A stretch of 64,000 nucleotides of DNA from Clostridium pasteurianum DSM 525 = ATCC 6013 (lineage in GTDB: Bacteria > Bacillota > Clostridia > Clostridiales > Clostridiaceae): positions 2,324,384-2,388,383 of the forward strand of contig NZ_CP009268.1 of the NCBI RefSeq assembly GCF_000807255.1. The letters are read 5' to 3'. A model generated the notes under the pieces. It saw nothing but the letters and a program-made list of their open reading frames with translations, searched no databases and was not told the origin of the DNA. Below, one piece after another: positions 1 to 64,000 of this stretch (position 1 is the stretch's first letter; every line of letters starts with the position of its first letter). Made by a program: the position numbers and the translations under genes.

Positions 1-307
1 TAAATTCATTAAATTCTGTAATTAATATTCTTCCTTCTTTATCAAATTTTTCTATACCTATACCATGTTTTATAGAAACAGGTTTCTTCTTAGTATAAGT
101 TGCTACACCACTATATCCCTTCCTTTCTGCAAAAGAAAAATAGGAATAATACTCCTTTATATTTTTAAGTTCCTCGCTTAAAGTTTCAAGCTGTAATTTA
201 GTTTCTTGTATACATAATATATCTGGATTTTCATAACTAACAAATTCAAAAAAACCTTTTTTACTTACTGCTCTAAGTCCATTGACATTCCACGAATATA
301 TTTTCAT
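1..307 (-). CDS. exoA: exodeoxyribonuclease III, N-terminal part (cut by window edge)
   Basis: The first 102 codons of an ExoIII/AP endonuclease. The protein opens MKIYSWNVNGLRAVSKKGF and continues with PDILCIQETKL and GYSGVATYTKKKP, which are the classic N-terminal motifs of the family: the Asn of WNVNGLRA and the metal-binding Glu of QETK. The enzyme cleaves DNA at abasic sites and degrades 3' ends during base-excision repair in the cytoplasm. The C-terminal catalytic half lies outside the window. The gene is divergent from the MntR-like gene, with about 210 bases between them. Identification is by motif and is firm; only the 3' part is unseen. Confidence 0.93.
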   Translation of the reverse strand, partial: MKIYSWNVNGLRAVSKKGFFEFVSYENPDILCIQETKLQLETLSEELKNIKEYYSYFSFAERKGYSGVATYTKKKPVSIKHGIGIEKFDKEGRILITEFNEF

Positions 308-517
308 ATAATTAACCTGCCTTATCCTATATTTTATTAAAGAACATTGTATTAATTTTAATCTATAATATCATATATTTTTCACAATTTCATATCCATA
401 ATTAATAAATTATACTTTTATTAATAACTCTAAATAAATTTATCTTTTCCATCGTTCTTTAAAGCAAGTATTATGTATATAATTTACTAAATAGCTTAAT
501 ATTAGGTAGGTGTAAAT

Positions 518-991
518 ATGTCAAAAGAAAGTTTTTATACATTTAATGAATATATGAGAAAAGAAGAAGATACCCTTACAGCTTCTATGGAAGATTATCT
601 TGAAATGATATATAGACTATCTTTAGAAACACATTTTACTAGAATTCATGATTTAGCAAAGGCCTTAAATGTTCAACCACCTTCTGCCACCAAAATGGTA
701 CAAAAGCTTTCAGACTATGGATTAATAAATTACGAGCGCTATGGGATAATATTATTGACTGATAAGGGAAAGGTTTTGGGGAATTTTCTTTTAGACAGAC
801 ATAATACTATAGAAAATTTTTTAAAATTACTTGGAATTTCTAATAACATACTTGAACAAACAGAGAAAATTGAACATACTCTTAGTAATGATACCCTAAT
901 ATATCTTAAAAATTTTGTTGATTTTATTGAATCTAATCCTGATTTAATTAAAAATTTTAATATATTCTGTCACAAAAAAAATAATAGCTAA
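518..991 (+). CDS. mntR: MntR/DtxR-family metal-dependent transcriptional regulator
   Basis: A 157-residue regulator with the winged helix-turn-helix and dimer domain of MntR (Bacillus MntR has about 142 residues; the extra length is an N-terminal extension of about 15). All six MntR metal ligands can be matched: D26 and E29 in SMEDYLEMIY, H95 in DRHNTIE, and E116, E119 and H120 in EQTEKIEH. The recognition part PPSATKMVQKLSDYGLI also follows MntR. The family represses manganese uptake when Mn is bound. No Mn transporter is adjacent, so its targets are elsewhere. Ribosome site GGTAGGTG precedes the ATG. A hairpin follows the stop. Confidence 0.85.
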   Translation: MSKESFYTFNEYMRKEEDTLTASMEDYLEMIYRLSLETHFTRIHDLAKALNVQPPSATKMVQKLSDYGLINYERYGIILLTDKGKVLGNFLLDRHNTIENFLKLLGISNNILEQTEKIEHTLSNDTLIYLKNFVDFIESNPDLIKNFNIFCHKKNNS

Positions 992-996
992 AATTT

Positions 997-1032
997 AATA
1001 AATAGAGGAATAATATTACTCCTCTATTTATT
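997..1032. terminator. bidirectional intrinsic terminator
   Basis: A perfect 13-bp inverted repeat (AATAAATAGAGGA with its complement) around an 10-base loop, with A/T tails on both sides. It sits between the convergent mntR-like and DUF1540 genes and can serve both. Confidence 0.85.
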
Positions 1033-1049
1033 ATTTACTTAATTTAATT

Positions 1050-1235
1050 TTATTGGTTTCTCTTTTCGAAACTTCCGCAATCTGTACACTCAACTGTATT
1101 TGCAATAGATTCATGCTTTACTACTTCTATTTTTTGTAAAGTACAGTAATTATCTGATCTATCGTTGTATTTACACTCATTAACTGTACATCCTATGCTA
1201 TTATTGTGACCACTATTCATTGAAGTATTTGCCAT
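1050..1235 (-). CDS. DUF1540 small cysteine-rich protein
   Basis: A 61-residue protein with the spaced cysteines of DUF1540: C16-x4-C21 near IGCTVNECKYN, then C31 in NYCTLQKIEV and C50, C53 in ECTDCGSF. Such small proteins are common in spore-forming Clostridia and probably bind a metal; their role is unknown. A strong ribosome site (AGGAGG) lies upstream of the ATG. It is a single gene, ended by the shared hairpin at 997-1032. Confidence 0.8.
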   Translation of the reverse strand: MANTSMNSGHNNSIGCTVNECKYNDRSDNYCTLQKIEVVKHESIANTVECTDCGSFEKRNQ

Positions 1236-1413
1236 TTTAATTCCTCCTTTTTTTTAGACAAAAATAGTATGAGTAATTAAAAAAATATTATACTTATAAT
1301 TTAGCCTTTTTTATTTTAATAATTTATTTATTTAATTTAAAAGTATAGTATATGTAACTTTATATGCATAATTACATTATATTAATAGTGCAGACATATT
1401 TAGGAGGTAACCT

Positions 1414-1587
1414 ATGAAAAACATTGTAGATAATAGTATTACAGATTATGATTTAATAAATAAAATAGAGATTTCAGAATACAATTATTTTAATAACCTG
1501 TTATATTCCTCTATTCATGATAGAGATTATTACTTCTATCCTTTTTTTTATGAGATATGTAATGATAATAACAATGCATTAAGCTAA
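1414..1587 (+). CDS. small hypothetical protein, 57 aa
   Basis: A 57-codon reading frame with a very good ribosome site (TAGGAGG) six bases before its ATG. The product begins MKNIVDNSITDYDLINKIEI, is acidic and rich in Asn, Tyr and Phe, and contains DRDYYFYPFFYEICN. No family is recognised. The ribosome site, isolated position and following hairpin argue that it is a real small gene, but there is no homology support. Confidence 0.55.
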   Translation: MKNIVDNSITDYDLINKIEISEYNYFNNLLYSSIHDRDYYFYPFFYEICNDNNNALS

Positions 1588-1619
1588 ATATTTTTAAATT
1601 TAATACTTAAAAAATTTTT

Positions 1620-1662
1620 AGACATATAAAAATTTAGATCTTGCTTAAATTTTTACATGTCT
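1620..1662. terminator. hairpin between convergent small genes
   Basis: A 17-bp stem (AGACATATAAAAATTTA against TAAATTTTTACATGTCT, one mismatch) with a 9-base loop between the 57-aa gene and the minus-strand 56-aa gene. It is followed by T-rich sequence on the minus strand. Confidence 0.65.
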
Positions 1663-1669
1663 AATGCTC

Positions 1670-1840
1670 TTATCTACTTATATTATTTTTAGAACTTTCT
1701 ACTGTATTTTTTCCAAAGGCATAGGAAGATTCATTTAATTCATTACTTTGTATTGATTGTGTATCTTTATTTTCAGGATTTCTATCATCATATAATTTGA
1801 TTTTTTCCGGTGAAGTTTTAACCATTGATCGCTTTGACAT
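1670..1840 (-). CDS. small hydrophilic hypothetical protein, 56 aa
   Basis: The start was set at the ATG giving MSKRSMVKTSPEKIKLYDD because GGAGGTG lies seven bases before it; a longer reading from an upstream TTG would swallow the ribosome site. The product is highly charged and Ser/Asn-rich, with no membrane segment or cysteine. I do not recognise the family. Confidence 0.6.
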   Translation of the reverse strand: MSKRSMVKTSPEKIKLYDDRNPENKDTQSIQSNELNESSYAFGKNTVESSKNNISR

Positions 1841-2151
1841 TTTAAACACCTCCAATATATATTTTTATTCTTTTATAAATTTTTATTCTTCTATATTCAT
1901 CTAATATAGATATTTTTTATTAACAATTAAAGAATTCTTATAGGTACAGTAATTATTAATAAAAAAATATCATATAATTATTTATAATATCCATTATTTC
2001 AATTTTATGCTAAAAAAACATTTTTAAATTTACAAAATTTATATTTTTTATTAGTGCCTTTTTTCACAAAATAAGGTAATATATATATATAATATTAAAT
2101 TAAATATTTAAATTCAGCATTTTATTTTACTTAACATAGGGGGGGTATACA
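1841..2151. other. AT-rich intergenic region ahead of the glycogen operon
   Basis: About 310 bases without a gene. It must contain the promoters of glgC (+) and the 56-aa gene (-), but no clear promoter pair or operator stands out from the AT-rich background. It ends with the ribosome site AGGGGGGG seven bases before the glgC ATG. Confidence 0.5.
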
Positions 2152-3294
2152 ATGTCAAAGAAAGAAATGATTGCAATGATTTTAGCAGGTGGACAGGGTA
2201 GTAGATTAGGAATACTAACTAAAAAAACAGCAAAACCTGCAGTTCCCTTTGGAGGCAAATACAGAATAATAGACTTTACTTTAAGTAATTGTTCAAATTC
2301 AGGTATTGACACAGTTGGGGTATTAACACAATATAGACCACTTATATTAAATAATCATATTGGAATTGGCAGTCCTTGGGACTTAGATAGAACAAATGGG
2401 GGAGTTTTTCTATTACCACCATATATGAGAGAACATGGAGGTAATTGGTATAAAGGCACAGCAAATGCAATTTATCAAAATAGAAGTTTTATCGATTCTT
2501 ACGATCCAGAATATGTAATCATACTCTCTGGAGATCATATTTACAAAATGGACTATTCTAAAATGCTTGAATATCACAAGGAAAAAAATGCAGATGGTAC
2601 TATTGCAGTTTTTGAAGTTCCTTTAAATGAGGCCAGTAGATTTGGAATAATGAATACAAAAGAAAATAATGAAATTTTTGAATTTGAAGAAAAACCTAAA
2701 ATACCTAAAAATAATATGGCTTCTATGGGAATCTATATATTCAAATGGAAAATATTAAAGAGATTTCTTCATGAAGACGAATTAGATGAAAAGTCTAGTA
2801 ATGATTTTGGTAAAAATATAATACCCAAAATGCTTTTAAGTGGTAAAAAACTTTTTGCATACCCTTTTAGTGGTTACTGGAAAGATGTAGGTACAATAGA
2901 AAGTCTTTGGCAATCTAATATGGATATGATTGACGATAATAATAATTTAAATTTACACGACTCAGATTGGAGAATTTATTCTGTAAATCCAACAAGACCC
3001 CCTCAATATATAGGCTGTGATGCTATAGTTAAGAGTTCTCTTGTAGTTGAAGGATGTGTAATACTTGGAGAAGTGAATAACTCAGTACTTTTCCCTGGAG
3101 TTCATATAGGTAAAAATTCTAAGATATATGATTCTGTGATAATGCCAAATACCATTATAGGTGATAATGTTACTATAAGAAAAGCCATTATAGGCAGTAA
3201 TTCCATAATTTCCAATGGATGTTTAATCGGTAACTCTGAGGAAGTAACAGTAATTGGTGAAGGAAATAAAGTAAAAGAAAGTGCAGCGGTATGA
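2152..3294 (+). CDS. glgC: glucose-1-phosphate adenylyltransferase, catalytic subunit
   Basis: ADP-glucose pyrophosphorylase makes ADP-glucose from ATP and glucose-1-phosphate, the committed step of glycogen synthesis. The 380-residue length is normal. The nucleotide-binding loop GGQGSRLG (13-20), the [14 protein letters not shown] segment and the active-site region [12 protein letters not shown] are intact, followed by the FEEKPK segment and a C-terminal left-handed beta-helix of hexapeptide-type repeats (about 290-380). First gene of glgCDA, with the glgD start 22 bases after its stop. Confidence 0.96.
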
Positions 3295-3316
3295 TAAAAG
3301 AAAGAGGGGATTATAG

Positions 3317-4459
3317 ATGCTTTCCAATTACATGGCTATATTAAATTTAAATGAAAACGAAGATAATATTAAAAGTCTTACGAAAAACAGATTAATTGCT
3401 TCAATACCCGTGGCTGGTAGATATAGAATTGTTGACTTTGCATTGTCAAATCTTATAAATTCCGGTGTTAGAAATGTTGGAATATTCACTCAAAGTAAAG
3501 CGAGATCATTAATTGACCATATAGGTTCTGGAAAGCCTTGGGATTTAGACAGAAAAATTAATGGACTTTTTATATTTAATTTTGGTGAAAGAAATTCTTA
3601 TTTAAGTGATGTAGAAATGATAAAAAATAACATGGAATATATTTATAGAAGCAAGCAGGATAAAGTTATCTTATGCTCCTCTTCTATGATTTGTAATATA
3701 GATTATAATGAAGCAGCAAAATTTCATGAGGAATCCGGCAAGGATATTACTATCATTTACAAAAAAATAAAATCTAGTAATAATTACTTCAGAGATTGCA
3801 ATATATTAAATATAAGTAATGATAGTTCAGTAATAAGTGTAGGAAAAAATATAAAAGTAACTGAATTATACAATAGAAAAAATTTAATTTCTGATGGCAA
3901 TGAAAACGTATCTATGGAAGTATTTATTTTAGATAAGGATACTTTGATAAATATTTTAAATACTTGTATAAAAACAGGTTATTGGGCGGATTTGAAGGAT
4001 TGCATATATAATAATATAACGGATTTAAATGTAAATGCCTATGAATTTAAAGGATATCTATCCTATATAAATTCTATCAATTCCTATTATAAAGCAAATA
4101 TGGACATGTTAAATTTAGATATAAATAAAGAATTATTCTTTAATAATGGCCTCATATATACGAAGATAATGGATGAGTCTCCTACTAAACATTTTAGTAA
4201 TGCTGATGTATCAAATTCCCTTATAGCAAATGGATGTCTTATTAAAGGGAAAGTTACTAACAGTATACTTTCACGTAGAGTAATAATTGATGAGGGTGCA
4301 GAAGTTAATAATTGTGTAATAATGCAAGGCTGTCATATTAAATCAAATGCTAAACTATCAAATATAATTATTGATAAAGATAATATCATTGATAAAAATA
4401 AAGAGTTGAAAGGCGATATCGACTTTCCACTAGTTATTGAAAAAAAATCACTACACTAA
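3317..4459 (+). CDS. glgD: GlgD, non-catalytic partner of GlgC
   Basis: A paralogue of GlgC of equal length (380 aa). It keeps the fold (VAGRYRIVDFALSN, beta-helix C terminus) but has lost the glycine-rich GGQGSRL nucleotide loop, replaced by NLNENEDNIKS, and the SGDH active-site motif, replaced by CSSSMICNIDY. In Firmicutes GlgD forms a heterotetramer with GlgC and raises its activity. The ribosome site is AGAGGGG. It lies between glgC and glgA in one transcript. Confidence 0.94.
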   Translation: MLSNYMAILNLNENEDNIKSLTKNRLIASIPVAGRYRIVDFALSNLINSGVRNVGIFTQSKARSLIDHIGSGKPWDLDRKINGLFIFNFGERNSYLSDVEMIKNNMEYIYRSKQDKVILCSSSMICNIDYNEAAKFHEESGKDITIIYKKIKSSNNYFRDCNILNISNDSSVISVGKNIKVTELYNRKNLISDGNENVSMEVFILDKDTLINILNTCIKTGYWADLKDCIYNNITDLNVNAYEFKGYLSYINSINSYYKANMDMLNLDINKELFFNNGLIYTKIMDESPTKHFSNADVSNSLIANGCLIKGKVTNSILSRRVIIDEGAEVNNCVIMQGCHIKSNAKLSNIIIDKDNIIDKNKELKGDIDFPLVIEKKSLH

Positions 4460-4471
4460 AGGAGTAATATT

Positions 4472-5905
4472 ATGAACATTTTATTTACTGCTTCAGAATG
4501 CTTTCCATTTTTGAAAACTGGAGGTCTTGGAGATGTAGCTTATGCACTTCCTAAAGCCTTAAGGAAAATTGGTATTGATGCTAGAGTTATACTTCCTAAA
4601 TATGGTGCCATGTCTGATTATTTTAAAAATAATATGCATCATATTCAAAGTTTTGACGTTCCTGTGGGCTGGAGAAAAAAATTCTGTGGTCTAGAATATA
4701 TACAACATGATTCCGTTCCCTTTTATTTCATAGATAATGAATACTACTTTTATAGAGAAGGAGCTTACGGATACTATGATGATGCAGAAAGGTTTGCATT
4801 CTTTTCAAGAGCAGTACTTGAAGCTATACATTATATGGGTGATTTCACTCCAAATATTATACATTGTAATGACTGGCAAACTGGCATGATTCCAGTGATG
4901 TTAAAAGATATTTTTAGATTTAGTCCAAGACATAATAATATAAAAACTATATACACAATACACAATTTGAAATATCAGGGTGTATTTGATAAAAACATTT
5001 TAGCAGAATTATTATGTCTAAATACAGGTTATTTTCATGAGGATGCATTAAAATTTTATGATGGTATATCCTTTATGAAAGGCGGAATTAAATTTTCTGA
5101 CAAAGTATCTACCGTAAGCAATAGTTATGCTGGAGAAATCCAAACTCCCTTTTATGGAGAAGGTTTAGACGGACTTCTTAGAAGTAAAAATTGGGATCTT
5201 TGGGGTATACTCAATGGTATAGATTTTGATGTTTATAATCCAGCTTTTGATAAAGACATATTTGCCCATTATGACAAAAATTATTATGGCAATAAATATA
5301 TAAATAAATCCGAACTTCAAAAAATGTTAAATCTACCTGTAAATAACAATATACCAATTATCGGCATAGTATCTAGATTAGTTGATCAAAAAGGATTCGA
5401 TTTAATTGCATATATGCTTGAAGAATTACTGCAGGATGGAATTCAAATAGTAGTTCTAGGAACTGGTGATAGAAGATATGAAGATATATTTAAATATTTT
5501 GCATATAAATATCCTAATAAATTATCTGCAAATATTACCTTCAGTAATTCTCTGGCTCAAAAAATATATGCTGGATCAGATATGTTTCTTATGCCTTCCC
5601 TTTTTGAACCTTGTGGCATAGGCCAGTTGATTTCTCTAAGATATGGTACTATACCTATAGTAAGAGAAACGGGAGGTCTTAGAGATACCGTATTCTCATA
5701 CAATGATGATACTGGTGAAGGTAATGGATTTACTTTTGCCAATTATAATGCCCAGGATATGCTTCATACTATTAGACGTGCTGAATATTTCTTCTATAAT
5801 AGAAAGGATATATGGAACAGCTTAATTTTGAGAGGTATGTGGCAAGATAATTCTTGGAATAATTCTGCATATAAATATAGCGAATTGTATAACTCTTTAT
5901 TTTGA
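4472..5905 (+). CDS. glgA: glycogen synthase (ADP-glucose type, GT5)
   Basis: The enzyme transfers glucose from ADP-glucose to growing alpha-1,4-glucan. The 477-residue length is typical. The ADP-glucose site KTGGLGDV is at residues 15-22, HCNDWQTG and the glycogen-synthase HNLKYQG follow, and the C-terminal GT-B domain holds PSLFEPCGIGQL with the catalytic Glu. It is the third gene of glgCDA, 12 bases after glgD. No branching enzyme or phosphorylase follows; a strong hairpin ends the operon. Confidence 0.96.
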   Translation: MNILFTASECFPFLKTGGLGDVAYALPKALRKIGIDARVILPKYGAMSDYFKNNMHHIQSFDVPVGWRKKFCGLEYIQHDSVPFYFIDNEYYFYREGAYGYYDDAERFAFFSRAVLEAIHYMGDFTPNIIHCNDWQTGMIPVMLKDIFRFSPRHNNIKTIYTIHNLKYQGVFDKNILAELLCLNTGYFHEDALKFYDGISFMKGGIKFSDKVSTVSNSYAGEIQTPFYGEGLDGLLRSKNWDLWGILNGIDFDVYNPAFDKDIFAHYDKNYYGNKYINKSELQKMLNLPVNNNIPIIGIVSRLVDQKGFDLIAYMLEELLQDGIQIVVLGTGDRRYEDIFKYFAYKYPNKLSANITFSNSLAQKIYAGSDMFLMPSLFEPCGIGQLISLRYGTIPIVRETGGLRDTVFSYNDDTGEGNGFTFANYNAQDMLHTIRRAEYFFYNRKDIWNSLILRGMWQDNSWNNSAYKYSELYNSLF

Positions 5906-5927
5906 TATAGATATATAATAAAATAAT

Positions 5928-5987
5928 AAACTGTACCCTGTAAGTTACACGGCCTTTCTACCGTATATTTTACAAGTGGTACAGTTT
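5928..5987 (+). terminator. terminator of glgCDA
   Basis: A long stem-loop: AAACTGTACC pairs with GGTACAGTTT, with further inner pairing (TGTAA/TTACA, ACGG/CCGT), then T-rich sequence. It also lies past the end of the minus-strand signal peptidase gene and may serve both. Confidence 0.8.
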
Positions 5988-6016
5988 AATTTCTTGTTTA
6001 CAATTCAAGAACATAT

Positions 6017-6529
6017 CTATTTAAGATTACCAAATCTACTGAAAGGATATATAATAAATCTAGCTTTTCCCTCTATATCCGACCAATCAATATAGGGATT
6101 TTGCCAATATCTAGAGTCTAAAGAGTTACTTCGATTATCCCCTAAAAAAAAATAATGCCCTTCAGGAACCTTAAAAGTACCACTTTTTCCCCCATTATTT
6201 ATTACATAGCTTTGATCTAATTTATTACCATTAACATATACACTGCCGTCCTCGTTTACTGTAACAGTATCCTTTGGAAGTCCTATAAGTCTTTTTATTA
6301 ACTCTTCCTTAAGTTCTTCTGATTTAAATACTACTATATCTCCCCTCTTAAGGCTATTTTTACTATAAATTCTTGTTACAATTATCTGATCATTGTCTTT
6401 TATAGTTGGATACATAGATGCTGTTGGAACCATAATTTTAAAAAATAAAAATTGTCTTATTAATAGTGCTAGTATAATTGCAACTAACACAGGTGCTATG
6501 TAATCTTTAAAAATATTTTTTGCTTTCAT
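6017..6529 (-). CDS. lepB: type I signal peptidase
   Basis: A membrane serine protease that cuts signal peptides from exported proteins. The protein has 170 residues, with one N-terminal transmembrane helix (about 10-30). The catalytic Ser38 is in PTASMYPT and the general-base Lys79 in LIKRLIGLPKD, and the conserved GDNRSNSLDSR box is at 130-140. The size fits the short Gram-positive SipS-type enzymes. It has its own ribosome site (GGAGGAG) and appears to be monocistronic. Confidence 0.94.
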   Translation of the reverse strand: MKAKNIFKDYIAPVLVAIILALLIRQFLFFKIMVPTASMYPTIKDNDQIIVTRIYSKNSLKRGDIVVFKSEELKEELIKRLIGLPKDTVTVNEDGSVYVNGNKLDQSYVINNGGKSGTFKVPEGHYFFLGDNRSNSLDSRYWQNPYIDWSDIEGKARFIIYPFSRFGNLK

Positions 6530-6623
6530 TTTTCTCCTCCAGTTTTCTTATACTTAAAATCATTTTTATGTACAATATTATTTTATATTATTTTCATCAT
6601 TTTGTATAATAATAAAATAAAAA

Positions 6624-6644
6624 CTGACTGTCACTTACAGTCAG
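6624..6644 (-). terminator. terminator after yhaM
   Basis: CTGACTGT and its complement around a 5-base loop; on the minus strand it is followed by TTTTTATTTTATT. It lies about 85 bases past the yhaM stop. Confidence 0.75.
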
Positions 6645-6728
6645 CATTATGTATTATAACATTAGGATTTATTATTTTATTATAATTTATATTTAAATTA
6701 TTTAGTATTAATTTAAATTTTATAGATA

Positions 6729-7685
6729 TTACTTATCAAATTTTGAATTATATATTCTTCTCTTTTCTAAAGACCATACAGGATCAGATACTTCGCCTGG
6801 GCTCACAGAGTCTACAGCTTTTTTCATATCAAACATAGTTGCATCCATATCATCTAAATAATGAAGCATTTCTGCTTCTGGAATCATAGGCTTTTTAGGA
6901 CTTCCATACTCCGGTTCATAATGATGACTTAAAATCATATGCTGAAGTATCATTGAAATTTCTATATCTGCTTCTACTTTTTCAGCTGCCTGTGCTATTT
7001 TTTCTGTTCCCATTACTATATGACCCAAAAGCTGACCTTCTATAGTATAGGAAGTAACTATACCCAGTTCTGAAGCATCCATTTCCTCCAGCTTTGCCAT
7101 ATCATGAAGAATTACTCCTGAATAGAGTAAATCTGTATTCAAAAACACATATACATTGCTAAGAGCTTCTGCAGCCTTGAGCATAGTAGTTATATGATAC
7201 AATAATCCAGATCTTACAGAATGATGATTTTTCTTAGCAGCAGGAAAATTCATAAGCTTATCCCCTGCTTTATCTATAATATAATTTACAATATTCTTTA
7301 TATCCTTATTTTTTATCTTTGATATATAATCAAGCATTATAATATACATATCATCTGCTTCATAAGGTGCTGACGGAACAAAGTTTTTTATATCTAATCC
7401 ATCTTCTTTTGTCACTAATCTTATCTTATCTATTTTAAGCTGAAGATTGTTTTGCCACTCCACTACAGCTGCTCTTATTTTTACCAGTGTATTTTCTCTA
7501 TATAATTCTTCATCCTCAGCAGATGCATCCCACAGTTTAGCACTTATTTCTCCACTTTTATCTCCTACAATTAAATCAAGAAACTTTTTATTATTTGATG
7601 AAACTCTACTTAAAACAGATTTTATAACATAAAAACTATCTATTCTAGTACCGGCTTTTAGTTCATTTATTTGTTTAAAATCCAA
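6729..7685 (-). CDS. yhaM: YhaM-type 3'-5' exoribonuclease (OB fold + HD domain)
   Basis: The 318-residue length matches Bacillus YhaM (314). An OB-fold nucleic-acid domain spans about 13-93 (DLIVGDKSGEISAKLWDA), followed by an HD phosphohydrolase domain with H155, H164 and the HD pair H194/D195 in GVILHDMAKLEE, then SHHYEPEYGSPKKPM. The family degrades RNA and single-stranded DNA from the 3' end. A TTG start is chosen because GGAGGGAT sits four bases ahead. Single gene with its own terminator. Confidence 0.88.
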   Translation of the reverse strand: MDFKQINELKAGTRIDSFYVIKSVLSRVSSNNKKFLDLIVGDKSGEISAKLWDASAEDEELYRENTLVKIRAAVVEWQNNLQLKIDKIRLVTKEDGLDIKNFVPSAPYEADDMYIIMLDYISKIKNKDIKNIVNYIIDKAGDKLMNFPAAKKNHHSVRSGLLYHITTMLKAAEALSNVYVFLNTDLLYSGVILHDMAKLEEMDASELGIVTSYTIEGQLLGHIVMGTEKIAQAAEKVEADIEISMILQHMILSHHYEPEYGSPKKPMIPEAEMLHYLDDMDATMFDMKKAVDSVSPGEVSDPVWSLEKRRIYNSKFDK

Positions 7686-7803
7686 TATAATCCCTCCATT
7701 TGATTTTAAATACTATTATTAGAATATCACAAAATATAACAATGGTCTAATAATATTAAAAATTTAAGAGGTAGGATATTCTAAAATTAATAGAAATTGA
7801 AGT

Positions 7804-7959
7804 CTAAGTTCTATGTCCCATCCCAATAATTAGATCCACTATAAACACAATTGCAGCTATAATAAGAAGCCAATTAATTAATGTACCACCTATTCTCAAT
7901 AATAATCCCAAAATCCAAAATATTATAACAATTATTCCTATCCATTTCAATAAAGTCAT
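7804..7959 (-). CDS. lmo0937-family small membrane protein, 51 aa
   Basis: A short frame starting MTLLKWIGIIVIIFWILGLL, with a second hydrophobic stretch LINWLLIIAAIVFIVDLIIG: two closely spaced membrane helices with an RIGG turn, the pattern of the lmo0937 family of Firmicutes. The ribosome site is GGGTGAT. The function of the family is unknown. It lies between yhaM and the deacylase gene on the same strand. Confidence 0.75.
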   Translation of the reverse strand: MTLLKWIGIIVIIFWILGLLLRIGGTLINWLLIIAAIVFIVDLIIGMGHRT

Positions 7960-8033
7960 ATCAATATCACCCTTTATTAATTCTATAAGATATATTTAGT
8001 ATGCATATTTTTAGTATTTTTATTATAAAATAA

Positions 8034-8073
8034 AAAATTGAACAATGTAATATAAAATTACCTGTCCAATTTT
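8034..8073 (-). terminator. terminator of the pot-deacylase operon
   Basis: AAAATTG/CAATTTT with further pairing inside (TAAT/ATTA), followed on the minus strand by TTTTTTATTTT. It lies about 30 bases past the deacylase stop. Confidence 0.65.
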
Positions 8074-8104
8074 AATATTAGATTATATAGAATAATTTTT
8101 TTAA

Positions 8105-9493
8105 TTACCATATAGTACAAGCTGGTAAATCTCTTATGCATTTTCCCGGCATAGAATTTAAAATTAAATCTCCCTCACTTACCACAAGTTTACCATTCAC
8201 TACAACAGTAGATATACCTTCTGGCTTAGCATCCGGTTCCCCTATATCAGGAAATTGTGCTTTATCACTTATAGTATCAATATCAAAAACTACTATATCT
8301 GCATCCGCACCAACCTTCATTCTGCCTTTATTTGTAAGTCCTAATCTATTAGCAGGAGATAAAGTACATTTTTCAACAGCTTCTAGCAGTGAAAGAATTT
8401 TTTTCTCCCTTACCATTTTCCTAAAAAATCTTGGGAAAGTACCTGCATTCTGTGGATGACCTTCACTGGTACGCCCTGTAGGACTAGGTCCTATATCAGA
8501 GGATAATATAACATATTCTTTAGCAAGAGCTTCATATATTTCATCTTCAATTCCAGTAAAACAAATTACACTTTCCTCTTTTGAATATTTTCTAAGTTCC
8601 TCATAAGTATCTCTGGTTAATCTTTTACCTTTATATTTACCAGTAGCCACTAAAAGATCTTCAAATTTCCATCCAAACTTTTTCATGTACTGCTCATCAT
8701 AAATTGTAGAACCAATAAATGTAGAAAAGGCAGTATACATACCACTATCCGCCGAAACCCTTAATCCTCTATCTCTTGCTCTGTCCATCATTTCTAAAGC
8801 TTCTGTCATAATACCAGTTCCATATTGATATACAAAATGAGATACTAAAACTTCTACTCCTGTTTCTTCAGATATATCTATGGCATCTTTAAGAGAACTT
8901 AAATCATTAGGATTATTTACATTAGTGTGTATTGCTACAATTTTATCATATTTTTCAGCAATACTGCTCAAAGTCATTATTTCATCTCTGGAGGAACCAG
9001 GTGCATATTCAATCCCAAAGGATAATCCTATAGCTCCATCTTGAAAAGATTTTTTTAATAGATCAGACATAATTTCAATCTGCCTTTTTGTTGCTGAAAT
9101 ATAGGGATCTCCTATCCCCACAGCCTCTCTCAACCTAAAAGAATGTCCTATCAATTGTGCTTGATTAATAAAAAATCCTCTATTATCCTGCTCATCAAAA
9201 AATTTTTTAATATCTAATATTCCACCACCACAATTTCCTCCTACCGTAGTTGTTACACCTTGAAGTACTGAAAGTTTTCCACAAGGGATGGAACCATCTA
9301 CGTGACCATGAATATCTATGAATCCTGGACTTACAATAAGTCCACTTGCATCTATTTCTACATTACCCTTAATATTTTTATCAGTTATTGTACATATTTT
9401 ATTTTTGCAAATTCCAACATTCGCTTTTTTAATAATTTTTTGTTCTACATCTACAACATTGCCATTTTTCACAACTAAATCATAAATATTCAT
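8105..9493 (-). CDS. N-acyl-D-amino-acid deacylase-like amidohydrolase
   Basis: A 462-residue metal-dependent amidohydrolase. It has the metal-binding HxH in PGFIDIHGHVDGS (residues about 57-66), later His residues in IAIHTNVN and LVSHFVYQYG, the catalytic Asp region SSDIGPSPTGRTSEGHP, and a C-terminal DADIVVFD strand. D-aminoacylases remove the acyl group from N-acyl-D-amino acids; the C-terminal PDIGEPDAKPEGI fits that branch. It is the last gene after potD (18-base gap), so the operon may import and process an amide or N-acylated amine. The exact substrate cannot be read from sequence; dihydroorotase or N-acyl-D-glutamate deacylase relatives are alternatives. Confidence 0.75.
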   Translation of the reverse strand: MNIYDLVVKNGNVVDVEQKIIKKANVGICKNKICTITDKNIKGNVEIDASGLIVSPGFIDIHGHVDGSIPCGKLSVLQGVTTTVGGNCGGGILDIKKFFDEQDNRGFFINQAQLIGHSFRLREAVGIGDPYISATKRQIEIMSDLLKKSFQDGAIGLSFGIEYAPGSSRDEIMTLSSIAEKYDKIVAIHTNVNNPNDLSSLKDAIDISEETGVEVLVSHFVYQYGTGIMTEALEMMDRARDRGLRVSADSGMYTAFSTFIGSTIYDEQYMKKFGWKFEDLLVATGKYKGKRLTRDTYEELRKYSKEESVICFTGIEDEIYEALAKEYVILSSDIGPSPTGRTSEGHPQNAGTFPRFFRKMVREKKILSLLEAVEKCTLSPANRLGLTNKGRMKVGADADIVVFDIDTISDKAQFPDIGEPDAKPEGISTVVVNGKLVVSEGDLILNSMPGKCIRDLPACTIW

Positions 9494-9511
9494 ATCCTCA
9501 CTTCCTCTGAT

Positions 9512-10594
9512 TTATTGCTGCTTAAATTCAGACCAAATTAAGTCATATTGTTTTGTAACATCGCCTACATCTTCTAGATGTTTAGCTTTTCTAAATTCTT
9601 CCTGGGGAACATAAACAGCTTTATTATTCAAATATTCTTTTGACATATACTTTTTAGCTGCTGTATTTACACTTATATACTCTATATTATTAGTTATATC
9701 ATTATTTATTTTTCCGTCAAGTAGGTAATTAATAAATTTTTCTGCATTAGCTTTATGCGGTGCCTTTACAGGTATTACAAAATTATCTTCTTCAAATTGC
9801 ATTCCCTCTTCAGGATAGACAATTTTTAGTTTAGGATTCTCTTTTAGTGCAGCTGAAGCCTGTGATCCCCACATAATGCCTATGGATGTATCTCCACTTA
9901 TTAAACTATTATGAGGTGTATCTGCATCAAATACTTTCACGTTTGGTTTTAGATCTTTAAGTTCTGCCTTTGCCTTATTAAGTTTTGCAGGATCAGTTTC
10001 ATTTATACTATATCCAAGCTTTGTTAAAGCCATTCCTATTACGGATCTTGGATCATCTAGAAGTACTGCCGAATCTTTAAGTGAAGGATCCCATAAATCC
10101 TTAATTCCATTAATATCTTTTTTTACTTTATCAGGATTATATACAATCATTTGTCCACCCAATGTATAAGGTATAGAATATTTATTATCTTTATCATAGT
10201 ATTGATTTAAATAAGAAGAATCTATATTCTTGTAATTTGGTACATTAGCTTTATTTATGGGCTGAATTAATACTTCTTTCTGCTTCCCCATGACTTGAAT
10301 TATATAATCAGCACAAATTATAACATCGTATTGAGAACCTTTTACTGCTTGAAGCTTTGCAAGCATTTCTTCATTAGTAGAAAAATTACTATAATTCACT
10401 TTAATTCCAGTTTCCTTTTCAAATTGCTTAACTACATCATCTGGAACATAATTTGCCCAAGTAAAAAGATTTACTACTTTTTCACTGCTATCTTCAGAAT
10501 TTGAAGAGTTTTTATTTGAACAGCCTGAAAAAGTTAACAGAATCATCATAAAAACTAGCATAATACTAAAAATTTTTAATAATTTCTTTGACAC
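9512..10594 (-). CDS. potD: polyamine-type ABC transporter substrate-binding lipoprotein
   Basis: A secreted lipoprotein that binds spermidine/putrescine or a similar cation. The start is set at GTG (VSKKLLKIFSI) because AGGAGTG lies just before it. It has a signal peptide of about 24 residues and lipobox TFSGC with Cys25. The mature part begins VVNLFTWANYVPDDVVKQFEKE, the PotD/PotF N-terminal pattern. The 360-residue length is normal. Fourth gene of potABCD. Ligand preference for polyamines is inferred from the family. Confidence 0.87.
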   Translation of the reverse strand: MSKKLLKIFSIMLVFMMILLTFSGCSNKNSSNSEDSSEKVVNLFTWANYVPDDVVKQFEKETGIKVNYSNFSTNEEMLAKLQAVKGSQYDVIICADYIIQVMGKQKEVLIQPINKANVPNYKNIDSSYLNQYYDKDNKYSIPYTLGGQMIVYNPDKVKKDINGIKDLWDPSLKDSAVLLDDPRSVIGMALTKLGYSINETDPAKLNKAKAELKDLKPNVKVFDADTPHNSLISGDTSIGIMWGSQASAALKENPKLKIVYPEEGMQFEEDNFVIPVKAPHKANAEKFINYLLDGKINNDITNNIEYISVNTAAKKYMSKEYLNNKAVYVPQEEFRKAKHLEDVGDVTKQYDLIWSEFKQQ

Positions 10595-10613
10595 AAAAAT
10601 CACTCCTATAATT

Positions 10614-11396
10614 TTATTTTTTTAAAGAGACCTTGATAGTCTGTGATATAATTAAAACTAAAAAAGTTATAATTAACATTATAGTACACAATGCATTTAT
10701 TTCCCCTGAAAGACCAAAACGAAGCATAGAAAATATTTTTATAGGCAAAGTAGTACTCTCTGGCCCACCTACAAAAAAGTTTATTATTATATCATCCAAA
10801 GATAAAGCAAAAACCAACATAGCTCCTGATATTACTGCTGGAAATATTATAGGCAAAGTTATAGTTTTAAAAACAATAAAATTATTAGCTCCTAAATCCA
10901 TAGCTGCTTCTTCAATAGATGAATCAAAATCAGCTAATCTAGCTTTAACATTAATTAAGACAAAAGGAATACAAAAGGTTGTATGTGAAATTACTAATGT
11001 AGTAATACCAAAATCCACCTTAAGTAGAGAAAAATAAATCAATAAAGATATACCCATTATTATTTCTGGTATTACTATAGGTATATATAATAATAAATTA
11101 ACTGCATTTTTACCTTTGAACTTATATCTATGTAAACCAACGGCACCTATGGTACCAATTACAGATGAAATGAAAGTACTAATAATTGCTACTGTAAAGC
11201 TATTCTTTATAGCAATTAATACATTATCATCATTCATTAATTTTACATACCAATCCATAGTAAAACCTGCCCAAATTGCACTACTTTTTGATGAATTAAA
11301 AGAATATATAACAACAATTATTATTGGAACATATAAAAATGCAAATATAAGCAGCATATAAATGCACGATAAATTTTTTAATGCTTTTACTCCCAT
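10614..11396 (-). CDS. potC: polyamine-type ABC transporter permease PotC
   Basis: An inner-membrane permease of about 260 residues with six predicted helices and the binding-protein-dependent permease EAA loop (IEEAAMDLGANNFIVFKTITLP). The start ATG at 11396 is used because GGAGG precedes it; it overlaps the potB stop by one base (TGATG), indicating translational coupling. It pairs with PotB to form the membrane channel driven by PotA. Confidence 0.9.
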   Translation of the reverse strand: MGVKALKNLSCIYMLLIFAFLYVPIIIVVIYSFNSSKSSAIWAGFTMDWYVKLMNDDNVLIAIKNSFTVAIISTFISSVIGTIGAVGLHRYKFKGKNAVNLLLYIPIVIPEIIMGISLLIYFSLLKVDFGITTLVISHTTFCIPFVLINVKARLADFDSSIEEAAMDLGANNFIVFKTITLPIIFPAVISGAMLVFALSLDDIIINFFVGGPESTTLPIKIFSMLRFGLSGEINALCTIMLIITFLVLIISQTIKVSLKK

Positions 11397-12253
11397 CAAA
11401 AAACCTCCATATCAACTTTTTTACCAACTATTTTTGTATAAATACCTATTAGTATAATGGAAATTGCAATCATTACAATGGACAATGCCGCACCAAAAGG
11501 CCAATCTCTTGATACTAAGAATTGATTTCTTATCAGATTTCCTATTAACATAACCTTGCTGCCTCCCATTAAATCCGCTATAAAAAATAATCCTACAGAA
11601 GGTACAAATACTAAAATGCATCCAGCTATTATTCCAGAAGTAGTTAGTGGAATTGTTATAGTTAAAAATGCCTTTAATGGTGATGCTCCTAAATCTTTAG
11701 CCGCTTCTATGTAACTTCTATCTAATTTTTCTATAGAATTATATATTGGAAGTACCATAAACGGAAATAGAGTATATATCATTCCTATAAGAACTGCCCC
11801 ATAAGTATACAACATATTTAATGGCTCTTTGATTATATTAGTGATCATCAAAAAATGATTTATAACCCCCTGTGACCTTAAAAGTATCATCCATGCATAA
11901 TTCCTTATAAGTGAATTAGTCCAAAAGGGTAAAATAATAATTATTAGTATTATAATATTAAATTTTCTTGGTATCTTTGAAGAAAAATATGCGAAGGGAT
12001 ATCCTATAATTAAAGTTACTACAGTTGTAATAAGAGCAATTATCAGTGAATCCACAAATACTTTAAAATATAAAGGATTTCCCATTCTAGTATAATTTTC
12101 AATAGTGAAATTATAAAAAATTCCTCCATTTGTTCCTCTCTGCATAAAACTTATAAATATTATATATAAAAGCGGTACTGCCACGAAGATAAACATCCAC
12201 AGCATTATGGGTATAGTGGTTGTTAATTTTGACATATCTATTTTCTTCTTCAT
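11396..12253 (-). CDS. potB: polyamine-type ABC transporter permease PotB
   Basis: The permease partner of PotC, about 285 residues and six helices, with the EAA motif YIEAAKDLGASPLKAFLTITIP. The start at MKKKIDMSK is chosen because TAGGAGAG, overlapping the potA stop, lies five bases upstream; an in-frame ATG 18 bases earlier would translate that ribosome site. The stop overlaps the start of potC. Confidence 0.9.
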   Translation of the reverse strand: MKKKIDMSKLTTTIPIMLWMFIFVAVPLLYIIFISFMQRGTNGGIFYNFTIENYTRMGNPLYFKVFVDSLIIALITTVVTLIIGYPFAYFSSKIPRKFNIIILIIIILPFWTNSLIRNYAWMILLRSQGVINHFLMITNIIKEPLNMLYTYGAVLIGMIYTLFPFMVLPIYNSIEKLDRSYIEAAKDLGASPLKAFLTITIPLTTSGIIAGCILVFVPSVGLFFIADLMGGSKVMLIGNLIRNQFLVSRDWPFGAALSIVMIAISIILIGIYTKIVGKKVDMEVF

Positions 12254-12263
12254 AGTATCTCTC

Positions 12264-13325
12264 CTATACATCAGCGATGATAGACATATCCTCTTCTGCC
12301 CAATAAATCCAAATGTCAGTGTCTATCTTAGGTAATGCAGCTTTCTTATCGTAATTATAAATAATTATCTCCTGACCATCTATTAATGAAACAATCATTT
12401 TAATTAATGATCCACTATAATTATATTCTTTTACAGTGGCTTTAACAGAGAAATCCTTTTTATCACTTGAATATTTTATATTTTCTGGTCGTACTGAAAT
12501 ATAGAGTTCTTGATTATTAATACCGATATTCTTTATTTTTATAACATCGTTATGAATCTTTGCTAATATTTTTCCATCTTCACTGTTTTCAAAATTTACT
12601 TTAATTATATTGGATTCCCCTATAAATCCTGCCACAAATTTTGTTCTAGGTCTTTCATATATTTCTTCAGGTGTTCCTACTTGCTCAATTATTCCATTGT
12701 TCATTACAACAATTCTATCAGACATATTTAAAGCTTCTTCCTGATCATGTGTAACATAAATAAAAGTTATACCAAGATTTTTCTGAAGTTTTCTAAGTTC
12801 TACTTGCATTTGTTTTCTAAGTTTTAAATCCAAAGCCCCTAGCGGCTCATCCAGCAATAATATTTTGGGATCATTTATTAGTGCTCTTGCTATAGCAACC
12901 CTTTGCTTTTGCCCACCACTCAATTGGCTTGGCTTTCTTTTTTCAAAACCTTCAAGCTTAACTAAACTAAGCATAGCTTTTACTCTTTTAGATATTTCTT
13001 TCTTGTCTACCTTCTTAATTTTGAGGCTATATGAAATATTATCGTATACTGTCATATGTGGAAAGAGTGCATAATTTTGAAATACTGTATTTACATTTCT
13101 CTCATGAGGCTTTTTATTATGAACAGGTTCATTTTCTAATAAAATATTACCGCTGCTTGGTTCTTCAAATCCACCGATCATTCTTAATGTAGTAGTTTTA
13201 CCACATCCACTAGGACCTAAGAGAGTTAAAAATTCTCCTTTTCTTATTCTTAGAGACATATTGTCAATTATTTTTACATCGTCAAAAATTTTTTCAACTT
13301 TATCTATATCCAATATAACATCCAA
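12264..13325 (-). CDS. potA: polyamine-type ABC transporter ATP-binding protein
   Basis: The ATPase of the importer, 353 residues: Walker A GPSGCGKTT, Q-loop, signature LSGGQKQRVAIARAL, Walker B ILLLDEPLGALD and the switch His in THDQEEAL, followed by a C-terminal TOBE-type regulatory domain (about 240-353). A TTG start follows AGGAGG at a rather long spacing, so the exact start is slightly uncertain. First gene of the operon. A repeated putative RNA element lies about 115 bases upstream in the same orientation. Confidence 0.93.
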   Translation of the reverse strand: MDVILDIDKVEKIFDDVKIIDNMSLRIRKGEFLTLLGPSGCGKTTTLRMIGGFEEPSSGNILLENEPVHNKKPHERNVNTVFQNYALFPHMTVYDNISYSLKIKKVDKKEISKRVKAMLSLVKLEGFEKRKPSQLSGGQKQRVAIARALINDPKILLLDEPLGALDLKLRKQMQVELRKLQKNLGITFIYVTHDQEEALNMSDRIVVMNNGIIEQVGTPEEIYERPRTKFVAGFIGESNIIKVNFENSEDGKILAKIHNDVIKIKNIGINNQELYISVRPENIKYSSDKKDFSVKATVKEYNYSGSLIKMIVSLIDGQEIIIYNYDKKAALPKIDTDIWIYWAEEDMSIIADV

Positions 13326-13438
13326 AACAATTTATTCCTCCTAAATAGCAAAGTATATCCTAGTTTTCATATCTAAAATCTAGGAATTAAGCTTATTATA
13401 ATATTATAAAAACTTTATGTCAATTAATGACTTAAATT

Positions 13439-13529
13439 CTTTATCCGATGACTAACAGTCGTAATACTTATGGCACTCTGTAAAGTGGTAGATAACGGCT
13501 GCTATGTCCCTGGATAACGATTCCTAAGT
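13439..13529 (-). repeat. repeated putative structured element, copy C (upstream of potA)
   Basis: Read on the minus strand it starts ACTTAGGAATCGTTATCC and ends TTAGTCATCGGATAAAG. The left 40 bases match copy B (54753-54830) at 36 of 40 positions and the right 27 bases at 23 of 27, with an unrelated middle containing a CACT/AGTG hairpin. TTATCC and GGATAA can pair to close the element. It has the same orientation as potA. No known riboswitch class is recognised. Confidence 0.7.
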
Positions 13530-13545
13530 ATCGAGAATACAGATA

Positions 13546-14190
13546 CTAAGAATTCTGCTTATCTTCATTTAAAAACTTTTTATAGATGGTTGTTACTTCA
13601 CCTAAAATTTTTATACTTTCCTGAATATTATCATCAACTTCTAATGAATGTTGTGCATTATTAATTAACTTCAATTTAATATTTTTATGGTGCTGTAATG
13701 ATCTTATATTTTTTTCACCAAATATTGGATCTCTTGTTCCTATAATTGTGTAAGTTTCTACTTCTATCATATGTTCTACAGTATGGGGGGTAGGTGTTAA
13801 ATACAAGGACTGAACATTTTCATATCCAATATTTTTTGCAATATTACCTGCTATTTCACCACCTATACTTTTGCTTATAAAATAAAGTTTATTATATCTC
13901 TTATGACTACAATTTCTTATAACTGGCAATATTTCATCTGCTATAATTTTAATTATATCTTTTCCAATATCATCTTTAGATAATTTATATCCATATCTAA
14001 CACATAATACATCCATTTTTTCCATAGATGCTGCCTTTCTTGCATAGTACAATAAAGGTTTTTCAAAACTATAATTAACTCCAGGAAACAATACAACTAG
14101 AGAATTATTTTTATCTTTATCACAATAGAAATCATTAACTATCTCTTTTCCGTTTCTAGATTTATATATTACGGGTAAAAATTGAAACAA
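13546..14190 (-). CDS. alpha/beta hydrolase, 214 aa
   Basis: A cytoplasmic alpha/beta-hydrolase-fold protein. An opening strand LVVLFPGVNYSFEKP supplies the oxyanion region, the nucleophile elbow is SKSIGG (nucleophile Ser, Gly in the first position replaced by Ser), an Asp lies in GTRDPIFG and a His in NAQHSLEV, giving a full triad. No signal peptide. A TTG start follows AAGGTGA. The substrate is unknown. It precedes the pot operon on the same strand, but copy C of the repeat and about 220 bases separate them. Confidence 0.75.
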   Translation of the reverse strand: MFQFLPVIYKSRNGKEIVNDFYCDKDKNNSLVVLFPGVNYSFEKPLLYYARKAASMEKMDVLCVRYGYKLSKDDIGKDIIKIIADEILPVIRNCSHKRYNKLYFISKSIGGEIAGNIAKNIGYENVQSLYLTPTPHTVEHMIEVETYTIIGTRDPIFGEKNIRSLQHHKNIKLKLINNAQHSLEVDDNIQESIKILGEVTTIYKKFLNEDKQNS

Positions 14191-14334
14191 AGAATCACCT
14201 TCTTAAAATATTTTATTTAAATTATATCATATTGACAAATTTTATTGAAAATTTTAGAAATATTCTAAATTTATTTTGTATTTATTATTAAATACTCTAC
14301 AAATTTTTTTAATGTTTTAATGTTTTAATTTTTT

Positions 14335-14388
14335 AATAATGGACTGTATTGCAATTCATAAATATGTATTGTGATACAGTCCATTATT
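14335..14388 (-). terminator. terminator after the M29 aminopeptidase
   Basis: A 15-bp perfect inverted repeat (AATAATGGACTGTAT and its complement) with a 24-base loop containing further short pairing, within A/T-rich flanks. It lies about 25 bases past the aminopeptidase stop. Confidence 0.75.
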
Positions 14389-14413
14389 AAATAAATATTT
14401 AAAACATATATTT

Positions 14414-15643
14414 TTAATATTTAAAATTTCCATTCTCAAATACTGTTATTTTATCTCCATTATCTTTTATACCTGTAATATTTAAATCTTCTGTTCCTAT
14501 CATGAAGTCTACATGTTCTATTGAATCATTAACACCTATAGCTTTCAGTTCATCTGCTGACATTTCTTCTCCATTTTTTACGCATACAGGATAGGCTTTA
14601 CCTATAGCTAAATGACAGGAGGCATTTTCATCAAATAATGTATTATAAAATAATATATTAGAATTTGAAATAGGAGAATTATAGGGAACTAATGCAACTT
14701 CACCAAGATATTTACTTCCTTCATCTGTATCTATAAGACTTTTTAAAGTATCATATCCCTTATCAGCAGTAAAATCTACAATTTCTCCATCCTTAAAAGT
14801 AATTGAAAATTTTTCAATTAGATTTCCTCTGTAATTTAGTGGTTTGGAACTTACTACAATACCATTTACACCTGTCTTTTTAGGTAATGTAAATACCTCT
14901 TCTGTAGGTATATTTGCAATAAACTCTACATATTCAGGAGTATAGGAAGATCCTCCAAGCCATATGTGATTTTCAGGAAGTTCTATTTTTAAATCTGTAC
15001 CCAAGGAATTCTTATATTCAAGATACTTAAAATTATTTTTATTTAAAAAATCCATACTCTTATTTAAATTGTTTTTATGTTCTTCCCAGGCAGCTACAGG
15101 ATTATCTACATCTGCTCTTACTGCTTTAAATATGGCATTCCAAAGCTTTTCCACTGCTATGCCTTCTGTTGTACCTGGGAACACCTTTTTTGCCCAAGCT
15201 TTAGTTGGTACAGATACTACACACCATACATTTTTGTCACTCATAAGTCTTTCTCTATAATCCTTCAAAGCTACACTTGAGGCCTTATTAGCTTTCATAA
15301 GCCTTTCTGGATTTACATCTTTCATTAACTCTGGATCTGAAGCTGAGATACTTAAAAAAGCTGCCCCTTCTTTCGCATAGGAAACATATAATTCTTTTCT
15401 CCAACTAGGAAATTCTTTAAAAACTTCATCCGGTGCATTTAAATATTTTATCTTTGAAAGAAGTTCATCATTCCAGCTCACTACTACATCCTTAGCTCCT
15501 TCTTTATAAGCTATTTCCGAAACCTTTCTAGTAAATTCTGCACATTCAATAGGAGAATTAATTACAAGAATTTGATTTTTTTGAATATTAATACCTTGTT
15601 TTACTATAAGCTCAGCATATTTTTTTAAAATATTATAATTCAT
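14414..15643 (-). CDS. aminopeptidase, M29 family (AmpS/PepS type)
   Basis: A 409-residue leucyl/oligo-aminopeptidase of the thermophilic M29 family: N-terminal YAELIVKQGINIQKNQILVI, metal-ligand Glu in FIANIPTEEVFTLP, then a His in ENASCHLAIGKAYP and the C-terminal HVDFMIGTEDLNITG segment. It removes N-terminal amino acids from peptides in the cytoplasm using two divalent metals. Full length, with its own ribosome site (AGAGGAG) and terminator. Confidence 0.9.
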   Translation of the reverse strand: MNYNILKKYAELIVKQGINIQKNQILVINSPIECAEFTRKVSEIAYKEGAKDVVVSWNDELLSKIKYLNAPDEVFKEFPSWRKELYVSYAKEGAAFLSISASDPELMKDVNPERLMKANKASSVALKDYRERLMSDKNVWCVVSVPTKAWAKKVFPGTTEGIAVEKLWNAIFKAVRADVDNPVAAWEEHKNNLNKSMDFLNKNNFKYLEYKNSLGTDLKIELPENHIWLGGSSYTPEYVEFIANIPTEEVFTLPKKTGVNGIVVSSKPLNYRGNLIEKFSITFKDGEIVDFTADKGYDTLKSLIDTDEGSKYLGEVALVPYNSPISNSNILFYNTLFDENASCHLAIGKAYPVCVKNGEEMSADELKAIGVNDSIEHVDFMIGTEDLNITGIKDNGDKITVFENGNFKY

Positions 15644-15824
15644 AATGGAAACTCCTCTCTTTTTATATGATTTTTTATACTATACATATTTTTTAATTGT
15701 ATACTATGGTAAAGTATACCACAAAATTTATATAACATGCATGATGCAATTATCTACAATTTGTAATATACAGTTAGTTTAGCCAATCAATTTATTTAAA
15801 TCTACCTATAAAAAAATTTAATTA

Positions 15825-15877
15825 AAATAAAAGGCTGCCTCAAATATCTAAAATACATGAGGCAGCCTTTTTATTTT
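15825..15877 (-). terminator. terminator after rubrerythrin
   Basis: A strong stem with GGCTGCCTCA and its complement flanked by AAAATAAAA/TTTTTATTTT, immediately past the rubrerythrin stop. Confidence 0.9.
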
Positions 15878-15880
15878 AAA

Positions 15881-16468
15881 TTAATAATTTTCTTCAAGAA
15901 CTTCAAAATAAGATTGTGGATGAGCACAAGCAGGGCATGCCTTAGGTGCAGCTTGTCCTACATATATATATCCACAATTATTACATTTCCATTTTACAAC
16001 ACTTTCTTTTTCAAATACTTTTTCCTTTTCAACATTTTCAAGCAATTTTCTATATCTTTCTTCATGATGTTTTTCAACTTCTGATATTCTATTAAATACT
16101 ATAGCTATTTCATCAAAACCTTCTTCTTCTGCTACTTTAGCAAACTCAGGATATAGCTGTGTCCATTCTTCATTTTCTCCATTGGCCGCAGAAAGCAAAT
16201 TAACTTTAGTATCACCCAATGCAATAGGATAGGCTGCATCATTAATAGTAACCGCTTCTCCACAAAGATTACTATTTAAAAATTTGAAAAATCTTTTAGC
16301 ATGTTCTTTTTCATTATCAGCTGTTTCTATAAATATATTTGATATTTGTACATAACCTTCTTTTTTTGCTACAGAGGCATAATAAGTATATCTATTTCTA
16401 GCTTGTGATTCTCCTGCAAAAGCTTTTAATAAATTTTCGGCAGTTTTTGTTCCCTTTAATGATTTCAA
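15881..16468 (-). CDS. rbr: rubrerythrin
   Basis: A non-haem diiron peroxidase that reduces hydrogen peroxide with electrons from rubredoxin, central to oxygen defence in anaerobes. The 195-residue length is typical. A ferritin-like four-helix domain carries diiron Glu residues ([31 protein letters not shown]), followed by a C-terminal rubredoxin-like domain with two Cys pairs (KCNNCGYI and ACPACAHP). The start is set at TTG ([12 protein letters not shown]) because GAGGAGAG lies six bases before it. Monocistronic. Confidence 0.95.
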
Positions 16469-16597
16469 ATATATCTCTCCTCTCACTAGTTAATTAAATA
16501 TTTTTCATTAGTATTATCAAAACCCTGTCCATTTTATCGCTTACATCTATATTTTACTATTTTTTTATAAGTATTTAAAGTATATAATGAATGATTA

Positions 16598-16630
16598 ATT
16601 GAATTATTTCAAATATTAAAATAATTCAAT
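16598..16630 (-). repeat. hairpin after the HAD phosphatase gene
   Basis: A perfect 12-bp inverted repeat (ATTGAATTATTT and its complement) about 35 bases past the HAD gene stop. It may act as a terminator but no T-run follows. Confidence 0.4.
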
Positions 16631-16664
16631 TATATTTTCTAAGTCAATCCCTAAAATATATTAT

Positions 16665-17315
16665 TTAATCCAATATTTGGCTTAATCCATTAATATCTTT
16701 AACTATATACTCAGGCTGCTCCTTTTTTAATTCCTCATAAGATCCATATCCATACAATACCCCTATAGAATGAATTTTTATCTCTTTTGCACCAATGATA
16801 TCATATTTTCTATCCCCCACCATAATTACATTATCTTTTTCACATTTACACACTTCTAATGCATGGGAAATTACTTCTCCTTTTCTACTTAAAGTACCGT
16901 CTAAATTACTGCCAGCTACAAATGTAAAATATTTATCTATATTAAAATATGTCAATATTCTTTCTGCAAAAATTTTAGGTTTTGAAGTTGCTATAATTAG
17001 ATTTTTATCTTTATTGTAAAGTTTATTTAATAATTCAACAATGCCATTATATAATTTATTTTCAAATATACCTTTATCAGAAAAATATTCTCTATATTTT
17101 TCAACAGCATTATTTGCATCAACATCACTAAAATTATAATATTTTTTAAAGGAATCTTTAAGAGGTGGACCAATAAATTTATTTAAATTCTCTAAATCAC
17201 TTTCAAATATACCAAAGTATTTTAATGCATATTGTATAGATTTAGTAATGCCTACCTTGGGATTAGTTAAAGTGCCATCTAAATCAAACAAAATGGTATT
17301 ATAATTTTTTTTCAT
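16665..17315 (-). CDS. HAD hydrolase, phosphoglycolate-phosphatase-like
   Basis: A 216-residue haloacid-dehalogenase phosphatase. Motif I FDLDGTLTNP (nucleophile Asp, second Asp) is near residues 10-19, motif II is ATSKPK, and motif III/IV is MVGDRKYDIIGAKEI. An alpha-helical cap between motifs I and II begins GITKSIQYAL, the pattern of Gph/PgmB-like enzymes. It dephosphorylates a small phosphate ester; the physiological substrate cannot be assigned. Single gene, ribosome site AGGAGAA. Confidence 0.85.
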   Translation of the reverse strand: MKKNYNTILFDLDGTLTNPKVGITKSIQYALKYFGIFESDLENLNKFIGPPLKDSFKKYYNFSDVDANNAVEKYREYFSDKGIFENKLYNGIVELLNKLYNKDKNLIIATSKPKIFAERILTYFNIDKYFTFVAGSNLDGTLSRKGEVISHALEVCKCEKDNVIMVGDRKYDIIGAKEIKIHSIGVLYGYGSYEELKKEQPEYIVKDINGLSQILD

Positions 17316-17400
17316 AGTAATTCTCCTATCAAATTATATTCTAATTTCTAAATTATGTACTAAATATTTTAACATATAATTTAATACAACAAAAGTTAGC

Positions 17401-17423
17401 AACCACCATTTCAAATGGTGGTT
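17401..17423. repeat. IS200 end hairpin (3' end)
   Basis: AACCACCATTT, one-base loop, and its complement, about 90 bases past the transposase stop. Such imperfect palindromes are bound by TnpA at the right end. Confidence 0.75.
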
Positions 17424-17515
17424 TAATTTTGGTCCCTCCAGGACACGTTACTGGCACGCCTAAAGGCGGTTTCGCAAAGCCATTTTTACTGGTTACCTCT
17501 CATGCGAGGCCTTTG

Positions 17516-17938
17516 CTATTTTCTTCCGTCTTCTAGTTTATCACTCTCTTCTTGTTGCCTTATATACTCTATTATTGTATCTTCATTTACATTTCCTACC
17601 GTTGCTACATAATAACCTCTTGCCCAGAAATGTCTTTCTCCCCATCTACTTCTATACTCTGGATGCCTATCAAACAACATTAATGCACTTTTTCCTTTTA
17701 AATATGCCATACACTCAGATACACATAATTTTGGTGGAATTGCTATATACATATGAACATGATCTTTACAAACCTTTCCTTCTATCAATGTGATCTGCTT
17801 CATTTCACATAACTTCTTTAAAATTTCTACTATATCTTTTTTTGTTTCACCATACATTATTTTTCTTCTATACTTTGGAATAAACACTATATGATATGTG
17901 CAATTCCATCTAGTATGTGCTATACTTGCATTATCCAT
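17516..17938 (-). CDS. tnpA: IS200/IS605 family Y1 transposase TnpA
   Basis: A 140-residue HUH single-strand transposase. The metal-binding HUH is HVH in CKDHVHMYIAIPPK, the catalytic Tyr lies in ARGYYVATVGNVNED, and the N-terminal CTYHIVFIPKYRR is diagnostic. Length and motifs look complete, so the protein may be active. The ribosome site is AGGAGG. Confidence 0.95.
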   Translation of the reverse strand: MDNASIAHTRWNCTYHIVFIPKYRRKIMYGETKKDIVEILKKLCEMKQITLIEGKVCKDHVHMYIAIPPKLCVSECMAYLKGKSALMLFDRHPEYRSRWGERHFWARGYYVATVGNVNEDTIIEYIRQQEESDKLEDGRK

Positions 17939-18038
17939 TTGGATAACCTCCTTTGATTTGATACGGCCTGCGAAACCTGTATCATTATATCATTGGAGGT
18001 TCTTTTACTCTAGCCAAATCTACTGCTTATTCTATTCG

Positions 18039-18055
18039 CCCCATCTCAGATGGGG
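18039..18055. repeat. IS200 end hairpin (5' end)
   Basis: CCCCATCT, one-base loop, AGATGGGG, about 100 bases before the transposase start. It is the partner end of the element. Confidence 0.7.
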
Positions 18056-18191
18056 GATTAATATACTGTGTCATTTAAATAATATTTAATTTAACAATTA
18101 AAATATTAATCTCATAATATATACTGCAATGAATAATCTTTTCATTATTTAAATTAATAATTTTCTACTCATAAGGAGGGGTAACACTATA

Positions 18192-21100
18192 ATGGGATTA
18201 AAAAATTATAAACTTAACGATAACAGAATTTATTTTGACGGAGGATATGTACAAGTTAAACACTTTAATATAGTTGCCATACCTACTAAAATAGTATATA
18301 ACAATGAAGGAGATCATGATCCAAATGGATTAATGTACGTTTTAAAAGAAGATGAAAACACTCTAATAGAAGCAGTTAAAAAAAATCCATTTAAACCTGT
18401 AGATATTGTTAGTCCTTTAGTAATAAGAGCAAATTTAGGTGATATTTTAATTATAGATTTTGAAAACAAATTGAACAGACCTGTGTCTATTCACATTCAA
18501 GATATAGATTATAATGTTTTACGTTCAGATGGCGCCGCCATAGGTTTTAATCCCGATACTACAACAAGAAACAAAATAAGATATAGATGGGTTGCTGACA
18601 AAGAAGGTATATTCTTATTTAATGATATGGCTGATACCAGAAGTTCAGAAAAATCTACAAATATTCATGGACTCTTTGGTGCACTAATAGTTGAACCTGT
18701 AGGTGCAACCTGGACCGATCCTGTAACAGGTAATTATATAAAAAGCGGCTTATATGCAGATATACACCATCCAGCACTTCCTGACTTCAGAGAGTATGTT
18801 ACAATATTTCATGATGAACCGGAAATAAAAGATATTAATGGCAATCAGCCTATAAATCATGAAACTGGAATGCCTGAAGCAACAATGCCAATAAATTATA
18901 GAGCAGATCCTATGAGGAATCGTCATCCTGATGGTACAGGAGGTGTTGGCGAGGAAGTAGCCTTGAGTTCATGGACTTTTGGTGATCCCTCTACTCCAGT
19001 ATTACGTGCCTATAAAGGTGATCCTGCTAAATTTAGATTAATTCATGCAGGGATAAAGGAAACCCACGTATTTCATCTTCATAATCATCAATGGAAATTG
19101 GACACTAATGATCCTAAATCCACTATAATTGACTCCATATCCTTTAGTCCTCAAGAAAGCTTTACTATTGAACCTTTATTTGGAGCTGGAAGCTTAACTG
19201 GATGTATAGGTGATGTTATATGGCATTGTCATCTTTATCCTCATTTTGCTGAGGGAATGTGGGGACTGTGGAGAATACTTGACCGTCTGGAAGATGGTAA
19301 AAGTCAGCTTCCAGACGGCAGTTGTGTACCTGCTCTGATTCCACTGCCGGATAGAACACCTCCATCATCCCAAGATGATGACCATCCTGGATTTCCACGA
19401 TTTATAGCTGGAGAGGTTGGTAAAAAGCCTTTTAAACCACCACTAGGAATAGTCAATGGCAGAGGTCCAACACCTTTAGAAAAAGCAAATTTTGTTCCAA
19501 ATGCAATTTCAGGAGCTTTATATTCTGGCACCTGTCCAGCAGATGCAGTTACTAAAGTTTTTGAAATAGTAGCTATTCAAGTTCCTATAAAATACAACAA
19601 TGCAGGATGGCATGACCCTGAAGGAAGAATATTTGTTCTAAAAGAGGATGAAGATGCAGTTAGAAATGGCAAAAAATCACCCGAACCTTTTGTTATAAGA
19701 GCAAATGTAGGAGATTGCATAGAAATTAGGCTTACAAATAAACTTCCTGAAGCAATAGGTGGAAATGCCTTTCAATTATTAACCAAAACCACAGAAGTTG
19801 GCTGGCATATACACTTAGTTAAATTTGACGGCATTGTTTCTGACGGTGGTGCTAATGGATGGGATAATGATTCATCTGCTAATTTTGGTGATACTCTTAT
19901 TGAACGATTTTATGCCAATACAGAACTGAGAACAGTATTTTTCCATGATCACTTATTTCCTAGTACTCATCAACAGCATGGATTATTTGGTGCATTGATT
20001 ATTGAACCCTCTAACGCCACTTTTCACGATCCTAAAACTGGTAAAGAAATAAAAAGTGGAACTCAGGCAATAATAAAAAGACCCGGTGAACCTGACTTTA
20101 GAGAGTTTGTCCTTGTAGTTCATGACTTTGCACTTCTTTTTGATAAAGATGGTAAGCCTTTAAATCCGCCACCTTTTCCAGGATCTCAGGAGGATCCAGG
20201 AGTTATGGGTATAAATTATAAAAATGAGCCTTTTCAATTTCGCAAAGGCGATCCCGCTTATGTTTTTAGCTCCTATGTACACGGTGATCCCGTTACACCT
20301 CTTCTTGAAACTTATGAAGGAGACCCAATACGAATAAGGTTATTTGATGGTGCACAGGAAGAACAACATTCTTTTAATCTCAACGGCTTAAGATGGAGAA
20401 AAGAACCAACATATGCAGTATCTCCTATTATTCAAGCACAAACTTTAGGTATATCAGAAGCCTTCAATATAGAAATAGATGAAGATTATAAAAAAGGGGA
20501 TTATTTATATTATTTAGGAGGAATAGATGACTTATGGCTTGGTTTATGGGGCATATTAAGAGTTCATAAAGAAAGGGTTGATCATCTACTGCCTCTTGAG
20601 GATAGACCTTTACCTCCAATTAGAACAAAACCCTTACCTTGCAAAACAGGTAATCCACCGCTTAAAGCAAAATGCCCTGCTCATCCATGTCTTAAAGATG
20701 CTAACACAAGAAAATTTGATGTTGTTGCCATACAAAAGGATATTGTATACAATAAATTTGGAGATCATGATCCAAATGGCTTGATGTTTGTATTAGCAGA
20801 ACATGAAAAGGCAATTATGGCTGGAACTATGAAACCTAAACCATTAATATTAAGAGCAAATGCGGGAGATTGCATAGAGGTAACCTTAACTAATCATATT
20901 TTTAAACCACTGGTACAGGATAACCACCCAGAAGTTCCTGTAGAAGCTCCCTTTCCTCCATCAAATAGAGTTTCTCTTCATGCACAATTACTAAAATACG
21001 ATGTTTTAAACTCCGATGGAGCAACAGTAGGTTTTAACTATGATCAAAGCATTGCTCCTGGTGAAAGTATAACCTACAGATGGTTTGCTGACTCAGAATT

Positions 21101-21926
21101 AGGTACCTGTACCCTTACTGGCTTTGGAGATATACGAAACCATAGACATCACGGTCTCTTCGGTACTATTATAATTGAACCTACAGGCTCTAAATATATT
21201 AATGCAAAAACTGGTAATGAAGTAAAAAATGGTTATCTAGAAGAAATAGTGATATCCAATCCAGGCATACCAGACTTTAGAGAATTTGTAGTGTTTATGC
21301 AAGATGGTATAAGCTTATATGATAAAAATAATAAGCCAATACCAGATCCCGTTGACGGAGGACATGGTGCAGCTCATCCAGATCCAGCTAACCAAGGACA
21401 GAATTCAGCTCATTTCGACCCTGTTGACGAAGGGCATGATGTACCTCGTCTAGATTTTGAGGACCAAGGTCAAAAGGGAATTAACTATAGATCTGAACGC
21501 TTTGAGAATCACTTAAAAAAAGATCCTAGAGTACATCTTGTAATGAGCTCAAAAATTCATGGTGATCCAGCCACGCCTGTTTTTAAATCTTATCCTGGTG
21601 ATCCTGTAAGAATAAGGCTCCTTATGCCAGCAGATAAACCAAGGAATCACAGCTTTGTATTGCATGGGCATTCCTGGAAAGCTCAATATTCCGACCCATT
21701 TTCTAATATTATATCTGTACAAGGAGCAATAAGTATCGGTAATGTATTTAATATAATCCTAGAAAATGGAGCGAACCAAAATCCAGGTGATTATTCCTAT
21801 AGATCTGGAATATTCCGTTGGGATGTAGAATTGGGCATGTGGGGAATATTAAGAATTTTTGATAAAATTCGTGATGATTTAATAACTATAAATGAAAATG
21901 ATAATTTTTATAAAAAATACAATTAA
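18192..21926 (+). CDS. giant triple-repeat (six-cupredoxin) multicopper oxidase
   Basis: 1244 residues built from three copies of a two-cupredoxin module, beginning near residues 25, 457 and 843 (each opens with a VAI..I.YN...HDP.G..FVL pattern). Copper motifs are spread over modules: HVFHLHNHQW (292-301) and HCHLYPHFAEGMWG (345-358, type 1 Cys346, His351, Met356) in module 1; WHIH (538-541), FFHDH (583-587) and HQQHGLFG (593-600) in module 2. Module 3 and the second halves of modules 2 and 3 have lost most ligands. Size and layout resemble MnxG-type manganese oxidases. There is no signal peptide. Strong ribosome site AAGGAGGGG and a terminator at 21932-21988, so it is monocistronic. An oxygen-using oxidase is unexpected in an anaerobe; a spore-surface or metal-detoxifying role is inference. 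Confidence 0.85.
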   Translation: MGLKNYKLNDNRIYFDGGYVQVKHFNIVAIPTKIVYNNEGDHDPNGLMYVLKEDENTLIEAVKKNPFKPVDIVSPLVIRANLGDILIIDFENKLNRPVSIHIQDIDYNVLRSDGAAIGFNPDTTTRNKIRYRWVADKEGIFLFNDMADTRSSEKSTNIHGLFGALIVEPVGATWTDPVTGNYIKSGLYADIHHPALPDFREYVTIFHDEPEIKDINGNQPINHETGMPEATMPINYRADPMRNRHPDGTGGVGEEVALSSWTFGDPSTPVLRAYKGDPAKFRLIHAGIKETHVFHLHNHQWKLDTNDPKSTIIDSISFSPQESFTIEPLFGAGSLTGCIGDVIWHCHLYPHFAEGMWGLWRILDRLEDGKSQLPDGSCVPALIPLPDRTPPSSQDDDHPGFPRFIAGEVGKKPFKPPLGIVNGRGPTPLEKANFVPNAISGALYSGTCPADAVTKVFEIVAIQVPIKYNNAGWHDPEGRIFVLKEDEDAVRNGKKSPEPFVIRANVGDCIEIRLTNKLPEAIGGNAFQLLTKTTEVGWHIHLVKFDGIVSDGGANGWDNDSSANFGDTLIERFYANTELRTVFFHDHLFPSTHQQHGLFGALIIEPSNATFHDPKTGKEIKSGTQAIIKRPGEPDFREFVLVVHDFALLFDKDGKPLNPPPFPGSQEDPGVMGINYKNEPFQFRKGDPAYVFSSYVHGDPVTPLLETYEGDPIRIRLFDGAQEEQHSFNLNGLRWRKEPTYAVSPIIQAQTLGISEAFNIEIDEDYKKGDYLYYLGGIDDLWLGLWGILRVHKERVDHLLPLEDRPLPPIRTKPLPCKTGNPPLKAKCPAHPCLKDANTRKFDVVAIQKDIVYNKFGDHDPNGLMFVLAEHEKAIMAGTMKPKPLILRANAGDCIEVTLTNHIFKPLVQDNHPEVPVEAPFPPSNRVSLHAQLLKYDVLNSDGATVGFNYDQSIAPGESITYRWFADSELGTCTLTGFGDIRNHRHHGLFGTIIIEPTGSKYINAKTGNEVKNGYLEEIVISNPGIPDFREFVVFMQDGISLYDKNNKPIPDPVDGGHGAAHPDPANQGQNSAHFDPVDEGHDVPRLDFEDQGQKGINYRSERFENHLKKDPRVHLVMSSKIHGDPATPVFKSYPGDPVRIRLLMPADKPRNHSFVLHGHSWKAQYSDPFSNIISVQGAISIGNVFNIILENGANQNPGDYSYRSGIFRWDVELGMWGILRIFDKIRDDLITINENDNFYKKYN

Positions 21927-21931
21927 AATAT

Positions 21932-21988
21932 AAAAAAGAGGATTTAATATTAAAAATAAAACTAATTTTTAATATTAAATCCTTTTTT
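21932..21988. terminator. bidirectional terminator between MCO and MFS genes
   Basis: A long perfect stem (GGATTTAATATTAAAAAT and its complement) with A and T runs on both sides, so it can stop both convergent genes. Confidence 0.9.
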
Positions 21989-21998
21989 AAAACTTTTA

Positions 21999-23156
21999 TT
22001 AACTTAATTGTCGCTTACCAGTTTTTGAAATCAAATAATGTAAAGCTACTATAAATATATATGCATAGAAGAATATCTGAATTATAAATACATAACTAAC
22101 TTTTATTCCTCCAGCAAAGCCTATAATATATGTTAAAAATGTAGCTCCAAGATTATTAAAAATTGTTACAATTGCAGAAGCTGCAGGTACATATTCACTA
22201 TCCACATGCTGTATAACATATCCTTGAATTGCTGGATACACTAAAGACATGGATAACCCAATAACAGCAATACCTATTAATGATTGAATTTTAGTGTTAC
22301 CTGATAAAATTATAAATATTCCTAAAATTGATACTAAAGGTGAAATTGAAAGAAATCTCAAAGTTCCAACCTTTTCTAAGATTTTATCTCCCATAGCTCT
22401 TCCCACAGTAAATAGAATCCAAAAACTAGATAAAATTCCTGGAACTTCAGCCTTGGTAAGACCATAATAGCTTTCAAGAAAAGTTCCTGTCCAGTTAGTT
22501 GTTGATATTTCTGCTCCTACATAAAAGAAAATCGCAAGAGACAATAGTAAAACCAGTGGATTTCTCAATATAGAAAAAGTATTAACACATCTATCTTCTT
22601 TTTCACAGGGAGCATTAACTTCAACTTTTGAAGATATTATAATAAATGCAATCACGCAGATTATATGTATAATATAGGTATAATTAAAAGCTATATTATT
22701 TTTTAAAATAAATCTATCTATAGGTAAAATTAAAATTCCACCTAATCCAAAACAAGCTTGACCTAAACTAAATTTTTGATATTCTTTAGGAAGTAATGAA
22801 AGTGTGGTAGTTAAAAATACTGTCCCCATACCAACTGCTAGTCCTGATATAAAATATCCAACTAAAAGTACATAAAATGATTTTGAAACCAAAATTACAA
22901 TACTAGCAATAGCTGCAAATAAAAATCCCACATGCAATCCTCTCTTAAGGGTCATCATATTTTGTAATCTTGCACTAACTATACTCATTATAAAAGAAGA
23001 ACAGTAAACTACTGGCGGCAATATTGCAATAAGATCGTTTGATACTCCATAGGTACTTTTTATTGTAGTTATAAAAGGTGATAAAGTATTAGAAAATAAA
23101 GATAAAAAAAAGAAACCTATAAAAACAATTATCATATTTTTTAAATTTTTATTCAT
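21999..23156 (-). CDS. MFS transporter
   Basis: A 385-residue major facilitator with about 12 hydrophobic segments. N-terminal helix IIVFIGFFFLSLFSNTLSP, a motif-A-like loop SARLQNMMTLKRGLHVGF between helices 2 and 3, and a second-half repeat FTVGRAMGDKILEKVG. The resemblance to sugar/nucleoside or FucP-like carriers is only general, and the substrate is unknown. Single gene with ribosome site TTGGAGGAA. A GGTTCA/TGAACC inverted repeat lies in the region upstream at about 23230-23268. Confidence 0.85.
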   Translation of the reverse strand: MNKNLKNMIIVFIGFFFLSLFSNTLSPFITTIKSTYGVSNDLIAILPPVVYCSSFIMSIVSARLQNMMTLKRGLHVGFLFAAIASIVILVSKSFYVLLVGYFISGLAVGMGTVFLTTTLSLLPKEYQKFSLGQACFGLGGILILPIDRFILKNNIAFNYTYIIHIICVIAFIIISSKVEVNAPCEKEDRCVNTFSILRNPLVLLLSLAIFFYVGAEISTTNWTGTFLESYYGLTKAEVPGILSSFWILFTVGRAMGDKILEKVGTLRFLSISPLVSILGIFIILSGNTKIQSLIGIAVIGLSMSLVYPAIQGYVIQHVDSEYVPAASAIVTIFNNLGATFLTYIIGFAGGIKVSYVFIIQIFFYAYIFIVALHYLISKTGKRQLS

Positions 23157-23393
23157 TGTATTCCTCCAACCTATAATTTATGATATAAAACATTTAATTT
23201 TAATCCTTTACATTAAAATCAAACATTTTGGTTCACCTTTAATATTAAATATTAATATCTGATGAACCATATTTCTACAAATCTATTTTTTGCAAGCGTA
23301 CTATGAAACAATTATAACACATTCTTTCAAATATTCAAGCTAAATCTATCATATTCCTACAAAAATAAAAAAATAGACTACAATTCTTTCAAA

Positions 23394-24065
23394 TTATAAC
23401 ATATTTACTTTTTTAATGTATTCATATTTAAGTAAATCTATAAATATACTGCTGGGATCTCTGTCTACAGATAAAACTACATTTATGTAGAGTTTTATAT
23501 TACTGTCATCATCTTTATTTACATCCATCTCACAAATCTTAAATTTTTCTTTCATCATTATACTAAAAATTGTCTTTATTTTATTATTGCCATCTATACT
23601 TCCATCCAATACTATATGAAGTTCATAAGTATTTTCATTTTCCTTAATCTTTTTTATTCTTTTATCTATCTTAAATATATCTCTGAGGATAAAATACACA
23701 ATTAATGTAGAAATTACAGCTGGAATATAGATACTACTTCCAACCGCCAGACCAACACAAGCAATAAACCACACACTTGCAGCTGTAGTTAATCCTACAA
23801 TATTTCCACCTTCTTTTATAATGCTTGCCATTCCCAAAAAACCAATGCCAGATATAACCTGTGCCCCTAATCTCATTACATCTGAATTATTTTTATTTAA
23901 AATATTATAATCTACGGATATTATTTGTACTAAAGTAGCACTAACACATACAATAATGTGTGTCCTCATACCCATAGACATGCCTTTTTTTTGCCTTTGA
24001 TATCCTATGAGTCCCCCTAAAATACAGGCAGTTAATATCTTTACAAAATCATATACATATAACAT
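23394..24065 (-). CDS. MgtC/SapB-family membrane protein
   Basis: 223 residues. Five N-terminal helices carry the MgtC signature: LGGLIGYQRQKKGMSMGMRTHIIV, then LGAQVISGIGFLGMASIIKEG and GLTTAASVWFIACVGLAVGSS. A C-terminal cytoplasmic ACT-like domain follows (about 145-223). The family is linked to growth in low magnesium and to modulation of F-type ATPase; its role in Clostridium is not known. The start at MLYVYDF is used because GGAGGA lies just upstream. Confidence 0.9.
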   Translation of the reverse strand: MLYVYDFVKILTACILGGLIGYQRQKKGMSMGMRTHIIVCVSATLVQIISVDYNILNKNNSDVMRLGAQVISGIGFLGMASIIKEGGNIVGLTTAASVWFIACVGLAVGSSIYIPAVISTLIVYFILRDIFKIDKRIKKIKENENTYELHIVLDGSIDGNNKIKTIFSIMMKEKFKICEMDVNKDDDSNIKLYINVVLSVDRDPSSIFIDLLKYEYIKKVNML

Positions 24066-24405
24066 ATATTCCTCCATTTTATAATATATATAAGTATTAA
24101 TTTATGCATATCCACTTATATTGAGCTCCCATATAATTTATTATTAAATAATATATATGCTATAAAAATATCATTTATTTCTATAGCATATATAAAATTA
24201 AGTATTCCTCTACATGCGAAAACCTAAAATCCAAAATTAATAATTACTTAGATTATTATAATAACCATAGATATTTCAATAGAACTAAAAAAGACGACTT
24301 CCATTCAATACGGAAATCATCTTTTATCTATATATATTCTTTATTTAATATACCTTTTAAATAAAAACTATTTTATTGCAAGAGGTCTTTTTTGTCTTAC
24401 CCAAA
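24066..24405. other. intergenic region upstream of mgtC
   Basis: About 340 bases without a gene. It holds a perfect 12-bp inverted repeat (ATATATGCTATA and its complement, about 24153-24193) and the terminator at 24287-24325. The hairpin could be an operator or leader structure for mgtC; no known magnesium riboswitch is recognised. Confidence 0.45.
24287..24325 (-). terminator. terminator of the rSAM/ferredoxin-like genes
   Basis: AAAAGACGACTTCC against GGAAATCATCTTTT (with G-U pairs), 9-base loop, with a T-run on the minus strand. Confidence 0.7.
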
Positions 24406-24612
24406 CTAATTTTTATCCTTTAATTTTAATATCAACTTTTCCACAGTCTTTGCTGATATATATTCATCATCTCTTTTTACCAAAACTTTTTCTTTACATT
24501 TTGAGCATTTATGGACACAACCCCTAATTTCAAAATCCATATTATTGTTTTTTAATTCCTTTATCAGCTTATTATAGTCTACTGTGTGTTTACAAACTTT
24601 AATTTTTGTCAT
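24406..24612 (-). CDS. thioredoxin-like [2Fe-2S]-type small protein (DUF1450-like)
   Basis: 68 residues with four Cys: one near the N terminus (C8 in KVCKH) and three in GCVHKCSKCKE (about 32-39), followed by a beta-strand and helix ISAKTVEKLILKL. The arrangement resembles DUF1450/YuzB and thioredoxin-like ferredoxins, suggesting Fe-S or metal binding. It lies 38 bases after the radical SAM gene on the same strand and is probably co-transcribed with it. Confidence 0.55.
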   Translation of the reverse strand: MTKIKVCKHTVDYNKLIKELKNNNMDFEIRGCVHKCSKCKEKVLVKRDDEYISAKTVEKLILKLKDKN

Positions 24613-24649
24613 ATAATCTCTCCTTATAATTTATATCATATAGATTATA

Positions 24650-25519
24650 CTATAATCTTCTAAGATTTTCAGGCTTGTACCCATATTTTCCTCTTAATAA
24701 ATCATCAATGGCACCGATTAATTTTTCTTTGTCCTGAGGAAATGTTCCCCCTAGAGAGAAATAATTTGAAGCATGATTGCTTCTAAAAATACAATTGTCT
24801 ACCTTTATATTTTTGACCAATTCTCTTGTTTCCAATATTACCTCTTCTGGATTTAAGAGTTTAAACTTACCATTTTTAACCTGCTCATTCATTTTTGTAT
24901 TTGGTTCCACCATAAGAGTTAGAAGTCCAACATAGTCTGGATTTATTAGATTTATTATTCTTGCAGACTCTAGAGCATTTTCTTTCCATTTATCTTTTCC
25001 GCCTATTCCTGAAATAAAAGTAACAGACAGCTTTATACTACTATCTTTAACCTTTTGTCCTGCTTTTACTATTTCAGAAGAAATAACTCCTTTATTTATT
25101 TCTCTTAATATTGTATCACTTCCACTTTCTATCCCCATGTACAATATACCTAAGCCCAAACTTTTTAATTCTTTAAGTTCTTCTTTAGTTTTTCGTAATA
25201 TATCCTTTGGGGTGGCATAAGCTGCAACCCTTTCACATTCAGGAAATAATTCTTTTATTTTCAACAGTATATGTTTAAGACTATCCATAGACAATACCAG
25301 TGAATCTCCATCTGCTAAAAATATACGTTTTACATGACCATATTGATTTCTGGCATCTAATAAATCTTCATCTATTTCTTTTAATGTTCTTATTCTAAAT
25401 TTTTTATCTTTGTACATATTGCAGAAACTACAGGTATTATGTGCACATCCTATAGTTACTTGAACAATTAAACTATAGGCCTCACTGGGTGGTCTATATA
25501 CAATTCCTTCATACTTCAT
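24650..25519 (-). CDS. radical SAM protein with CX4CX2C cluster motif
   Basis: 289 residues. The cluster motif GCAHNTCSFCNMYKDKKFR places Cys at 25, 30 and 33; the first spacing is four residues, not the usual three, a feature of a known subfamily of Elp3-like radical SAM proteins. ADGDSLVL and YMGIESGSD match the later SAM-binding strands, and HASNYFSLGG lies near the C terminus. The reaction is unknown. The small Fe-S-like protein downstream could be an electron partner (inference). Confidence 0.8.
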   Translation of the reverse strand: MKYEGIVYRPPSEAYSLIVQVTIGCAHNTCSFCNMYKDKKFRIRTLKEIDEDLLDARNQYGHVKRIFLADGDSLVLSMDSLKHILLKIKELFPECERVAAYATPKDILRKTKEELKELKSLGLGILYMGIESGSDTILREINKGVISSEIVKAGQKVKDSSIKLSVTFISGIGGKDKWKENALESARIINLINPDYVGLLTLMVEPNTKMNEQVKNGKFKLLNPEEVILETRELVKNIKVDNCIFRSNHASNYFSLGGTFPQDKEKLIGAIDDLLRGKYGYKPENLRRL

Positions 25520-25593
25520 ATAAAAATCTCCTTTATAATCTTTATAATTATTATATTATATTTTATTTGATTATAATAGATATTTACATAACA

Positions 25594-26109
25594 CTATATA
25601 TAAGTTGTAACTCTCTCAATTGGCTTTTCAAAGCAGCAAAATGTACCCAGCCTGAAGTTTAATTCACCTACCATATTATAACCTTCTTTTTCATACAATC
25701 TGCGAGCACGTTTGTTATCTATAAATGTGTCCAAACGTATAGATGAATAATTATTATCCCTCCCGTATATATCTGCATATTCTATAAGCCTTGTAGCTAT
25801 GCCCTTACCTTTATATTTAGGACCGACACACAATCTATGAACGATTAACTGCTTTCCCTGTGTACATTTCCACTGTACTTTCTCATACTCCTTATCTTGA
25901 TATTCATTTAATACAATAAATCCTTTAATAATATTTTCATCTACATACATATAAAGATTTTCTTCTCTTATATCATCACTTATTATGTCCTTACTAGGAT
26001 AAGTATGATCCCATTGATATACTCCTTGTTCATGCATATCTGCTACTGCAAGTTTAATTATTTCCAGTAATATATCTAAACTTTCCATATTTGCCTTCTT
26101 AATTTCCAT
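25594..26109 (-). CDS. GNAT-family N-acetyltransferase
   Basis: 171 residues with the GNAT fold. The acetyl-CoA loop is RLCVGPKYKGKGIATRLIEYA (Q/RxxGxG/A), then SSIRLDTFIDNKRARRLYEKEGYNMVGE, a typical C-terminal half. Substrate unknown. The ribosome site GGAGGAA precedes the ATG. Single gene. Confidence 0.85.
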   Translation of the reverse strand: MEIKKANMESLDILLEIIKLAVADMHEQGVYQWDHTYPSKDIISDDIREENLYMYVDENIIKGFIVLNEYQDKEYEKVQWKCTQGKQLIVHRLCVGPKYKGKGIATRLIEYADIYGRDNNYSSIRLDTFIDNKRARRLYEKEGYNMVGELNFRLGTFCCFEKPIERVTTYI

Positions 26110-26427
26110 ATAAGTATTCCTCCAATTAATTAATTTTTGAAATTCATCATCTACATTAAACTCTTTTTCTTTACTTATATTATCTGTAATATTTTCAAAA
26201 TTATTATTATTTGTATTATTATTTGAACTTTCAGCTATTTAGCTTCTATTATATCTTTATAAGCAACCAGATAAAACAAATAGTTATTGTAAATATTACT
26301 AAGATTGTTAACCATACTTTTCTCATGTATTTTCTTTAATATACATTTCATACTCCCATTGTATAAATAACAAACAATGCCTATAATTAAATTGATGATA
26401 TTTAAATAAGAGGGGAGAATTTTTAAT
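26110..26427 (-). pseudogene. possible remnant of a small membrane protein gene
   Basis: About 320 bases with no intact gene. On the minus strand a frame starting MRKVWLTILVIFTITICF gives one good membrane helix and then stops. A different frame directly after it reads AESSNNNTNNNNFENITDN and runs open, without a start, into the acetyltransferase frame. This looks like a small N-terminal-anchored protein broken by a frameshift, but the evidence is composition only. The region also holds the promoter of the + strand dehydrogenase gene. Confidence 0.3.
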
Positions 26428-27303
26428 ATGTCAAAGTCAAATATAAATATAGGCTTTATTGGAACTGGAGTAATGGGATCTGCTATGGCTTCTCATATAT
26501 TAGATGGTGGCTATAAGCTGTCAGTTTATAACAGAACTAAAATTAAAGCATCAGCTTTAATTAATAAAGGTGCAATTTGGAAAGATTCTGTAGCTGAACT
26601 GTCTAAAGATTCAGACATAGTTATAACTATAGTAGGTTATCCAAAAGATGTGGAAGAAGTATATCTAGGAGAAAATGGAATTATTAATAATATAAAAAAA
26701 GGCAGCTATGTTGTGGACATGACCACTTCCAAACCATCTCTTGCAAAGAAAATATATAATGCCGCAAAGGAAAAAGAAATTTTTGCTTTAGATGCCCCAG
26801 TATCAGGTGGAGATGTAGGTGCAGCTGAAGGTACTTTATCCATAATGATAGGCGGAGACAGGGAAGCCTTTGAAAATTTAAAACCAATATTTCAATTAAT
26901 GGGTAAAAATATAGTTCTTCAGGGTAGCGCTGGTGCTGGTCAGCACACCAAAATGTGTAATCAAATAGCTATAGCTTCCAATATAATGGGAGTGTGTGAA
27001 GCCTTAGTATATGCAAAAAAATCCGGTCTTGATTCAGAAACTGTTTTAAAATCCATCGGTACCGGTGGTGCTGCCAGCTGGCAATTAAATGCCTATGCAC
27101 CACGTATACTTAAAAGTGATTATGCACCTGGTTTTTATATTAAACACTTTGTAAAAGATATGAAAATAGCATTAGAAGAAGCTGCTGCCATGGGACTGGA
27201 CACTCCTGCCTTAAGCCTTTCAAAAAAGCTTTATGACAAGCTTATAGAGCAAGGTAAAGAAGATCTTGGAACACAGGCCTTATATGAATTGTACTTAGAT
27301 TGA
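26428..27303 (+). CDS. NAD(P)-dependent 3-hydroxyisobutyrate dehydrogenase-family protein
   Basis: 291 residues of the beta-hydroxyacid dehydrogenase family (HIBADH, tartronate semialdehyde reductase GarR, glyoxylate reductase). Dinucleotide-binding GFIGTGVMGSAMA is at about 9-21, the substrate signature DAPVSGGDVGA near 121-131, and the catalytic Lys in GQHTKMCNQ near 171. It reduces a semialdehyde or oxidises a 3-hydroxyacid; the substrate is not determined. Single gene followed by a strong terminator. Confidence 0.88.
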   Translation: MSKSNINIGFIGTGVMGSAMASHILDGGYKLSVYNRTKIKASALINKGAIWKDSVAELSKDSDIVITIVGYPKDVEEVYLGENGIINNIKKGSYVVDMTTSKPSLAKKIYNAAKEKEIFALDAPVSGGDVGAAEGTLSIMIGGDREAFENLKPIFQLMGKNIVLQGSAGAGQHTKMCNQIAIASNIMGVCEALVYAKKSGLDSETVLKSIGTGGAASWQLNAYAPRILKSDYAPGFYIKHFVKDMKIALEEAAAMGLDTPALSLSKKLYDKLIEQGKEDLGTQALYELYLD

Positions 27304-27407
27304 AATACATGTAAAAATCAATAACTATGATTTAATATTCTAAATACTCTAAAATAATTGAAAGTTAATAAATTATTTTTAGATCCAAATTAACATATAA
27401 ACATAAA

Positions 27408-27451
27408 CACTATGAAATCAATGGTAATCCATTGATTTCATAGTGCTTTTT
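27408..27451 (+). terminator. terminator of the dehydrogenase gene
   Basis: A 17-bp perfect stem (CACTATGAAATCAATGG and complement) with a 4-base loop, followed by CTTTTT. Confidence 0.88.
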
Positions 27452-27582
27452 AACAAAGTAATATAATTATAAATGATTAAAGTCCATCTAAATAAGGACA
27501 AATCCCATATAACAATTATATAAACATTTTATATATCAGCATCTTCACTTACTTACTCATTCTTGTTTTTAACATAAATTTT

Positions 27583-28908
27583 TTAAATCTGTAAAGATAA
27601 AAGCTTAGTATAGATATCTTCAATTAAATTCAGTCCACCTCTATATCCTACATAGGTATGATTTAATATAAGCCTGTCTGTTATAGGAAGTCCTACACTT
27701 AAATGTAATCCATTTATTTCATTAGCTATGTCTACATCCCAGGAACTTCCCAGTATTAAGGGATAAGTATTAATTTCATATTTACTCAATTTTTCATTTA
27801 TAACTCCACCATCCTGTGAAAAAGTTACATCAGAAGTTATTCCCCTATCAAAGTCTTTGAAATATTCTATAATATTATCTTTAAACTGATCTGGTACATC
27901 TTCCGTAATAAATTGATGCCCTGGTAAAAGTCCTAAATCATTAACCAAAAATTTAGTAAATCCAAGAGTATAAGAAGAGTCGTCTATTATGAAAAACTTT
28001 TTTGGCACTTCATACCTTGATGCTACAAGAAGTTCACCAGAACGAACCAAATAATGATAAAATTCCTCTTCTTTTTCCTCAATAATCTTATCCACTAATT
28101 CTTTATCAACTCCAGCAAAATCAGCTACCGTTCTTAAAAACTTACTAGTTTCTACTCCTCCTACAGGAAGTACTGGATAATGTAAATATTTAGTTCCAAA
28201 CTTTTTCTCTAAAAGCTTAGCTGACTTTAAACCTATCCAAGGTGAAACTACGAGATTAAATTCTGCCTTAGGTATGTTGTTTATAGCATTTATACCTCCG
28301 CTATTATGACCAAATAGTATATTTGCTTGAAATCCAATACTTTTCAGTAATTCTTTAATTTCATTCAAATCACCTTCCCAAAATGGATCGTGAGTTGGTA
28401 TTGATGCAAATACATTTACAAGTCCCTTAATCTTCTCCTCAGAAGGTTTCAAATATTGATTTATTATGGCCTCTAAAACCAATTCATGCCCTTTATAGGC
28501 ATCTCCTTTAAATCCTCCTGTTTCTGCATATACTATAGGTACTCCTCTTTCAGCAAACTCTTTTACTATGCTGCCCACATCGTCTCCCACTATATCTGAA
28601 ATACATCCAGTAAGTACTACAAAGAAATCTCCATCCATAACTTTTAAGGTTCCTTCAATAAGCTTTCTTAATTTTTTTTCGCCACCAAATACCACATCTT
28701 TTTCAATTAAATTGCTGCAAGGTATAGAATCTCCACCTGCATACCCTGAGCCTTGATTTCCTCCAGAAGAAGCCATGGCCGTAGTAAGTTTTGCACTGCA
28801 GCCTGGACCTGCATGTACAATTGGAATAGCTCTTTCTATAGCAATAACTGTCTGTTGAGCACCTAGTGCACAAAAATGTCTCGGTTCTTGAAGTATTATT
28901 TCACTCAT
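27583..28908 (-). CDS. nitrogenase-like component 1, beta (NifK-type) subunit, pair 1
   Basis: 441 residues of the NifK/NifN/BchB superfamily. The three P-cluster-type cysteines are in place: C13 in HFCALGAQQ, C37 in GPGCSAK and C102 in LTGCISDIVGDD. It lacks the long N-terminal extension of true NifK and is shorter than NifK (about 450-520). Its start overlaps the stop of the alpha partner (TAATG), so the two are coupled and probably form a heterotetramer. No nifH, nifB or nifE/N is near, so the reductase must be encoded elsewhere. It is a group IV-like nitrogenase homologue (a group that includes methylthio-alkane reductases and uncharacterised clostridial proteins); the substrate is unknown. 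Confidence 0.8.
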   Translation of the reverse strand: MSEIILQEPRHFCALGAQQTVIAIERAIPIVHAGPGCSAKLTTAMASSGGNQGSGYAGGDSIPCSNLIEKDVVFGGEKKLRKLIEGTLKVMDGDFFVVLTGCISDIVGDDVGSIVKEFAERGVPIVYAETGGFKGDAYKGHELVLEAIINQYLKPSEEKIKGLVNVFASIPTHDPFWEGDLNEIKELLKSIGFQANILFGHNSGGINAINNIPKAEFNLVVSPWIGLKSAKLLEKKFGTKYLHYPVLPVGGVETSKFLRTVADFAGVDKELVDKIIEEKEEEFYHYLVRSGELLVASRYEVPKKFFIIDDSSYTLGFTKFLVNDLGLLPGHQFITEDVPDQFKDNIIEYFKDFDRGITSDVTFSQDGGVINEKLSKYEINTYPLILGSSWDVDIANEINGLHLSVGLPITDRLILNHTYVGYRGGLNLIEDIYTKLLSLQI

Positions 28909-30368
28909 TAAACTTCACCTCCCAAAAATTTAAAGGCATTTTGCTTTAACCACCAATCTGTATAGGGAAGTTTACTGTGTTTTGCAATATTTTCTACAAA
29001 CATAGAGTTACTTATAGTATCTAAGATAATCTCTCCATAATTTAATAATCCCTGATAACCTATAGCAAAATGTTCATCTCCAATTTCTAAAGAAGGAATA
29101 CCTAATTTACTTGCCCATATGGTACTAGCATGCCTTGTTATAAATAAATCCGGCTTTAAATTATACAATTTATTAACTAGTTCAAAAGATTGCTTATTAC
29201 AAATCGACAGCTTAAAATTTCCATAATTATCCACAACATGTTTTAAACTGTCCGATCTTTCGTCGCTATTATCAAATTTAGCATCATGATGCCAAGTACA
29301 ACCTCCTACAAGGTCCATGCCTAATTCTTTAACTATAGACATCATTCCATGTCCATGGGCAGCTCCGGCACCTATATATACCTTTTTCCCCCTTAATTTT
29401 TCTTTCAATTCTGTAAGCTTAGGGGCTATTCTGTCCTTCTCTTCAGCTATTAGCTTTTCAACTTCGTCCTCCTTATGGACTATCCTCCCAAGTTCTCTAA
29501 ACCAAGCATCTGTACCAGCTATTCCATAAGGTGGTGGTGATTTTACTTCTGGTACTCCAAAATGCTCTTCAAGCCCTGCTGCAAAATAAGTGCCCAAAGT
29601 AGCACATATTTGTACGGTAGCAGCAGCTTCAGAAATATGTGATAGTTGTTCAATAGTAGTGTAAGGAACAAGATAGTTTACTTTAAGTCCTAGTCTTCCA
29701 AAAAGTTCTGTAAAAATATCTTTCCCCTGAAAGTTAATTATGTTAATTAGATCATTTCTTTTATTTACAGCTGGTTTTACTATTTTTCTAAGTATTCCAT
29801 GATAAGCAGCATCAAATCCCAATGCCCAAATCTTAGATCTAAAGCCTTCACAAATTATAGTAATAACTGGTATACCTATTTCTTTTTCTGCTTTATTGCA
29901 TACAGCTTCCACATCATCTCCAATTATTCCCGATGCACAAGTAGTGGTTACAAAAATTGCTTTAGGATTAAATCTCCTCTTGGCCTCTTTTATTGATAGC
30001 TCTAATTTTTTTGCACCACCATATATTGTATCTTTTTCAGTTAAATTTGTGTTTATATAGTGTAGATTTCTAATGGGAAGCTTTCTTTTCTTTCTTCCTG
30101 ATCTTCCCACCATATTTCTATTTGGTATATCTCCGCTGCAACCTGCTGGGCCATGTTCTACCACCGCAGCATCTTGTATATATACAAGCTGATTTTTCAC
30201 TTGATTTGCACTACAGGAAGTACATTGTGAAAAAGATCTATCTATATCCTTCAAACTACCATCATGAGATTTTTTATATAATTCTTCAGCATCACCGCTA
30301 TATCCTGAAACGGAACCTAATCTCTTTTCTCTAAGAGGTGCTGCAGTATCTTTTAAATTAATACTCAT
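28908..30368 (-). CDS. nitrogenase-like component 1, alpha (NifD-type) subunit, pair 1
   Basis: 486 residues of the NifD/NifE superfamily. P-cluster-type cysteines C49/C52, C77 (GPAGCSGD) and C144 (TTTCASGIIGDD) are present. C255 (QICATLGTYFAAGLEEHFGVP) aligns by spacing with NifD Cys275, the ligand of the active-site cofactor. The position of NifD His442 is Gly430, with a His three residues on. So it likely binds a P-like cluster and a cofactor but is not canonical MoFe nitrogenase. First gene of a two-gene operon with a strong promoter and a terminator-bearing leader. Ribosome site AAAGGAAG. Confidence 0.8.
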   Translation of the reverse strand: MSINLKDTAAPLREKRLGSVSGYSGDAEELYKKSHDGSLKDIDRSFSQCTSCSANQVKNQLVYIQDAAVVEHGPAGCSGDIPNRNMVGRSGRKKRKLPIRNLHYINTNLTEKDTIYGGAKKLELSIKEAKRRFNPKAIFVTTTCASGIIGDDVEAVCNKAEKEIGIPVITIICEGFRSKIWALGFDAAYHGILRKIVKPAVNKRNDLINIINFQGKDIFTELFGRLGLKVNYLVPYTTIEQLSHISEAAATVQICATLGTYFAAGLEEHFGVPEVKSPPPYGIAGTDAWFRELGRIVHKEDEVEKLIAEEKDRIAPKLTELKEKLRGKKVYIGAGAAHGHGMMSIVKELGMDLVGGCTWHHDAKFDNSDERSDSLKHVVDNYGNFKLSICNKQSFELVNKLYNLKPDLFITRHASTIWASKLGIPSLEIGDEHFAIGYQGLLNYGEIILDTISNSMFVENIAKHSKLPYTDWWLKQNAFKFLGGEV

Positions 30369-30609
30369 ACTTATTTCTTCCTTTCTATATTTTAAAATAT
30401 AATCTTATTAAATTTTAAGAACAAAAAAAGACTTTGAGCGGAATTATATTACTCCACACAAAGCCTCTGGTTTTCCAGTTAGCATTTGCTTAAATATTAA
30501 GATTTCCATTTAGTAAAATTGTCTAAATCAATCATTCTCAAAGTTCCTATATAATAAAGTCACTTTAGGAAATTAAATATTACAGACTCTAATCATAGGA
30601 AAATATATT
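30369..30609 (-). promoter_or_regulatory. structured 5' leader of nitrogenase-like operon 1 (attenuator or riboswitch candidate)
   Basis: About 240 nt between the predicted transcription start and the ATG. It contains TTCCTA/TAGGAA and GATTT/AAATC helices, a hairpin CTGG-AAAA-CCAG, then an intrinsic terminator at 30423-30466. The small hairpin, extended by GCT/GGC pairing, uses bases of the terminator's 5' arm, so the two are partly exclusive, as expected of a switch. No known riboswitch class was recognised. Confidence 0.6.
30423..30466 (-). terminator. terminator inside the leader of operon 1
   Basis: AGGCTTTGTGTGGA pairs with TCCGCTCAAAGTCT (14 positions, one mismatch, two G-U) followed by seven T on the minus strand, 55 bases ahead of the coding sequence. 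Its place before the gene points to transcription attenuation. Confidence 0.8.
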
Positions 30610-30615
30610 AGTGAA

Positions 30616-30644
30616 AATATACCACAGCTTTTTATAAATGTCAA
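30616..30644 (-). promoter_or_regulatory. sigma-A-type promoter of nitrogenase-like operon 1
   Basis: TTGACA (30644 to 30639), 17-base spacer, TATATT (30621 to 30616). It starts just past the dihydrofolate reductase stop, so the operon has its own promoter. No sigma-54 (-24/-12) element of the type used for many nif operons is seen. Confidence 0.75.
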
Positions 30645-30661
30645 TATAGCACATAATCAGT

Positions 30662-31165
30662 TCATTTCTTATTATCACTAATTCTTTTAAATGTAATAAA
30701 TCTATAAAATAAAGAACTTTTGCTGCTTTTGATTTGCTTATCACTATCTATAGCTCTCCATAATTTACTATCTATAACTGGGAAAAAAGCATCTCCATCA
30801 AATTCATAATCTAAAACAGTTATATACATCTTTTCTGCATAAGGTAAAAGCTGATTATATATATCAGCACCACCTATGACAAAATATTCTTCATCTTTTT
30901 TTATCAAATTCATAAGTTTTTCTATAGAATTAATTACAGTTACCCTATCATCTTCCACCTTAAATGTTTTATTTCTTGTAATTACAATATGATGCCTATC
31001 AGGCAAAATTTTAGGCAGGGACTCAAAGGTCTTTCTTCCCATTATTATTGTATGACCTTTAGTAATTTCCTTAAATCTTTTTAAGTCCTCTGGCAAATTC
31101 CATAATAATTTATTATCTTTACCTATAACATTATTTTTTGCTACTGCCGCTATTATTGTTAACAT
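30662..31165 (-). CDS. folA: dihydrofolate reductase
   Basis: Reduces dihydrofolate to tetrahydrofolate with NADPH. 167 residues, normal length. N-terminal MLTIIAAVAKNNVIGKDNKLLWNLPEDLKRF-type signature (catalytic acid in LPEDL), NADPH site GHTIIMGRKTFESLP, and FVIGGADIYNQLLPYAEKMYIT are all intact. It lies alone between the acylphosphatase gene and the promoter of the nitrogenase-like operon. Confidence 0.95.
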   Translation of the reverse strand: MLTIIAAVAKNNVIGKDNKLLWNLPEDLKRFKEITKGHTIIMGRKTFESLPKILPDRHHIVITRNKTFKVEDDRVTVINSIEKLMNLIKKDEEYFVIGGADIYNQLLPYAEKMYITVLDYEFDGDAFFPVIDSKLWRAIDSDKQIKSSKSSLFYRFITFKRISDNKK

Positions 31166-31250
31166 TATAAAAATCCTCCACTAAGTAAATTTATATCTTA
31201 TTATCTACATTTAAAAATTTACTTATATCTACAAACTAATATCGCAATTT

Positions 31251-31523
31251 TTAATAAATGATTCTAAAGGATTTTTCTTCATATAAAACATCTATCTTTT
31301 TTAAATAGACATCCTTTACCTTTATGAACCTATTTCCCTGTTGAATTTTTATTTTAAATGCTTCTATATCATCTTCTTGCCCTTGTGCTTCTATCTCTAC
31401 AGTTCCATCGTCACAATTTTTTACCCATCCCGTTAAACTAAAGTGATCCGCTAAATATTCAGTGTTAAATCTAAAACCCACGCCCTGAACTCTTCCATAA
31501 ACTTTAATAAAATATCTATTCAT
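31251..31523 (-). CDS. acyP: acylphosphatase
   Basis: 90 residues. Hydrolyses acyl phosphates. The catalytic Arg and phosphate loop are in VYGRVQGVGFRFN, and the catalytic Asn is in LTGWVKNCDDGTVEIEAQG. Its ribosome site (AAGGGTGA) overlaps the stop of the VanZ-like gene four bases upstream, so the two are translationally linked. Confidence 0.93.
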   Translation of the reverse strand: MNRYFIKVYGRVQGVGFRFNTEYLADHFSLTGWVKNCDDGTVEIEAQGQEDDIEAFKIKIQQGNRFIKVKDVYLKKIDVLYEEKSFRIIY

Positions 31524-31527
31524 AAAA

Positions 31528-31929
31528 TCACCCTTTATCGATTTTTTTTAATATTATCATCTCATCAATAATAAGTCCAAATATTATTCCTATAATATAG
31601 GCTATCAAATCACTCCATGAAAATGTGGAACCAAGCACTAGTCTACCTAAAACTGTAATTCTTATACCATCTATCCAATCAGCATGATAAAGTTGGCTTA
31701 TTTCAATTATAAAAGAAAATATTAAAGCCATAATTGTTATTTTTATAGTTTTCATTCTATTAAAAATAAAAGTAAATCCAATGAAAATCATTAATGACCA
31801 AAGAGAATCACCTAAGTAATCTTTTATAAAATATGGTATATTGCCATCAATTTTTTGTGAATATAATCCTAAAATAATTACAATAATTATAATAATTCCA
31901 TATAAAAATCTATTACGTTTATGTTCCAT
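31528..31929 (-). CDS. VanZ-like family membrane protein
   Basis: 133 residues with four hydrophobic helices. IDGNIPYFIKDYLGDSLWSLMIFIGF and the FSFIIEISQLYHADWIDGIRITVLGR region with DLIAYIIGIIFG match the VanZ/YoaI fold. VanZ in enterococci gives low-level teicoplanin tolerance; the general role is unknown. The start is placed at MEHKRNRFLYG because AAGTGAG is seven bases ahead. Confidence 0.85.
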   Translation of the reverse strand: MEHKRNRFLYGIIIIIVIILGLYSQKIDGNIPYFIKDYLGDSLWSLMIFIGFTFIFNRMKTIKITIMALIFSFIIEISQLYHADWIDGIRITVLGRLVLGSTFSWSDLIAYIIGIIFGLIIDEMIILKKIDKG

Positions 31930-32052
31930 AATTAAACTCACTTTTTATCAATATATTAGTTGTGTTAAATCTTTATTTTAATTATATAAAAATACAAAAG
32001 ATAATCAAGTAACATTACATTAGTTACTTATAAAAATATGTATAATTAAGAA

Positions 32053-32081
32053 GCTGCTAATATTTAAATTTTCTTAGCAGC
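32053..32081 (-). terminator. hairpin past the P-type ATPase gene
   Basis: GCTGCTAA and its complement around a 13-base loop, just after the ATPase stop; the T-tract is weak (TTCTTAATTATA). Confidence 0.55.
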
Positions 32082-32090
32082 CCCCTTATA

Positions 32091-34793
32091 TTATTTATTT
32101 TCTTTTATTTTATCAACTCTTCTCATAATAAATTTTTCTATTTCAATAATAATAAATACTCCTATTCCCATCAATATAGGAAAAGCCCAATGAGAAGGTT
32201 TCATATAAATTGTCCCAAAAATTTCATTCATAAATGGTATATATGTTATTGAAAGCTGTAATAATACAAGTAGTCCTGATACTATAAATACCGCTTTGTT
32301 TGTAAAAAAGTCTCTATTAAAAGCAAAGTTTCTTATAGTTCTGCTATTATATAAATGGAACATTTGGGTAATAACAATTGTATGAAGAGTTATAGTTCTA
32401 ACTTCATTTAAATCATATCCTCTGTTTATGAGATTGACATTCATAAACAGTGTTCCCCCACCAATCAGTACTGATACGAATATTATTCTCCATATAAAAT
32501 ACCCATTAAGAAGAGGTTCCTTAGAGTTCCTTGGCGGTCTTTTCATAGCTCCTTTTTCCATCTTCTCAAAAGCTAATGCCATAGATACTGTTACAGAAGT
32601 AACCATATTTACCCAAAGTATTTGAACTGGTGTAAGTGGTATAAGTGTTCCAAAAAGAATACTTGCCATTATTAAAAATCCTTCTGCACCATTAGTAGGA
32701 AGTATAAATAAAATAGTTTTTTTAAGATTATCATATACTCTTCTTCCCTCTTCTACAGCATTAACAATAGTCCTAAAGTTATCATCCACAAGAACCATTT
32801 CAGAAGCATCTTTTGTAACTTCTGTTCCCTTTATCCCCATTGCAATTCCTACATCTGCTCTTTTAAGAGCTGGTGCATCATTGACACCATCACCAGTCAT
32901 AGCACAAATTAAACCTTTTCGCTGCAGTGCTTCTACTAATCTTAATTTATGATTTGGACTTGTCCTTGCAAATATATTATATTTGACAGCTACTTCTTTT
33001 AGTTCATCATCATCCATAGCTTCAATTTCTTTTCCCTCTAAAGCCATTTCTGCATTTGTAATTCCCATTTGCTTACCAATGGCTTTAGCAGTCTCAATAT
33101 GATCTCCGGTAATCATTTTTACTGTTATGCCAGCTTCTGTACATTCCTTAATAGCTTCAATGGCTTCTTCCCTAGGTGGATCAATTATTCCTGCCAATCC
33201 TAAAAATACTATTTCCCCATTTAAATCGGAATGATCTATGGATATTACATCTTTAGGCACTTTTTTATATGCAGCACCTATAACTCTTTTACCTGAACTT
33301 GCAAAATCTTTCATTTGCTTTTCCCAATAAGCTCTGTTAAAATCTCTTTGTCCATCCTTATTTTCTTCTTTTTCAGCAATGTCAAATAACCTATCTGGAG
33401 CTCCTTTTATATAAACTATATTTTCTCCATTATATTTAACTAATGTAGCCATATATTTATATTCTGAATCAAAAGGTATAGTGGCTTCTCTGTCAAGATT
33501 ATCCAACTTTATATTTGATTTTTTAGCTAAAGTCAGTAAAGCTCCCTCTGTAGGATCTCCCTTAATAGACCATTCATCATTAGTATCCTTTCCTAAATGT
33601 GCATCATTACAAGTTTTAAAGCACAACAGAGTATTTTTTAATGTTTTTTCACTTTTAATATCCACTTCTTTTTCATTGTTGATTATTCTTCCCCGTGGTG
33701 AATAACCATTTCCCTCAATATTATAATGAGAATCACTGGTAACTACTGACTTTACTGTCATTTCATTTTTTGTAAGTGTACCGGTTTTATCAGAACATAT
33801 TACTGAAACAGATCCCAATGTCTCAACAGAAGGTAAATTACGTATTATAGCTTTTCTCTTTGCCATATTTTCTACTCCAATAGCTAGAATAATAGACAAG
33901 ATTGCTGGTAGTCCCTCTGGTATCGCTGCAACTGCAAGACCTATAACTGAAAGTAATAGCTCTTTTGATCCATAATTTCTAAAAATAAAACCAAAAATAA
34001 ATATTAATATAGATATGACTACAACGGAAATTGATACAGTTTCTCCAAATTTTGATGTCTGCTTAATAAGTGGTGTTGTTATTTTTTTTACCTCAGCCAT
34101 CATCTTATTAATTTTACCAATTTCAGTATCCTTACCAGTGGCTGTTACCACACCAATACCTGTACCAGCACTAACAGAAGTACCAGAAAACACCATATTA
34201 ATTCTATCTCCAAGTGCTGAATTTTCATCAATAATATCCACATTTTTTTCTATAGAAGTTGATTCACCTGTCAACGCAGATTCTTCTACTTTCAGATTTA
34301 TAGCTTTAACAAGTCTCATATCAGCTGGTATTTTATCTCCAGGATTCAGTATGACAATATCACCAATGACTAAATCTGATGAATCCATCTCTATTCTCCT
34401 GCCACCTCTTACCACATGTGCCTTAAGAGAAAGCATATTTTTTATTCCTTCAAGTGCTTTTTCTGCCTTATTTTCTTGGAAAAAACCTATAATTGCGTTT
34501 ATAACCACAACTGCAATTATTACTCCAGTATCAATAAAATGTTTTAAAAATGCAGTTATTAATGCAGAGCCTAAAAGTACAAAAATAAGCACATCATTAA
34601 ATTGCTTTAGAAATTTAATTAAAGAATTTTCTTTTTTTCCTTCTGGAAGCGAATTTCTACCAAATTGTTCAAGTCTATTTTCAGCCTCTTTTTCTGTTAT
34701 TCCTTCAGAAATGCTTGTTTCTAAACGATTTACTACCTCTTCCGAAGATATACTATGCCAATTTCTGTTTTCTAGTTCATAATTATTTTTCAT
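32091..34793 (-). CDS. calcium-type cation-transporting P-type ATPase (P2A)
   Basis: 900 residues, a complete P2-type ion pump. Cation_ATPase_N domain (1-75), actuator motif LTGEST (about 174-179), PEGLPA (292-297) in helix 4 as in Ca pumps, phosphorylated D335 in CSDKTGTLT, nucleotide motif KGAPDRL, MITGDH, and hinge GDGVNDAPALKRADVGIAMG. C-terminal helices carry NMVTSVTVSMALAFE and follow the PMR1/SERCA-like bacterial branch, which exports Ca2+ or Mn2+. Single gene with ribosome site AGGAGG. Confidence 0.92.
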   Translation of the reverse strand: MKNNYELENRNWHSISSEEVVNRLETSISEGITEKEAENRLEQFGRNSLPEGKKENSLIKFLKQFNDVLIFVLLGSALITAFLKHFIDTGVIIAVVVINAIIGFFQENKAEKALEGIKNMLSLKAHVVRGGRRIEMDSSDLVIGDIVILNPGDKIPADMRLVKAINLKVEESALTGESTSIEKNVDIIDENSALGDRINMVFSGTSVSAGTGIGVVTATGKDTEIGKINKMMAEVKKITTPLIKQTSKFGETVSISVVVISILIFIFGFIFRNYGSKELLLSVIGLAVAAIPEGLPAILSIILAIGVENMAKRKAIIRNLPSVETLGSVSVICSDKTGTLTKNEMTVKSVVTSDSHYNIEGNGYSPRGRIINNEKEVDIKSEKTLKNTLLCFKTCNDAHLGKDTNDEWSIKGDPTEGALLTLAKKSNIKLDNLDREATIPFDSEYKYMATLVKYNGENIVYIKGAPDRLFDIAEKEENKDGQRDFNRAYWEKQMKDFASSGKRVIGAAYKKVPKDVISIDHSDLNGEIVFLGLAGIIDPPREEAIEAIKECTEAGITVKMITGDHIETAKAIGKQMGITNAEMALEGKEIEAMDDDELKEVAVKYNIFARTSPNHKLRLVEALQRKGLICAMTGDGVNDAPALKRADVGIAMGIKGTEVTKDASEMVLVDDNFRTIVNAVEEGRRVYDNLKKTILFILPTNGAEGFLIMASILFGTLIPLTPVQILWVNMVTSVTVSMALAFEKMEKGAMKRPPRNSKEPLLNGYFIWRIIFVSVLIGGGTLFMNVNLINRGYDLNEVRTITLHTIVITQMFHLYNSRTIRNFAFNRDFFTNKAVFIVSGLLVLLQLSITYIPFMNEIFGTIYMKPSHWAFPILMGIGVFIIIEIEKFIMRRVDKIKENK

Positions 34794-35126
34794 AAATCAT
34801 CCTCCTTTTAATTAAGATCCCCTTTCATTTTTCATTTTAAATAAATTATATTTTTAAGATAATTATCTGTAAAAACCGGTTTAGTCGTTTTCATTTACAA
34901 TAAAGAACACTGTATTGATAGTTTATGACATTACTAGAAAATGTGTGAATTGAGAACATTCAATTTTCTGAATTTTCTTTCTATATCAAAGTCAAAATAC
35001 CTATTCCATTTTTTAATTTCTATAACCCATAGAATTGAATAGAGATTTGATTACTATTATACTTAACTAATTTATATTATATGCTGTTTTTAAAAATAAC
35101 ATATAATTTGTTTCGATAGAGATTTA

Positions 35127-35148
35127 AACTTATGAGATAAGTTTTTTT
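35127..35148 (+). terminator. orphan + strand terminator-like hairpin
   Basis: A 7-bp stem with a 3-base loop followed by a T-run, typical of an intrinsic terminator. No + strand gene precedes it, so it may end a small RNA or be fortuitous. Confidence 0.4.
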
Positions 35149-35357
35149 ATACTATTTTACACAGTTTATATTATTAATATAACAAATTTATTAGATTATT
35201 TCAAATTATTTTAAAAATTTAATTATTAACAATCGTTCATATATTCAATCAAAATATATTTTCATATAATGAAAACTCCAATAATTCATCAAATATATTT
35301 TTTAATAAACCTAATATATAAATCTCTAATAATTATTTTTATTAATGTAAAAATAAA

Positions 35358-35403
35358 AAATGGTATTCCACAATATATTTTAGTAGATTGTGGAATACCA
35401 TTT
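35358..35403 (-). terminator. terminator of the binding-lipoprotein gene
   Basis: A 17-bp perfect stem (AAATGGTATTCCACAAT and complement) followed by T-rich sequence on the minus strand, directly past the stop. Confidence 0.9.
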
Positions 35404-35414
35404 CCAATATTTAT

Positions 35415-36515
35415 TTAACTTTTAGGGTTTAATATTCCATCTAAATCAGAATCTGATAAATCATAATCATAAAAAGTTTTATAATACTCTTTTGTCTTTG
35501 CCTTAATATCTAGACTTTCAAATAAATCTGGATGAAGATTTTTTGCAAGCCATAAAGGTTGTAATGCACCTTCAGCACTTCTTACAGACCATAGATACAC
35601 TCCTTTAGCTTCAAGATAGACTTTTTTATTCTTTACAGCTTCTAGTGACTGCCATTGATTTGGAGTACTAGGATTCATAATATAATCGTACATATCTCTA
35701 CTTCTGACCGTAATTACATCTGGCTGATTTTTATATAAAAATTCAAAATCGACACTTATATTTGCCGAATTAGCTGGAGCACTAGGAAATTTTTCTGCTG
35801 CTATATTTACACCTCCAGCTGCTTCTATGTATGAACTATTTATATCATTGGCTGCTATTGTAGTAATTGCCCCTTTAGGTGAACCAGTAGCTTCAAAAAC
35901 TTTAACTTTTGCAGCTGATTTTGTTTTATCTCTAACGTATTTCAAATTGTTATCATAGTATTCATTAAATTTTTTAGCTCTTTCTTCACTTTCTTTTCCA
36001 AGAACTTTTCCCACCATACTGACAGTATTTTTTATATCTTCAGGAGTTTCTAGCTTTAATCCTAGAAATGCTATTTTAGACTCTTTTAACTTTTCCTGGT
36101 CTGCCAAACCCGTTGTACCACCAAAAACTACTTGAGGATTTGTTTGAAGTATAGTTTCTACATTTAATGTCCCGCCTCCTGAACCTGTATATGCAGCAGG
36201 AATTTCTTTTATCCTAGGATACACTTTAGGGAAAAAGCCCTTTTGCACGCCTTCTGCTGTTGCTACCAGTTTATCTGCTCCACCTACTAATAAAACTACC
36301 TGATTTAAAGCTCCACCTGCTGCTATTCTATCAACTTTATATGGTATTGTTACATTATTTCCATTACCATCAACTACAGTCCTTGTTGACGGTGTTACTG
36401 TATTCTGATTACTTGAACTGCTCTTTTCCTTTCCACACCCTGCACTAATAACTGTTGTAATCATAACTATAATTAGTAATGACATAATTACAATTTTAGA
36501 TTTTAAATTTTTCAT
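35415..36515 (-). CDS. metal-chelate ABC transporter substrate-binding lipoprotein (PBP-2 / TroA-like fold)
   Basis: 366 residues: signal peptide with lipobox ISAGC (Cys27), a Ser-rich linker, then the helical-backbone binding-protein fold (TRTVVDGNGNNVTIPYKVDRIAA, ILQTNPQVVFGG, QPDVITVRSRDMYD, WLAKNLHPDLF). The family captures siderophores, haem, cobalamin, molybdate or tungstate for an ABC importer. No permease or ATPase gene is adjacent, so it is an orphan. The nearby Mop protein makes molybdate or tungstate a possible ligand, but this is inference. Ribosome site AAGGGGG. Confidence 0.82.
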   Translation of the reverse strand: MKNLKSKIVIMSLLIIVMITTVISAGCGKEKSSSSNQNTVTPSTRTVVDGNGNNVTIPYKVDRIAAGGALNQVVLLVGGADKLVATAEGVQKGFFPKVYPRIKEIPAAYTGSGGGTLNVETILQTNPQVVFGGTTGLADQEKLKESKIAFLGLKLETPEDIKNTVSMVGKVLGKESEERAKKFNEYYDNNLKYVRDKTKSAAKVKVFEATGSPKGAITTIAANDINSSYIEAAGGVNIAAEKFPSAPANSANISVDFEFLYKNQPDVITVRSRDMYDYIMNPSTPNQWQSLEAVKNKKVYLEAKGVYLWSVRSAEGALQPLWLAKNLHPDLFESLDIKAKTKEYYKTFYDYDLSDSDLDGILNPKS

Positions 36516-36866
36516 AAAAATCCCCCTTGATCATTCATATTTTTTAACATTAAATCTTTCATATTAATATAAAACCATATATTTTACATTATATAAATAC
36601 AAAACATAACATTATTTAATTGAAATATTATATATTATTTTATATTATATTATTTTATATTAATTTATATCATTTTATATTAATTTATGTATATTATAAT
36701 ATAATTATATTGCAATTTCAACATTTTATTAATAAATTAATATTTTTATAGTGCTTTAATTACTAATTTGCCTATTAATAATTAATTTTTAATAAATTAT
36801 TAAAAATATAAAAAGCTGTATCATAATGTATAAATATATACATTATGATACAGCCCGTATATAAAA
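36516..36866. other. very AT-rich intergenic region upstream of the binding-protein gene
   Basis: No gene. It has three imperfect direct repeats of an about 20-base unit (ATTATTTTATATTA plus TTTAT) at about 36630-36690, and the terminator at 36815-36854. A 13-mer TTTATATCATTTT here (36664-36676) also occurs upstream of nitrogenase-like pair 2 (42038-42050). Confidence 0.5.
36815..36854 (-). terminator. terminator of the Mop-domain gene
   Basis: A near-perfect stem GCTGTATCATAATGTATA with complement, followed by TTTTTATATTT on the minus strand. Confidence 0.85.
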
Positions 36867-37457
36867 TCAGCTCCTTGCCATTATCATTACTTCTGTTGCC
36901 TTAATAACAGCACTAACCTTTGACCCTACTTTAATTCCAAGATTGTTTATTGATGTAGTTGTAATTATTGCTGACACTATATGCCTACATCCAATATCAA
37001 CAATCACTTCACCTACTACATCTCCTTTATTTACCTGAGTAACAGTACCAGGCCACTGATTTCTTGCACTAAAATCAGAATCACTCTCTGTGGCTTTTCT
37101 AATCATTACAGAAGTTGCCTTAATGACAACATTAACTCTTGATCCAACTCTGATTCCGAGGTTTCTTATGGAAGTAGTTGTAATTATAGCTGATGCTAAA
37201 TGATTACATCCTAAGTCTACCAAAACTTCTCCTACTACATTTCCCATTTTTATGTCTGTAACTACACCTGGAAATCTATTTCTAGCACTTAATCCCATAA
37301 CTGAATCCTCATTTGTGTTACCAACATTCGGTTCTATAGCAATAGGTTCATCATTTACAACGGAATCATTTCTATAGTAAGGATAATAATCTATATACAT
37401 TCCAGGATAATAATTTACAGGTTCACTATAATAACATCTTCTGCTATTGTAATACAT
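36867..37457 (-). CDS. Tyr-rich protein with two molybdate-binding Mop (TOBE) domains
   Basis: 196 residues. Two Mop domains of about 65 residues each begin at SARNRFPGVVTDIKMGNVVGEV and SARNQWPGTVTQVNKGDVVGEV. Each has the SARN start and the TSIRNLGIRVGS / TSINNLGIKVGS loop that bind molybdate or tungstate oxyanion in molbindins. The N-terminal about 60 residues are unusual: Tyr-rich and acidic (NYYPGMYIDYYPYYR), unlike a DNA-binding ModE head and more like spore-coat proteins. The start is set at MYYNSRRC because GGAGG lies upstream. It probably stores or buffers Mo/W. Single gene. Confidence 0.82.
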   Translation of the reverse strand: MYYNSRRCYYSEPVNYYPGMYIDYYPYYRNDSVVNDEPIAIEPNVGNTNEDSVMGLSARNRFPGVVTDIKMGNVVGEVLVDLGCNHLASAIITTTSIRNLGIRVGSRVNVVIKATSVMIRKATESDSDFSARNQWPGTVTQVNKGDVVGEVIVDIGCRHIVSAIITTTSINNLGIKVGSKVSAVIKATEVMIMARS

Positions 37458-37532
37458 TTTGAATCCTCCATTTATATTGTGTACAAAATTATTATACATA
37501 TATAGATTGAATTTTGTTACTCAAAAAATAAA

Positions 37533-37558
37533 GAAGTTCTCTAATAAAATAGAACTTC
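37533..37558 (-). terminator. terminator of the aldo/keto reductase gene
   Basis: GAAGTTCT and its complement with a 10-base loop, followed by TTTATTTTTT on the minus strand. Confidence 0.8.
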
Positions 37559-37590
37559 CTCATTAAACTATTTATTTGCAATCTTATATT

Positions 37591-38427
37591 TTACATCTGA
37601 AAATATATGGAATCTGGATCATCCCCAGTTCTTTCAGCTCTATTTAAAGCATCTATAATTTTCATTTCTTCTTCAGTTAAAGCAAAATCATATACATCAG
37701 CATTTTCTTCAATACGAGAAGGTGTAATTGATTTAGGAATTACAATATTGCCTTTCTGTAAATGCCAACGAATAATTACCTGTGCAATTGACTTATTATG
37801 CTGTTCTGCTATTATTTTAATAATAGGATCTTTAAGAACAGCACCCCTTCCGAGAGGACTCCAGGCTTGAAAAGCTATATTGTTTTTATCTACATAATCT
37901 TTAAGTTCTTGTTGTATTAAATAGGGATGAGACTCTACCTGATCTATAACTGGTTTTATATCTGAATTTGATATAAGCTCTTCCAAATGGTGAATTTCAT
38001 AATTAGATACCCCAATAGCTTTAACTAATTTTTCATTATACAATTTTTCCATAGCTCTCCAAGTTTCAAAAAAACGCTTTTTACTCGGCCAATGAATTAA
38101 CAAAAGGTCTAGCTGATCTACACGTAAATCTTTTAATGATTGTTCAACAGTACTCAGTGTACTGTCATATCCTTGATTATAATTGGCTACTTTGGTAGTT
38201 ATAAACAATTCATCTCTACTCAAAGAAGACTCGTTTAATATTTTACCTAGTAAAGGCTCATTTTCATAAAATTGTGCTGTGTCGAAAGCTCTATATCCAA
38301 CCTCTAAAGCTTTATTTATTGCTTTATATGCTTTTTCTTCATCTGTGATTAAATATACACCAAAACCATGTTGTGGTATTTCAACTCCATTATTTAAAGT
38401 TATAACATCCTTAATAGATTTTACCAT
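37591..38427 (-). CDS. aldo/keto reductase
   Basis: 278 residues of the AKR family (AKR5-like). The catalytic tetrad is visible: D49 and Y54 in AFDTAQFYENE, K79 in ITTKV and H112 in LLLIHWP. The NADPH-binding tail IPKSITPSRIEENADVYDFAL is intact. It reduces aldehydes or ketones, for instance methylglyoxal or 2,5-diketo-gluconate-type compounds; the substrate is not fixed. It is probably controlled through the perfect palindrome at 38489-38512 between its promoter and start. Confidence 0.92.
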   Translation of the reverse strand: MVKSIKDVITLNNGVEIPQHGFGVYLITDEEKAYKAINKALEVGYRAFDTAQFYENEPLLGKILNESSLSRDELFITTKVANYNQGYDSTLSTVEQSLKDLRVDQLDLLLIHWPSKKRFFETWRAMEKLYNEKLVKAIGVSNYEIHHLEELISNSDIKPVIDQVESHPYLIQQELKDYVDKNNIAFQAWSPLGRGAVLKDPIIKIIAEQHNKSIAQVIIRWHLQKGNIVIPKSITPSRIEENADVYDFALTEEEMKIIDALNRAERTGDDPDSIYFQM

Positions 38428-38488
38428 AGTATAAACCCCTTCCTGCCTCTATATATTATTTATAAAAATGTATGTTTATAAAAGCTTA

Positions 38489-38512
38489 AAAATAGTCGAC
38501 GTCGACTATTTT
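38489..38512. promoter_or_regulatory. perfect 24-bp palindrome, operator of the aldo/keto reductase gene
   Basis: AAAATAGTCGAC followed by its exact complement. On the minus strand a TATAAT-like box (TATATAATATAAAT) lies just before it, so a bound regulator would block or meet RNA polymerase near +1. The GC-rich core GTCGACGTCGAC stands out in this AT-rich DNA. No regulator gene is adjacent. Confidence 0.75.
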
Positions 38513-38597
38513 ATATTTATATTATATATAAATGACTATTTATTTTCAATAAATATTTCCATTAACTGTTCAAAATAGTAATTCTCTCATTCTAAAA

Positions 38598-38626
38598 ATC
38601 CACTTAGAGTTTAATCTAAGTGGATT
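38598..38626 (-). terminator. terminator of the pair 2 operon
   Basis: AATCCACTTAGA and its complement, 5-base loop, followed by TTTTTA on the minus strand, about 90 bases past the glyoxalase-like gene. Confidence 0.75.
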
Positions 38627-38716
38627 AACTGCTTTTATTTGTTCTTGACAAATAAAACAAATTATTTTTTATATGATAATTAAATACCTGTTATTAAACT
38701 TCTACTTCTTTTGTAA

Positions 38717-39133
38717 CTACACAATAGTATTTTCTTCAAAAAACTCGATAGATTCACCATCAGGACCTTTACAATAAGCTGTTCTCATTATAATATCAGG
38801 ATTAGATGGTATTTTTATTTCAATAGGTCCTTTCACTTTTGCCCCAGCATTTTTAGCTGCTTTTATAGCCTCTTCACAATTTTTTGTGTAAAAAGCCATA
38901 TGAGTATAAGTAGCATTGGATATATCTTCTTTAGAATCATCTTCAAATATTTGTATAAAACTATTCCCCCCTGCGCTCAAAAATGATACTCTATTTCCAT
39001 TTTGCTCCCAACATAAATATTTTTTAAAACCAAGTCCTTCTGTATAAAACTTAATTGTATTATCAAAATTTTTAACTTTAAGGGCAATATGATGTACACC
39101 CTTACTTAATATTTTTTCATTAAACTCCTTCAT
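38717..39133 (-). CDS. VOC (glyoxalase/bleomycin-resistance fold) protein
   Basis: 138 residues with two beta-alpha-beta-beta-beta modules: GVHHIALKVKNFDNTIKFYTEGLGFK at the N terminus (His metal ligand) and THMAFYTKNCEEAIKAAKNAGAKV, then the C-terminal GPDGESIEFFEE with a Glu ligand. A metal-dependent lyase/dioxygenase-type fold of unknown substrate. It follows nitrogenase-like pair 2 by 20 bases and is likely in that operon. Confidence 0.85.
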   Translation of the reverse strand: MKEFNEKILSKGVHHIALKVKNFDNTIKFYTEGLGFKKYLCWEQNGNRVSFLSAGGNSFIQIFEDDSKEDISNATYTHMAFYTKNCEEAIKAAKNAGAKVKGPIEIKIPSNPDIIMRTAYCKGPDGESIEFFEENTIV

Positions 39134-39153
39134 AATACCATCTCCAATTCTAA

Positions 39154-40449
39154 TTATAACTTATTAAATATGCAAGAAAAAATATCTTCTATAAAATTCA
39201 ACCCTCCTTCATATCCTATATAACTTTTATTGAGTATAACCTTATCAGACACCGGAGTACTTAAAGATAAAAAATATCCATTCAATTCAGATATAATTTC
39301 TTTATCCCAACTACTCCCTATTATCAATGGAATAAAATTTTCACTTTTTTCTTTTATATTTTTTATAATTATTTGTGAATCATCTGAAAAAATTACACAT
39401 GAATCTATTTTATTTTTTATATCCTCCTTGTAGATATTAGGGGGATTGTCTACTATATGTTGGCACCCTGGAATCATACCCAATTCATTTATTAAAAAAC
39501 TAGTAACACCTAATACATAACTAGATTCTCCTATAAGAAAAAAACGTTGTGGAAAAGAACTATCATACCGATTTAAAAGTTCAGTTAGTCTATTCATATA
39601 ATAATAAAATATTGACTCCTTTTTTTCTATATATTTATTTACTATATTTATATCCACATTACAAAATTCTCCAATGTCTCTTAAAAATTTACTTGATTGA
39701 TATGCTCCAATAGGTAATATTGAATAATGAATATATGGTGTTCCAAATCTTTTTTTTAAAAACTCCATAGTCTTTATACCTGTCCAACCAGATATCAATA
39801 TATTAAATTCAGCAGTTGGAATTTCACTCCATGAATTTACATTCGCAGAAAATCCAAATAAAGCATTTACCTCAAGTCCAATCTTCTCCAACATATTTTT
39901 CAAATTGTCTATATTACCGCTCCAAAAAGGATCTAAATAGGGCGGATTCACCCAAAGGTTTATTTTTCCCTTTTTAATTGGTAATTTTTTTGAAACAAAT
40001 TGTTCTATAATGGATTTTAATAGTAATTCATGTCCAATATAGGCATTTCCTTTATATCCTGCAGTATCCACATATACTACAGGTATTCCTTTTTCTTTAA
40101 ATTCACTAACTACAGCTTTTACATCATCTCCAGCTAACTGTACATTACACCCTGTGAATACTACATATAATTCTGCATCTACAAGTTTTACAGTACTTTC
40201 AATTAATTGTTTTATCCTATTTTCTCCTCCGTATATAAAATCTTCTCTATGGATATTATCATTTGGGATAAAACTTCCACCACTGTATCCAAAGCCCTGA
40301 TAACCATTACAATAACTCATTCCCTGATATAACCTCAAACAGCACCCTGCCCCTGAGTGAACTATAGGAACAGCTTTATTAATAGCCAATACACTATGTA
40401 ATGCACCAAGTTCACAAAAATTTCTAGGTTGAAATATAGTATTCTCCAT
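39154..40449 (-). CDS. nitrogenase-like component 1, beta (NifK-type) subunit, pair 2
   Basis: 431 residues, a paralogue of the 27583-28908 protein (shared ALNKAVPIVHSGAGCC, GFGYSGGSF, FTGCNVQLAGDD, GSSWDKEIISELNG patterns). P-cluster-type Cys C12 (FCELGALHS), C36/C37 and C101 are kept. The start MENTIFQPRN is chosen because AAGGTG, which is also the end of the upstream gene, precedes it by eight bases. It is translated with the alpha-type partner (5-base gap). It has more Asn and Ile than pair 1, suggesting faster divergence. Function unknown. Confidence 0.78.
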   Translation of the reverse strand: MENTIFQPRNFCELGALHSVLAINKAVPIVHSGAGCCLRLYQGMSYCNGYQGFGYSGGSFIPNDNIHREDFIYGGENRIKQLIESTVKLVDAELYVVFTGCNVQLAGDDVKAVVSEFKEKGIPVVYVDTAGYKGNAYIGHELLLKSIIEQFVSKKLPIKKGKINLWVNPPYLDPFWSGNIDNLKNMLEKIGLEVNALFGFSANVNSWSEIPTAEFNILISGWTGIKTMEFLKKRFGTPYIHYSILPIGAYQSSKFLRDIGEFCNVDINIVNKYIEKKESIFYYYMNRLTELLNRYDSSFPQRFFLIGESSYVLGVTSFLINELGMIPGCQHIVDNPPNIYKEDIKNKIDSCVIFSDDSQIIIKNIKEKSENFIPLIIGSSWDKEIISELNGYFLSLSTPVSDKVILNKSYIGYEGGLNFIEDIFSCIFNKL

Positions 40450-40454
40450 AATTT

Positions 40455-41849
40455 TTACACCTTTTTTAATAGATTTTCTCTCATCCACCATTCTCTGTAT
40501 GGTAATTTCGAATATTTATTTATATTTTTTATAAAGTTTTTATTACTAATTAAATCTAACAATCTTTGTGCAAATTGTAGCATACCTTTATATCCATAGA
40601 ATTCAAATTCATCTTCAATCCATAAGGTTGGTATGCCCATTTTAGCAGTCCAAGCTCGTAAGCTATAATGCTTTACAATCACTAAATCAGGTTTCATATG
40701 ACCAATAAAATTAATTAATATATATGCTTGATTAAAAGAAATCTTTACCCCTTGTAATCCATATAAATTTCCGCTTAATTCTTTTTTAAAAAAAGGCATA
40801 TCACTATTATCAAAAATCATCTTATACTTACTATCATAATCCATAATGTTAATATCTAAATCTTTCAACATCACTAATATACTCTTTTCATATCCGTATC
40901 CCATTATTATCGGCAAACACTTTATGTAATTTAATTTAATTTTAATTTCTTTTAATTTTTCCATGTATCTATTCTTATCATTAGAAATTATATTATGAAC
41001 TGAAAATTTTTCTTTAAACCATATATCAATTTCATCAAAAAAATTATCCGTAGCTTCTATTCCATAAGGTAAAGTTTTATTAATACAAGGTATATTGAAT
41101 TCATCTTTCAGCCACTCTGAAATATATTTGCTGAAACGATCTGGAGAAATTAACAGTGTACCCGATGCCCCTGACATTTTTTCCAAACACTCATACTCAG
41201 TATAACAAGTAATATAATTCCAATTAACCGGTATTTTATCAAGTATTTCCTTTATATCATCATTGCCAGTAAAATTTATAACATTATAAAATTTTTCACA
41301 AATATTATTATTTTTTATAAGTTTATTTAAATTTTTAGATTGTCCTAATTTAGCTCCAGAACTCCAGAATCCAGAATTATAGAGTTCACAAGTAATAATT
41401 ATTAACGGAATCGAATATTCATCTTGTATAGAATTAATGACATTTTGTATATCTAATGCTGTTATTCCAGATCCACAACTAGAAGTTATAAAAATAACTT
41501 TAGGATTAAAGCTCTCTATTGAACGATCTATTGCATTTTTTAATTTTTTATCAACATCAAAAATTACATCTGATTCCGTAATATTACTACTGACAAGTTT
41601 AGCATTTTTTATTGGTAAACCACGTTTTTTTAATCCTATTTTGAATTTAATATTAAAATCAATAAAAGAAGAGGCGCAACCTAGTGGGGAATGAATAATT
41701 ACTACACTATTTCTTATTGTAGATAACACATTAGATATTATAGGCGACTGACAATCAGCACACTGCATAAAAGATAAATTCTTACAATTTTCTGAATTTA
41801 ATTTTTCTTTGTCTTCACACATATCATTATCTATCCTTTCAAAATACAT
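40455..41849 (-). CDS. nitrogenase-like component 1, alpha (NifD-type) subunit, pair 2 (diverged)
   Basis: 464 residues related to the pair 1 alpha protein. It retains C30/C33 (QCADCQSP), C58 (SPLGCASS) and C125 (TSSCGSGI) of the P-cluster region, and the C-terminal KMGIPTLWIEDEFEFYGYKG block. The cofactor-ligand cysteine of NifD (C255 in pair 1) is lost: the spacing-equivalent residue is a Pro in LLISPDRFSKYISEWLKDE. The acidic GDD after C125 is also changed (ALD). It may be a scaffold, a degenerate enzyme or a protein with another cofactor. The start could instead be MCEDKEKLN, nine codons later. Confidence 0.72.
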   Translation of the reverse strand: MYFERIDNDMCEDKEKLNSENCKNLSFMQCADCQSPIISNVLSTIRNSVVIIHSPLGCASSFIDFNIKFKIGLKKRGLPIKNAKLVSSNITESDVIFDVDKKLKNAIDRSIESFNPKVIFITSSCGSGITALDIQNVINSIQDEYSIPLIIITCELYNSGFWSSGAKLGQSKNLNKLIKNNNICEKFYNVINFTGNDDIKEILDKIPVNWNYITCYTEYECLEKMSGASGTLLISPDRFSKYISEWLKDEFNIPCINKTLPYGIEATDNFFDEIDIWFKEKFSVHNIISNDKNRYMEKLKEIKIKLNYIKCLPIIMGYGYEKSILVMLKDLDINIMDYDSKYKMIFDNSDMPFFKKELSGNLYGLQGVKISFNQAYILINFIGHMKPDLVIVKHYSLRAWTAKMGIPTLWIEDEFEFYGYKGMLQFAQRLLDLISNKNFIKNINKYSKLPYREWWMRENLLKKV

Positions 41850-42225
41850 CTCTTATCCATTCAATAATTAAGTAACAATAATAACCCAATTTTTAAAATG
41901 TAATAGTCTATATAATTACTAGATAACCTATCTAACTTTATCAAAAGTACAAATTCTAACTAAGTAAGACTTACTTATCAAAATATAATCATATATAAAC
42001 AAACATAACAGATAACGCAAACATCGTTTTATCTATTTTTATATCATTTTGTATATTATATTACAATAACATATGTATTTCAATCTTTTTTTATTAATTT
42101 CTAATTATTATGTTTAAATTCATTACATTTTGTAATAATGACTTCAAATATTTATTATGATAATTTACAATATAAAAAAGGGTATTTAAAATTTTAAATG
42201 CCCTTTTTTCATATTCTAATTTTAA
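41850..42225. other. AT-rich promoter region of pair 2
   Basis: About 375 bases without a gene. It contains the terminator at 42175-42210, the 13-mer shared with the binding-protein promoter (42038-42050) and a TAAGTAAGACTTACTTA near-palindrome (about 41960-41976) that could be an operator. No clear -35/-10 pair stands out. Confidence 0.45.
42175..42210 (-). terminator. bidirectional-type terminator after the GNAT gene
   Basis: AAAAAAGGG-ATTTAAAATTTTAAAT-CCCTTTTTT arrangement, essentially palindromic with A and T runs, just past the acetyltransferase stop. Confidence 0.88.
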
Positions 42226-42783
42226 CTAATACCATTCATCCTTTAATAAGCCAAAATAATTTTCATCTTTAAAATTTCCATTGAAATAAAATCGTTTTCT
42301 TAAGCAACCCTCATACTTAAATTCTAAATTTTCAAGTATCTCTTTAGAGTTTTTATTTTTATCATCAACTATTGCTTCAATTCTCTTTATAGAACTGTTC
42401 TTAAATCCAATTTTAATAATTTCATTGAGAGCATCATATATAAAACCTTGTCTCAAATATGCTCTATTGAGTTCATAATTAATTTGTGCTCTGCTTAATT
42501 TACAGTCAAAATTATTAAATCCACAAATACCAATTAATTTATTGTTTTTTGGATTAACAATTCCCCATGTTATAGCTTTACAATCTCTATAATCATTAAT
42601 AAACATAAAAAATAACCTTTCAGTATCTTCAATGCTTTTATGTGGTGATATATAATAATACTTTAATATTTCCTCATTTGAAAATATTTCAAACATATCC
42701 TTAATATCATTAAAATTTAATTCTCTTAATATTATTTTATCTGTTTTAACTTCTGGAAATTCTTTAAATATATCTTTTATCAT
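42226..42783 (-). CDS. GNAT acetyltransferase (RimJ/RimL-like)
   Basis: 185 residues. N-terminal LRELNFNDIKDMFEIFSNEEILKYY, then IGICGFNNFDCKLSRAQINYEL, YLRQGFIYDALNEIIKIGF (acetyl-CoA loop with Gln/Gly) and SKEILENLEFKYEGCLRKRFYFNG are typical of RimJ/RimL-type N-acetyltransferases, which act on protein or small-molecule amines. Full length. Ribosome site AGGTGAGG. Confidence 0.85.
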   Translation of the reverse strand: MIKDIFKEFPEVKTDKIILRELNFNDIKDMFEIFSNEEILKYYYISPHKSIEDTERLFFMFINDYRDCKAITWGIVNPKNNKLIGICGFNNFDCKLSRAQINYELNRAYLRQGFIYDALNEIIKIGFKNSSIKRIEAIVDDKNKNSKEILENLEFKYEGCLRKRFYFNGNFKDENYFGLLKDEWY

Positions 42784-42982
42784 ATTCTTTGTACCTCACC
42801 TTTATATAATGTTGTCAATTAATGAATTCATTTTTAATTTGTAAAATTATAAAAATTACAAAATTACTTATATAATTATTATGAGTTAATATGGTAAATT
42901 TTATACTAATTAATTTCCTATTATCTTTCTAATAGTTATTAATTTCTATATTTTATCAAATTTTGTCCATTTTATAAAAAAT

Positions 42983-43735
42983 TTATATGTTAAATTTTTT
43001 ATAATTAGTTTTTTCATTGATTAAATTATAATTTTCCTTGTGCACCTTTGTCATATATTCACTTTCAAACTGTATATGGCTTCCGTTTCTTAAGTCTTCT
43101 AGATATTTTATTGTTTTAAAAATATCCTCTTCATTCAAATATATAGTATGACCAGCCATAATTTTTTTAGGTTTAAGCTTCAAATATTTCTCAAGTGTTT
43201 CTATATATATTTCAATATCTTTGTTCTCTACGTATATAATTGGTTTTTCTAAATTATCACCTGCATATAATATTCCATTATGGTGATCAAATATGGATAT
43301 ACTATCCAAAGTATGTCCAGGACTATAAAATATTTCTATTTCTTCATTTTCAAATTTAATGCCTTCTTTAAAAGTAAAATTAGGTAACACCTTTTCAACA
43401 TTACCTAATATATACTTTTTATTTTGTTTCAACTGTTGTTTCCAATATTTATCTAAAAATTTTCTACACAATTTATGACTAATTATTAAATTATTTTTAA
43501 AAGCACAATTTCCCCATACATGATCCCAATGAAAATGTGTATTTACAATGATAATTTCTTTATTAAGTTTTTTACTTAATATTCCTTTTATCAAATTCAT
43601 ACTATCTGTGCCACAAAAAGTATCAATTAAAAACACCTTTGCCTTTCTCTCAATTAGAAAGACATTAGTTTTATACGTTTCTAACTCATTAAATATAAAT
43701 ACACTGCTATCAGTGCTGATCTTTTTACTTTCCAT
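42983..43735 (-). CDS. metallo-beta-lactamase-fold hydrolase
   Basis: 250 residues. Zinc-binding motif THFHWDHVWG gives H67, H69, D71 and H72; later ligands are in SPGHTLDSI, AGDNLEKP and MAGHTIYL. No signal peptide. The substrate is unknown; candidates are thioesters, lactones or cysteine derivatives. It lies 29 bases after the small helical protein at 43765-43995 and probably shares its transcript. Confidence 0.85.
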   Translation of the reverse strand: MESKKISTDSSVFIFNELETYKTNVFLIERKAKVFLIDTFCGTDSMNLIKGILSKKLNKEIIIVNTHFHWDHVWGNCAFKNNLIISHKLCRKFLDKYWKQQLKQNKKYILGNVEKVLPNFTFKEGIKFENEEIEIFYSPGHTLDSISIFDHHNGILYAGDNLEKPIIYVENKDIEIYIETLEKYLKLKPKKIMAGHTIYLNEEDIFKTIKYLEDLRNGSHIQFESEYMTKVHKENYNLINEKTNYKKFNI

Positions 43736-43764
43736 ATTTGCCCTCTATATACTTAAATAGCTAC

Positions 43765-43995
43765 TTATTCTTCGCTGTTTTCCTTAAGTTTATTTATAGT
43801 ATCCCTATATGTAAAATTAGTTGTATCATCATTTGAAACTTTCTCCATAAGATCATGAAATTTTTCTATATCATATATGCCCTTGTCAATAAATATCTTA
43901 TTTAATGTCTGTAATACTATGAGAGTTTCTTCCATTGCTTTCTCTGTAAATTCAATTCTTTTAATTAAATTATTTAACTCTTTATCATTTTTCAT
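43765..43995 (-). CDS. small helical hypothetical protein, 76 aa
   Basis: 76 residues, mostly predicted helix (ELNNLIKRIEFTEKAMEETLIVLQTLNKIF), highly charged, no Cys and no membrane segment. No family recognised. A strong ribosome site (GGGGAGGG) supports it, and it is followed closely by the metallo-hydrolase gene. Confidence 0.65.
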   Translation of the reverse strand: MKNDKELNNLIKRIEFTEKAMEETLIVLQTLNKIFIDKGIYDIEKFHDLMEKVSNDDTTNFTYRDTINKLKENSEE

Positions 43996-44233
43996 ATAAA
44001 ACCCTCCCCTATATAGAGTTATTCTACATTGTAAAATAAATTACCTTTTTAAAAGTTTATATTTCTACAAATTTATATATTATCATTGATAACCTTAAAA
44101 TAAGTAAAATTTAAGCTATAGATAATTCAATATATTATCTATAGTCCTTTAAGATTTATATATTATTAATCATCAAGTACTTATTTCACAAAATTATATT
44201 GATATTTATACCACTATAGGTCTATATACTTAA

Positions 44234-45424
44234 CTAGTTTAAAGCATTTTCTTTTAAATATTCTGTAAAACTTCTCATAGAATCTGTATCCTGAAAATTT
44301 GCTTGAGCTCTTTTAGCATTTCCACCACCTCTGCCACCAAACTCTTTTAATTTTTCCTTAAATAATTTTCCACATTCTATGGCAAAAGAACCATTATGCG
44401 CAAACAAAAGTCTATTATCCTTTAAAGAAGTTAAAATAAGTATATATTCCTCATTTTTTAAATGTTCATAAAGCTTGTCCAAAAAATCAAACCCTTCTTC
44501 TTTATATTCCTTAATTATATACTTATCTTTGGAATTTTCCATTAGCTGCTCTGCTTCATTTTGAGCTATGGTACTATACAATGTAGAAATTTTCTTCTTT
44601 AAATTACCTATTTCATCAGTTTGACTTTTTACTTTATTTATTATTTCAGAATCTTCTACTGAGAATCCTCTGGCAATTTCAGTAACATAATCATTTTTAG
44701 TAATATAGTCTTTAAAAGCTCTAAGACCGCATTTTATATAAATTCTAGTCATTCCCTTATTCTTTTCCCATTTAACTATCTTAATAATTCTTATTTCTCC
44801 AGTTCTTCTTACCTGTGTTCCACAGCAGGCACTATAATCCAGGTTTTCTCCCATTTGTACCATTCTTATTTTTCCCTCAGCTGTAATGGCCTTTCTTAAA
44901 GGAAGCTTCTCAGCTTCTTCTTTTGTAACAAAATAAGTTTTCACAGGTTCATTTTTAAAGACATAATAATTGGCTTCCATTTCTGCTTTTTTTATCATAT
45001 CTTCTGTCATATCTTTAATTTTAATATCTAATGTCACATAGTCTTCTCCAAGATGAAAACCGGCATTTACGCCATTATATAATTTAAAAAAAGCTGCTGA
45101 CATCAGATGCTCTCCTGAATGCTGCTGATTATGATCTATTCTTCTTTCAAGATCTGCTTCGCAGTGTACAATTTTATTTCTTGGTTTTTCCGACATAACA
45201 TGATATATTACCTCATCCTTTTCATATACATATTCTACCTTTATATTATCCATGTAACCTATATCAGAGGGTTGCCCACCTCCTTCTGGATAAAAAGGAG
45301 TACTTTTTAGTATCACTTCATATTTTCCATCTTTTTCTATTACATCTTCTACTTCGCAGTCAGCCTGACAAAGATATGGGTCTTTATAAAATAGTTTTTC
45401 TGTAGCATTAATCATATTATTCAT
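44234..45424 (-). CDS. alaX: alanyl-tRNA editing protein with DHHA1 domain (AlaX-L type)
   Basis: 396 residues, a free-standing homologue of the AlaRS editing half. It clears Ser- or Gly-mischarged tRNA-Ala. Editing-site zinc ligands: HNQQHSGEHLMSAAFF (HxxxH) and CCGTQVRRTGEIRI (Cys and downstream). N-terminal FYPEGGGQPSD and C-terminal DHHA1 motif FGGRGGGNAKRAQANF are intact. It lacks the aminoacylation domain. Single gene, 45 bases after addA's downstream end. Confidence 0.9.
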   Translation of the reverse strand: MNNMINATEKLFYKDPYLCQADCEVEDVIEKDGKYEVILKSTPFYPEGGGQPSDIGYMDNIKVEYVYEKDEVIYHVMSEKPRNKIVHCEADLERRIDHNQQHSGEHLMSAAFFKLYNGVNAGFHLGEDYVTLDIKIKDMTEDMIKKAEMEANYYVFKNEPVKTYFVTKEEAEKLPLRKAITAEGKIRMVQMGENLDYSACCGTQVRRTGEIRIIKIVKWEKNKGMTRIYIKCGLRAFKDYITKNDYVTEIARGFSVEDSEIINKVKSQTDEIGNLKKKISTLYSTIAQNEAEQLMENSKDKYIIKEYKEEGFDFLDKLYEHLKNEEYILILTSLKDNRLLFAHNGSFAIECGKLFKEKLKEFGGRGGGNAKRAQANFQDTDSMRSFTEYLKENALN

Positions 45425-45469
45425 ATTTATCTTCCTCTCTTTTTTATATTATCAATATTAAACCTATTT

Positions 45470-48400
45470 TTAAATTTTAACAATGCTTCCATTATAGAAT
45501 AAATATAGATACTGTTCTTTAACTATTTTATCTGTAATCTTTCTAAGTGCTTCAGCATAATATTTTATTTGATTTTTATATTTTTCTACTACAATATCTA
45601 TATTTTTATCTGTAACATAATCTGTTTTATAATCTACTATAACCAAACCATCTTCTTCTTCAAAATAGCAATCCATGGCTCCTTGTAATACTATTATTTC
45701 ATCTTTACAACTATCTTCAGGTAATTCTCTATATACTTCTGAAACTTTTAATCTCATTACAAAGGGAATTTCTCTTTTTATATTTTCAGCAGATAACATT
45801 CTCTTTCCAAGATTACTTTGAAAAAACCTTTCTATTTTGCCTATATCTATAGTTTCAGCTTGTTTTTCTGTTATAAATTCTCTTGAAACCATTCTGTATA
45901 CTTGCTCTTTTATACTTTCTTCTGTTACAGGTAAATTAAAATCTAGTCTTTGCATTACAGCATGCATAGCTGTTCCTTTCTCTGCTGGGGTAAGGTCTTT
46001 TTTCTCTTCTAAAAATATTGGTCTTTTTTTAAGTACTGGCGGAAATACATTTCTTGAATATTCATCCTGGGAGTTTTGTTGTCTTTTTAGTTCTGTTACA
46101 GATATACTAGAAGGAATACCTTTTAAAAAATTATATTTGTATTCCCAGCTAAGTCTCCTATTTATTTCATCATAATAAGGTGTCCTTGGCTCTTTATTTT
46201 CTATTTCTAAAAGAATTTCTTTAATAATATCTATTTTATTTAAATTTTTATCTTCAACGTCATTTTTATTATTATAAACTTCTTCTACAGACTTCCTATC
46301 TTCCTTTAATATTTTCTCTCTATTCCATAGCTTTATTTTCCAGTTAGATTCACTGTGTATATTGCATACATCTGATATAGATATATTTGCCACTTCTCTT
46401 AGAATTTTTCCATCCCTATGCTTTATAATAGCAGGGCCTATCCAGTCTAAATAGCTTTTTCCTTTTAATATTATATTTTCTGATATCTTATCTTCTAAAT
46501 TATCTATATCTTCTGACCAATTTTTACTAGCATTTTCAATATTATTTACAGCACCTGTTATTATGAGCTTTTCTTTTGCTCTAGTAAGTGCTACATAGAG
46601 TATTCTCATCTCCTCAGAAAGATTTTCAAATTTTATTTTTTTCTTAATGACATTTTTAAATATTGTAGGATAGGATATTCTTCTCCTAAAATTAACATAA
46701 TCTGGTCCTATACCAAGTTCATGATGAAACAATATTTGATTTGTAATATCACGCAAATTAAAATTTTTGCCACAACCAGATAAAATAACCACTGGAAATT
46801 CTAATCCCTTACTTTTATGAATACTCATTATCCTTACTACATTTTCATTCTCACCTAATATTTTAGCACTTCCCATATCTTTACTGCTTATTTTCAATTT
46901 ATTTATAAAGTTTATAAAGTTAAATAACCCTTTATAACTTGTATTTTCATAAGATTTTGCCCTCTGAAATAGTATTCTTAAATTTGCCTGTCTTTGAATC
47001 CCTGATGGCATAGCTCCTGCATAACTGTAATAACCTGTTTCTGAATATAAATACCATATAAATTCATCTATAGGCATATGAATAGATAAACTTCTAAACT
47101 GTTTAAGTTTGTTTATAAAATCACAACATTTTTTAGTTAATGGCTTACTTATACTATTTTCTCTATCTATTTTTATATATTCATCAATATCTTTAGTTGC
47201 ATCATCATACTCTGCATAAATTTCTTCTTTGCTAGTATTATCTAAAATCTCTTTTAAATGCTCAAATCTATTTTCATTGTAATCATCATTTTCAGCATAA
47301 ATAATTTCTAAATTTTTATTAAATAAATCATTATATCTGTCCACTATAATATTCATAGCTTCATAAAATTTAATATTCCTATTTATTGACCTTATATCAA
47401 TAAGCTCTTCATCGGTAAAAGAAGCTATAGGGGATCTCAATACTGAAAGAAGAGGTATATCTTGAAGAGGATTATCTATTATTTGAAGCAATGAAAGAAT
47501 AGTTTTTATTTCTGTGGTTTCAAAATAACCAGTACCAGTATCTGAAAATACAGGTATATCAAAATTTTTCAATTCTTCTACAAAAGTTGATGACCAATTT
47601 GTGGTAGCTCGCAGCAGTATTACTATATCCTTATACTGAACACTCCTATAATCACCAAGCCCCTTATCAAAAACAGCATAAGATTTATCTCTTTTAGATA
47701 CCAATTCTTTTATTCTCAAAGCTGCCATCCTGGCTTCAAGCCGTATATTATCAATATTTTCTTGTTCTTCTTCCTGATCTATTAATACAAGCTCTTTATT
47801 GATATTATTTTGATTTTTATTCTTTTCAATTATATGTATTTCATTTACTCCTAGTTCAGTAAATTCTTCTCTATTTATTTCTTTGAATTCTGCTGATGCC
47901 TTTAGTTCTTCCTTTTCATCATAATTAAGTTCTCCTATATTTTCAGACATTATAGCTTTAAATATATAATTAACTCCATCTAACACAGTCTTTCTGCTTC
48001 TAAAATTTTTAAACAAAAGTATTTTTCTATCTTTTGCTCCTGCTTCACTGGAATAATTAGAATATTTACGAAGAAAAAGTTCTGGTTTTGCCTGTCTAAA
48101 TCTATATATACTTTGCTTTACATCTCCTACCATAAACATATTTGGATTTTTACTTTCACTTCTTGATATTGTACTTAATATAACTTCCTGAACTAAGTTA
48201 CTATCCTGATATTCATCTATTAGGATTTCTTCATATCTTTCTTTAAGCTCCAAAGCTGCCTTAGACGGAATTACTTTTCCATTTTCCTCTTTATCCGTAA
48301 GTATTTCAAGGGTGAGATGTTCAAAATCATTAAAATCTATTAAACCCCTGAGCCGCTTTTTCTCAATATATTTTCTGTCAAACTCTAGAACTAATTCTCC

Positions 48401-49423
48401 TAGGCATTTCATCATTGGATATAGTTCTTTAATATGAATTAATACCTTTTCACCAATAGAATTTAGTATTTCTTCTTGTATATCTTTTATCTGCTTTTTA
48501 TATTTATCTCTTATTTTCTGTACTTGTTCTTTTTTATCCTTATCTACATCTTTTCCACATCTTTTAAGAGATAAAAATTTCACATTCCTTAGATAATCTA
48601 TAAAATTATTCCATGAAATCTTGCTTTCTCTTATTAAATTATTTATCATTGATAGATCATCTTCATAAGTCTCTAAATAGGCTTTTAAAGTTTCCTCATT
48701 ATTGATAATTCTTAAAGATTTTTCTATCATTTTACTTATACCTTCAAGTTCTATCATAGTGCCAGATAAAATTGACTTTACCCAAATAGAATTTTGAAAA
48801 TTAAAATCTTCTTTTATATTAAAAACTTCGCTTGCTTTACAAATCCACTCCTTTGGATAAGGGCTGCTTTTTGCAAAATTGTAAAGAAAAATTGTTATTT
48901 CCATGAGAGCTGAATCATCTCTGTTAGAACAATAACATTCTACTAAGTTCAAAAAATCTTCATTATTTTCCTCTTGATATTTTTTATCAAAGAGTTCTTC
49001 TATAGTTTCATTCTTCAATAATACAGTTTCTGTATCATCTGCTATTCTAAATTTAGGATCTAAATCTATAAGTTGAAAATAATTTCTTATTACGTCCAAA
49101 CAAAAGGAATGAATTGTAGTAATTCTTGCTTTATTCAGAAGTACTAATTGCCTCTGCAAGAGCTTTGATTCTGGCTCCTCAAAAAGTTTCCTCGATAGTT
49201 CATTAGCTATCCTCTCTCTCATCTCTGCTGCTGCTGCATTGGTAAAAGTAACTACTAAAAGCCTATCTATATCTACAGGCTTTTCTCTATCTGTAATCAT
49301 TTTTATTATTCTCTCTACAAGTACTGCTGTCTTTCCCGCTCCAGCAGCAGCAGCTACTAACAAATTGCATCCCCTGGTTTCAATAGCTTCTATCTGTTCC
49401 TCAGTCCAATTATTCCCCATCAT
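45470..49423 (-). CDS. addA: helicase-exonuclease AddA subunit
   Basis: About 1317 residues; the start at MMGNNWTEEQ (or one codon later) follows GGAAGGTG and overlaps the addB stop by 14 bases. Walker A AAAGAGKTAVLVERI (residues about 24-38), UvrD-type motifs DRLLVVTFTNAAAAEMRERI, RGLIDFNDFEHL, ILIDEYQDSN and MSIHKSKGLEFPVV, and C-terminal RecB-like nuclease motif with GAMDCYF and VIVDYKTDYV. With AddB it resects double-strand breaks to Chi-like sites for RecA. Full length. Confidence 0.96.
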   Translation of the reverse strand: MMGNNWTEEQIEAIETRGCNLLVAAAAGAGKTAVLVERIIKMITDREKPVDIDRLLVVTFTNAAAAEMRERIANELSRKLFEEPESKLLQRQLVLLNKARITTIHSFCLDVIRNYFQLIDLDPKFRIADDTETVLLKNETIEELFDKKYQEENNEDFLNLVECYCSNRDDSALMEITIFLYNFAKSSPYPKEWICKASEVFNIKEDFNFQNSIWVKSILSGTMIELEGISKMIEKSLRIINNEETLKAYLETYEDDLSMINNLIRESKISWNNFIDYLRNVKFLSLKRCGKDVDKDKKEQVQKIRDKYKKQIKDIQEEILNSIGEKVLIHIKELYPMMKCLGELVLEFDRKYIEKKRLRGLIDFNDFEHLTLEILTDKEENGKVIPSKAALELKERYEEILIDEYQDSNLVQEVILSTISRSESKNPNMFMVGDVKQSIYRFRQAKPELFLRKYSNYSSEAGAKDRKILLFKNFRSRKTVLDGVNYIFKAIMSENIGELNYDEKEELKASAEFKEINREEFTELGVNEIHIIEKNKNQNNINKELVLIDQEEEQENIDNIRLEARMAALRIKELVSKRDKSYAVFDKGLGDYRSVQYKDIVILLRATTNWSSTFVEELKNFDIPVFSDTGTGYFETTEIKTILSLLQIIDNPLQDIPLLSVLRSPIASFTDEELIDIRSINRNIKFYEAMNIIVDRYNDLFNKNLEIIYAENDDYNENRFEHLKEILDNTSKEEIYAEYDDATKDIDEYIKIDRENSISKPLTKKCCDFINKLKQFRSLSIHMPIDEFIWYLYSETGYYSYAGAMPSGIQRQANLRILFQRAKSYENTSYKGLFNFINFINKLKISSKDMGSAKILGENENVVRIMSIHKSKGLEFPVVILSGCGKNFNLRDITNQILFHHELGIGPDYVNFRRRISYPTIFKNVIKKKIKFENLSEEMRILYVALTRAKEKLIITGAVNNIENASKNWSEDIDNLEDKISENIILKGKSYLDWIGPAIIKHRDGKILREVANISISDVCNIHSESNWKIKLWNREKILKEDRKSVEEVYNNKNDVEDKNLNKIDIIKEILLEIENKEPRTPYYDEINRRLSWEYKYNFLKGIPSSISVTELKRQQNSQDEYSRNVFPPVLKKRPIFLEEKKDLTPAEKGTAMHAVMQRLDFNLPVTEESIKEQVYRMVSREFITEKQAETIDIGKIERFFQSNLGKRMLSAENIKREIPFVMRLKVSEVYRELPEDSCKDEIIVLQGAMDCYFEEEDGLVIVDYKTDYVTDKNIDIVVEKYKNQIKYYAEALRKITDKIVKEQYLYLFYNGSIVKI

Positions 49424-52400
49424 TTTCACCTTCCTTTCCATATTCTTTATAAATTAGATTCCAAACCTCTTCATCACTTTTGTCATAAATAAATCTATAG
49501 CTATTATCTTCAAGAGATTCATCAAAAGTACATATAGAAGAATACATACAAAAGTCGCAGGGCTTAGAGTCTTTACTTTTACAAGGCTTAATACTAATAT
49601 TCCCTCGAAGCATATTTTCGCAATTTTTTGCTATAACATTCTTTACGTGATTTCTAAGAAGTTCAAATTGTTCTTTTGAAGCTGCTTGAGATTTTCCAAG
49701 AGAACCATCTTTATTTATTCTGGCTGGTATAATAAATGAATTGCCTTCCATTTCCCTATCCATTTCTCTAATTATTTCCAGATCGTCAATCAACAATCCC
49801 TTCATTTTAAATTTTTTCATTATTTCCTTCGTCAAATCATCATCCCCTAAATCTTTGCTAGTCTTTATTAGAGGATCATCTATTTTAAAATACAATATGG
49901 CCCCTGGAATAGGTTTTTTATCAAAATCTTTTCCCTCCTGTGTAAGTATAGCATCTAAATACAGCAAAAGTTGTACTTGAAGTCCATAATACACCTCCGA
50001 AAGTCTAAAGAGCTTACTCCCCGATTTATAATCTATTATTCTTATATAAGTCTCCCCTTCTTTCACAAGCATATCAATTCTATCTATTCTTCCTATAAGC
50101 TTTATTTCCTCTCCAGAAGGTAACTGAACTACTATTGGAGGATAAGCTCCTTTTTCACTAAAATCCATCTCATATCCTATAGGTTTAAATCCACTCATTT
50201 TTATATGAGTTGTCATTACAATAACGGTTTTTATAAGTACTCTTTTAAGTCTTTCTGTAAAATATCTATATCTTGGAGAACTATTTAAAATAAAACTGTT
50301 ACTTTTCTTTAAATTATTATCTACTATATTACTTATATTTTCTTCACACCACTTTTCCTCTATATTATCCCAGGAAAGCTGCTGTGTTCTTACTTTTTCA
50401 CTAAATTCATCTATAACTTTATGCATAAAGGTTCCTATATCAGGATAGGTAAGTTTGAATATTTTTCTTTCCCTTGCATTCAATCCATACTGTACATAAT
50501 AGGCAAAGGGACATTGAGCATATTTTTCCATTCTTGATACATTTATATGCACATTGTCGCCATAAAGTTTTCTTACTTTTTCGCTGTTTATGAGCTCTGT
50601 TTGATTAGTATAGGCGGCTCCACTAAAGGCTCTTTTACATTTTTCTCTCCAATATTCATCACTGCTAAACCACTTATATACATCTCTCCAAAACAAAGCA
50701 TCATTATTTTCATCTAATCTTTTTCTCAAAATATACACAAGCTGATTAAAAGTTGGACGTTTAGCATCTACTAGCTTTAATCTATCTTCGTCACTTTCTG
50801 AAAAAATCAAATCACTTTCTTCAGTTATATTAGGGTATATATTTTTTAATCTGGAAACTATTATAGAAGGTCTCAAGGTGTTTCCCTCATAATCTGCCAT
50901 GGGATAACTTATTCTTAGGTATTTTCCCGGTATCGTAAGCGTGGTATATACTAAAAATTGTTCTTCAAAAGCAGCAGCCCTAGTATTCTTTGCCAGTTCT
51001 ACACCTTTATTCTTTAATAATTCTCTTTCCATATCATTTAATATTCCCTCTTCATTGTTTACTGCTGGAAATACTCCATCATTTACTCCAATCAAATATA
51101 GAATACAGATATTATGACTTTTTAATCTATCAACACTACCTACTAATACTTGATCTACTGAGGGTGGTATTAGGCCCATTTTATGTTCTCTAAAACCTAT
51201 AGACATAATTTTTTCAAATTCCTCAAGATTAAGAGGCATATCTCCCATTACCTCTACAGTCTGATCCAATAAATCCATTATTATATTCCATATTTGACTA
51301 TATTCATTTGCAAGAGTCTGATTTTTGCTGTTTTTAAACATTTCAATTAAATTTTCTACCTTTTCTGAGGCATTTATGTCATTTAAAAAATTAAATACTA
51401 TCCTACAAATTTCTTCTCCACTTTTCTTTCCTCTGGTGTTTTTATACAGTTTTTTTAGAGGAACTATAACAACTTTTTTTATAGAATTGATTTTATCTAA
51501 AAACTCTTCTTCCTCAATAGAAATTTGATCCTTTCCAAACAATGAATCTGGTCTATAATCCCAACTTTCTTCATCTATCCATTTCTTTTTTCCCTTTATT
51601 CCTGATGCCAAAACATAATTTTCAAGTACATCTACATCTTCAATATCTACATTTGTAAGTCCCGTTTTTAAATATCTAAATACAGACTCGTAGGACCAGT
51701 TTTTAGTAATAATTTCTATAGCAGAAGTTATTAAAACAACTATTAAATTACCTTCGATATTTCTTTTTTCATCTATGAAATATGGAATACCATGCTCTTC
51801 AAAAATTGAGGCTACAAGAGTTTCGTAATTTTCCAAATCTCTCGTTATTACAGCTATATCCTTGTATCTATATCCTTCATCTCTACAAATCCTTATAATA
51901 TCTCTAGCAGTACTTTCTATCTCCGAATAAGTATTTTGCGCTCTAAAAAGTTTTAAATCAGAAGTCTTATATTTATATTTTCCATAGGGAAAGGCAAATA
52001 AATTTTTTTCTAGAAAAGATATTTCTCTACTATCCTTAAATCTATAAAAAGGTCTTTTAGCCAGTACTATAGGTTTATCTAATTTAATATTATTATTTCT
52101 TGCTATTTCTAAAATTCTATCCTCTGTACCTTTTGTAAATTGAAAAATATCTGTGCCATAATTTTTGCCGTCTACATAATCACTGGTTAATGTTATATTT
52201 ACTCTTCGTGATTTTTTTAAAAGTTTTTCAATTATCTTATACTGCTGAGGAGTAAAGCTATAAAATTCATCTATCCATATTTCAGCATTATTAAAAACTT
52301 TTGATTCCTCTAATTTTTCTGATAACAAAGTCAGATCATCGTCAGAATCTATGTAATTTTTATGCAGTAAAGTTTCAAATTCACCATATATCTTACCTAA

Positions 52401-52874
52401 ATCTAAAAGTTTGTCTTTAAGACTTATACCTTCCTCTATATCCTCAGCAGTTTTTAATAATAACTCTGGAGTAACCGAATATCTTTTAAATTCACTTATA
52501 GAATCTGACAAAGTATTTATAAAACCTTTTTGAACTGCAGCCCTTCTGAATGCAGAAAGCTCCTCCAATATTTTGTCTACTATATGAGAAATAAGCATAC
52601 ATTTTCCTGAAGAATCTATACGCTTACGAGTAATTCCACCTACTTCATTCATCACTCTAAAAGCCATTCTCTTAAAACTAATTACTGTAACATTTAAATT
52701 TGATTTTTCTCCAATAGCGTTTAAAATATTCTTTTCTGATTGAAAAGAATATTGTTCTGGTACAAGGTATATAAGGGGATATTCTACTTCATCTTCTACT
52801 TTTTTCTTTATACTCTCTATACAAAAATGGCTTTTACCACTTCCTGACCTTCCGTACACAAATCTTAAACTCAT
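49410..52874 (-). CDS. addB: helicase-exonuclease AddB subunit
   Basis: 1154 residues from the start MSLRFVYGRSGSGKSHFC (ribosome site AAAGGAG). Walker A at about 8-15. The C-terminal nuclease region has GRIDRIDMLV and IRIIDYKSGSKLF, and the iron-sulfur cysteines of AddB are present: CPFAYYVQYG and the C-terminal CDFCMYSSICTF group. It forms AddAB with the overlapping downstream gene and recognises the Chi-like sequence. Confidence 0.95.
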   Translation of the reverse strand: MSLRFVYGRSGSGKSHFCIESIKKKVEDEVEYPLIYLVPEQYSFQSEKNILNAIGEKSNLNVTVISFKRMAFRVMNEVGGITRKRIDSSGKCMLISHIVDKILEELSAFRRAAVQKGFINTLSDSISEFKRYSVTPELLLKTAEDIEEGISLKDKLLDLGKIYGEFETLLHKNYIDSDDDLTLLSEKLEESKVFNNAEIWIDEFYSFTPQQYKIIEKLLKKSRRVNITLTSDYVDGKNYGTDIFQFTKGTEDRILEIARNNNIKLDKPIVLAKRPFYRFKDSREISFLEKNLFAFPYGKYKYKTSDLKLFRAQNTYSEIESTARDIIRICRDEGYRYKDIAVITRDLENYETLVASIFEEHGIPYFIDEKRNIEGNLIVVLITSAIEIITKNWSYESVFRYLKTGLTNVDIEDVDVLENYVLASGIKGKKKWIDEESWDYRPDSLFGKDQISIEEEEFLDKINSIKKVVIVPLKKLYKNTRGKKSGEEICRIVFNFLNDINASEKVENLIEMFKNSKNQTLANEYSQIWNIIMDLLDQTVEVMGDMPLNLEEFEKIMSIGFREHKMGLIPPSVDQVLVGSVDRLKSHNICILYLIGVNDGVFPAVNNEEGILNDMERELLKNKGVELAKNTRAAAFEEQFLVYTTLTIPGKYLRISYPMADYEGNTLRPSIIVSRLKNIYPNITEESDLIFSESDEDRLKLVDAKRPTFNQLVYILRKRLDENNDALFWRDVYKWFSSDEYWREKCKRAFSGAAYTNQTELINSEKVRKLYGDNVHINVSRMEKYAQCPFAYYVQYGLNARERKIFKLTYPDIGTFMHKVIDEFSEKVRTQQLSWDNIEEKWCEENISNIVDNNLKKSNSFILNSSPRYRYFTERLKRVLIKTVIVMTTHIKMSGFKPIGYEMDFSEKGAYPPIVVQLPSGEEIKLIGRIDRIDMLVKEGETYIRIIDYKSGSKLFRLSEVYYGLQVQLLLYLDAILTQEGKDFDKKPIPGAILYFKIDDPLIKTSKDLGDDDLTKEIMKKFKMKGLLIDDLEIIREMDREMEGNSFIIPARINKDGSLGKSQAASKEQFELLRNHVKNVIAKNCENMLRGNISIKPCKSKDSKPCDFCMYSSICTFDESLEDNSYRFIYDKSDEEVWNLIYKEYGKEGENDGE

Positions 52875-53035
52875 AAATTTAAACTCCTTTAATTTTAAAT
52901 ACACATTATATCAATAAATCTTATTTAATTAAAACTTATTTAGATGAATTTAATATTGTTTGCTAAAAACTCACAATTATATTCTATCATACTCTCTTAT
53001 ATTATTATCATAATATATGTATTTTAAATCAAATA

Positions 53036-53079
53036 AAGAGTACTAAATTAACTATATAATAGTTTAAATTCAGCACTCT
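53036..53079 (-). terminator. terminator of glyA
   Basis: AGAGTaCTaAATT and AAATTcAGcACTCT pair with two mismatches; T-rich sequence follows on the minus strand. About 30 bases past the glyA stop. Confidence 0.6.
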
Positions 53080-53108
53080 CTTATTATTATAAAAAAACTA
53101 TAAAACTC

Positions 53109-54344
53109 TTATTTATATATAGGAAATTTATTACATAAAGCTGTTACTTTTTCTTTTAATTCGGTTAAATCTTCATCTCTCTTTTCAATAGCTTCATTAA
53201 TAAAGGCTGCTATTTTTTTCATTTCTTCTTCCTTAAAGCCTCTTGTAGTTACTGCAGCTGTTCCTATTCTTATACCACTTGTTATAAATGGACTCTTAGT
53301 TTCAAAAGGAATTGTGTTTTTATTTGCAGTAATTCTTACAGCGTCTAAAAGTTTTTCTGCATCTTTACCAGTTATATTCTTATTAGTTAAATCAATAAGA
53401 ATAAGATGATTGTCTGTACCACCAGATACCAATCTAAAGCCATATTTTATAAGTTCTTCTGCCAAAACTTTTGCATTTTTTATTACTTGCTGTGCATATT
53501 CCTTAAATTCAGGTTTTAAAGCTTCTCCAAAACAAACTGCCTTTGCTGCAATTATATGCATTAATGGACCACCTTGCATTCCAGGAAATATAGTTTTATC
53601 TAATTCTTTTGCATATTTTTCTTTACAGATAATAGCTCCACCTCTAGGACCTCTTAGAGTTTTATGAGTTGTAGTAGTTACAAAATCTGCATAAGGCACT
53701 GGAGATGGATGTACTCCACCAGCTACAAGACCTGCTATGTGAGCCATATCCACCATCAAATATGCACCAACTTCATCGCTGATTTCTCTAAATTTTTTAA
53801 AATCTATTATTCTTGAATAAGCACTGGCACCAGCTACAATTAATTTAGGTTTATGCTCAATTGCCTTTTTTCTAAGTTCTTCATAATCTATAGTTTCAGT
53901 ATCCTTATTTACTTCATAGCTTATTACATTAAATAATTTTCCAGAAAAACTAACTGGACTTCCATGAGTTAAATGTCCTCCATGGCTTAAATTCATACCA
54001 AGTATAGTATCTCCTGGTTTTAGCACTGAAAAATATACCGCCATATTTGCCTGAGAACCTGAATGTGCTTGTACATTTACATGATCTCCACCAAATAACT
54101 CTTTCATTCTATCACGTGCCAAATCTTCTACTTGGTCTACTATGTGACACCCACCATAATATCTTTTTGCAGGATAACCTTCTGCATATTTATTTGTAAG
54201 ATATGATCCCATAGCCTCCATAACAGCTTTACTAGTAAAGTTTTCTGAAGCTATAAGCTCGATATTATCTTCTTGTCTCGCATGTTCTTTTTCAATTATT
54301 TCATACACCTTTTGGTCACTTTCTTTTACGTTTTGAAAATCCAA
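53109..54344 (-). CDS. glyA: serine hydroxymethyltransferase
   Basis: Converts serine and tetrahydrofolate to glycine and 5,10-methylene-tetrahydrofolate. 411 residues. The PLP-binding Lys lies in [17 protein letters not shown]-terminal [19 protein letters not shown], and [15 protein letters not shown] supplies the cofactor Asp. A TTG start follows GGGAGTG. Monocistronic; the divergent region upstream holds two copies of a repeat element directed towards the ThrE-like genes. Confidence 0.96.
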
Positions 54345-54469
54345 TGTTTACACTCCCTTTTATTGATAACTGTTATTGTAATTAGCCTAAATTATAATAT
54401 TACATACAAATCCTACTTGCCTATAGTCTAGTTGTTACTATATTAAGGCTTTATTAAAGCCAGGAGTTT

Positions 54470-54554
54470 AGATTAAAAATTATCCGTGGGCATAACACTA
54501 TAATATTCCATTTCTTATTAGAATGGAGATAACAGGGGTTAGTCATAGATAAAG
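54470..54554 (+). repeat. repeated putative structured element, copy A
   Basis: The most diverged copy. It keeps TTATCC near the 5' side, a CATAACA part, a CCATT/AATGG hairpin in the variable middle, and GGGGTTAGTCATAGATAA at the 3' side. Same strand as the ThrE-like operon, about 300 bases upstream of it. Confidence 0.5.
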
Positions 54555-54752
54555 TATTATCTAATATAATTCCTTATGTATATATCAATTAGAATGTAGT
54601 ATTATAATTATGGTCTATAAAAATTCACTATAATTATGATTATATAATGTAAATAGAAATAAAACAACAGTAATTTAAACTATTTATTATGATATAATTA
54701 TGCTTATAAACAGAGTTCTTTGTTTCATATGGATTTTTTTCTGGCATTTGAA

Positions 54753-54830
54753 ACTTAGAAATCGTTATCCAGAGACGTAGAAGCCGTTATCTCTTACTCC
54801 TATATTACGGATGATAGTCATGGGATAAAA
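54753..54830 (+). repeat. repeated putative structured element, copy B
   Basis: Starts ACTTAGAAATCGTTATCC and ends TAGTCATGGGATAAA. Close match to copy C upstream of potA (36/40 left, 23/27 right). TTATCC/GGATAA and CCGT/ACGG pairing can fold it. It ends about 14 bases before the ribosome site (GAGGAG) of the ThrE-like gene, a position typical of a cis-regulatory RNA. Confidence 0.7.
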
Positions 54831-54855
54831 TTATGATATTATTGAGGAGATATAA

Positions 54856-55629
54856 ATGGACACAAATAAAATATTAGATCTAGCTGCAGAGGCTGGAAAG
54901 ATAATGCTTGAAAACGGTGCTGAAACTTACAGAGTTGAGGAAACTATGATTAGAATATCAAAGGCTTTTGGAATAATTTCTGTAGATGCCTATGCAACTC
55001 CAACAGCAATACTTCTATCAGGTAAAAACAGTAAAAATATTAATAATTCAATTATAAAGAGGATAGTAAGCAGAACTTTTAACATAGATAAAATATCAAA
55101 TATAAATACTCTCTCCAGAAGTATAGAAAAAAAGCAATTAACTATTGAAGATTTAGAAGTACAACTTGAATCCATAAAGAATATGCCCTCCTATTCTGAT
55201 AAAATAACTTTATTATCTGCTTGTTTTATAGGGTCATTTTTCACCATATTATTTGGAGGTACTTTTAAAGACTTTTGGTCGGCTTTTATTATAGCAGGAA
55301 TTATAAAATTTTCTATGAACTTTTTAGCTAAATTTAAGGTAGATTATTTCTTCACAAATATAGTAGGTGGCATGGAAGCGGCCTTTTTTGCAATTATTTT
55401 TTATAAACTTGGTTTTGCTGATAACTACGATAAAGTCATAATTGGAGATATAATGCTTTTAGTCCCGGGCCTAGCCATTACCAATGCCATTAGAGATGCC
55501 ATGAATGGAGATTTAATTTCTGGAACTTCCAGAGCTATAGAAGCACTTTTTATAGCTGTAGCCATAGCAGTTGGAACAGGTATGATCTTTAAATTTTGGT
55601 TTGCTTTTTTTGGAGGTATAACTTTATGA
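54856..55629 (+). CDS. ThrE-like threonine/serine exporter, large subunit (DUF1212)
   Basis: 257 residues. The cytoplasmic N-terminal half carries the ThrE signature AGKIMLENGAETYRVEETMIRI, then five membrane helices (about 120-257) with LLVPGLAITNAIRDAMNGDLISG. Corynebacterial ThrE is one long protein; here, as in many Firmicutes, the C-terminal helices are a separate gene that overlaps it (ATGA). The family exports Thr/Ser or related acids. It starts an operon with two repeat elements upstream. Confidence 0.85.
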   Translation: MDTNKILDLAAEAGKIMLENGAETYRVEETMIRISKAFGIISVDAYATPTAILLSGKNSKNINNSIIKRIVSRTFNIDKISNINTLSRSIEKKQLTIEDLEVQLESIKNMPSYSDKITLLSACFIGSFFTILFGGTFKDFWSAFIIAGIIKFSMNFLAKFKVDYFFTNIVGGMEAAFFAIIFYKLGFADNYDKVIIGDIMLLVPGLAITNAIRDAMNGDLISGTSRAIEALFIAVAIAVGTGMIFKFWFAFFGGITL

Positions 55630-56063
55630 TTATGTATGCTTTTTACTCCTTTATTTCATCCTTAGGTTTTGCAATAATCTATAATGTAAAAGGGAAAAAT
55701 GTTATTATAGCTGGTATAGGAGGTGGTATCTCATGGCTTGTATACCTTTTAATAAATAATATATATAATTCAAATTTATTATCTCTATTTATTGGAGCTA
55801 TATCTGTCTCTATGTATTCTGAAATAATGGCAAGATTGCGCAAGGCACCAGTGACTACCTTCATAATATGTGGTATTATACCCCTAGTACCAGGTAATGG
55901 AATGTATTACACCATGTATGAAACCATTATAGGTAACTTACCTAAAGCCACTTCTTATGGCCTTCAAACTTTAGGTGCTGCTGGTTCCATAGCCATAGCA
56001 ATTGCCATGGTATCTTCTTTATCCAAACTTGTATTTTTAAAGAAAAAAAATAATTCTCAATAA
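55626..56063 (+). CDS. ThrE-like threonine/serine exporter, small subunit (DUF3815)
   Basis: 145 residues with about four to five membrane helices and the signature APVTTFIICGIIPLVPGNGMYYTMYE near the middle. The start ATG at 55626 overlaps the stop of the large subunit (ATGA), with GGAGG nine bases ahead; an in-frame upstream ATG lies inside the previous gene and is not favoured. It completes the split exporter. Confidence 0.85.
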   Translation: MIMYAFYSFISSLGFAIIYNVKGKNVIIAGIGGGISWLVYLLINNIYNSNLLSLFIGAISVSMYSEIMARLRKAPVTTFIICGIIPLVPGNGMYYTMYETIIGNLPKATSYGLQTLGAAGSIAIAIAMVSSLSKLVFLKKKNNSQ

Positions 56064-56114
56064 TAAACCTATCATTGAAAATTATTTAGAAAATACATTT
56101 ACACAACTGCTATA

Positions 56115-56317
56115 TAATATAAAATCCTACTGTACCGTATGATGAATTTAAAAGATAACCCGCTCTCAGCAGGTGGGCACTGCCTTCTTGCTTCTTGTTT
56201 TCATTTTTACAAATGAACATCATTCCACAAGAAGGGATAAGTTCCCTAAAAAAAAGTGCTGGGTCAACATAAATCCACTTCTCGAACACAGTAGGAATTT
56301 TATTTAATTGTTATTCT
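56115..56317 (-). ncRNA. ssrS: 6S RNA
   Basis: About 200 nt; ends are estimated. The closing stem TCCTACTGT/ACAGTAGGA is extended by AAAAT/ATTTT. The 5' part has TGTTCG after the stem, inner CTTCTTG/CAAGAAG pairing, and the 3' part has AGTGCCCACCTG, a sequence typical of Firmicutes 6S RNA. A TATAAT box (56329 to 56324) sits at the right distance upstream. The place next to aspS matches that of bsrA in Bacillus. 6S RNA binds and modulates the housekeeping RNA polymerase. Confidence 0.75.
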
Positions 56318-56372
56318 CTATATATTATACTATATCAATTGTTATTTTAAAATGGCAATCTATAACATTTAT

Positions 56373-58157
56373 TTAGTTTTCTTCTTTTAATACACTTATT
56401 CCCAATTCGTCAAGCTGTTTATCATCTACCACATTAGGTGCTTCTGTCATAACGCAGGCTGCATTTTGATTTTTAGGGAATGCTATAACATCTTTTATAT
56501 TTTCAGTACTTGCAAGAAACATTGTGAGTCTATCAAAGCCATAAGCTAAACCACCATGTGGAGGTGGACCATAATTAAATGCCTCCAGTAAGAAACCAAA
56601 ACTATTCCAAGCTCTCTCTTTAGTAAATCCAAGCACCTTTAACATCTTCTCCTGAAGATCTGTTTCATGTATTCTTATGCTGCCTCCACCTAATTCTTCT
56701 CCATTTAAAACTATATCATAGGCTTTAGCACGTACCCTCCCTGGATCACTTTCAAGATACTTAATATCTTCATCCATGGGCATTGTAAAAGGATGATGCT
56801 CGGCCTGAAATCTTTTTTCCTCTTCATTGTAGGATAAAAGCGGAAATTCTGTAACCCAAACAAATCTAAACTCTTTATTATTCTTTAACAGTTCCATTTC
56901 TTTTGCAAGGTGAAGTCTCAATTCTCCTAGAGACTTGAATACTATATTATCCTTATCTGCAACTATCAATATTAAATCATTAACCTTAGCATCTATAGCA
57001 GTTACTATAGACTTTAATTGCTCTTCTGTAAAAAATTTAGCTATAGGAGATTTTATCTCATTTTCTTTTACAGCTATCCATGCAAGGCCTTTTGCCTTAA
57101 AAGTTTTAACAAAATCACCCAATTTGTCTATCTGTTTTCTTCCCATACTGCCACAGCCTTCTGCTTTTATCGCTCTTACACTGCCGCCATTTTCCAATGT
57201 ATCTTTGAACACCTTAAATTCAGTATCTTTAACCACTTCGCTTAAATCATTTATTTCCATACCAAATCTTAAATCTGGCTTATCGCTCCCATACTTTTCC
57301 ATGGCAGTTTTATAGGGCATTCTCTCTATAGGAGTTTTTACATCTACTCCAGCTATCTCTTTAAATACTTTCTTTATAAGTTCTTCATTTAGTAATATAA
57401 CATCATCTTCTTCTACAAAGGAAAGCTCCATATCCACCTGAGTAAATTCCGGCTGTCTGTTTGCCCTTAAATCTTCATCTCTAAAACATTTTGCAATTTG
57501 AAAATATTTATCAAAACCTGAGACCATTAAAAGTTGTTTTAAAAGTTGTGGTGATTGAGGCAATGCATAAAATTTTCCATTGAAATTTCTACTTGGTACA
57601 AGATAATCTCTTGCTCCTTCCGGAGTACTCTTACCAAGAATTGGAGTTTCAATTTCCAAAAATCCTTTTTCATCTAAAAAATCTCTTATAACCTTTGCAG
57701 TTTTATGTCTTATCATAAATATTTTCTGCATATCAGGTCTTCTTAAGTCAAGATATCTATATTTTAATCTTATATTTTCTCCAGCATCTAAATTTTCCTT
57801 TATGTATATAGGTGGTGTTTCACTTTCAGATAGAATCTTTATATTCTCACCAAGTAATTCCACCATACCTGTTGGCATATTTTCATTAGGTGCTTCCCTT
57901 TTTACTATTTTACCAGTAACAGCTATACAATATTCTGATTTTACAGTATCAGCTTTTGTAAAGGCATCTTCATTTATTTCTTCTCCAAATACAACCTGAA
58001 GAAGTCCTGTTCTATCTCTTAAGTCCACAAAGACAAGTCCACCAAGATTTCTCTTTTTCTGAACCCATCCCATAGCTGTAATAGTATTTCCTATACTGTT
58101 TTCTCTAAGTTCACCGCACATAACAGTTCTTTTGAGACCTTTTAATGCTTCTCCCAT
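56373..58157 (-). CDS. aspS: aspartyl-tRNA synthetase
   Basis: 594 residues, the normal bacterial-type length with the GAD insertion. Class II motifs: CFRDEDLRANRQPEFTQVDME (motif 2) and GLAYGFDRLTMFLAS (motif 3); an N-terminal OB anticodon domain begins GWVQKKRNLGGLVFVDLRDR. It charges tRNA-Asp (and possibly tRNA-Asn in indirect systems). It lies 42 bases after hisS in the relA-hisS-aspS transcript. Confidence 0.97.
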   Translation of the reverse strand: MGEALKGLKRTVMCGELRENSIGNTITAMGWVQKKRNLGGLVFVDLRDRTGLLQVVFGEEINEDAFTKADTVKSEYCIAVTGKIVKREAPNENMPTGMVELLGENIKILSESETPPIYIKENLDAGENIRLKYRYLDLRRPDMQKIFMIRHKTAKVIRDFLDEKGFLEIETPILGKSTPEGARDYLVPSRNFNGKFYALPQSPQLLKQLLMVSGFDKYFQIAKCFRDEDLRANRQPEFTQVDMELSFVEEDDVILLNEELIKKVFKEIAGVDVKTPIERMPYKTAMEKYGSDKPDLRFGMEINDLSEVVKDTEFKVFKDTLENGGSVRAIKAEGCGSMGRKQIDKLGDFVKTFKAKGLAWIAVKENEIKSPIAKFFTEEQLKSIVTAIDAKVNDLILIVADKDNIVFKSLGELRLHLAKEMELLKNNKEFRFVWVTEFPLLSYNEEEKRFQAEHHPFTMPMDEDIKYLESDPGRVRAKAYDIVLNGEELGGGSIRIHETDLQEKMLKVLGFTKERAWNSFGFLLEAFNYGPPPHGGLAYGFDRLTMFLASTENIKDVIAFPKNQNAACVMTEAPNVVDDKQLDELGISVLKEEN

Positions 58158-58199
58158 TAGTACTCCTCCTAAAATAAGATTATAGAATTTTCATATAAG

Positions 58200-59447
58200 C
58201 TATTTAATTTTATCTGCAATATCCCTAAGGTCCATTATATCAATATCTATTTGCTCACCATCGCTCATTCTTTTTAATTTTGCCTTTTTTTGATCAAGTT
58301 CTGTTTCTCCAAGTACAACAGTATAGGCTGCTTCAACTTTGTTAGAATATTTCATTTGACCTTTTACATTTCTAGACATGTGATTACATTCACATTTTAT
58401 ACCTTTTTCCCTCAATCCATTTACAATTTTTAGAGATTCTATTTTACTTGCTTCATCCATAGATGCAATATATAAATCTATATAATTAGGTTTTGGTATT
58501 TCTATTCCCTCTTCTTCTAAAGTAAGTATAAGTCTTTCAAGTCCCATACCAAATCCTACTGCTGGCATCTCTGGTCCGCCTACTTCCTGAATAAGCCCAT
58601 CATATCTTCCTCCACCACAAACAGTAATATCTTTATTTATAATTTCAAATACAGTTTTTGTATAGTAATCAAGACCTCTTACTATAAGCGGATCTATCTT
58701 AAATTCTATTCCAAGAGCAGTTAAATAGTTTTTCAGCTTATCAAAATGATCTTTACAATCATCACATACGTAATCAAGAATAATCGGTGCACCTTCCACA
58801 ATCTTCTTACAATTTTTATTTTTACAATCCAATATTCTCATAGGATTTTTTTCAAATCTAGATTTACATACATCACACAGATCATCATAATTTTTCTTTA
58901 AGTATGATTTTAAAGCATCATTGTAGTTCTTTCTACACTTAGGACATCCAATATTGTTTATATTTAATTTTAAACCTTTTATACCAAATTCTCTAAAAGC
59001 CCTCATGGCAAGACTTATTATTTCTGCATCTAAAGAGGCCTCTTTAGATCCAAAAATCTCCACACCAAACTGATGGTGTTCTCTAAGTCTTCCCTTTTGC
59101 ACATTTTCATATCTGAATACAGGTGTAAAATAATATAATTTAGTTGGTTGTGCTTCATTAAAAAGTGAATTTTCAACAAAAGCTCTTACTGCTGGTGAAG
59201 TTCCTTCCGGCTTAAGAGTTACACTTCTTCCGCCTTTATCTTCAAAAGTATACATCTCCTTTTGTACTACATCCGTAGTATCCCCTACTCCTCTTTCGAA
59301 TAATTCAGTACTTTCAAAAGCGGGAGTTCTTATCTCACGACAAGCATAAGTTTCAGCAATACCTTTTAATTTATTTTCTATATAATGCCACTTATATGCA
59401 TTTTGTGGCAGCATATCTTTTGTACCTTTTGGTGCTTGAATTGACAT
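58200..59447 (-). CDS. hisS: histidyl-tRNA synthetase
   Basis: 415 residues. Class II motifs: [10 protein letters not shown] at the start, RPEG-type [12 protein letters not shown] (motif 2 region), the HisA motif [11 protein letters not shown], and [13 protein letters not shown] (motif 3), with a C-terminal anticodon domain. A CxxC group ([24 protein letters not shown]) forms the zinc-binding-like insertion often seen in clostridia. It is followed closely by aspS. Confidence 0.97.
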
Positions 59448-59459
59448 TTTAAGTCCTCC

Positions 59460-60884
59460 TTAACTATATAATTCATTTAGAAATTCTATTTTACTTTTAA
59501 CTTTTTCTTCTATTCTTTTAGTATACTCTCTTATATCCTTTAAATTTGGAAATCTCTCCAATCTATTTTCATCTAAAAATATAATTTTAGAAACTGCATT
59601 AGCACCTATTCCTATGATAGTCTGTCTTTCCTCAATCATTTCTACATTATAAATACATTCCTTACCAGGAATTGAGTAGCCAACATTCTCCATATGGCCC
59701 ACCATATTCTTTTGCCTATACATATAATAGGGTTTAAGATTTAGCTTCCTTGAAAGCTTGACTGTTTCATTATACATTTTATCCAGTTCATCAGTTGATG
59801 CTATTTTCATCTCAATATTATTTAAAATATTTTGATGCAGCTTTGAACCTCTTTTTAAAGACATACCATGAACAGTTAAGCTTTCTGGACTTAACTGTAA
59901 AATCTCATTACAAGTATATTTAATTTCCTTTAAATTTTCTCCGGGAAGTCCAACAATTATATCTACATTTATATTATTAAATCCCAAGTTTCTAGCAAGC
60001 TTAAATTTATCTATCATATCTTTAGAATTATGACCTCTTCCTATGAGTTTGAGAGTGGAATCATTCATAGTTTGAGGATTTATACTTATTCTTTGAACTT
60101 TAAATTTTTTTAATATATTAAGCTTTCTTTCATTAATGCTATCTGGTCTGCCACATTCTACAGTAAATTCCTTTACATTGTTGTTTACTATAAAATTATT
60201 ATATATTTTCATCATAGTATCATGAAATTGATAGTTATCTATAGATGTAGGAGTTCCCCCTCCAAAATATACACATTCAATATTGAGATTTTTACTTTTA
60301 ATATATTCTGCTATTCTATCCATCTCATAATACATTGCCTTTAAATAATCCTCCACTATATTCTTACAGTTTTTTATTGTATCAGAAATAAAACTGCAAT
60401 AAAGACACCTAGTTGGACAAAAAGGCATACCTATATATATACTTATACTTTTACTCTTTTTATTCACAAAAGTTTTTTCAATTTTCGCTACATCTATGCA
60501 AAGATTTATTTTATCTTCTCTTGTCAAGCTATGATGCTTAAAATATTTCTTAATCTGTTCTGTGGTTTTGCCATCTTTCAATAATCTTAATACTATTTTA
60601 GTAGGTCTTATTCCCACAAGAGTCCCCCATGGAAAATTTTTCCCTGTAACTTTACTTAAGTGCCTATATAAAATCTTTTTCACATTTTCTTTTTCTGTCA
60701 GTTCTTTTTCATATTTATAAATTTCACATATACTACCCTGTGAAACTTCTATACTATCCATTTTAACAACCAGCTTATAGTCATATTTACTGTCATTGAC
60801 AAATTTTACTTCATCATAAAACAAATGAAATACATTATATATTTCATATTTAAACTTTTCATCAGCAACTTTTATTTTAGCCAT
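59460..60884 (-). CDS. hemZ: HemZ-type oxygen-independent coproporphyrinogen III dehydrogenase family protein
   Basis: 474 residues from MAKIKVADEK (ribosome site TGGAGAT). An N-terminal domain of about 140 residues with GKNFPWGTLVGIRPTKIVLRLL is specific to HemZ, followed by a radical SAM core with C156, C160, C163 in PFCPTRCLYCSF, then GGGTPTS, NPQTMND and VGLPGE. It may take part in haem/porphyrin synthesis, but clostridial HemZ may instead be an HemW-like haem handler. Fourth-to-fifth gene in the relA operon. Confidence 0.9.
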   Translation of the reverse strand: MAKIKVADEKFKYEIYNVFHLFYDEVKFVNDSKYDYKLVVKMDSIEVSQGSICEIYKYEKELTEKENVKKILYRHLSKVTGKNFPWGTLVGIRPTKIVLRLLKDGKTTEQIKKYFKHHSLTREDKINLCIDVAKIEKTFVNKKSKSISIYIGMPFCPTRCLYCSFISDTIKNCKNIVEDYLKAMYYEMDRIAEYIKSKNLNIECVYFGGGTPTSIDNYQFHDTMMKIYNNFIVNNNVKEFTVECGRPDSINERKLNILKKFKVQRISINPQTMNDSTLKLIGRGHNSKDMIDKFKLARNLGFNNINVDIIVGLPGENLKEIKYTCNEILQLSPESLTVHGMSLKRGSKLHQNILNNIEMKIASTDELDKMYNETVKLSRKLNLKPYYMYRQKNMVGHMENVGYSIPGKECIYNVEMIEERQTIIGIGANAVSKIIFLDENRLERFPNLKDIREYTKRIEEKVKSKIEFLNELYS

Positions 60885-60941
60885 ATTATCTCCACTAATT
60901 TCCAACTTTGAATATTTAAAAAGCAATTAAATAATAGCAAT

Positions 60942-61541
60942 CTATAAAAAAGGATTGTTATTTCTTTCAAAGGCTATGCTGGATTTCGGACCATGACCTG
61001 GATAAACTACTGTATCATCTGGCAGTGTTAACAATTTATTTTTTATACTTTTTATTATACTCTCAAAATTTCCACCTTGAAAATCTGTTCTTCCAATAGA
61101 TCTTTGAAACAGAGTATCACCAGTAAAAACCACATTACCTATTAAAAAACACATACCTCCAGGTGTGTGTCCTGGTGTCTCTATACATTTAATTTCATAG
61201 TTTCCAAAATGAAGTACATCACCTTCTTTAAGAAATTTATCTCCATTCTCATTTTCATTTCCATAAATAGGCACCTTTTTCTTTATAAACTCTGCATCTT
61301 TTTCATTTATATATACATTGCACTTAAATTCGTTTCTAAGTTCACTTACTGCCCCAGTATGATCTGCATGTCCGTGAGTCAATAAAATCATTTTAACTTT
61401 TGCCTTTAAGGATTTTATATTATCTATAAGAATGTTTGCATCCCCGCCGGGATCAATAACTGCAGCTTCACCAGAAGTTTCATCCAATAAAATATAACAA
61501 TTGGCATCATAAATGCCTGCAGGTATAATATTAATTTTCAT
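60942..61541 (-). CDS. metallo-beta-lactamase-fold hydrolase (YcbL/YqgX-like)
   Basis: 199 residues from MKINIIPAGIYDANCYILLDE. Glyoxalase-II-type zinc motif LLTHGHADHTGA, then PGHTPGGMCFLI, FTGDTLFQRSIGRTDF and YPGHGPKSS. Similar small proteins hydrolyse glutathione or bacillithiol thioesters; the substrate here is not known. The ribosome site AGGAGG overlaps the relA stop, giving tight coupling. Confidence 0.9.
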   Translation of the reverse strand: MKINIIPAGIYDANCYILLDETSGEAAVIDPGGDANILIDNIKSLKAKVKMILLTHGHADHTGAVSELRNEFKCNVYINEKDAEFIKKKVPIYGNENENGDKFLKEGDVLHFGNYEIKCIETPGHTPGGMCFLIGNVVFTGDTLFQRSIGRTDFQGGNFESIIKSIKNKLLTLPDDTVVYPGHGPKSSIAFERNNNPFL

Positions 61542-61551
61542 AGTAATCCTC

Positions 61552-63762
61552 CTAACTTTTCGTTCTATATACTTCCATAACACCTTTTAGTTTTTTTATG
61601 TTTCTCATAATTATATCTAAATGCCCTATATCAACTATTTTAACTTTAAAAGTAATGAAAGCTATATCGCCCTTCACCGCTTTTGCACTCATAGATTGAA
61701 TATTTGTATCCATAGAGTTTAGTATTTCCATTATATCCGTCAAAAGTCTAGGTCTGTCATCTGCCTTTATCTGTATTTCTGCAATATAAGCTTCATTTCC
61801 ATTTCCCCACGCCACTTCAACTATTCTGCCAGGATCCTGTTTTATTAAATTATTGGCATTTTCACAGTCTTTTCTGTGGATAGATACACCCCTCCCTTTG
61901 GTTATATAACCTATAATATCATCACCAGGAACAGGATTACAGCATCTAGAAAATCTTACGAGTATATCTGTTTCTCCTTTTACGGTAACTCCAGGATTAT
62001 AACTCTTTCTTGCTTTTTCTTTTCTATTTTCCTTGTTTATATGATCTTTTATGTCCTTTAAAGCTGATTCTTCTTCATCTGAAGCATTTTTCCCTTGAAT
62101 ATTTTCCTTCAATTTCGATACTAACAATGAAGGTGAGGTAGTACCAATAGCTATGGAAACATAGAGATCTTCTATACTATTGAGATTGTTTTTCTTTAAA
62201 ATTGATTCTAAACCAATTTCTTTTATAAATTCAGCAAAATTATGTCCTTGTTTTTTTGCTTCCTTCTCTACAATTTCTTTTCCCCTAGTTATATTTTCCT
62301 CTCTTTTAGCTTTTTTAAACCAGGCCTTTATTTTAATCTTTGCCTGGTTACTTTTAACACTGTTAAGCCACTGGATATTAGGTCCTTTATCTATTCCAGA
62401 AGTTAAAACTTCTACTATCTCACCCGTTTTGAGTTTATAATCTAAAGGAACTATTCTGCCGTTTACTTTGGCACCTACACACCTATTTCCTATATCTGTA
62501 TGGATTTTATAAGCAAAATCCACTGGTGTAGCTTCTGAAGGTAAACTGATAACAGATCCCTTAGGTGTAAATACAAAGACTTCATCCTCGAATAAATCTA
62601 TCTTAAAATTTTCCATAAATTCTTCCGGATTAGTAGTTTCTTTCTGCCAATCCAACATTTCTCTTACCCAAGTAAGTTTTGTATCAAAATCTGCCTTTTC
62701 TATTTCTACACCTTTATTATCTGTTCCCTCTACTATTCCCTCTTTATACTTCCAGTGAGCTGCAATACCATATTCAGCGGTCTTATGCATTTCATAAGTT
62801 CTTATTTGAATTTCAAAAGACTTTCCTTGAGGTCCTATAACTGTAGAGTGAAGAGACTGATACATATTAGGCTTAGGCATAGCAATGTAATCCTTAAATC
62901 TTCCCGGTATAGGTTTATACATTGTATGGACTATTCCAAGAACTGTATAACACTCTCTTATATCATTAACTAGTATCCTTATGGCCGTCAAATCAAATAT
63001 CTGATCTAAAGTCTTATTTTTATTTACCATCTTTCTGTATATACTATAAAAATGTTTAGGTCTTCCATCAATATCTGCCATTATATTAGCATCTTCCAAA
63101 TTTTTATAAAGTTCACTAATTATGCCCCTTATATATTCTTCTCTTTCCACTCTTTTTTCTGCTATATCATCTACTAATTCATAGTACTCATTAGGTTTTA
63201 TATATCTAAAAGCCAAGTCTTCTAATTCCCACTTTATTTTTGAAATACCAAGCCTGTGAGCTAGGGGAGCAAATATATCCAGAGTTTCTTTTGCCTTTTC
63301 CTTTTGTTTGCTAGCAGACATATATTTTAAAGTTCTCATATTATGTAATCTATCTGATAATTTTATTAATATAACTCTTATATCCTTTGCCATTGCAAGT
63401 AACATTTTTCTCACATTATCTGCCTGCTGTTCTTCTTTAGTCTTATAACTTATTTTACCTAGCTTTGTTACACCTTCAACTAAGTTTGCCACTTCACCAT
63501 TAAATTCTCTTGTAAGATCCTCATGAGTATATTCCGTATCTTCTATAACATCATGAAGAAGCCCAGCTGCTATAGTATTTTGGTCCATGCCCATCTCTGC
63601 TAAAATACATGCTACCTCTTCTGGATGTATAATATAAGGTTCTCCAGATTCTCTTTTCTGTTTTTTATGGGCATTCATAGCGAAATTATAAGCTTTATTA
63701 ATAAAATTTTTATCAACATTATAACAGTATTTATCTATCGTTTCCATTAGCTTGCTAAGCAT
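61552..63762 (-). CDS. relA: bifunctional (p)ppGpp synthetase/hydrolase
   Basis: 736 residues, full length. N-terminal HD hydrolase (HDVIEDTEYT, residues 70-79, active pattern), synthetase domain with RILVNDIRECYTVLGIVHTMY and MYQSLHSTVIGPQG, TGS domain (EVFVFTPKGSVISLP), and C-terminal ACT domain. It makes and breaks the stringent alarmone. It starts an operon relA-MBL-hemZ-hisS-aspS and follows apt, as in other Firmicutes. Confidence 0.96.
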   Translation of the reverse strand: MLSKLMETIDKYCYNVDKNFINKAYNFAMNAHKKQKRESGEPYIIHPEEVACILAEMGMDQNTIAAGLLHDVIEDTEYTHEDLTREFNGEVANLVEGVTKLGKISYKTKEEQQADNVRKMLLAMAKDIRVILIKLSDRLHNMRTLKYMSASKQKEKAKETLDIFAPLAHRLGISKIKWELEDLAFRYIKPNEYYELVDDIAEKRVEREEYIRGIISELYKNLEDANIMADIDGRPKHFYSIYRKMVNKNKTLDQIFDLTAIRILVNDIRECYTVLGIVHTMYKPIPGRFKDYIAMPKPNMYQSLHSTVIGPQGKSFEIQIRTYEMHKTAEYGIAAHWKYKEGIVEGTDNKGVEIEKADFDTKLTWVREMLDWQKETTNPEEFMENFKIDLFEDEVFVFTPKGSVISLPSEATPVDFAYKIHTDIGNRCVGAKVNGRIVPLDYKLKTGEIVEVLTSGIDKGPNIQWLNSVKSNQAKIKIKAWFKKAKREENITRGKEIVEKEAKKQGHNFAEFIKEIGLESILKKNNLNSIEDLYVSIAIGTTSPSLLVSKLKENIQGKNASDEEESALKDIKDHINKENRKEKARKSYNPGVTVKGETDILVRFSRCCNPVPGDDIIGYITKGRGVSIHRKDCENANNLIKQDPGRIVEVAWGNGNEAYIAEIQIKADDRPRLLTDIMEILNSMDTNIQSMSAKAVKGDIAFITFKVKIVDIGHLDIIMRNIKKLKGVMEVYRTKS

Positions 63763-63785
63763 TGATTTCTCTCCCTAAAATCAAA

Positions 63786-63805
63786 GGCTGGTTATTACAC
63801 CAGCC
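63786..63805 (-). terminator. hairpin between apt and relA
   Basis: GGCTGG and CCAGCC around an 8-base loop, with a short T-rich tail on the minus strand. It may end or attenuate the apt transcript. Confidence 0.6.
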
Positions 63806-63887
63806 AAATTATTTTACTATAATTATATATTATTATGTAATACTTTGCAATTTAAAATTAGGCTTTAGTGGTTTTATTTGTCTTAAC

Positions 63888-64000
63888 TTAAAATTCATAC
63901 TTAATAAGTGAATCTACATCATATTTTTTCAATTTTTCTCTTCCATTAAGACCAGTAAGTTCTATTAGAAAATTTATAGAAACTACTTCTCCACCTAGTT
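63888..64000 (-). CDS. apt: adenine phosphoribosyltransferase, C-terminal end (cut by window edge)
   Basis: The last 37 codons read [20 protein letters not shown] and end [11 protein letters not shown], the C terminus of Apt, which salvages adenine to AMP. Order apt-relA is conserved in Firmicutes and supports the call. The catalytic part is outside the window. Confidence 0.88.

Follow-up and report, generated by a model that had tools for sequence, protein, structure and literature searches.

A predicted Mar-family nitrogenase-like gene pair of Clostridium pasteurianum and the leader hairpin that it has in common with related operons

Background

The closest described relative of the gene pair studied here is MarDK of Rhodospirillum rubrum (group IV-C; PDB 9FMG and 9D9U), a methylthio-alkane reductase acting on 2-(methylthio)ethanol, dimethyl sulfide and ethyl methyl sulfide. 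In MarD, Cys270 and His429 bind the [Fe8S9C]-cluster; His429 lies in an extended loop beside Arg428 and not at the place of NifD His442, and the authors of the structure remarked that an earlier sequence comparison had overlooked the His429 ligand because of its different location (PMC12552129). Cys73 and His194 of MarD were put at the active site in the same paper. The isethionate reductase IsrBHDK of Rhodobacter capsulatus is likewise a nitrogenase-like enzyme connected with the anaerobic use of organic sulfur; according to the residue account given for it, IsrD lacks two P-cluster cysteines and both cofactor ligands (PMC11423573). Genomes with many D/K-like pairs were noted before, with nine pairs in Syntrophobotulus and NflDK1-5 in Heliophilum (Dos Santos 2012 PMC3464626; PMC9147875); these reports on Firmicutes preceded any Mar structure from which the ligands could be read, and their passages on the pairs describe no shared RNA leader.

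Results and discussion

The gene pair and its family

We analysed a stretch of 64 kb of the C. pasteurianum genome (the window), for which the original prediction had described two coupled genes of the NifD/NifK superfamily with all P-cluster-type cysteines. Both genes lie on the minus strand, the D (alpha) subunit of 486 aa at 28908..30368 and the K (beta) subunit of 441 aa at 27583..28908, with an overlap of one base between the stop of D and the start of K (TTTAATGAG). The two open reading frames are intact and match PF00148, and alignment to MarD and MarK recovered the six cysteines (Cys52, Cys77 and Cys144 in D; Cys13, Cys37 and Cys102 in K). Relative to the nearest orthologue (93% identity, in genome G149) purifying selection is strong on D (dN 0.035, dS 1.26) as well as on K (dN 0.035, dS 1.47), dN/dS being about 0.03 for both.

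When compared with all PDB chains, D scored 492.7 bits to MarD versus 132.9 bits to the next relative, a nitrogenase, and K scored 426.5 bits to MarK versus 105.4 bits to the next relative; identity to the R. rubrum proteins over aligned columns is 48% (D) and 45% (K). An AlphaFold2 model of D (pLDDT 91), built from 35 relatives, superposed on MarD (9FMG) with a TM-score of 0.93 and an rmsd of 1.4 Å, versus a TM-score of about 0.66-0.71 and an rmsd of 4-9 Å for NifD, so that D is modelled with the MarD fold rather than the NifD fold. The tree comprised 75 D-type proteins, none of them NfaD or IsrD, and in it the Mar-like D proteins split from NifD, AnfD and NifE at 100/100. D falls inside a subclade of 11 rows (support 100/98) together with proteins of other Clostridium species, Pelosinus and one metagenome bin, and R. 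rubrum MarD is found in a separate clade of 11 rows (100/100) that does not contain it; the tree position of the long-branch rows (the second D of the window, L038 and L039) is unreliable. An NCBIfam scan of the pair returned sub-threshold nitrogenase models only and no family name. Placement of D was outside NifD and NifE rather than within NifDK or NifEN, and the Mar kind, which the original prediction had named as one possibility, was borne out by the tree and by the predicted structure alike. Judged by its sequence, the pair is a catalytic component of the MarDK family, in a subclade apart from R. rubrum MarD.

Cofactor site and substrate pocket

Alignment puts Cys255, Arg412 and His413 of D at the places of MarD Cys270, Arg428 and His429, and the MarD residues that match the ligands of D bind the P- and [Fe8S9C]-clusters (PMC12552129). 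Eight residues of D (C52, C77, C144, W181, C255, H360, R412 and H413) are invariant in 35 relatives, and MarD Trp195, Phe199, His375 and Arg428 are all conserved in D. The original prediction had set C255 at the position of NifD Cys275 and had noted a glycine at the place of NifD His442, with a histidine three residues further on; C255 does align with both MarD C270 and NifD C275, and the second observation is right as an alignment against C. pasteurianum NifD. However, the site had been called changed and credited with a cofactor of its own, and neither description is supported: the true second ligand is the Arg-His loop (R412-H413) as in MarD, and the site corresponds to the published Mar [Fe8S9C] site. 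The claim that the enzyme does not fix nitrogen is supported, as NifD Val70, Gln191, His195 and His442 are every one substituted and the pair looks unable to do so.

The pocket itself differs from that of R. rubrum MarD. At MarD positions 73, 194 and 374 all 11 members of the subclade of D carry Asn, Ile and Trp, whereas the R. rubrum-type clade has Cys (10 of 11), His (11 of 11) and Phe (11 of 11) at the same sites. Since this change runs through the whole subclade, the substrate is probably other than that of R. rubrum Mar. Elsewhere in the family, a Mar-like D encoded beside an ABC transporter (L038:8424-9917) carries Ala at the place of His429, with a His in the next position (SRAHG), which reflects either a shifted ligand or an alignment slip.

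The description of the window by a single D/K pair was correct for that pair but passed over a second, divergent one. Its D-like subunit (464 aa, 40455..41849, minus strand) keeps the P-cluster cysteines, has Ser for Cys270 and has lost His375; its K-like partner (445 aa) lies at 39154..40491, also on the minus strand. One orthologue of this second D was found (67%, in genome G127), which is also devoid of the cofactor Cys270 and of His375. In G127 the orthologous pair is directly followed by a periplasmic binding protein resembling the one encoded at 35415-36515 of the window. The second pair, which lacks the leader element described below, may have a function different from C-S cleavage.

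Host genome, Fe protein and cluster supply

C. pasteurianum is a classic organism for nitrogenase biochemistry. We searched its whole genome (4.35 Mb, one contig) and found 41 PF00148 matches, including 13 D/K pairs of the Mar family and an additional D, so that Mar-type catalytic pairs (13) outnumber nitrogenases (3) in this organism. Two of the pairs are MarDK orthologues (65/74% and 62/61% identity to R. rubrum MarD/MarK). The nitrogenases comprise a complete set of Mo-nitrogenase genes at 1.526-1.534 Mb (nifH, D, K, E and a nifN-B fusion), the NifD of which matches PDB 4WES/1MIO at every one of 533 residues, and two alternative nitrogenase sets. A degenerate PF00148 remnant extends across two open reading frames at C1:2095853-2097303 (L040:8854-10304; C1 coordinates are those of the window's genome).

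As predicted, nifH and nifB were found nowhere in the 64 kb, and, unlike the R. rubrum genes, the pair has no adjacent marB or marH. The genome holds six full NifH genes, all of the Nif or Anf type and none of the MarH type, whereas Mar operons of other relatives do carry MarH-type Fe proteins. The window pair, if active, must therefore use a nitrogenase-type Fe protein, in line with the expectation that its reductase is borrowed from elsewhere in the genome. One of them, of canonical nitrogenase type (C1:3620193-3621014; L042:17194-18015), adjoins a Mar-family D/K pair, MetY and two NifX-like genes. Its product is 94-95% identical to the NifH of the Mo-nitrogenase and that of an alternative-nitrogenase locus and 51% identical to a MarH-type protein of a relative, with 558 bits to C. 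pasteurianum NifH (1CP2) versus 295 to MarH; service to Mar-family pairs is a possible role for this one of the extra nifH genes. In a search for NifB outside the window, the NifN-B fusion gave 464 bits and a NifB-like radical SAM protein of 326 aa, encoded among clustered Mar-family genes at 3.63 Mb, gave 288 bits (cut-off 343.65).

Neighbourhood of the pair and its orthologues

In C. pasteurianum, as in its closest relative G149, the pair is isolated, with unrelated genes on both sides, so that evidence from operons has to come from orthologues. The C. acidisoli orthologue (77% identity) heads an operon D-K-NifX-MetY-NifH, and a SAM riboswitch (90.7 bits) ends 76 bases upstream of its D gene. 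Elsewhere in the subclade and among wider relatives, the neighbours are MetY, CysK, NifH, NifB, NifX and MetNIQ- or Ssu-type ABC transporters, and in C. algifaecis, C. luticellarii and C. algoriphilum related operons are likewise preceded by SAM riboswitches. Such neighbours are uncommon by chance, given that C. pasteurianum has seven SAM riboswitches per 4.35 Mb. Upstream of the window pair neither a SAM riboswitch nor any other Rfam match was found.

The leader hairpin element

The leader between the upstream gene and D (AAUGCUAACUGGAAAACCAGAGGCUUUGUGUGG...CCGCUCAAAGUCUUUUUUU) contains two predicted structures on the minus strand: a hairpin element at 30457..30489 (P1 stem / RA / P2 CURG-A4-5-CYAG / A / GRC; 39.2 bits with covariance model R1) and an intrinsic terminator hairpin followed by a T-run at 30422..30466 (fold -25.1 kcal/mol, z = -5.4). 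The element alone folds at -10.9 kcal/mol (z -3.5), and the outer 3' arm of its P1 stem is the 5' arm of the terminator, so that the two folds are mutually exclusive. Formation of the hairpin would block the terminator, and a factor or ligand that stabilises the hairpin would thus turn the genes on. A candidate promoter at 30644-30616 was discarded, as the promoter scan of the region gave 15 hits, against 18.8 expected from shuffles.

The genome contains 21 copies of the core pattern CTRGN{4,5}CYAGAGRC and none of its reversed control. Over 29 sites and ten base pairs, 86.6% of the cells are standard pairs, with 33 double changes versus 16.6 (sd 4.0) in shuffles, none of 500 shuffles reaching as high. 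All main measures were lower for controls with slid partners than for the pairing of the element, part of this excess being expected as the structure was defined on the same sequences. Nothing in Rfam matches the element above the gathering score. The covariance model, of which the E-values are rough, was run on 208 Clostridiaceae genomes and detected the element in 47. Forty of the 208 encode a Mar-family D (E <= 1e-80), and 35 of these 40 have the element (Fisher p ~4e-24, kinship ignored).

In C. pasteurianum the element precedes 11 of the 13 Mar-family operons, eight of them at E below 1e-4 (among which the window pair, the true MarDK orthologue with 65/74% identity and a NifB-D-K operon) and the other three with poorer E-values that reach about 0.03. 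It was also found upstream of Ssu/NMT1-type transporter genes and of one molybdopterin oxidoreductase-like gene, and in relatives upstream of genes for D, NifH, NifB, NifX, MetY, CysK and transporters; the genes behind the element were labelled by BLAST against a local set, some Pfam scans and reading of the sequences. No match was found in the nif or anf regions or before the second pair of the window. A weak match beside eutVW-like genes (3232550, E 0.0096) raised the idea of an ANTAR/EutV-type regulator; we take the loop of the element, however, not to fit the published ANTAR hexaloop. In general design the element can be likened to the 'ABC-leader' attenuators of bacilli, terminator/antiterminator leaders that stand upstream of genes for sulfonate uptake (PMC2965389).

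Nine to ten core copies of the element follow each other in tandem at C1:845727-846179 (L188:7728-8180), mostly every 41-42 bases. Upstream of this array lies a short open reading frame with 12 Cys codons (with runs CCC and CCCCC), and downstream, beyond an inserted transposase gene, one with a conserved part of 154 aa that is nearly half Met plus Cys (C1:848030-848491; in G149 at L259:1661-2122). Smaller arrays, each of between two and five copies and preceded by a short Cys-rich open reading frame, were found in G149, G125, G132, G135 and G137, and the Met/Cys-rich frame lies downstream in G149, G132, G135 and G137, but not in G125. A comparable Cys-rich frame occurred in 59 of 1017 control windows, and the folded tandem array was no stabler than shuffles (z -1.2), so we propose no higher-order structure for it. 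The Met/Cys-rich protein has no relative in Pfam, NCBIfam or the PDB. It is present in seven of the 208 genomes, all of which have Mar-family pairs, with at least one element before each copy. Perhaps it serves as a sulfur store or as a sensor of sulfur status, and the array might hypothetically act as a decoy RNA gated by Cys.

Proposed function

Taking the family, ligands, fold, pocket change, genome context and shared leader read from the sequences together, we think it likely that the window pair is a Mar-family reductase, a D2K2 tetramer with a P-cluster and an [Fe8S9C]-cluster that receives electrons from an Fe protein encoded elsewhere and cleaves C-S bonds for sulfur scavenging under control of the leader switch. 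Cluster occupancy, reaction, substrate, choice of partner and direction of the switch are what we infer here. The iron-only [Fe8S9C]-cluster would sit on Cys255 and His413. Its precursor would be supplied by a NifB, for which the MarB-like protein at 3632439 and the NifN-B fusion are candidates, and electrons would be delivered by a nitrogenase-type Fe protein, the best candidate being the nifH at 3620193 that adjoins MetY and another D/K pair. The bond cut would be that of an organosulfur compound other than, or besides, 2-(methylthio)ethanol and dimethyl sulfide, and the thiol or sulfite set free would enter methionine or cysteine via MetY or CysK. Shortage of sulfur would switch the pair on through the terminator/antiterminator hairpin of the leader.

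A strict methylthio-alkane reductase, with the substrates of R. rubrum Mar, would explain why all cluster ligands as well as MarD Trp195, Phe199, His375 and Arg428 are kept and why the window pair and the true MarDK orthologue have the leader element in common. We nevertheless consider it unlikely, since the genome already contains two closer MarDK orthologues (65/74% and 62/61%), the pair lies outside the clade of R. rubrum MarD, and the active-site residues Cys73 and His194 are Asn and Ile across the subclade. We judge it just as unlikely that the pair is a sulfonate reductase working like Isr, which would release sulfite from alkanesulfonates imported by Ssu-type transporters, even though Ssu/TauABC- and NMT1-type transporter genes bear the same leader element and adjoin related pairs. 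Isr has only one of the three D-side P-cluster cysteines and no cofactor Cys (PMC11423573), whereas the window pair has all of them; going by these residues the pair is not an Isr, and only the type of substrate could be common to both.

The remaining two readings seem far less probable still. NifEN-like scaffolding, in which the pair would finish or carry the cluster for other Mar-family pairs, would agree with the few accessory genes among the 13 pairs and with the NifE and NifD models being the best NCBIfam matches, though far under their cut-offs (188 bits for NifE against 505). Such a role is very improbable, as the ligands of the buried site are identical to those of catalytic MarD, the nearest fold is MarD and not NifE, and in some operons the orthologue is the sole D/K pair (L079). 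The least credible of all is a group IV nitrogenase reducing N2, like the proposed NfaDK of Endomicrobium: such enzymes were reported (PMC11257099, PMC9147875), but this genome already has a Mo- and two alternative nitrogenases, the NifD residues Val70, Gln191, His195 and His442 are all replaced in D, neither the nif nor the anf regions gave a match to the leader element, and N2 is not reduced by Mar, which has identical ligands (PMC12552129).

If the window pair is indeed a Mar-family reductase for sulfur scavenging, the iron-only [Fe8S9C]-cluster would be the workhorse of a whole sulfur-scavenging toolkit and not of one enzyme. An Fe protein of nitrogenase type could then power a Mar-type catalytic component, and at least one of the six nifH genes would thereby gain a function. 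In anoxic soils, organic sulfur may also become a source of methane, ethane or ethylene through some Mar-family enzymes. The common RNA element makes the whole set testable together, as sulfur starvation should induce every gene behind an element. More tentatively, and with doubts that outweigh our confidence, we envisage the window pair as part of a sulfur-starvation regulon in which leader hairpins compete with terminators and are bound by a trans-acting antitermination factor. The array, on a transcript beginning with the Cys-rich short frame and ending with the Met/Cys-rich one, would be a decoy that soaks up this factor when Cys/Met is plentiful, and a Nif-type Fe protein and NifB would serve 13 exchangeable D/K heads, each set suited to different organosulfur compounds.

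Other features of the window

Two further features of the window were observed. A 6S RNA (72.8 bits) is located at 56120-56300 on the minus strand. At 18192-21926 an open reading frame of 1244 aa is present that appears, by eye, to consist of tandem multicopper-oxidase-like units, which are unusual for an obligate anaerobe.
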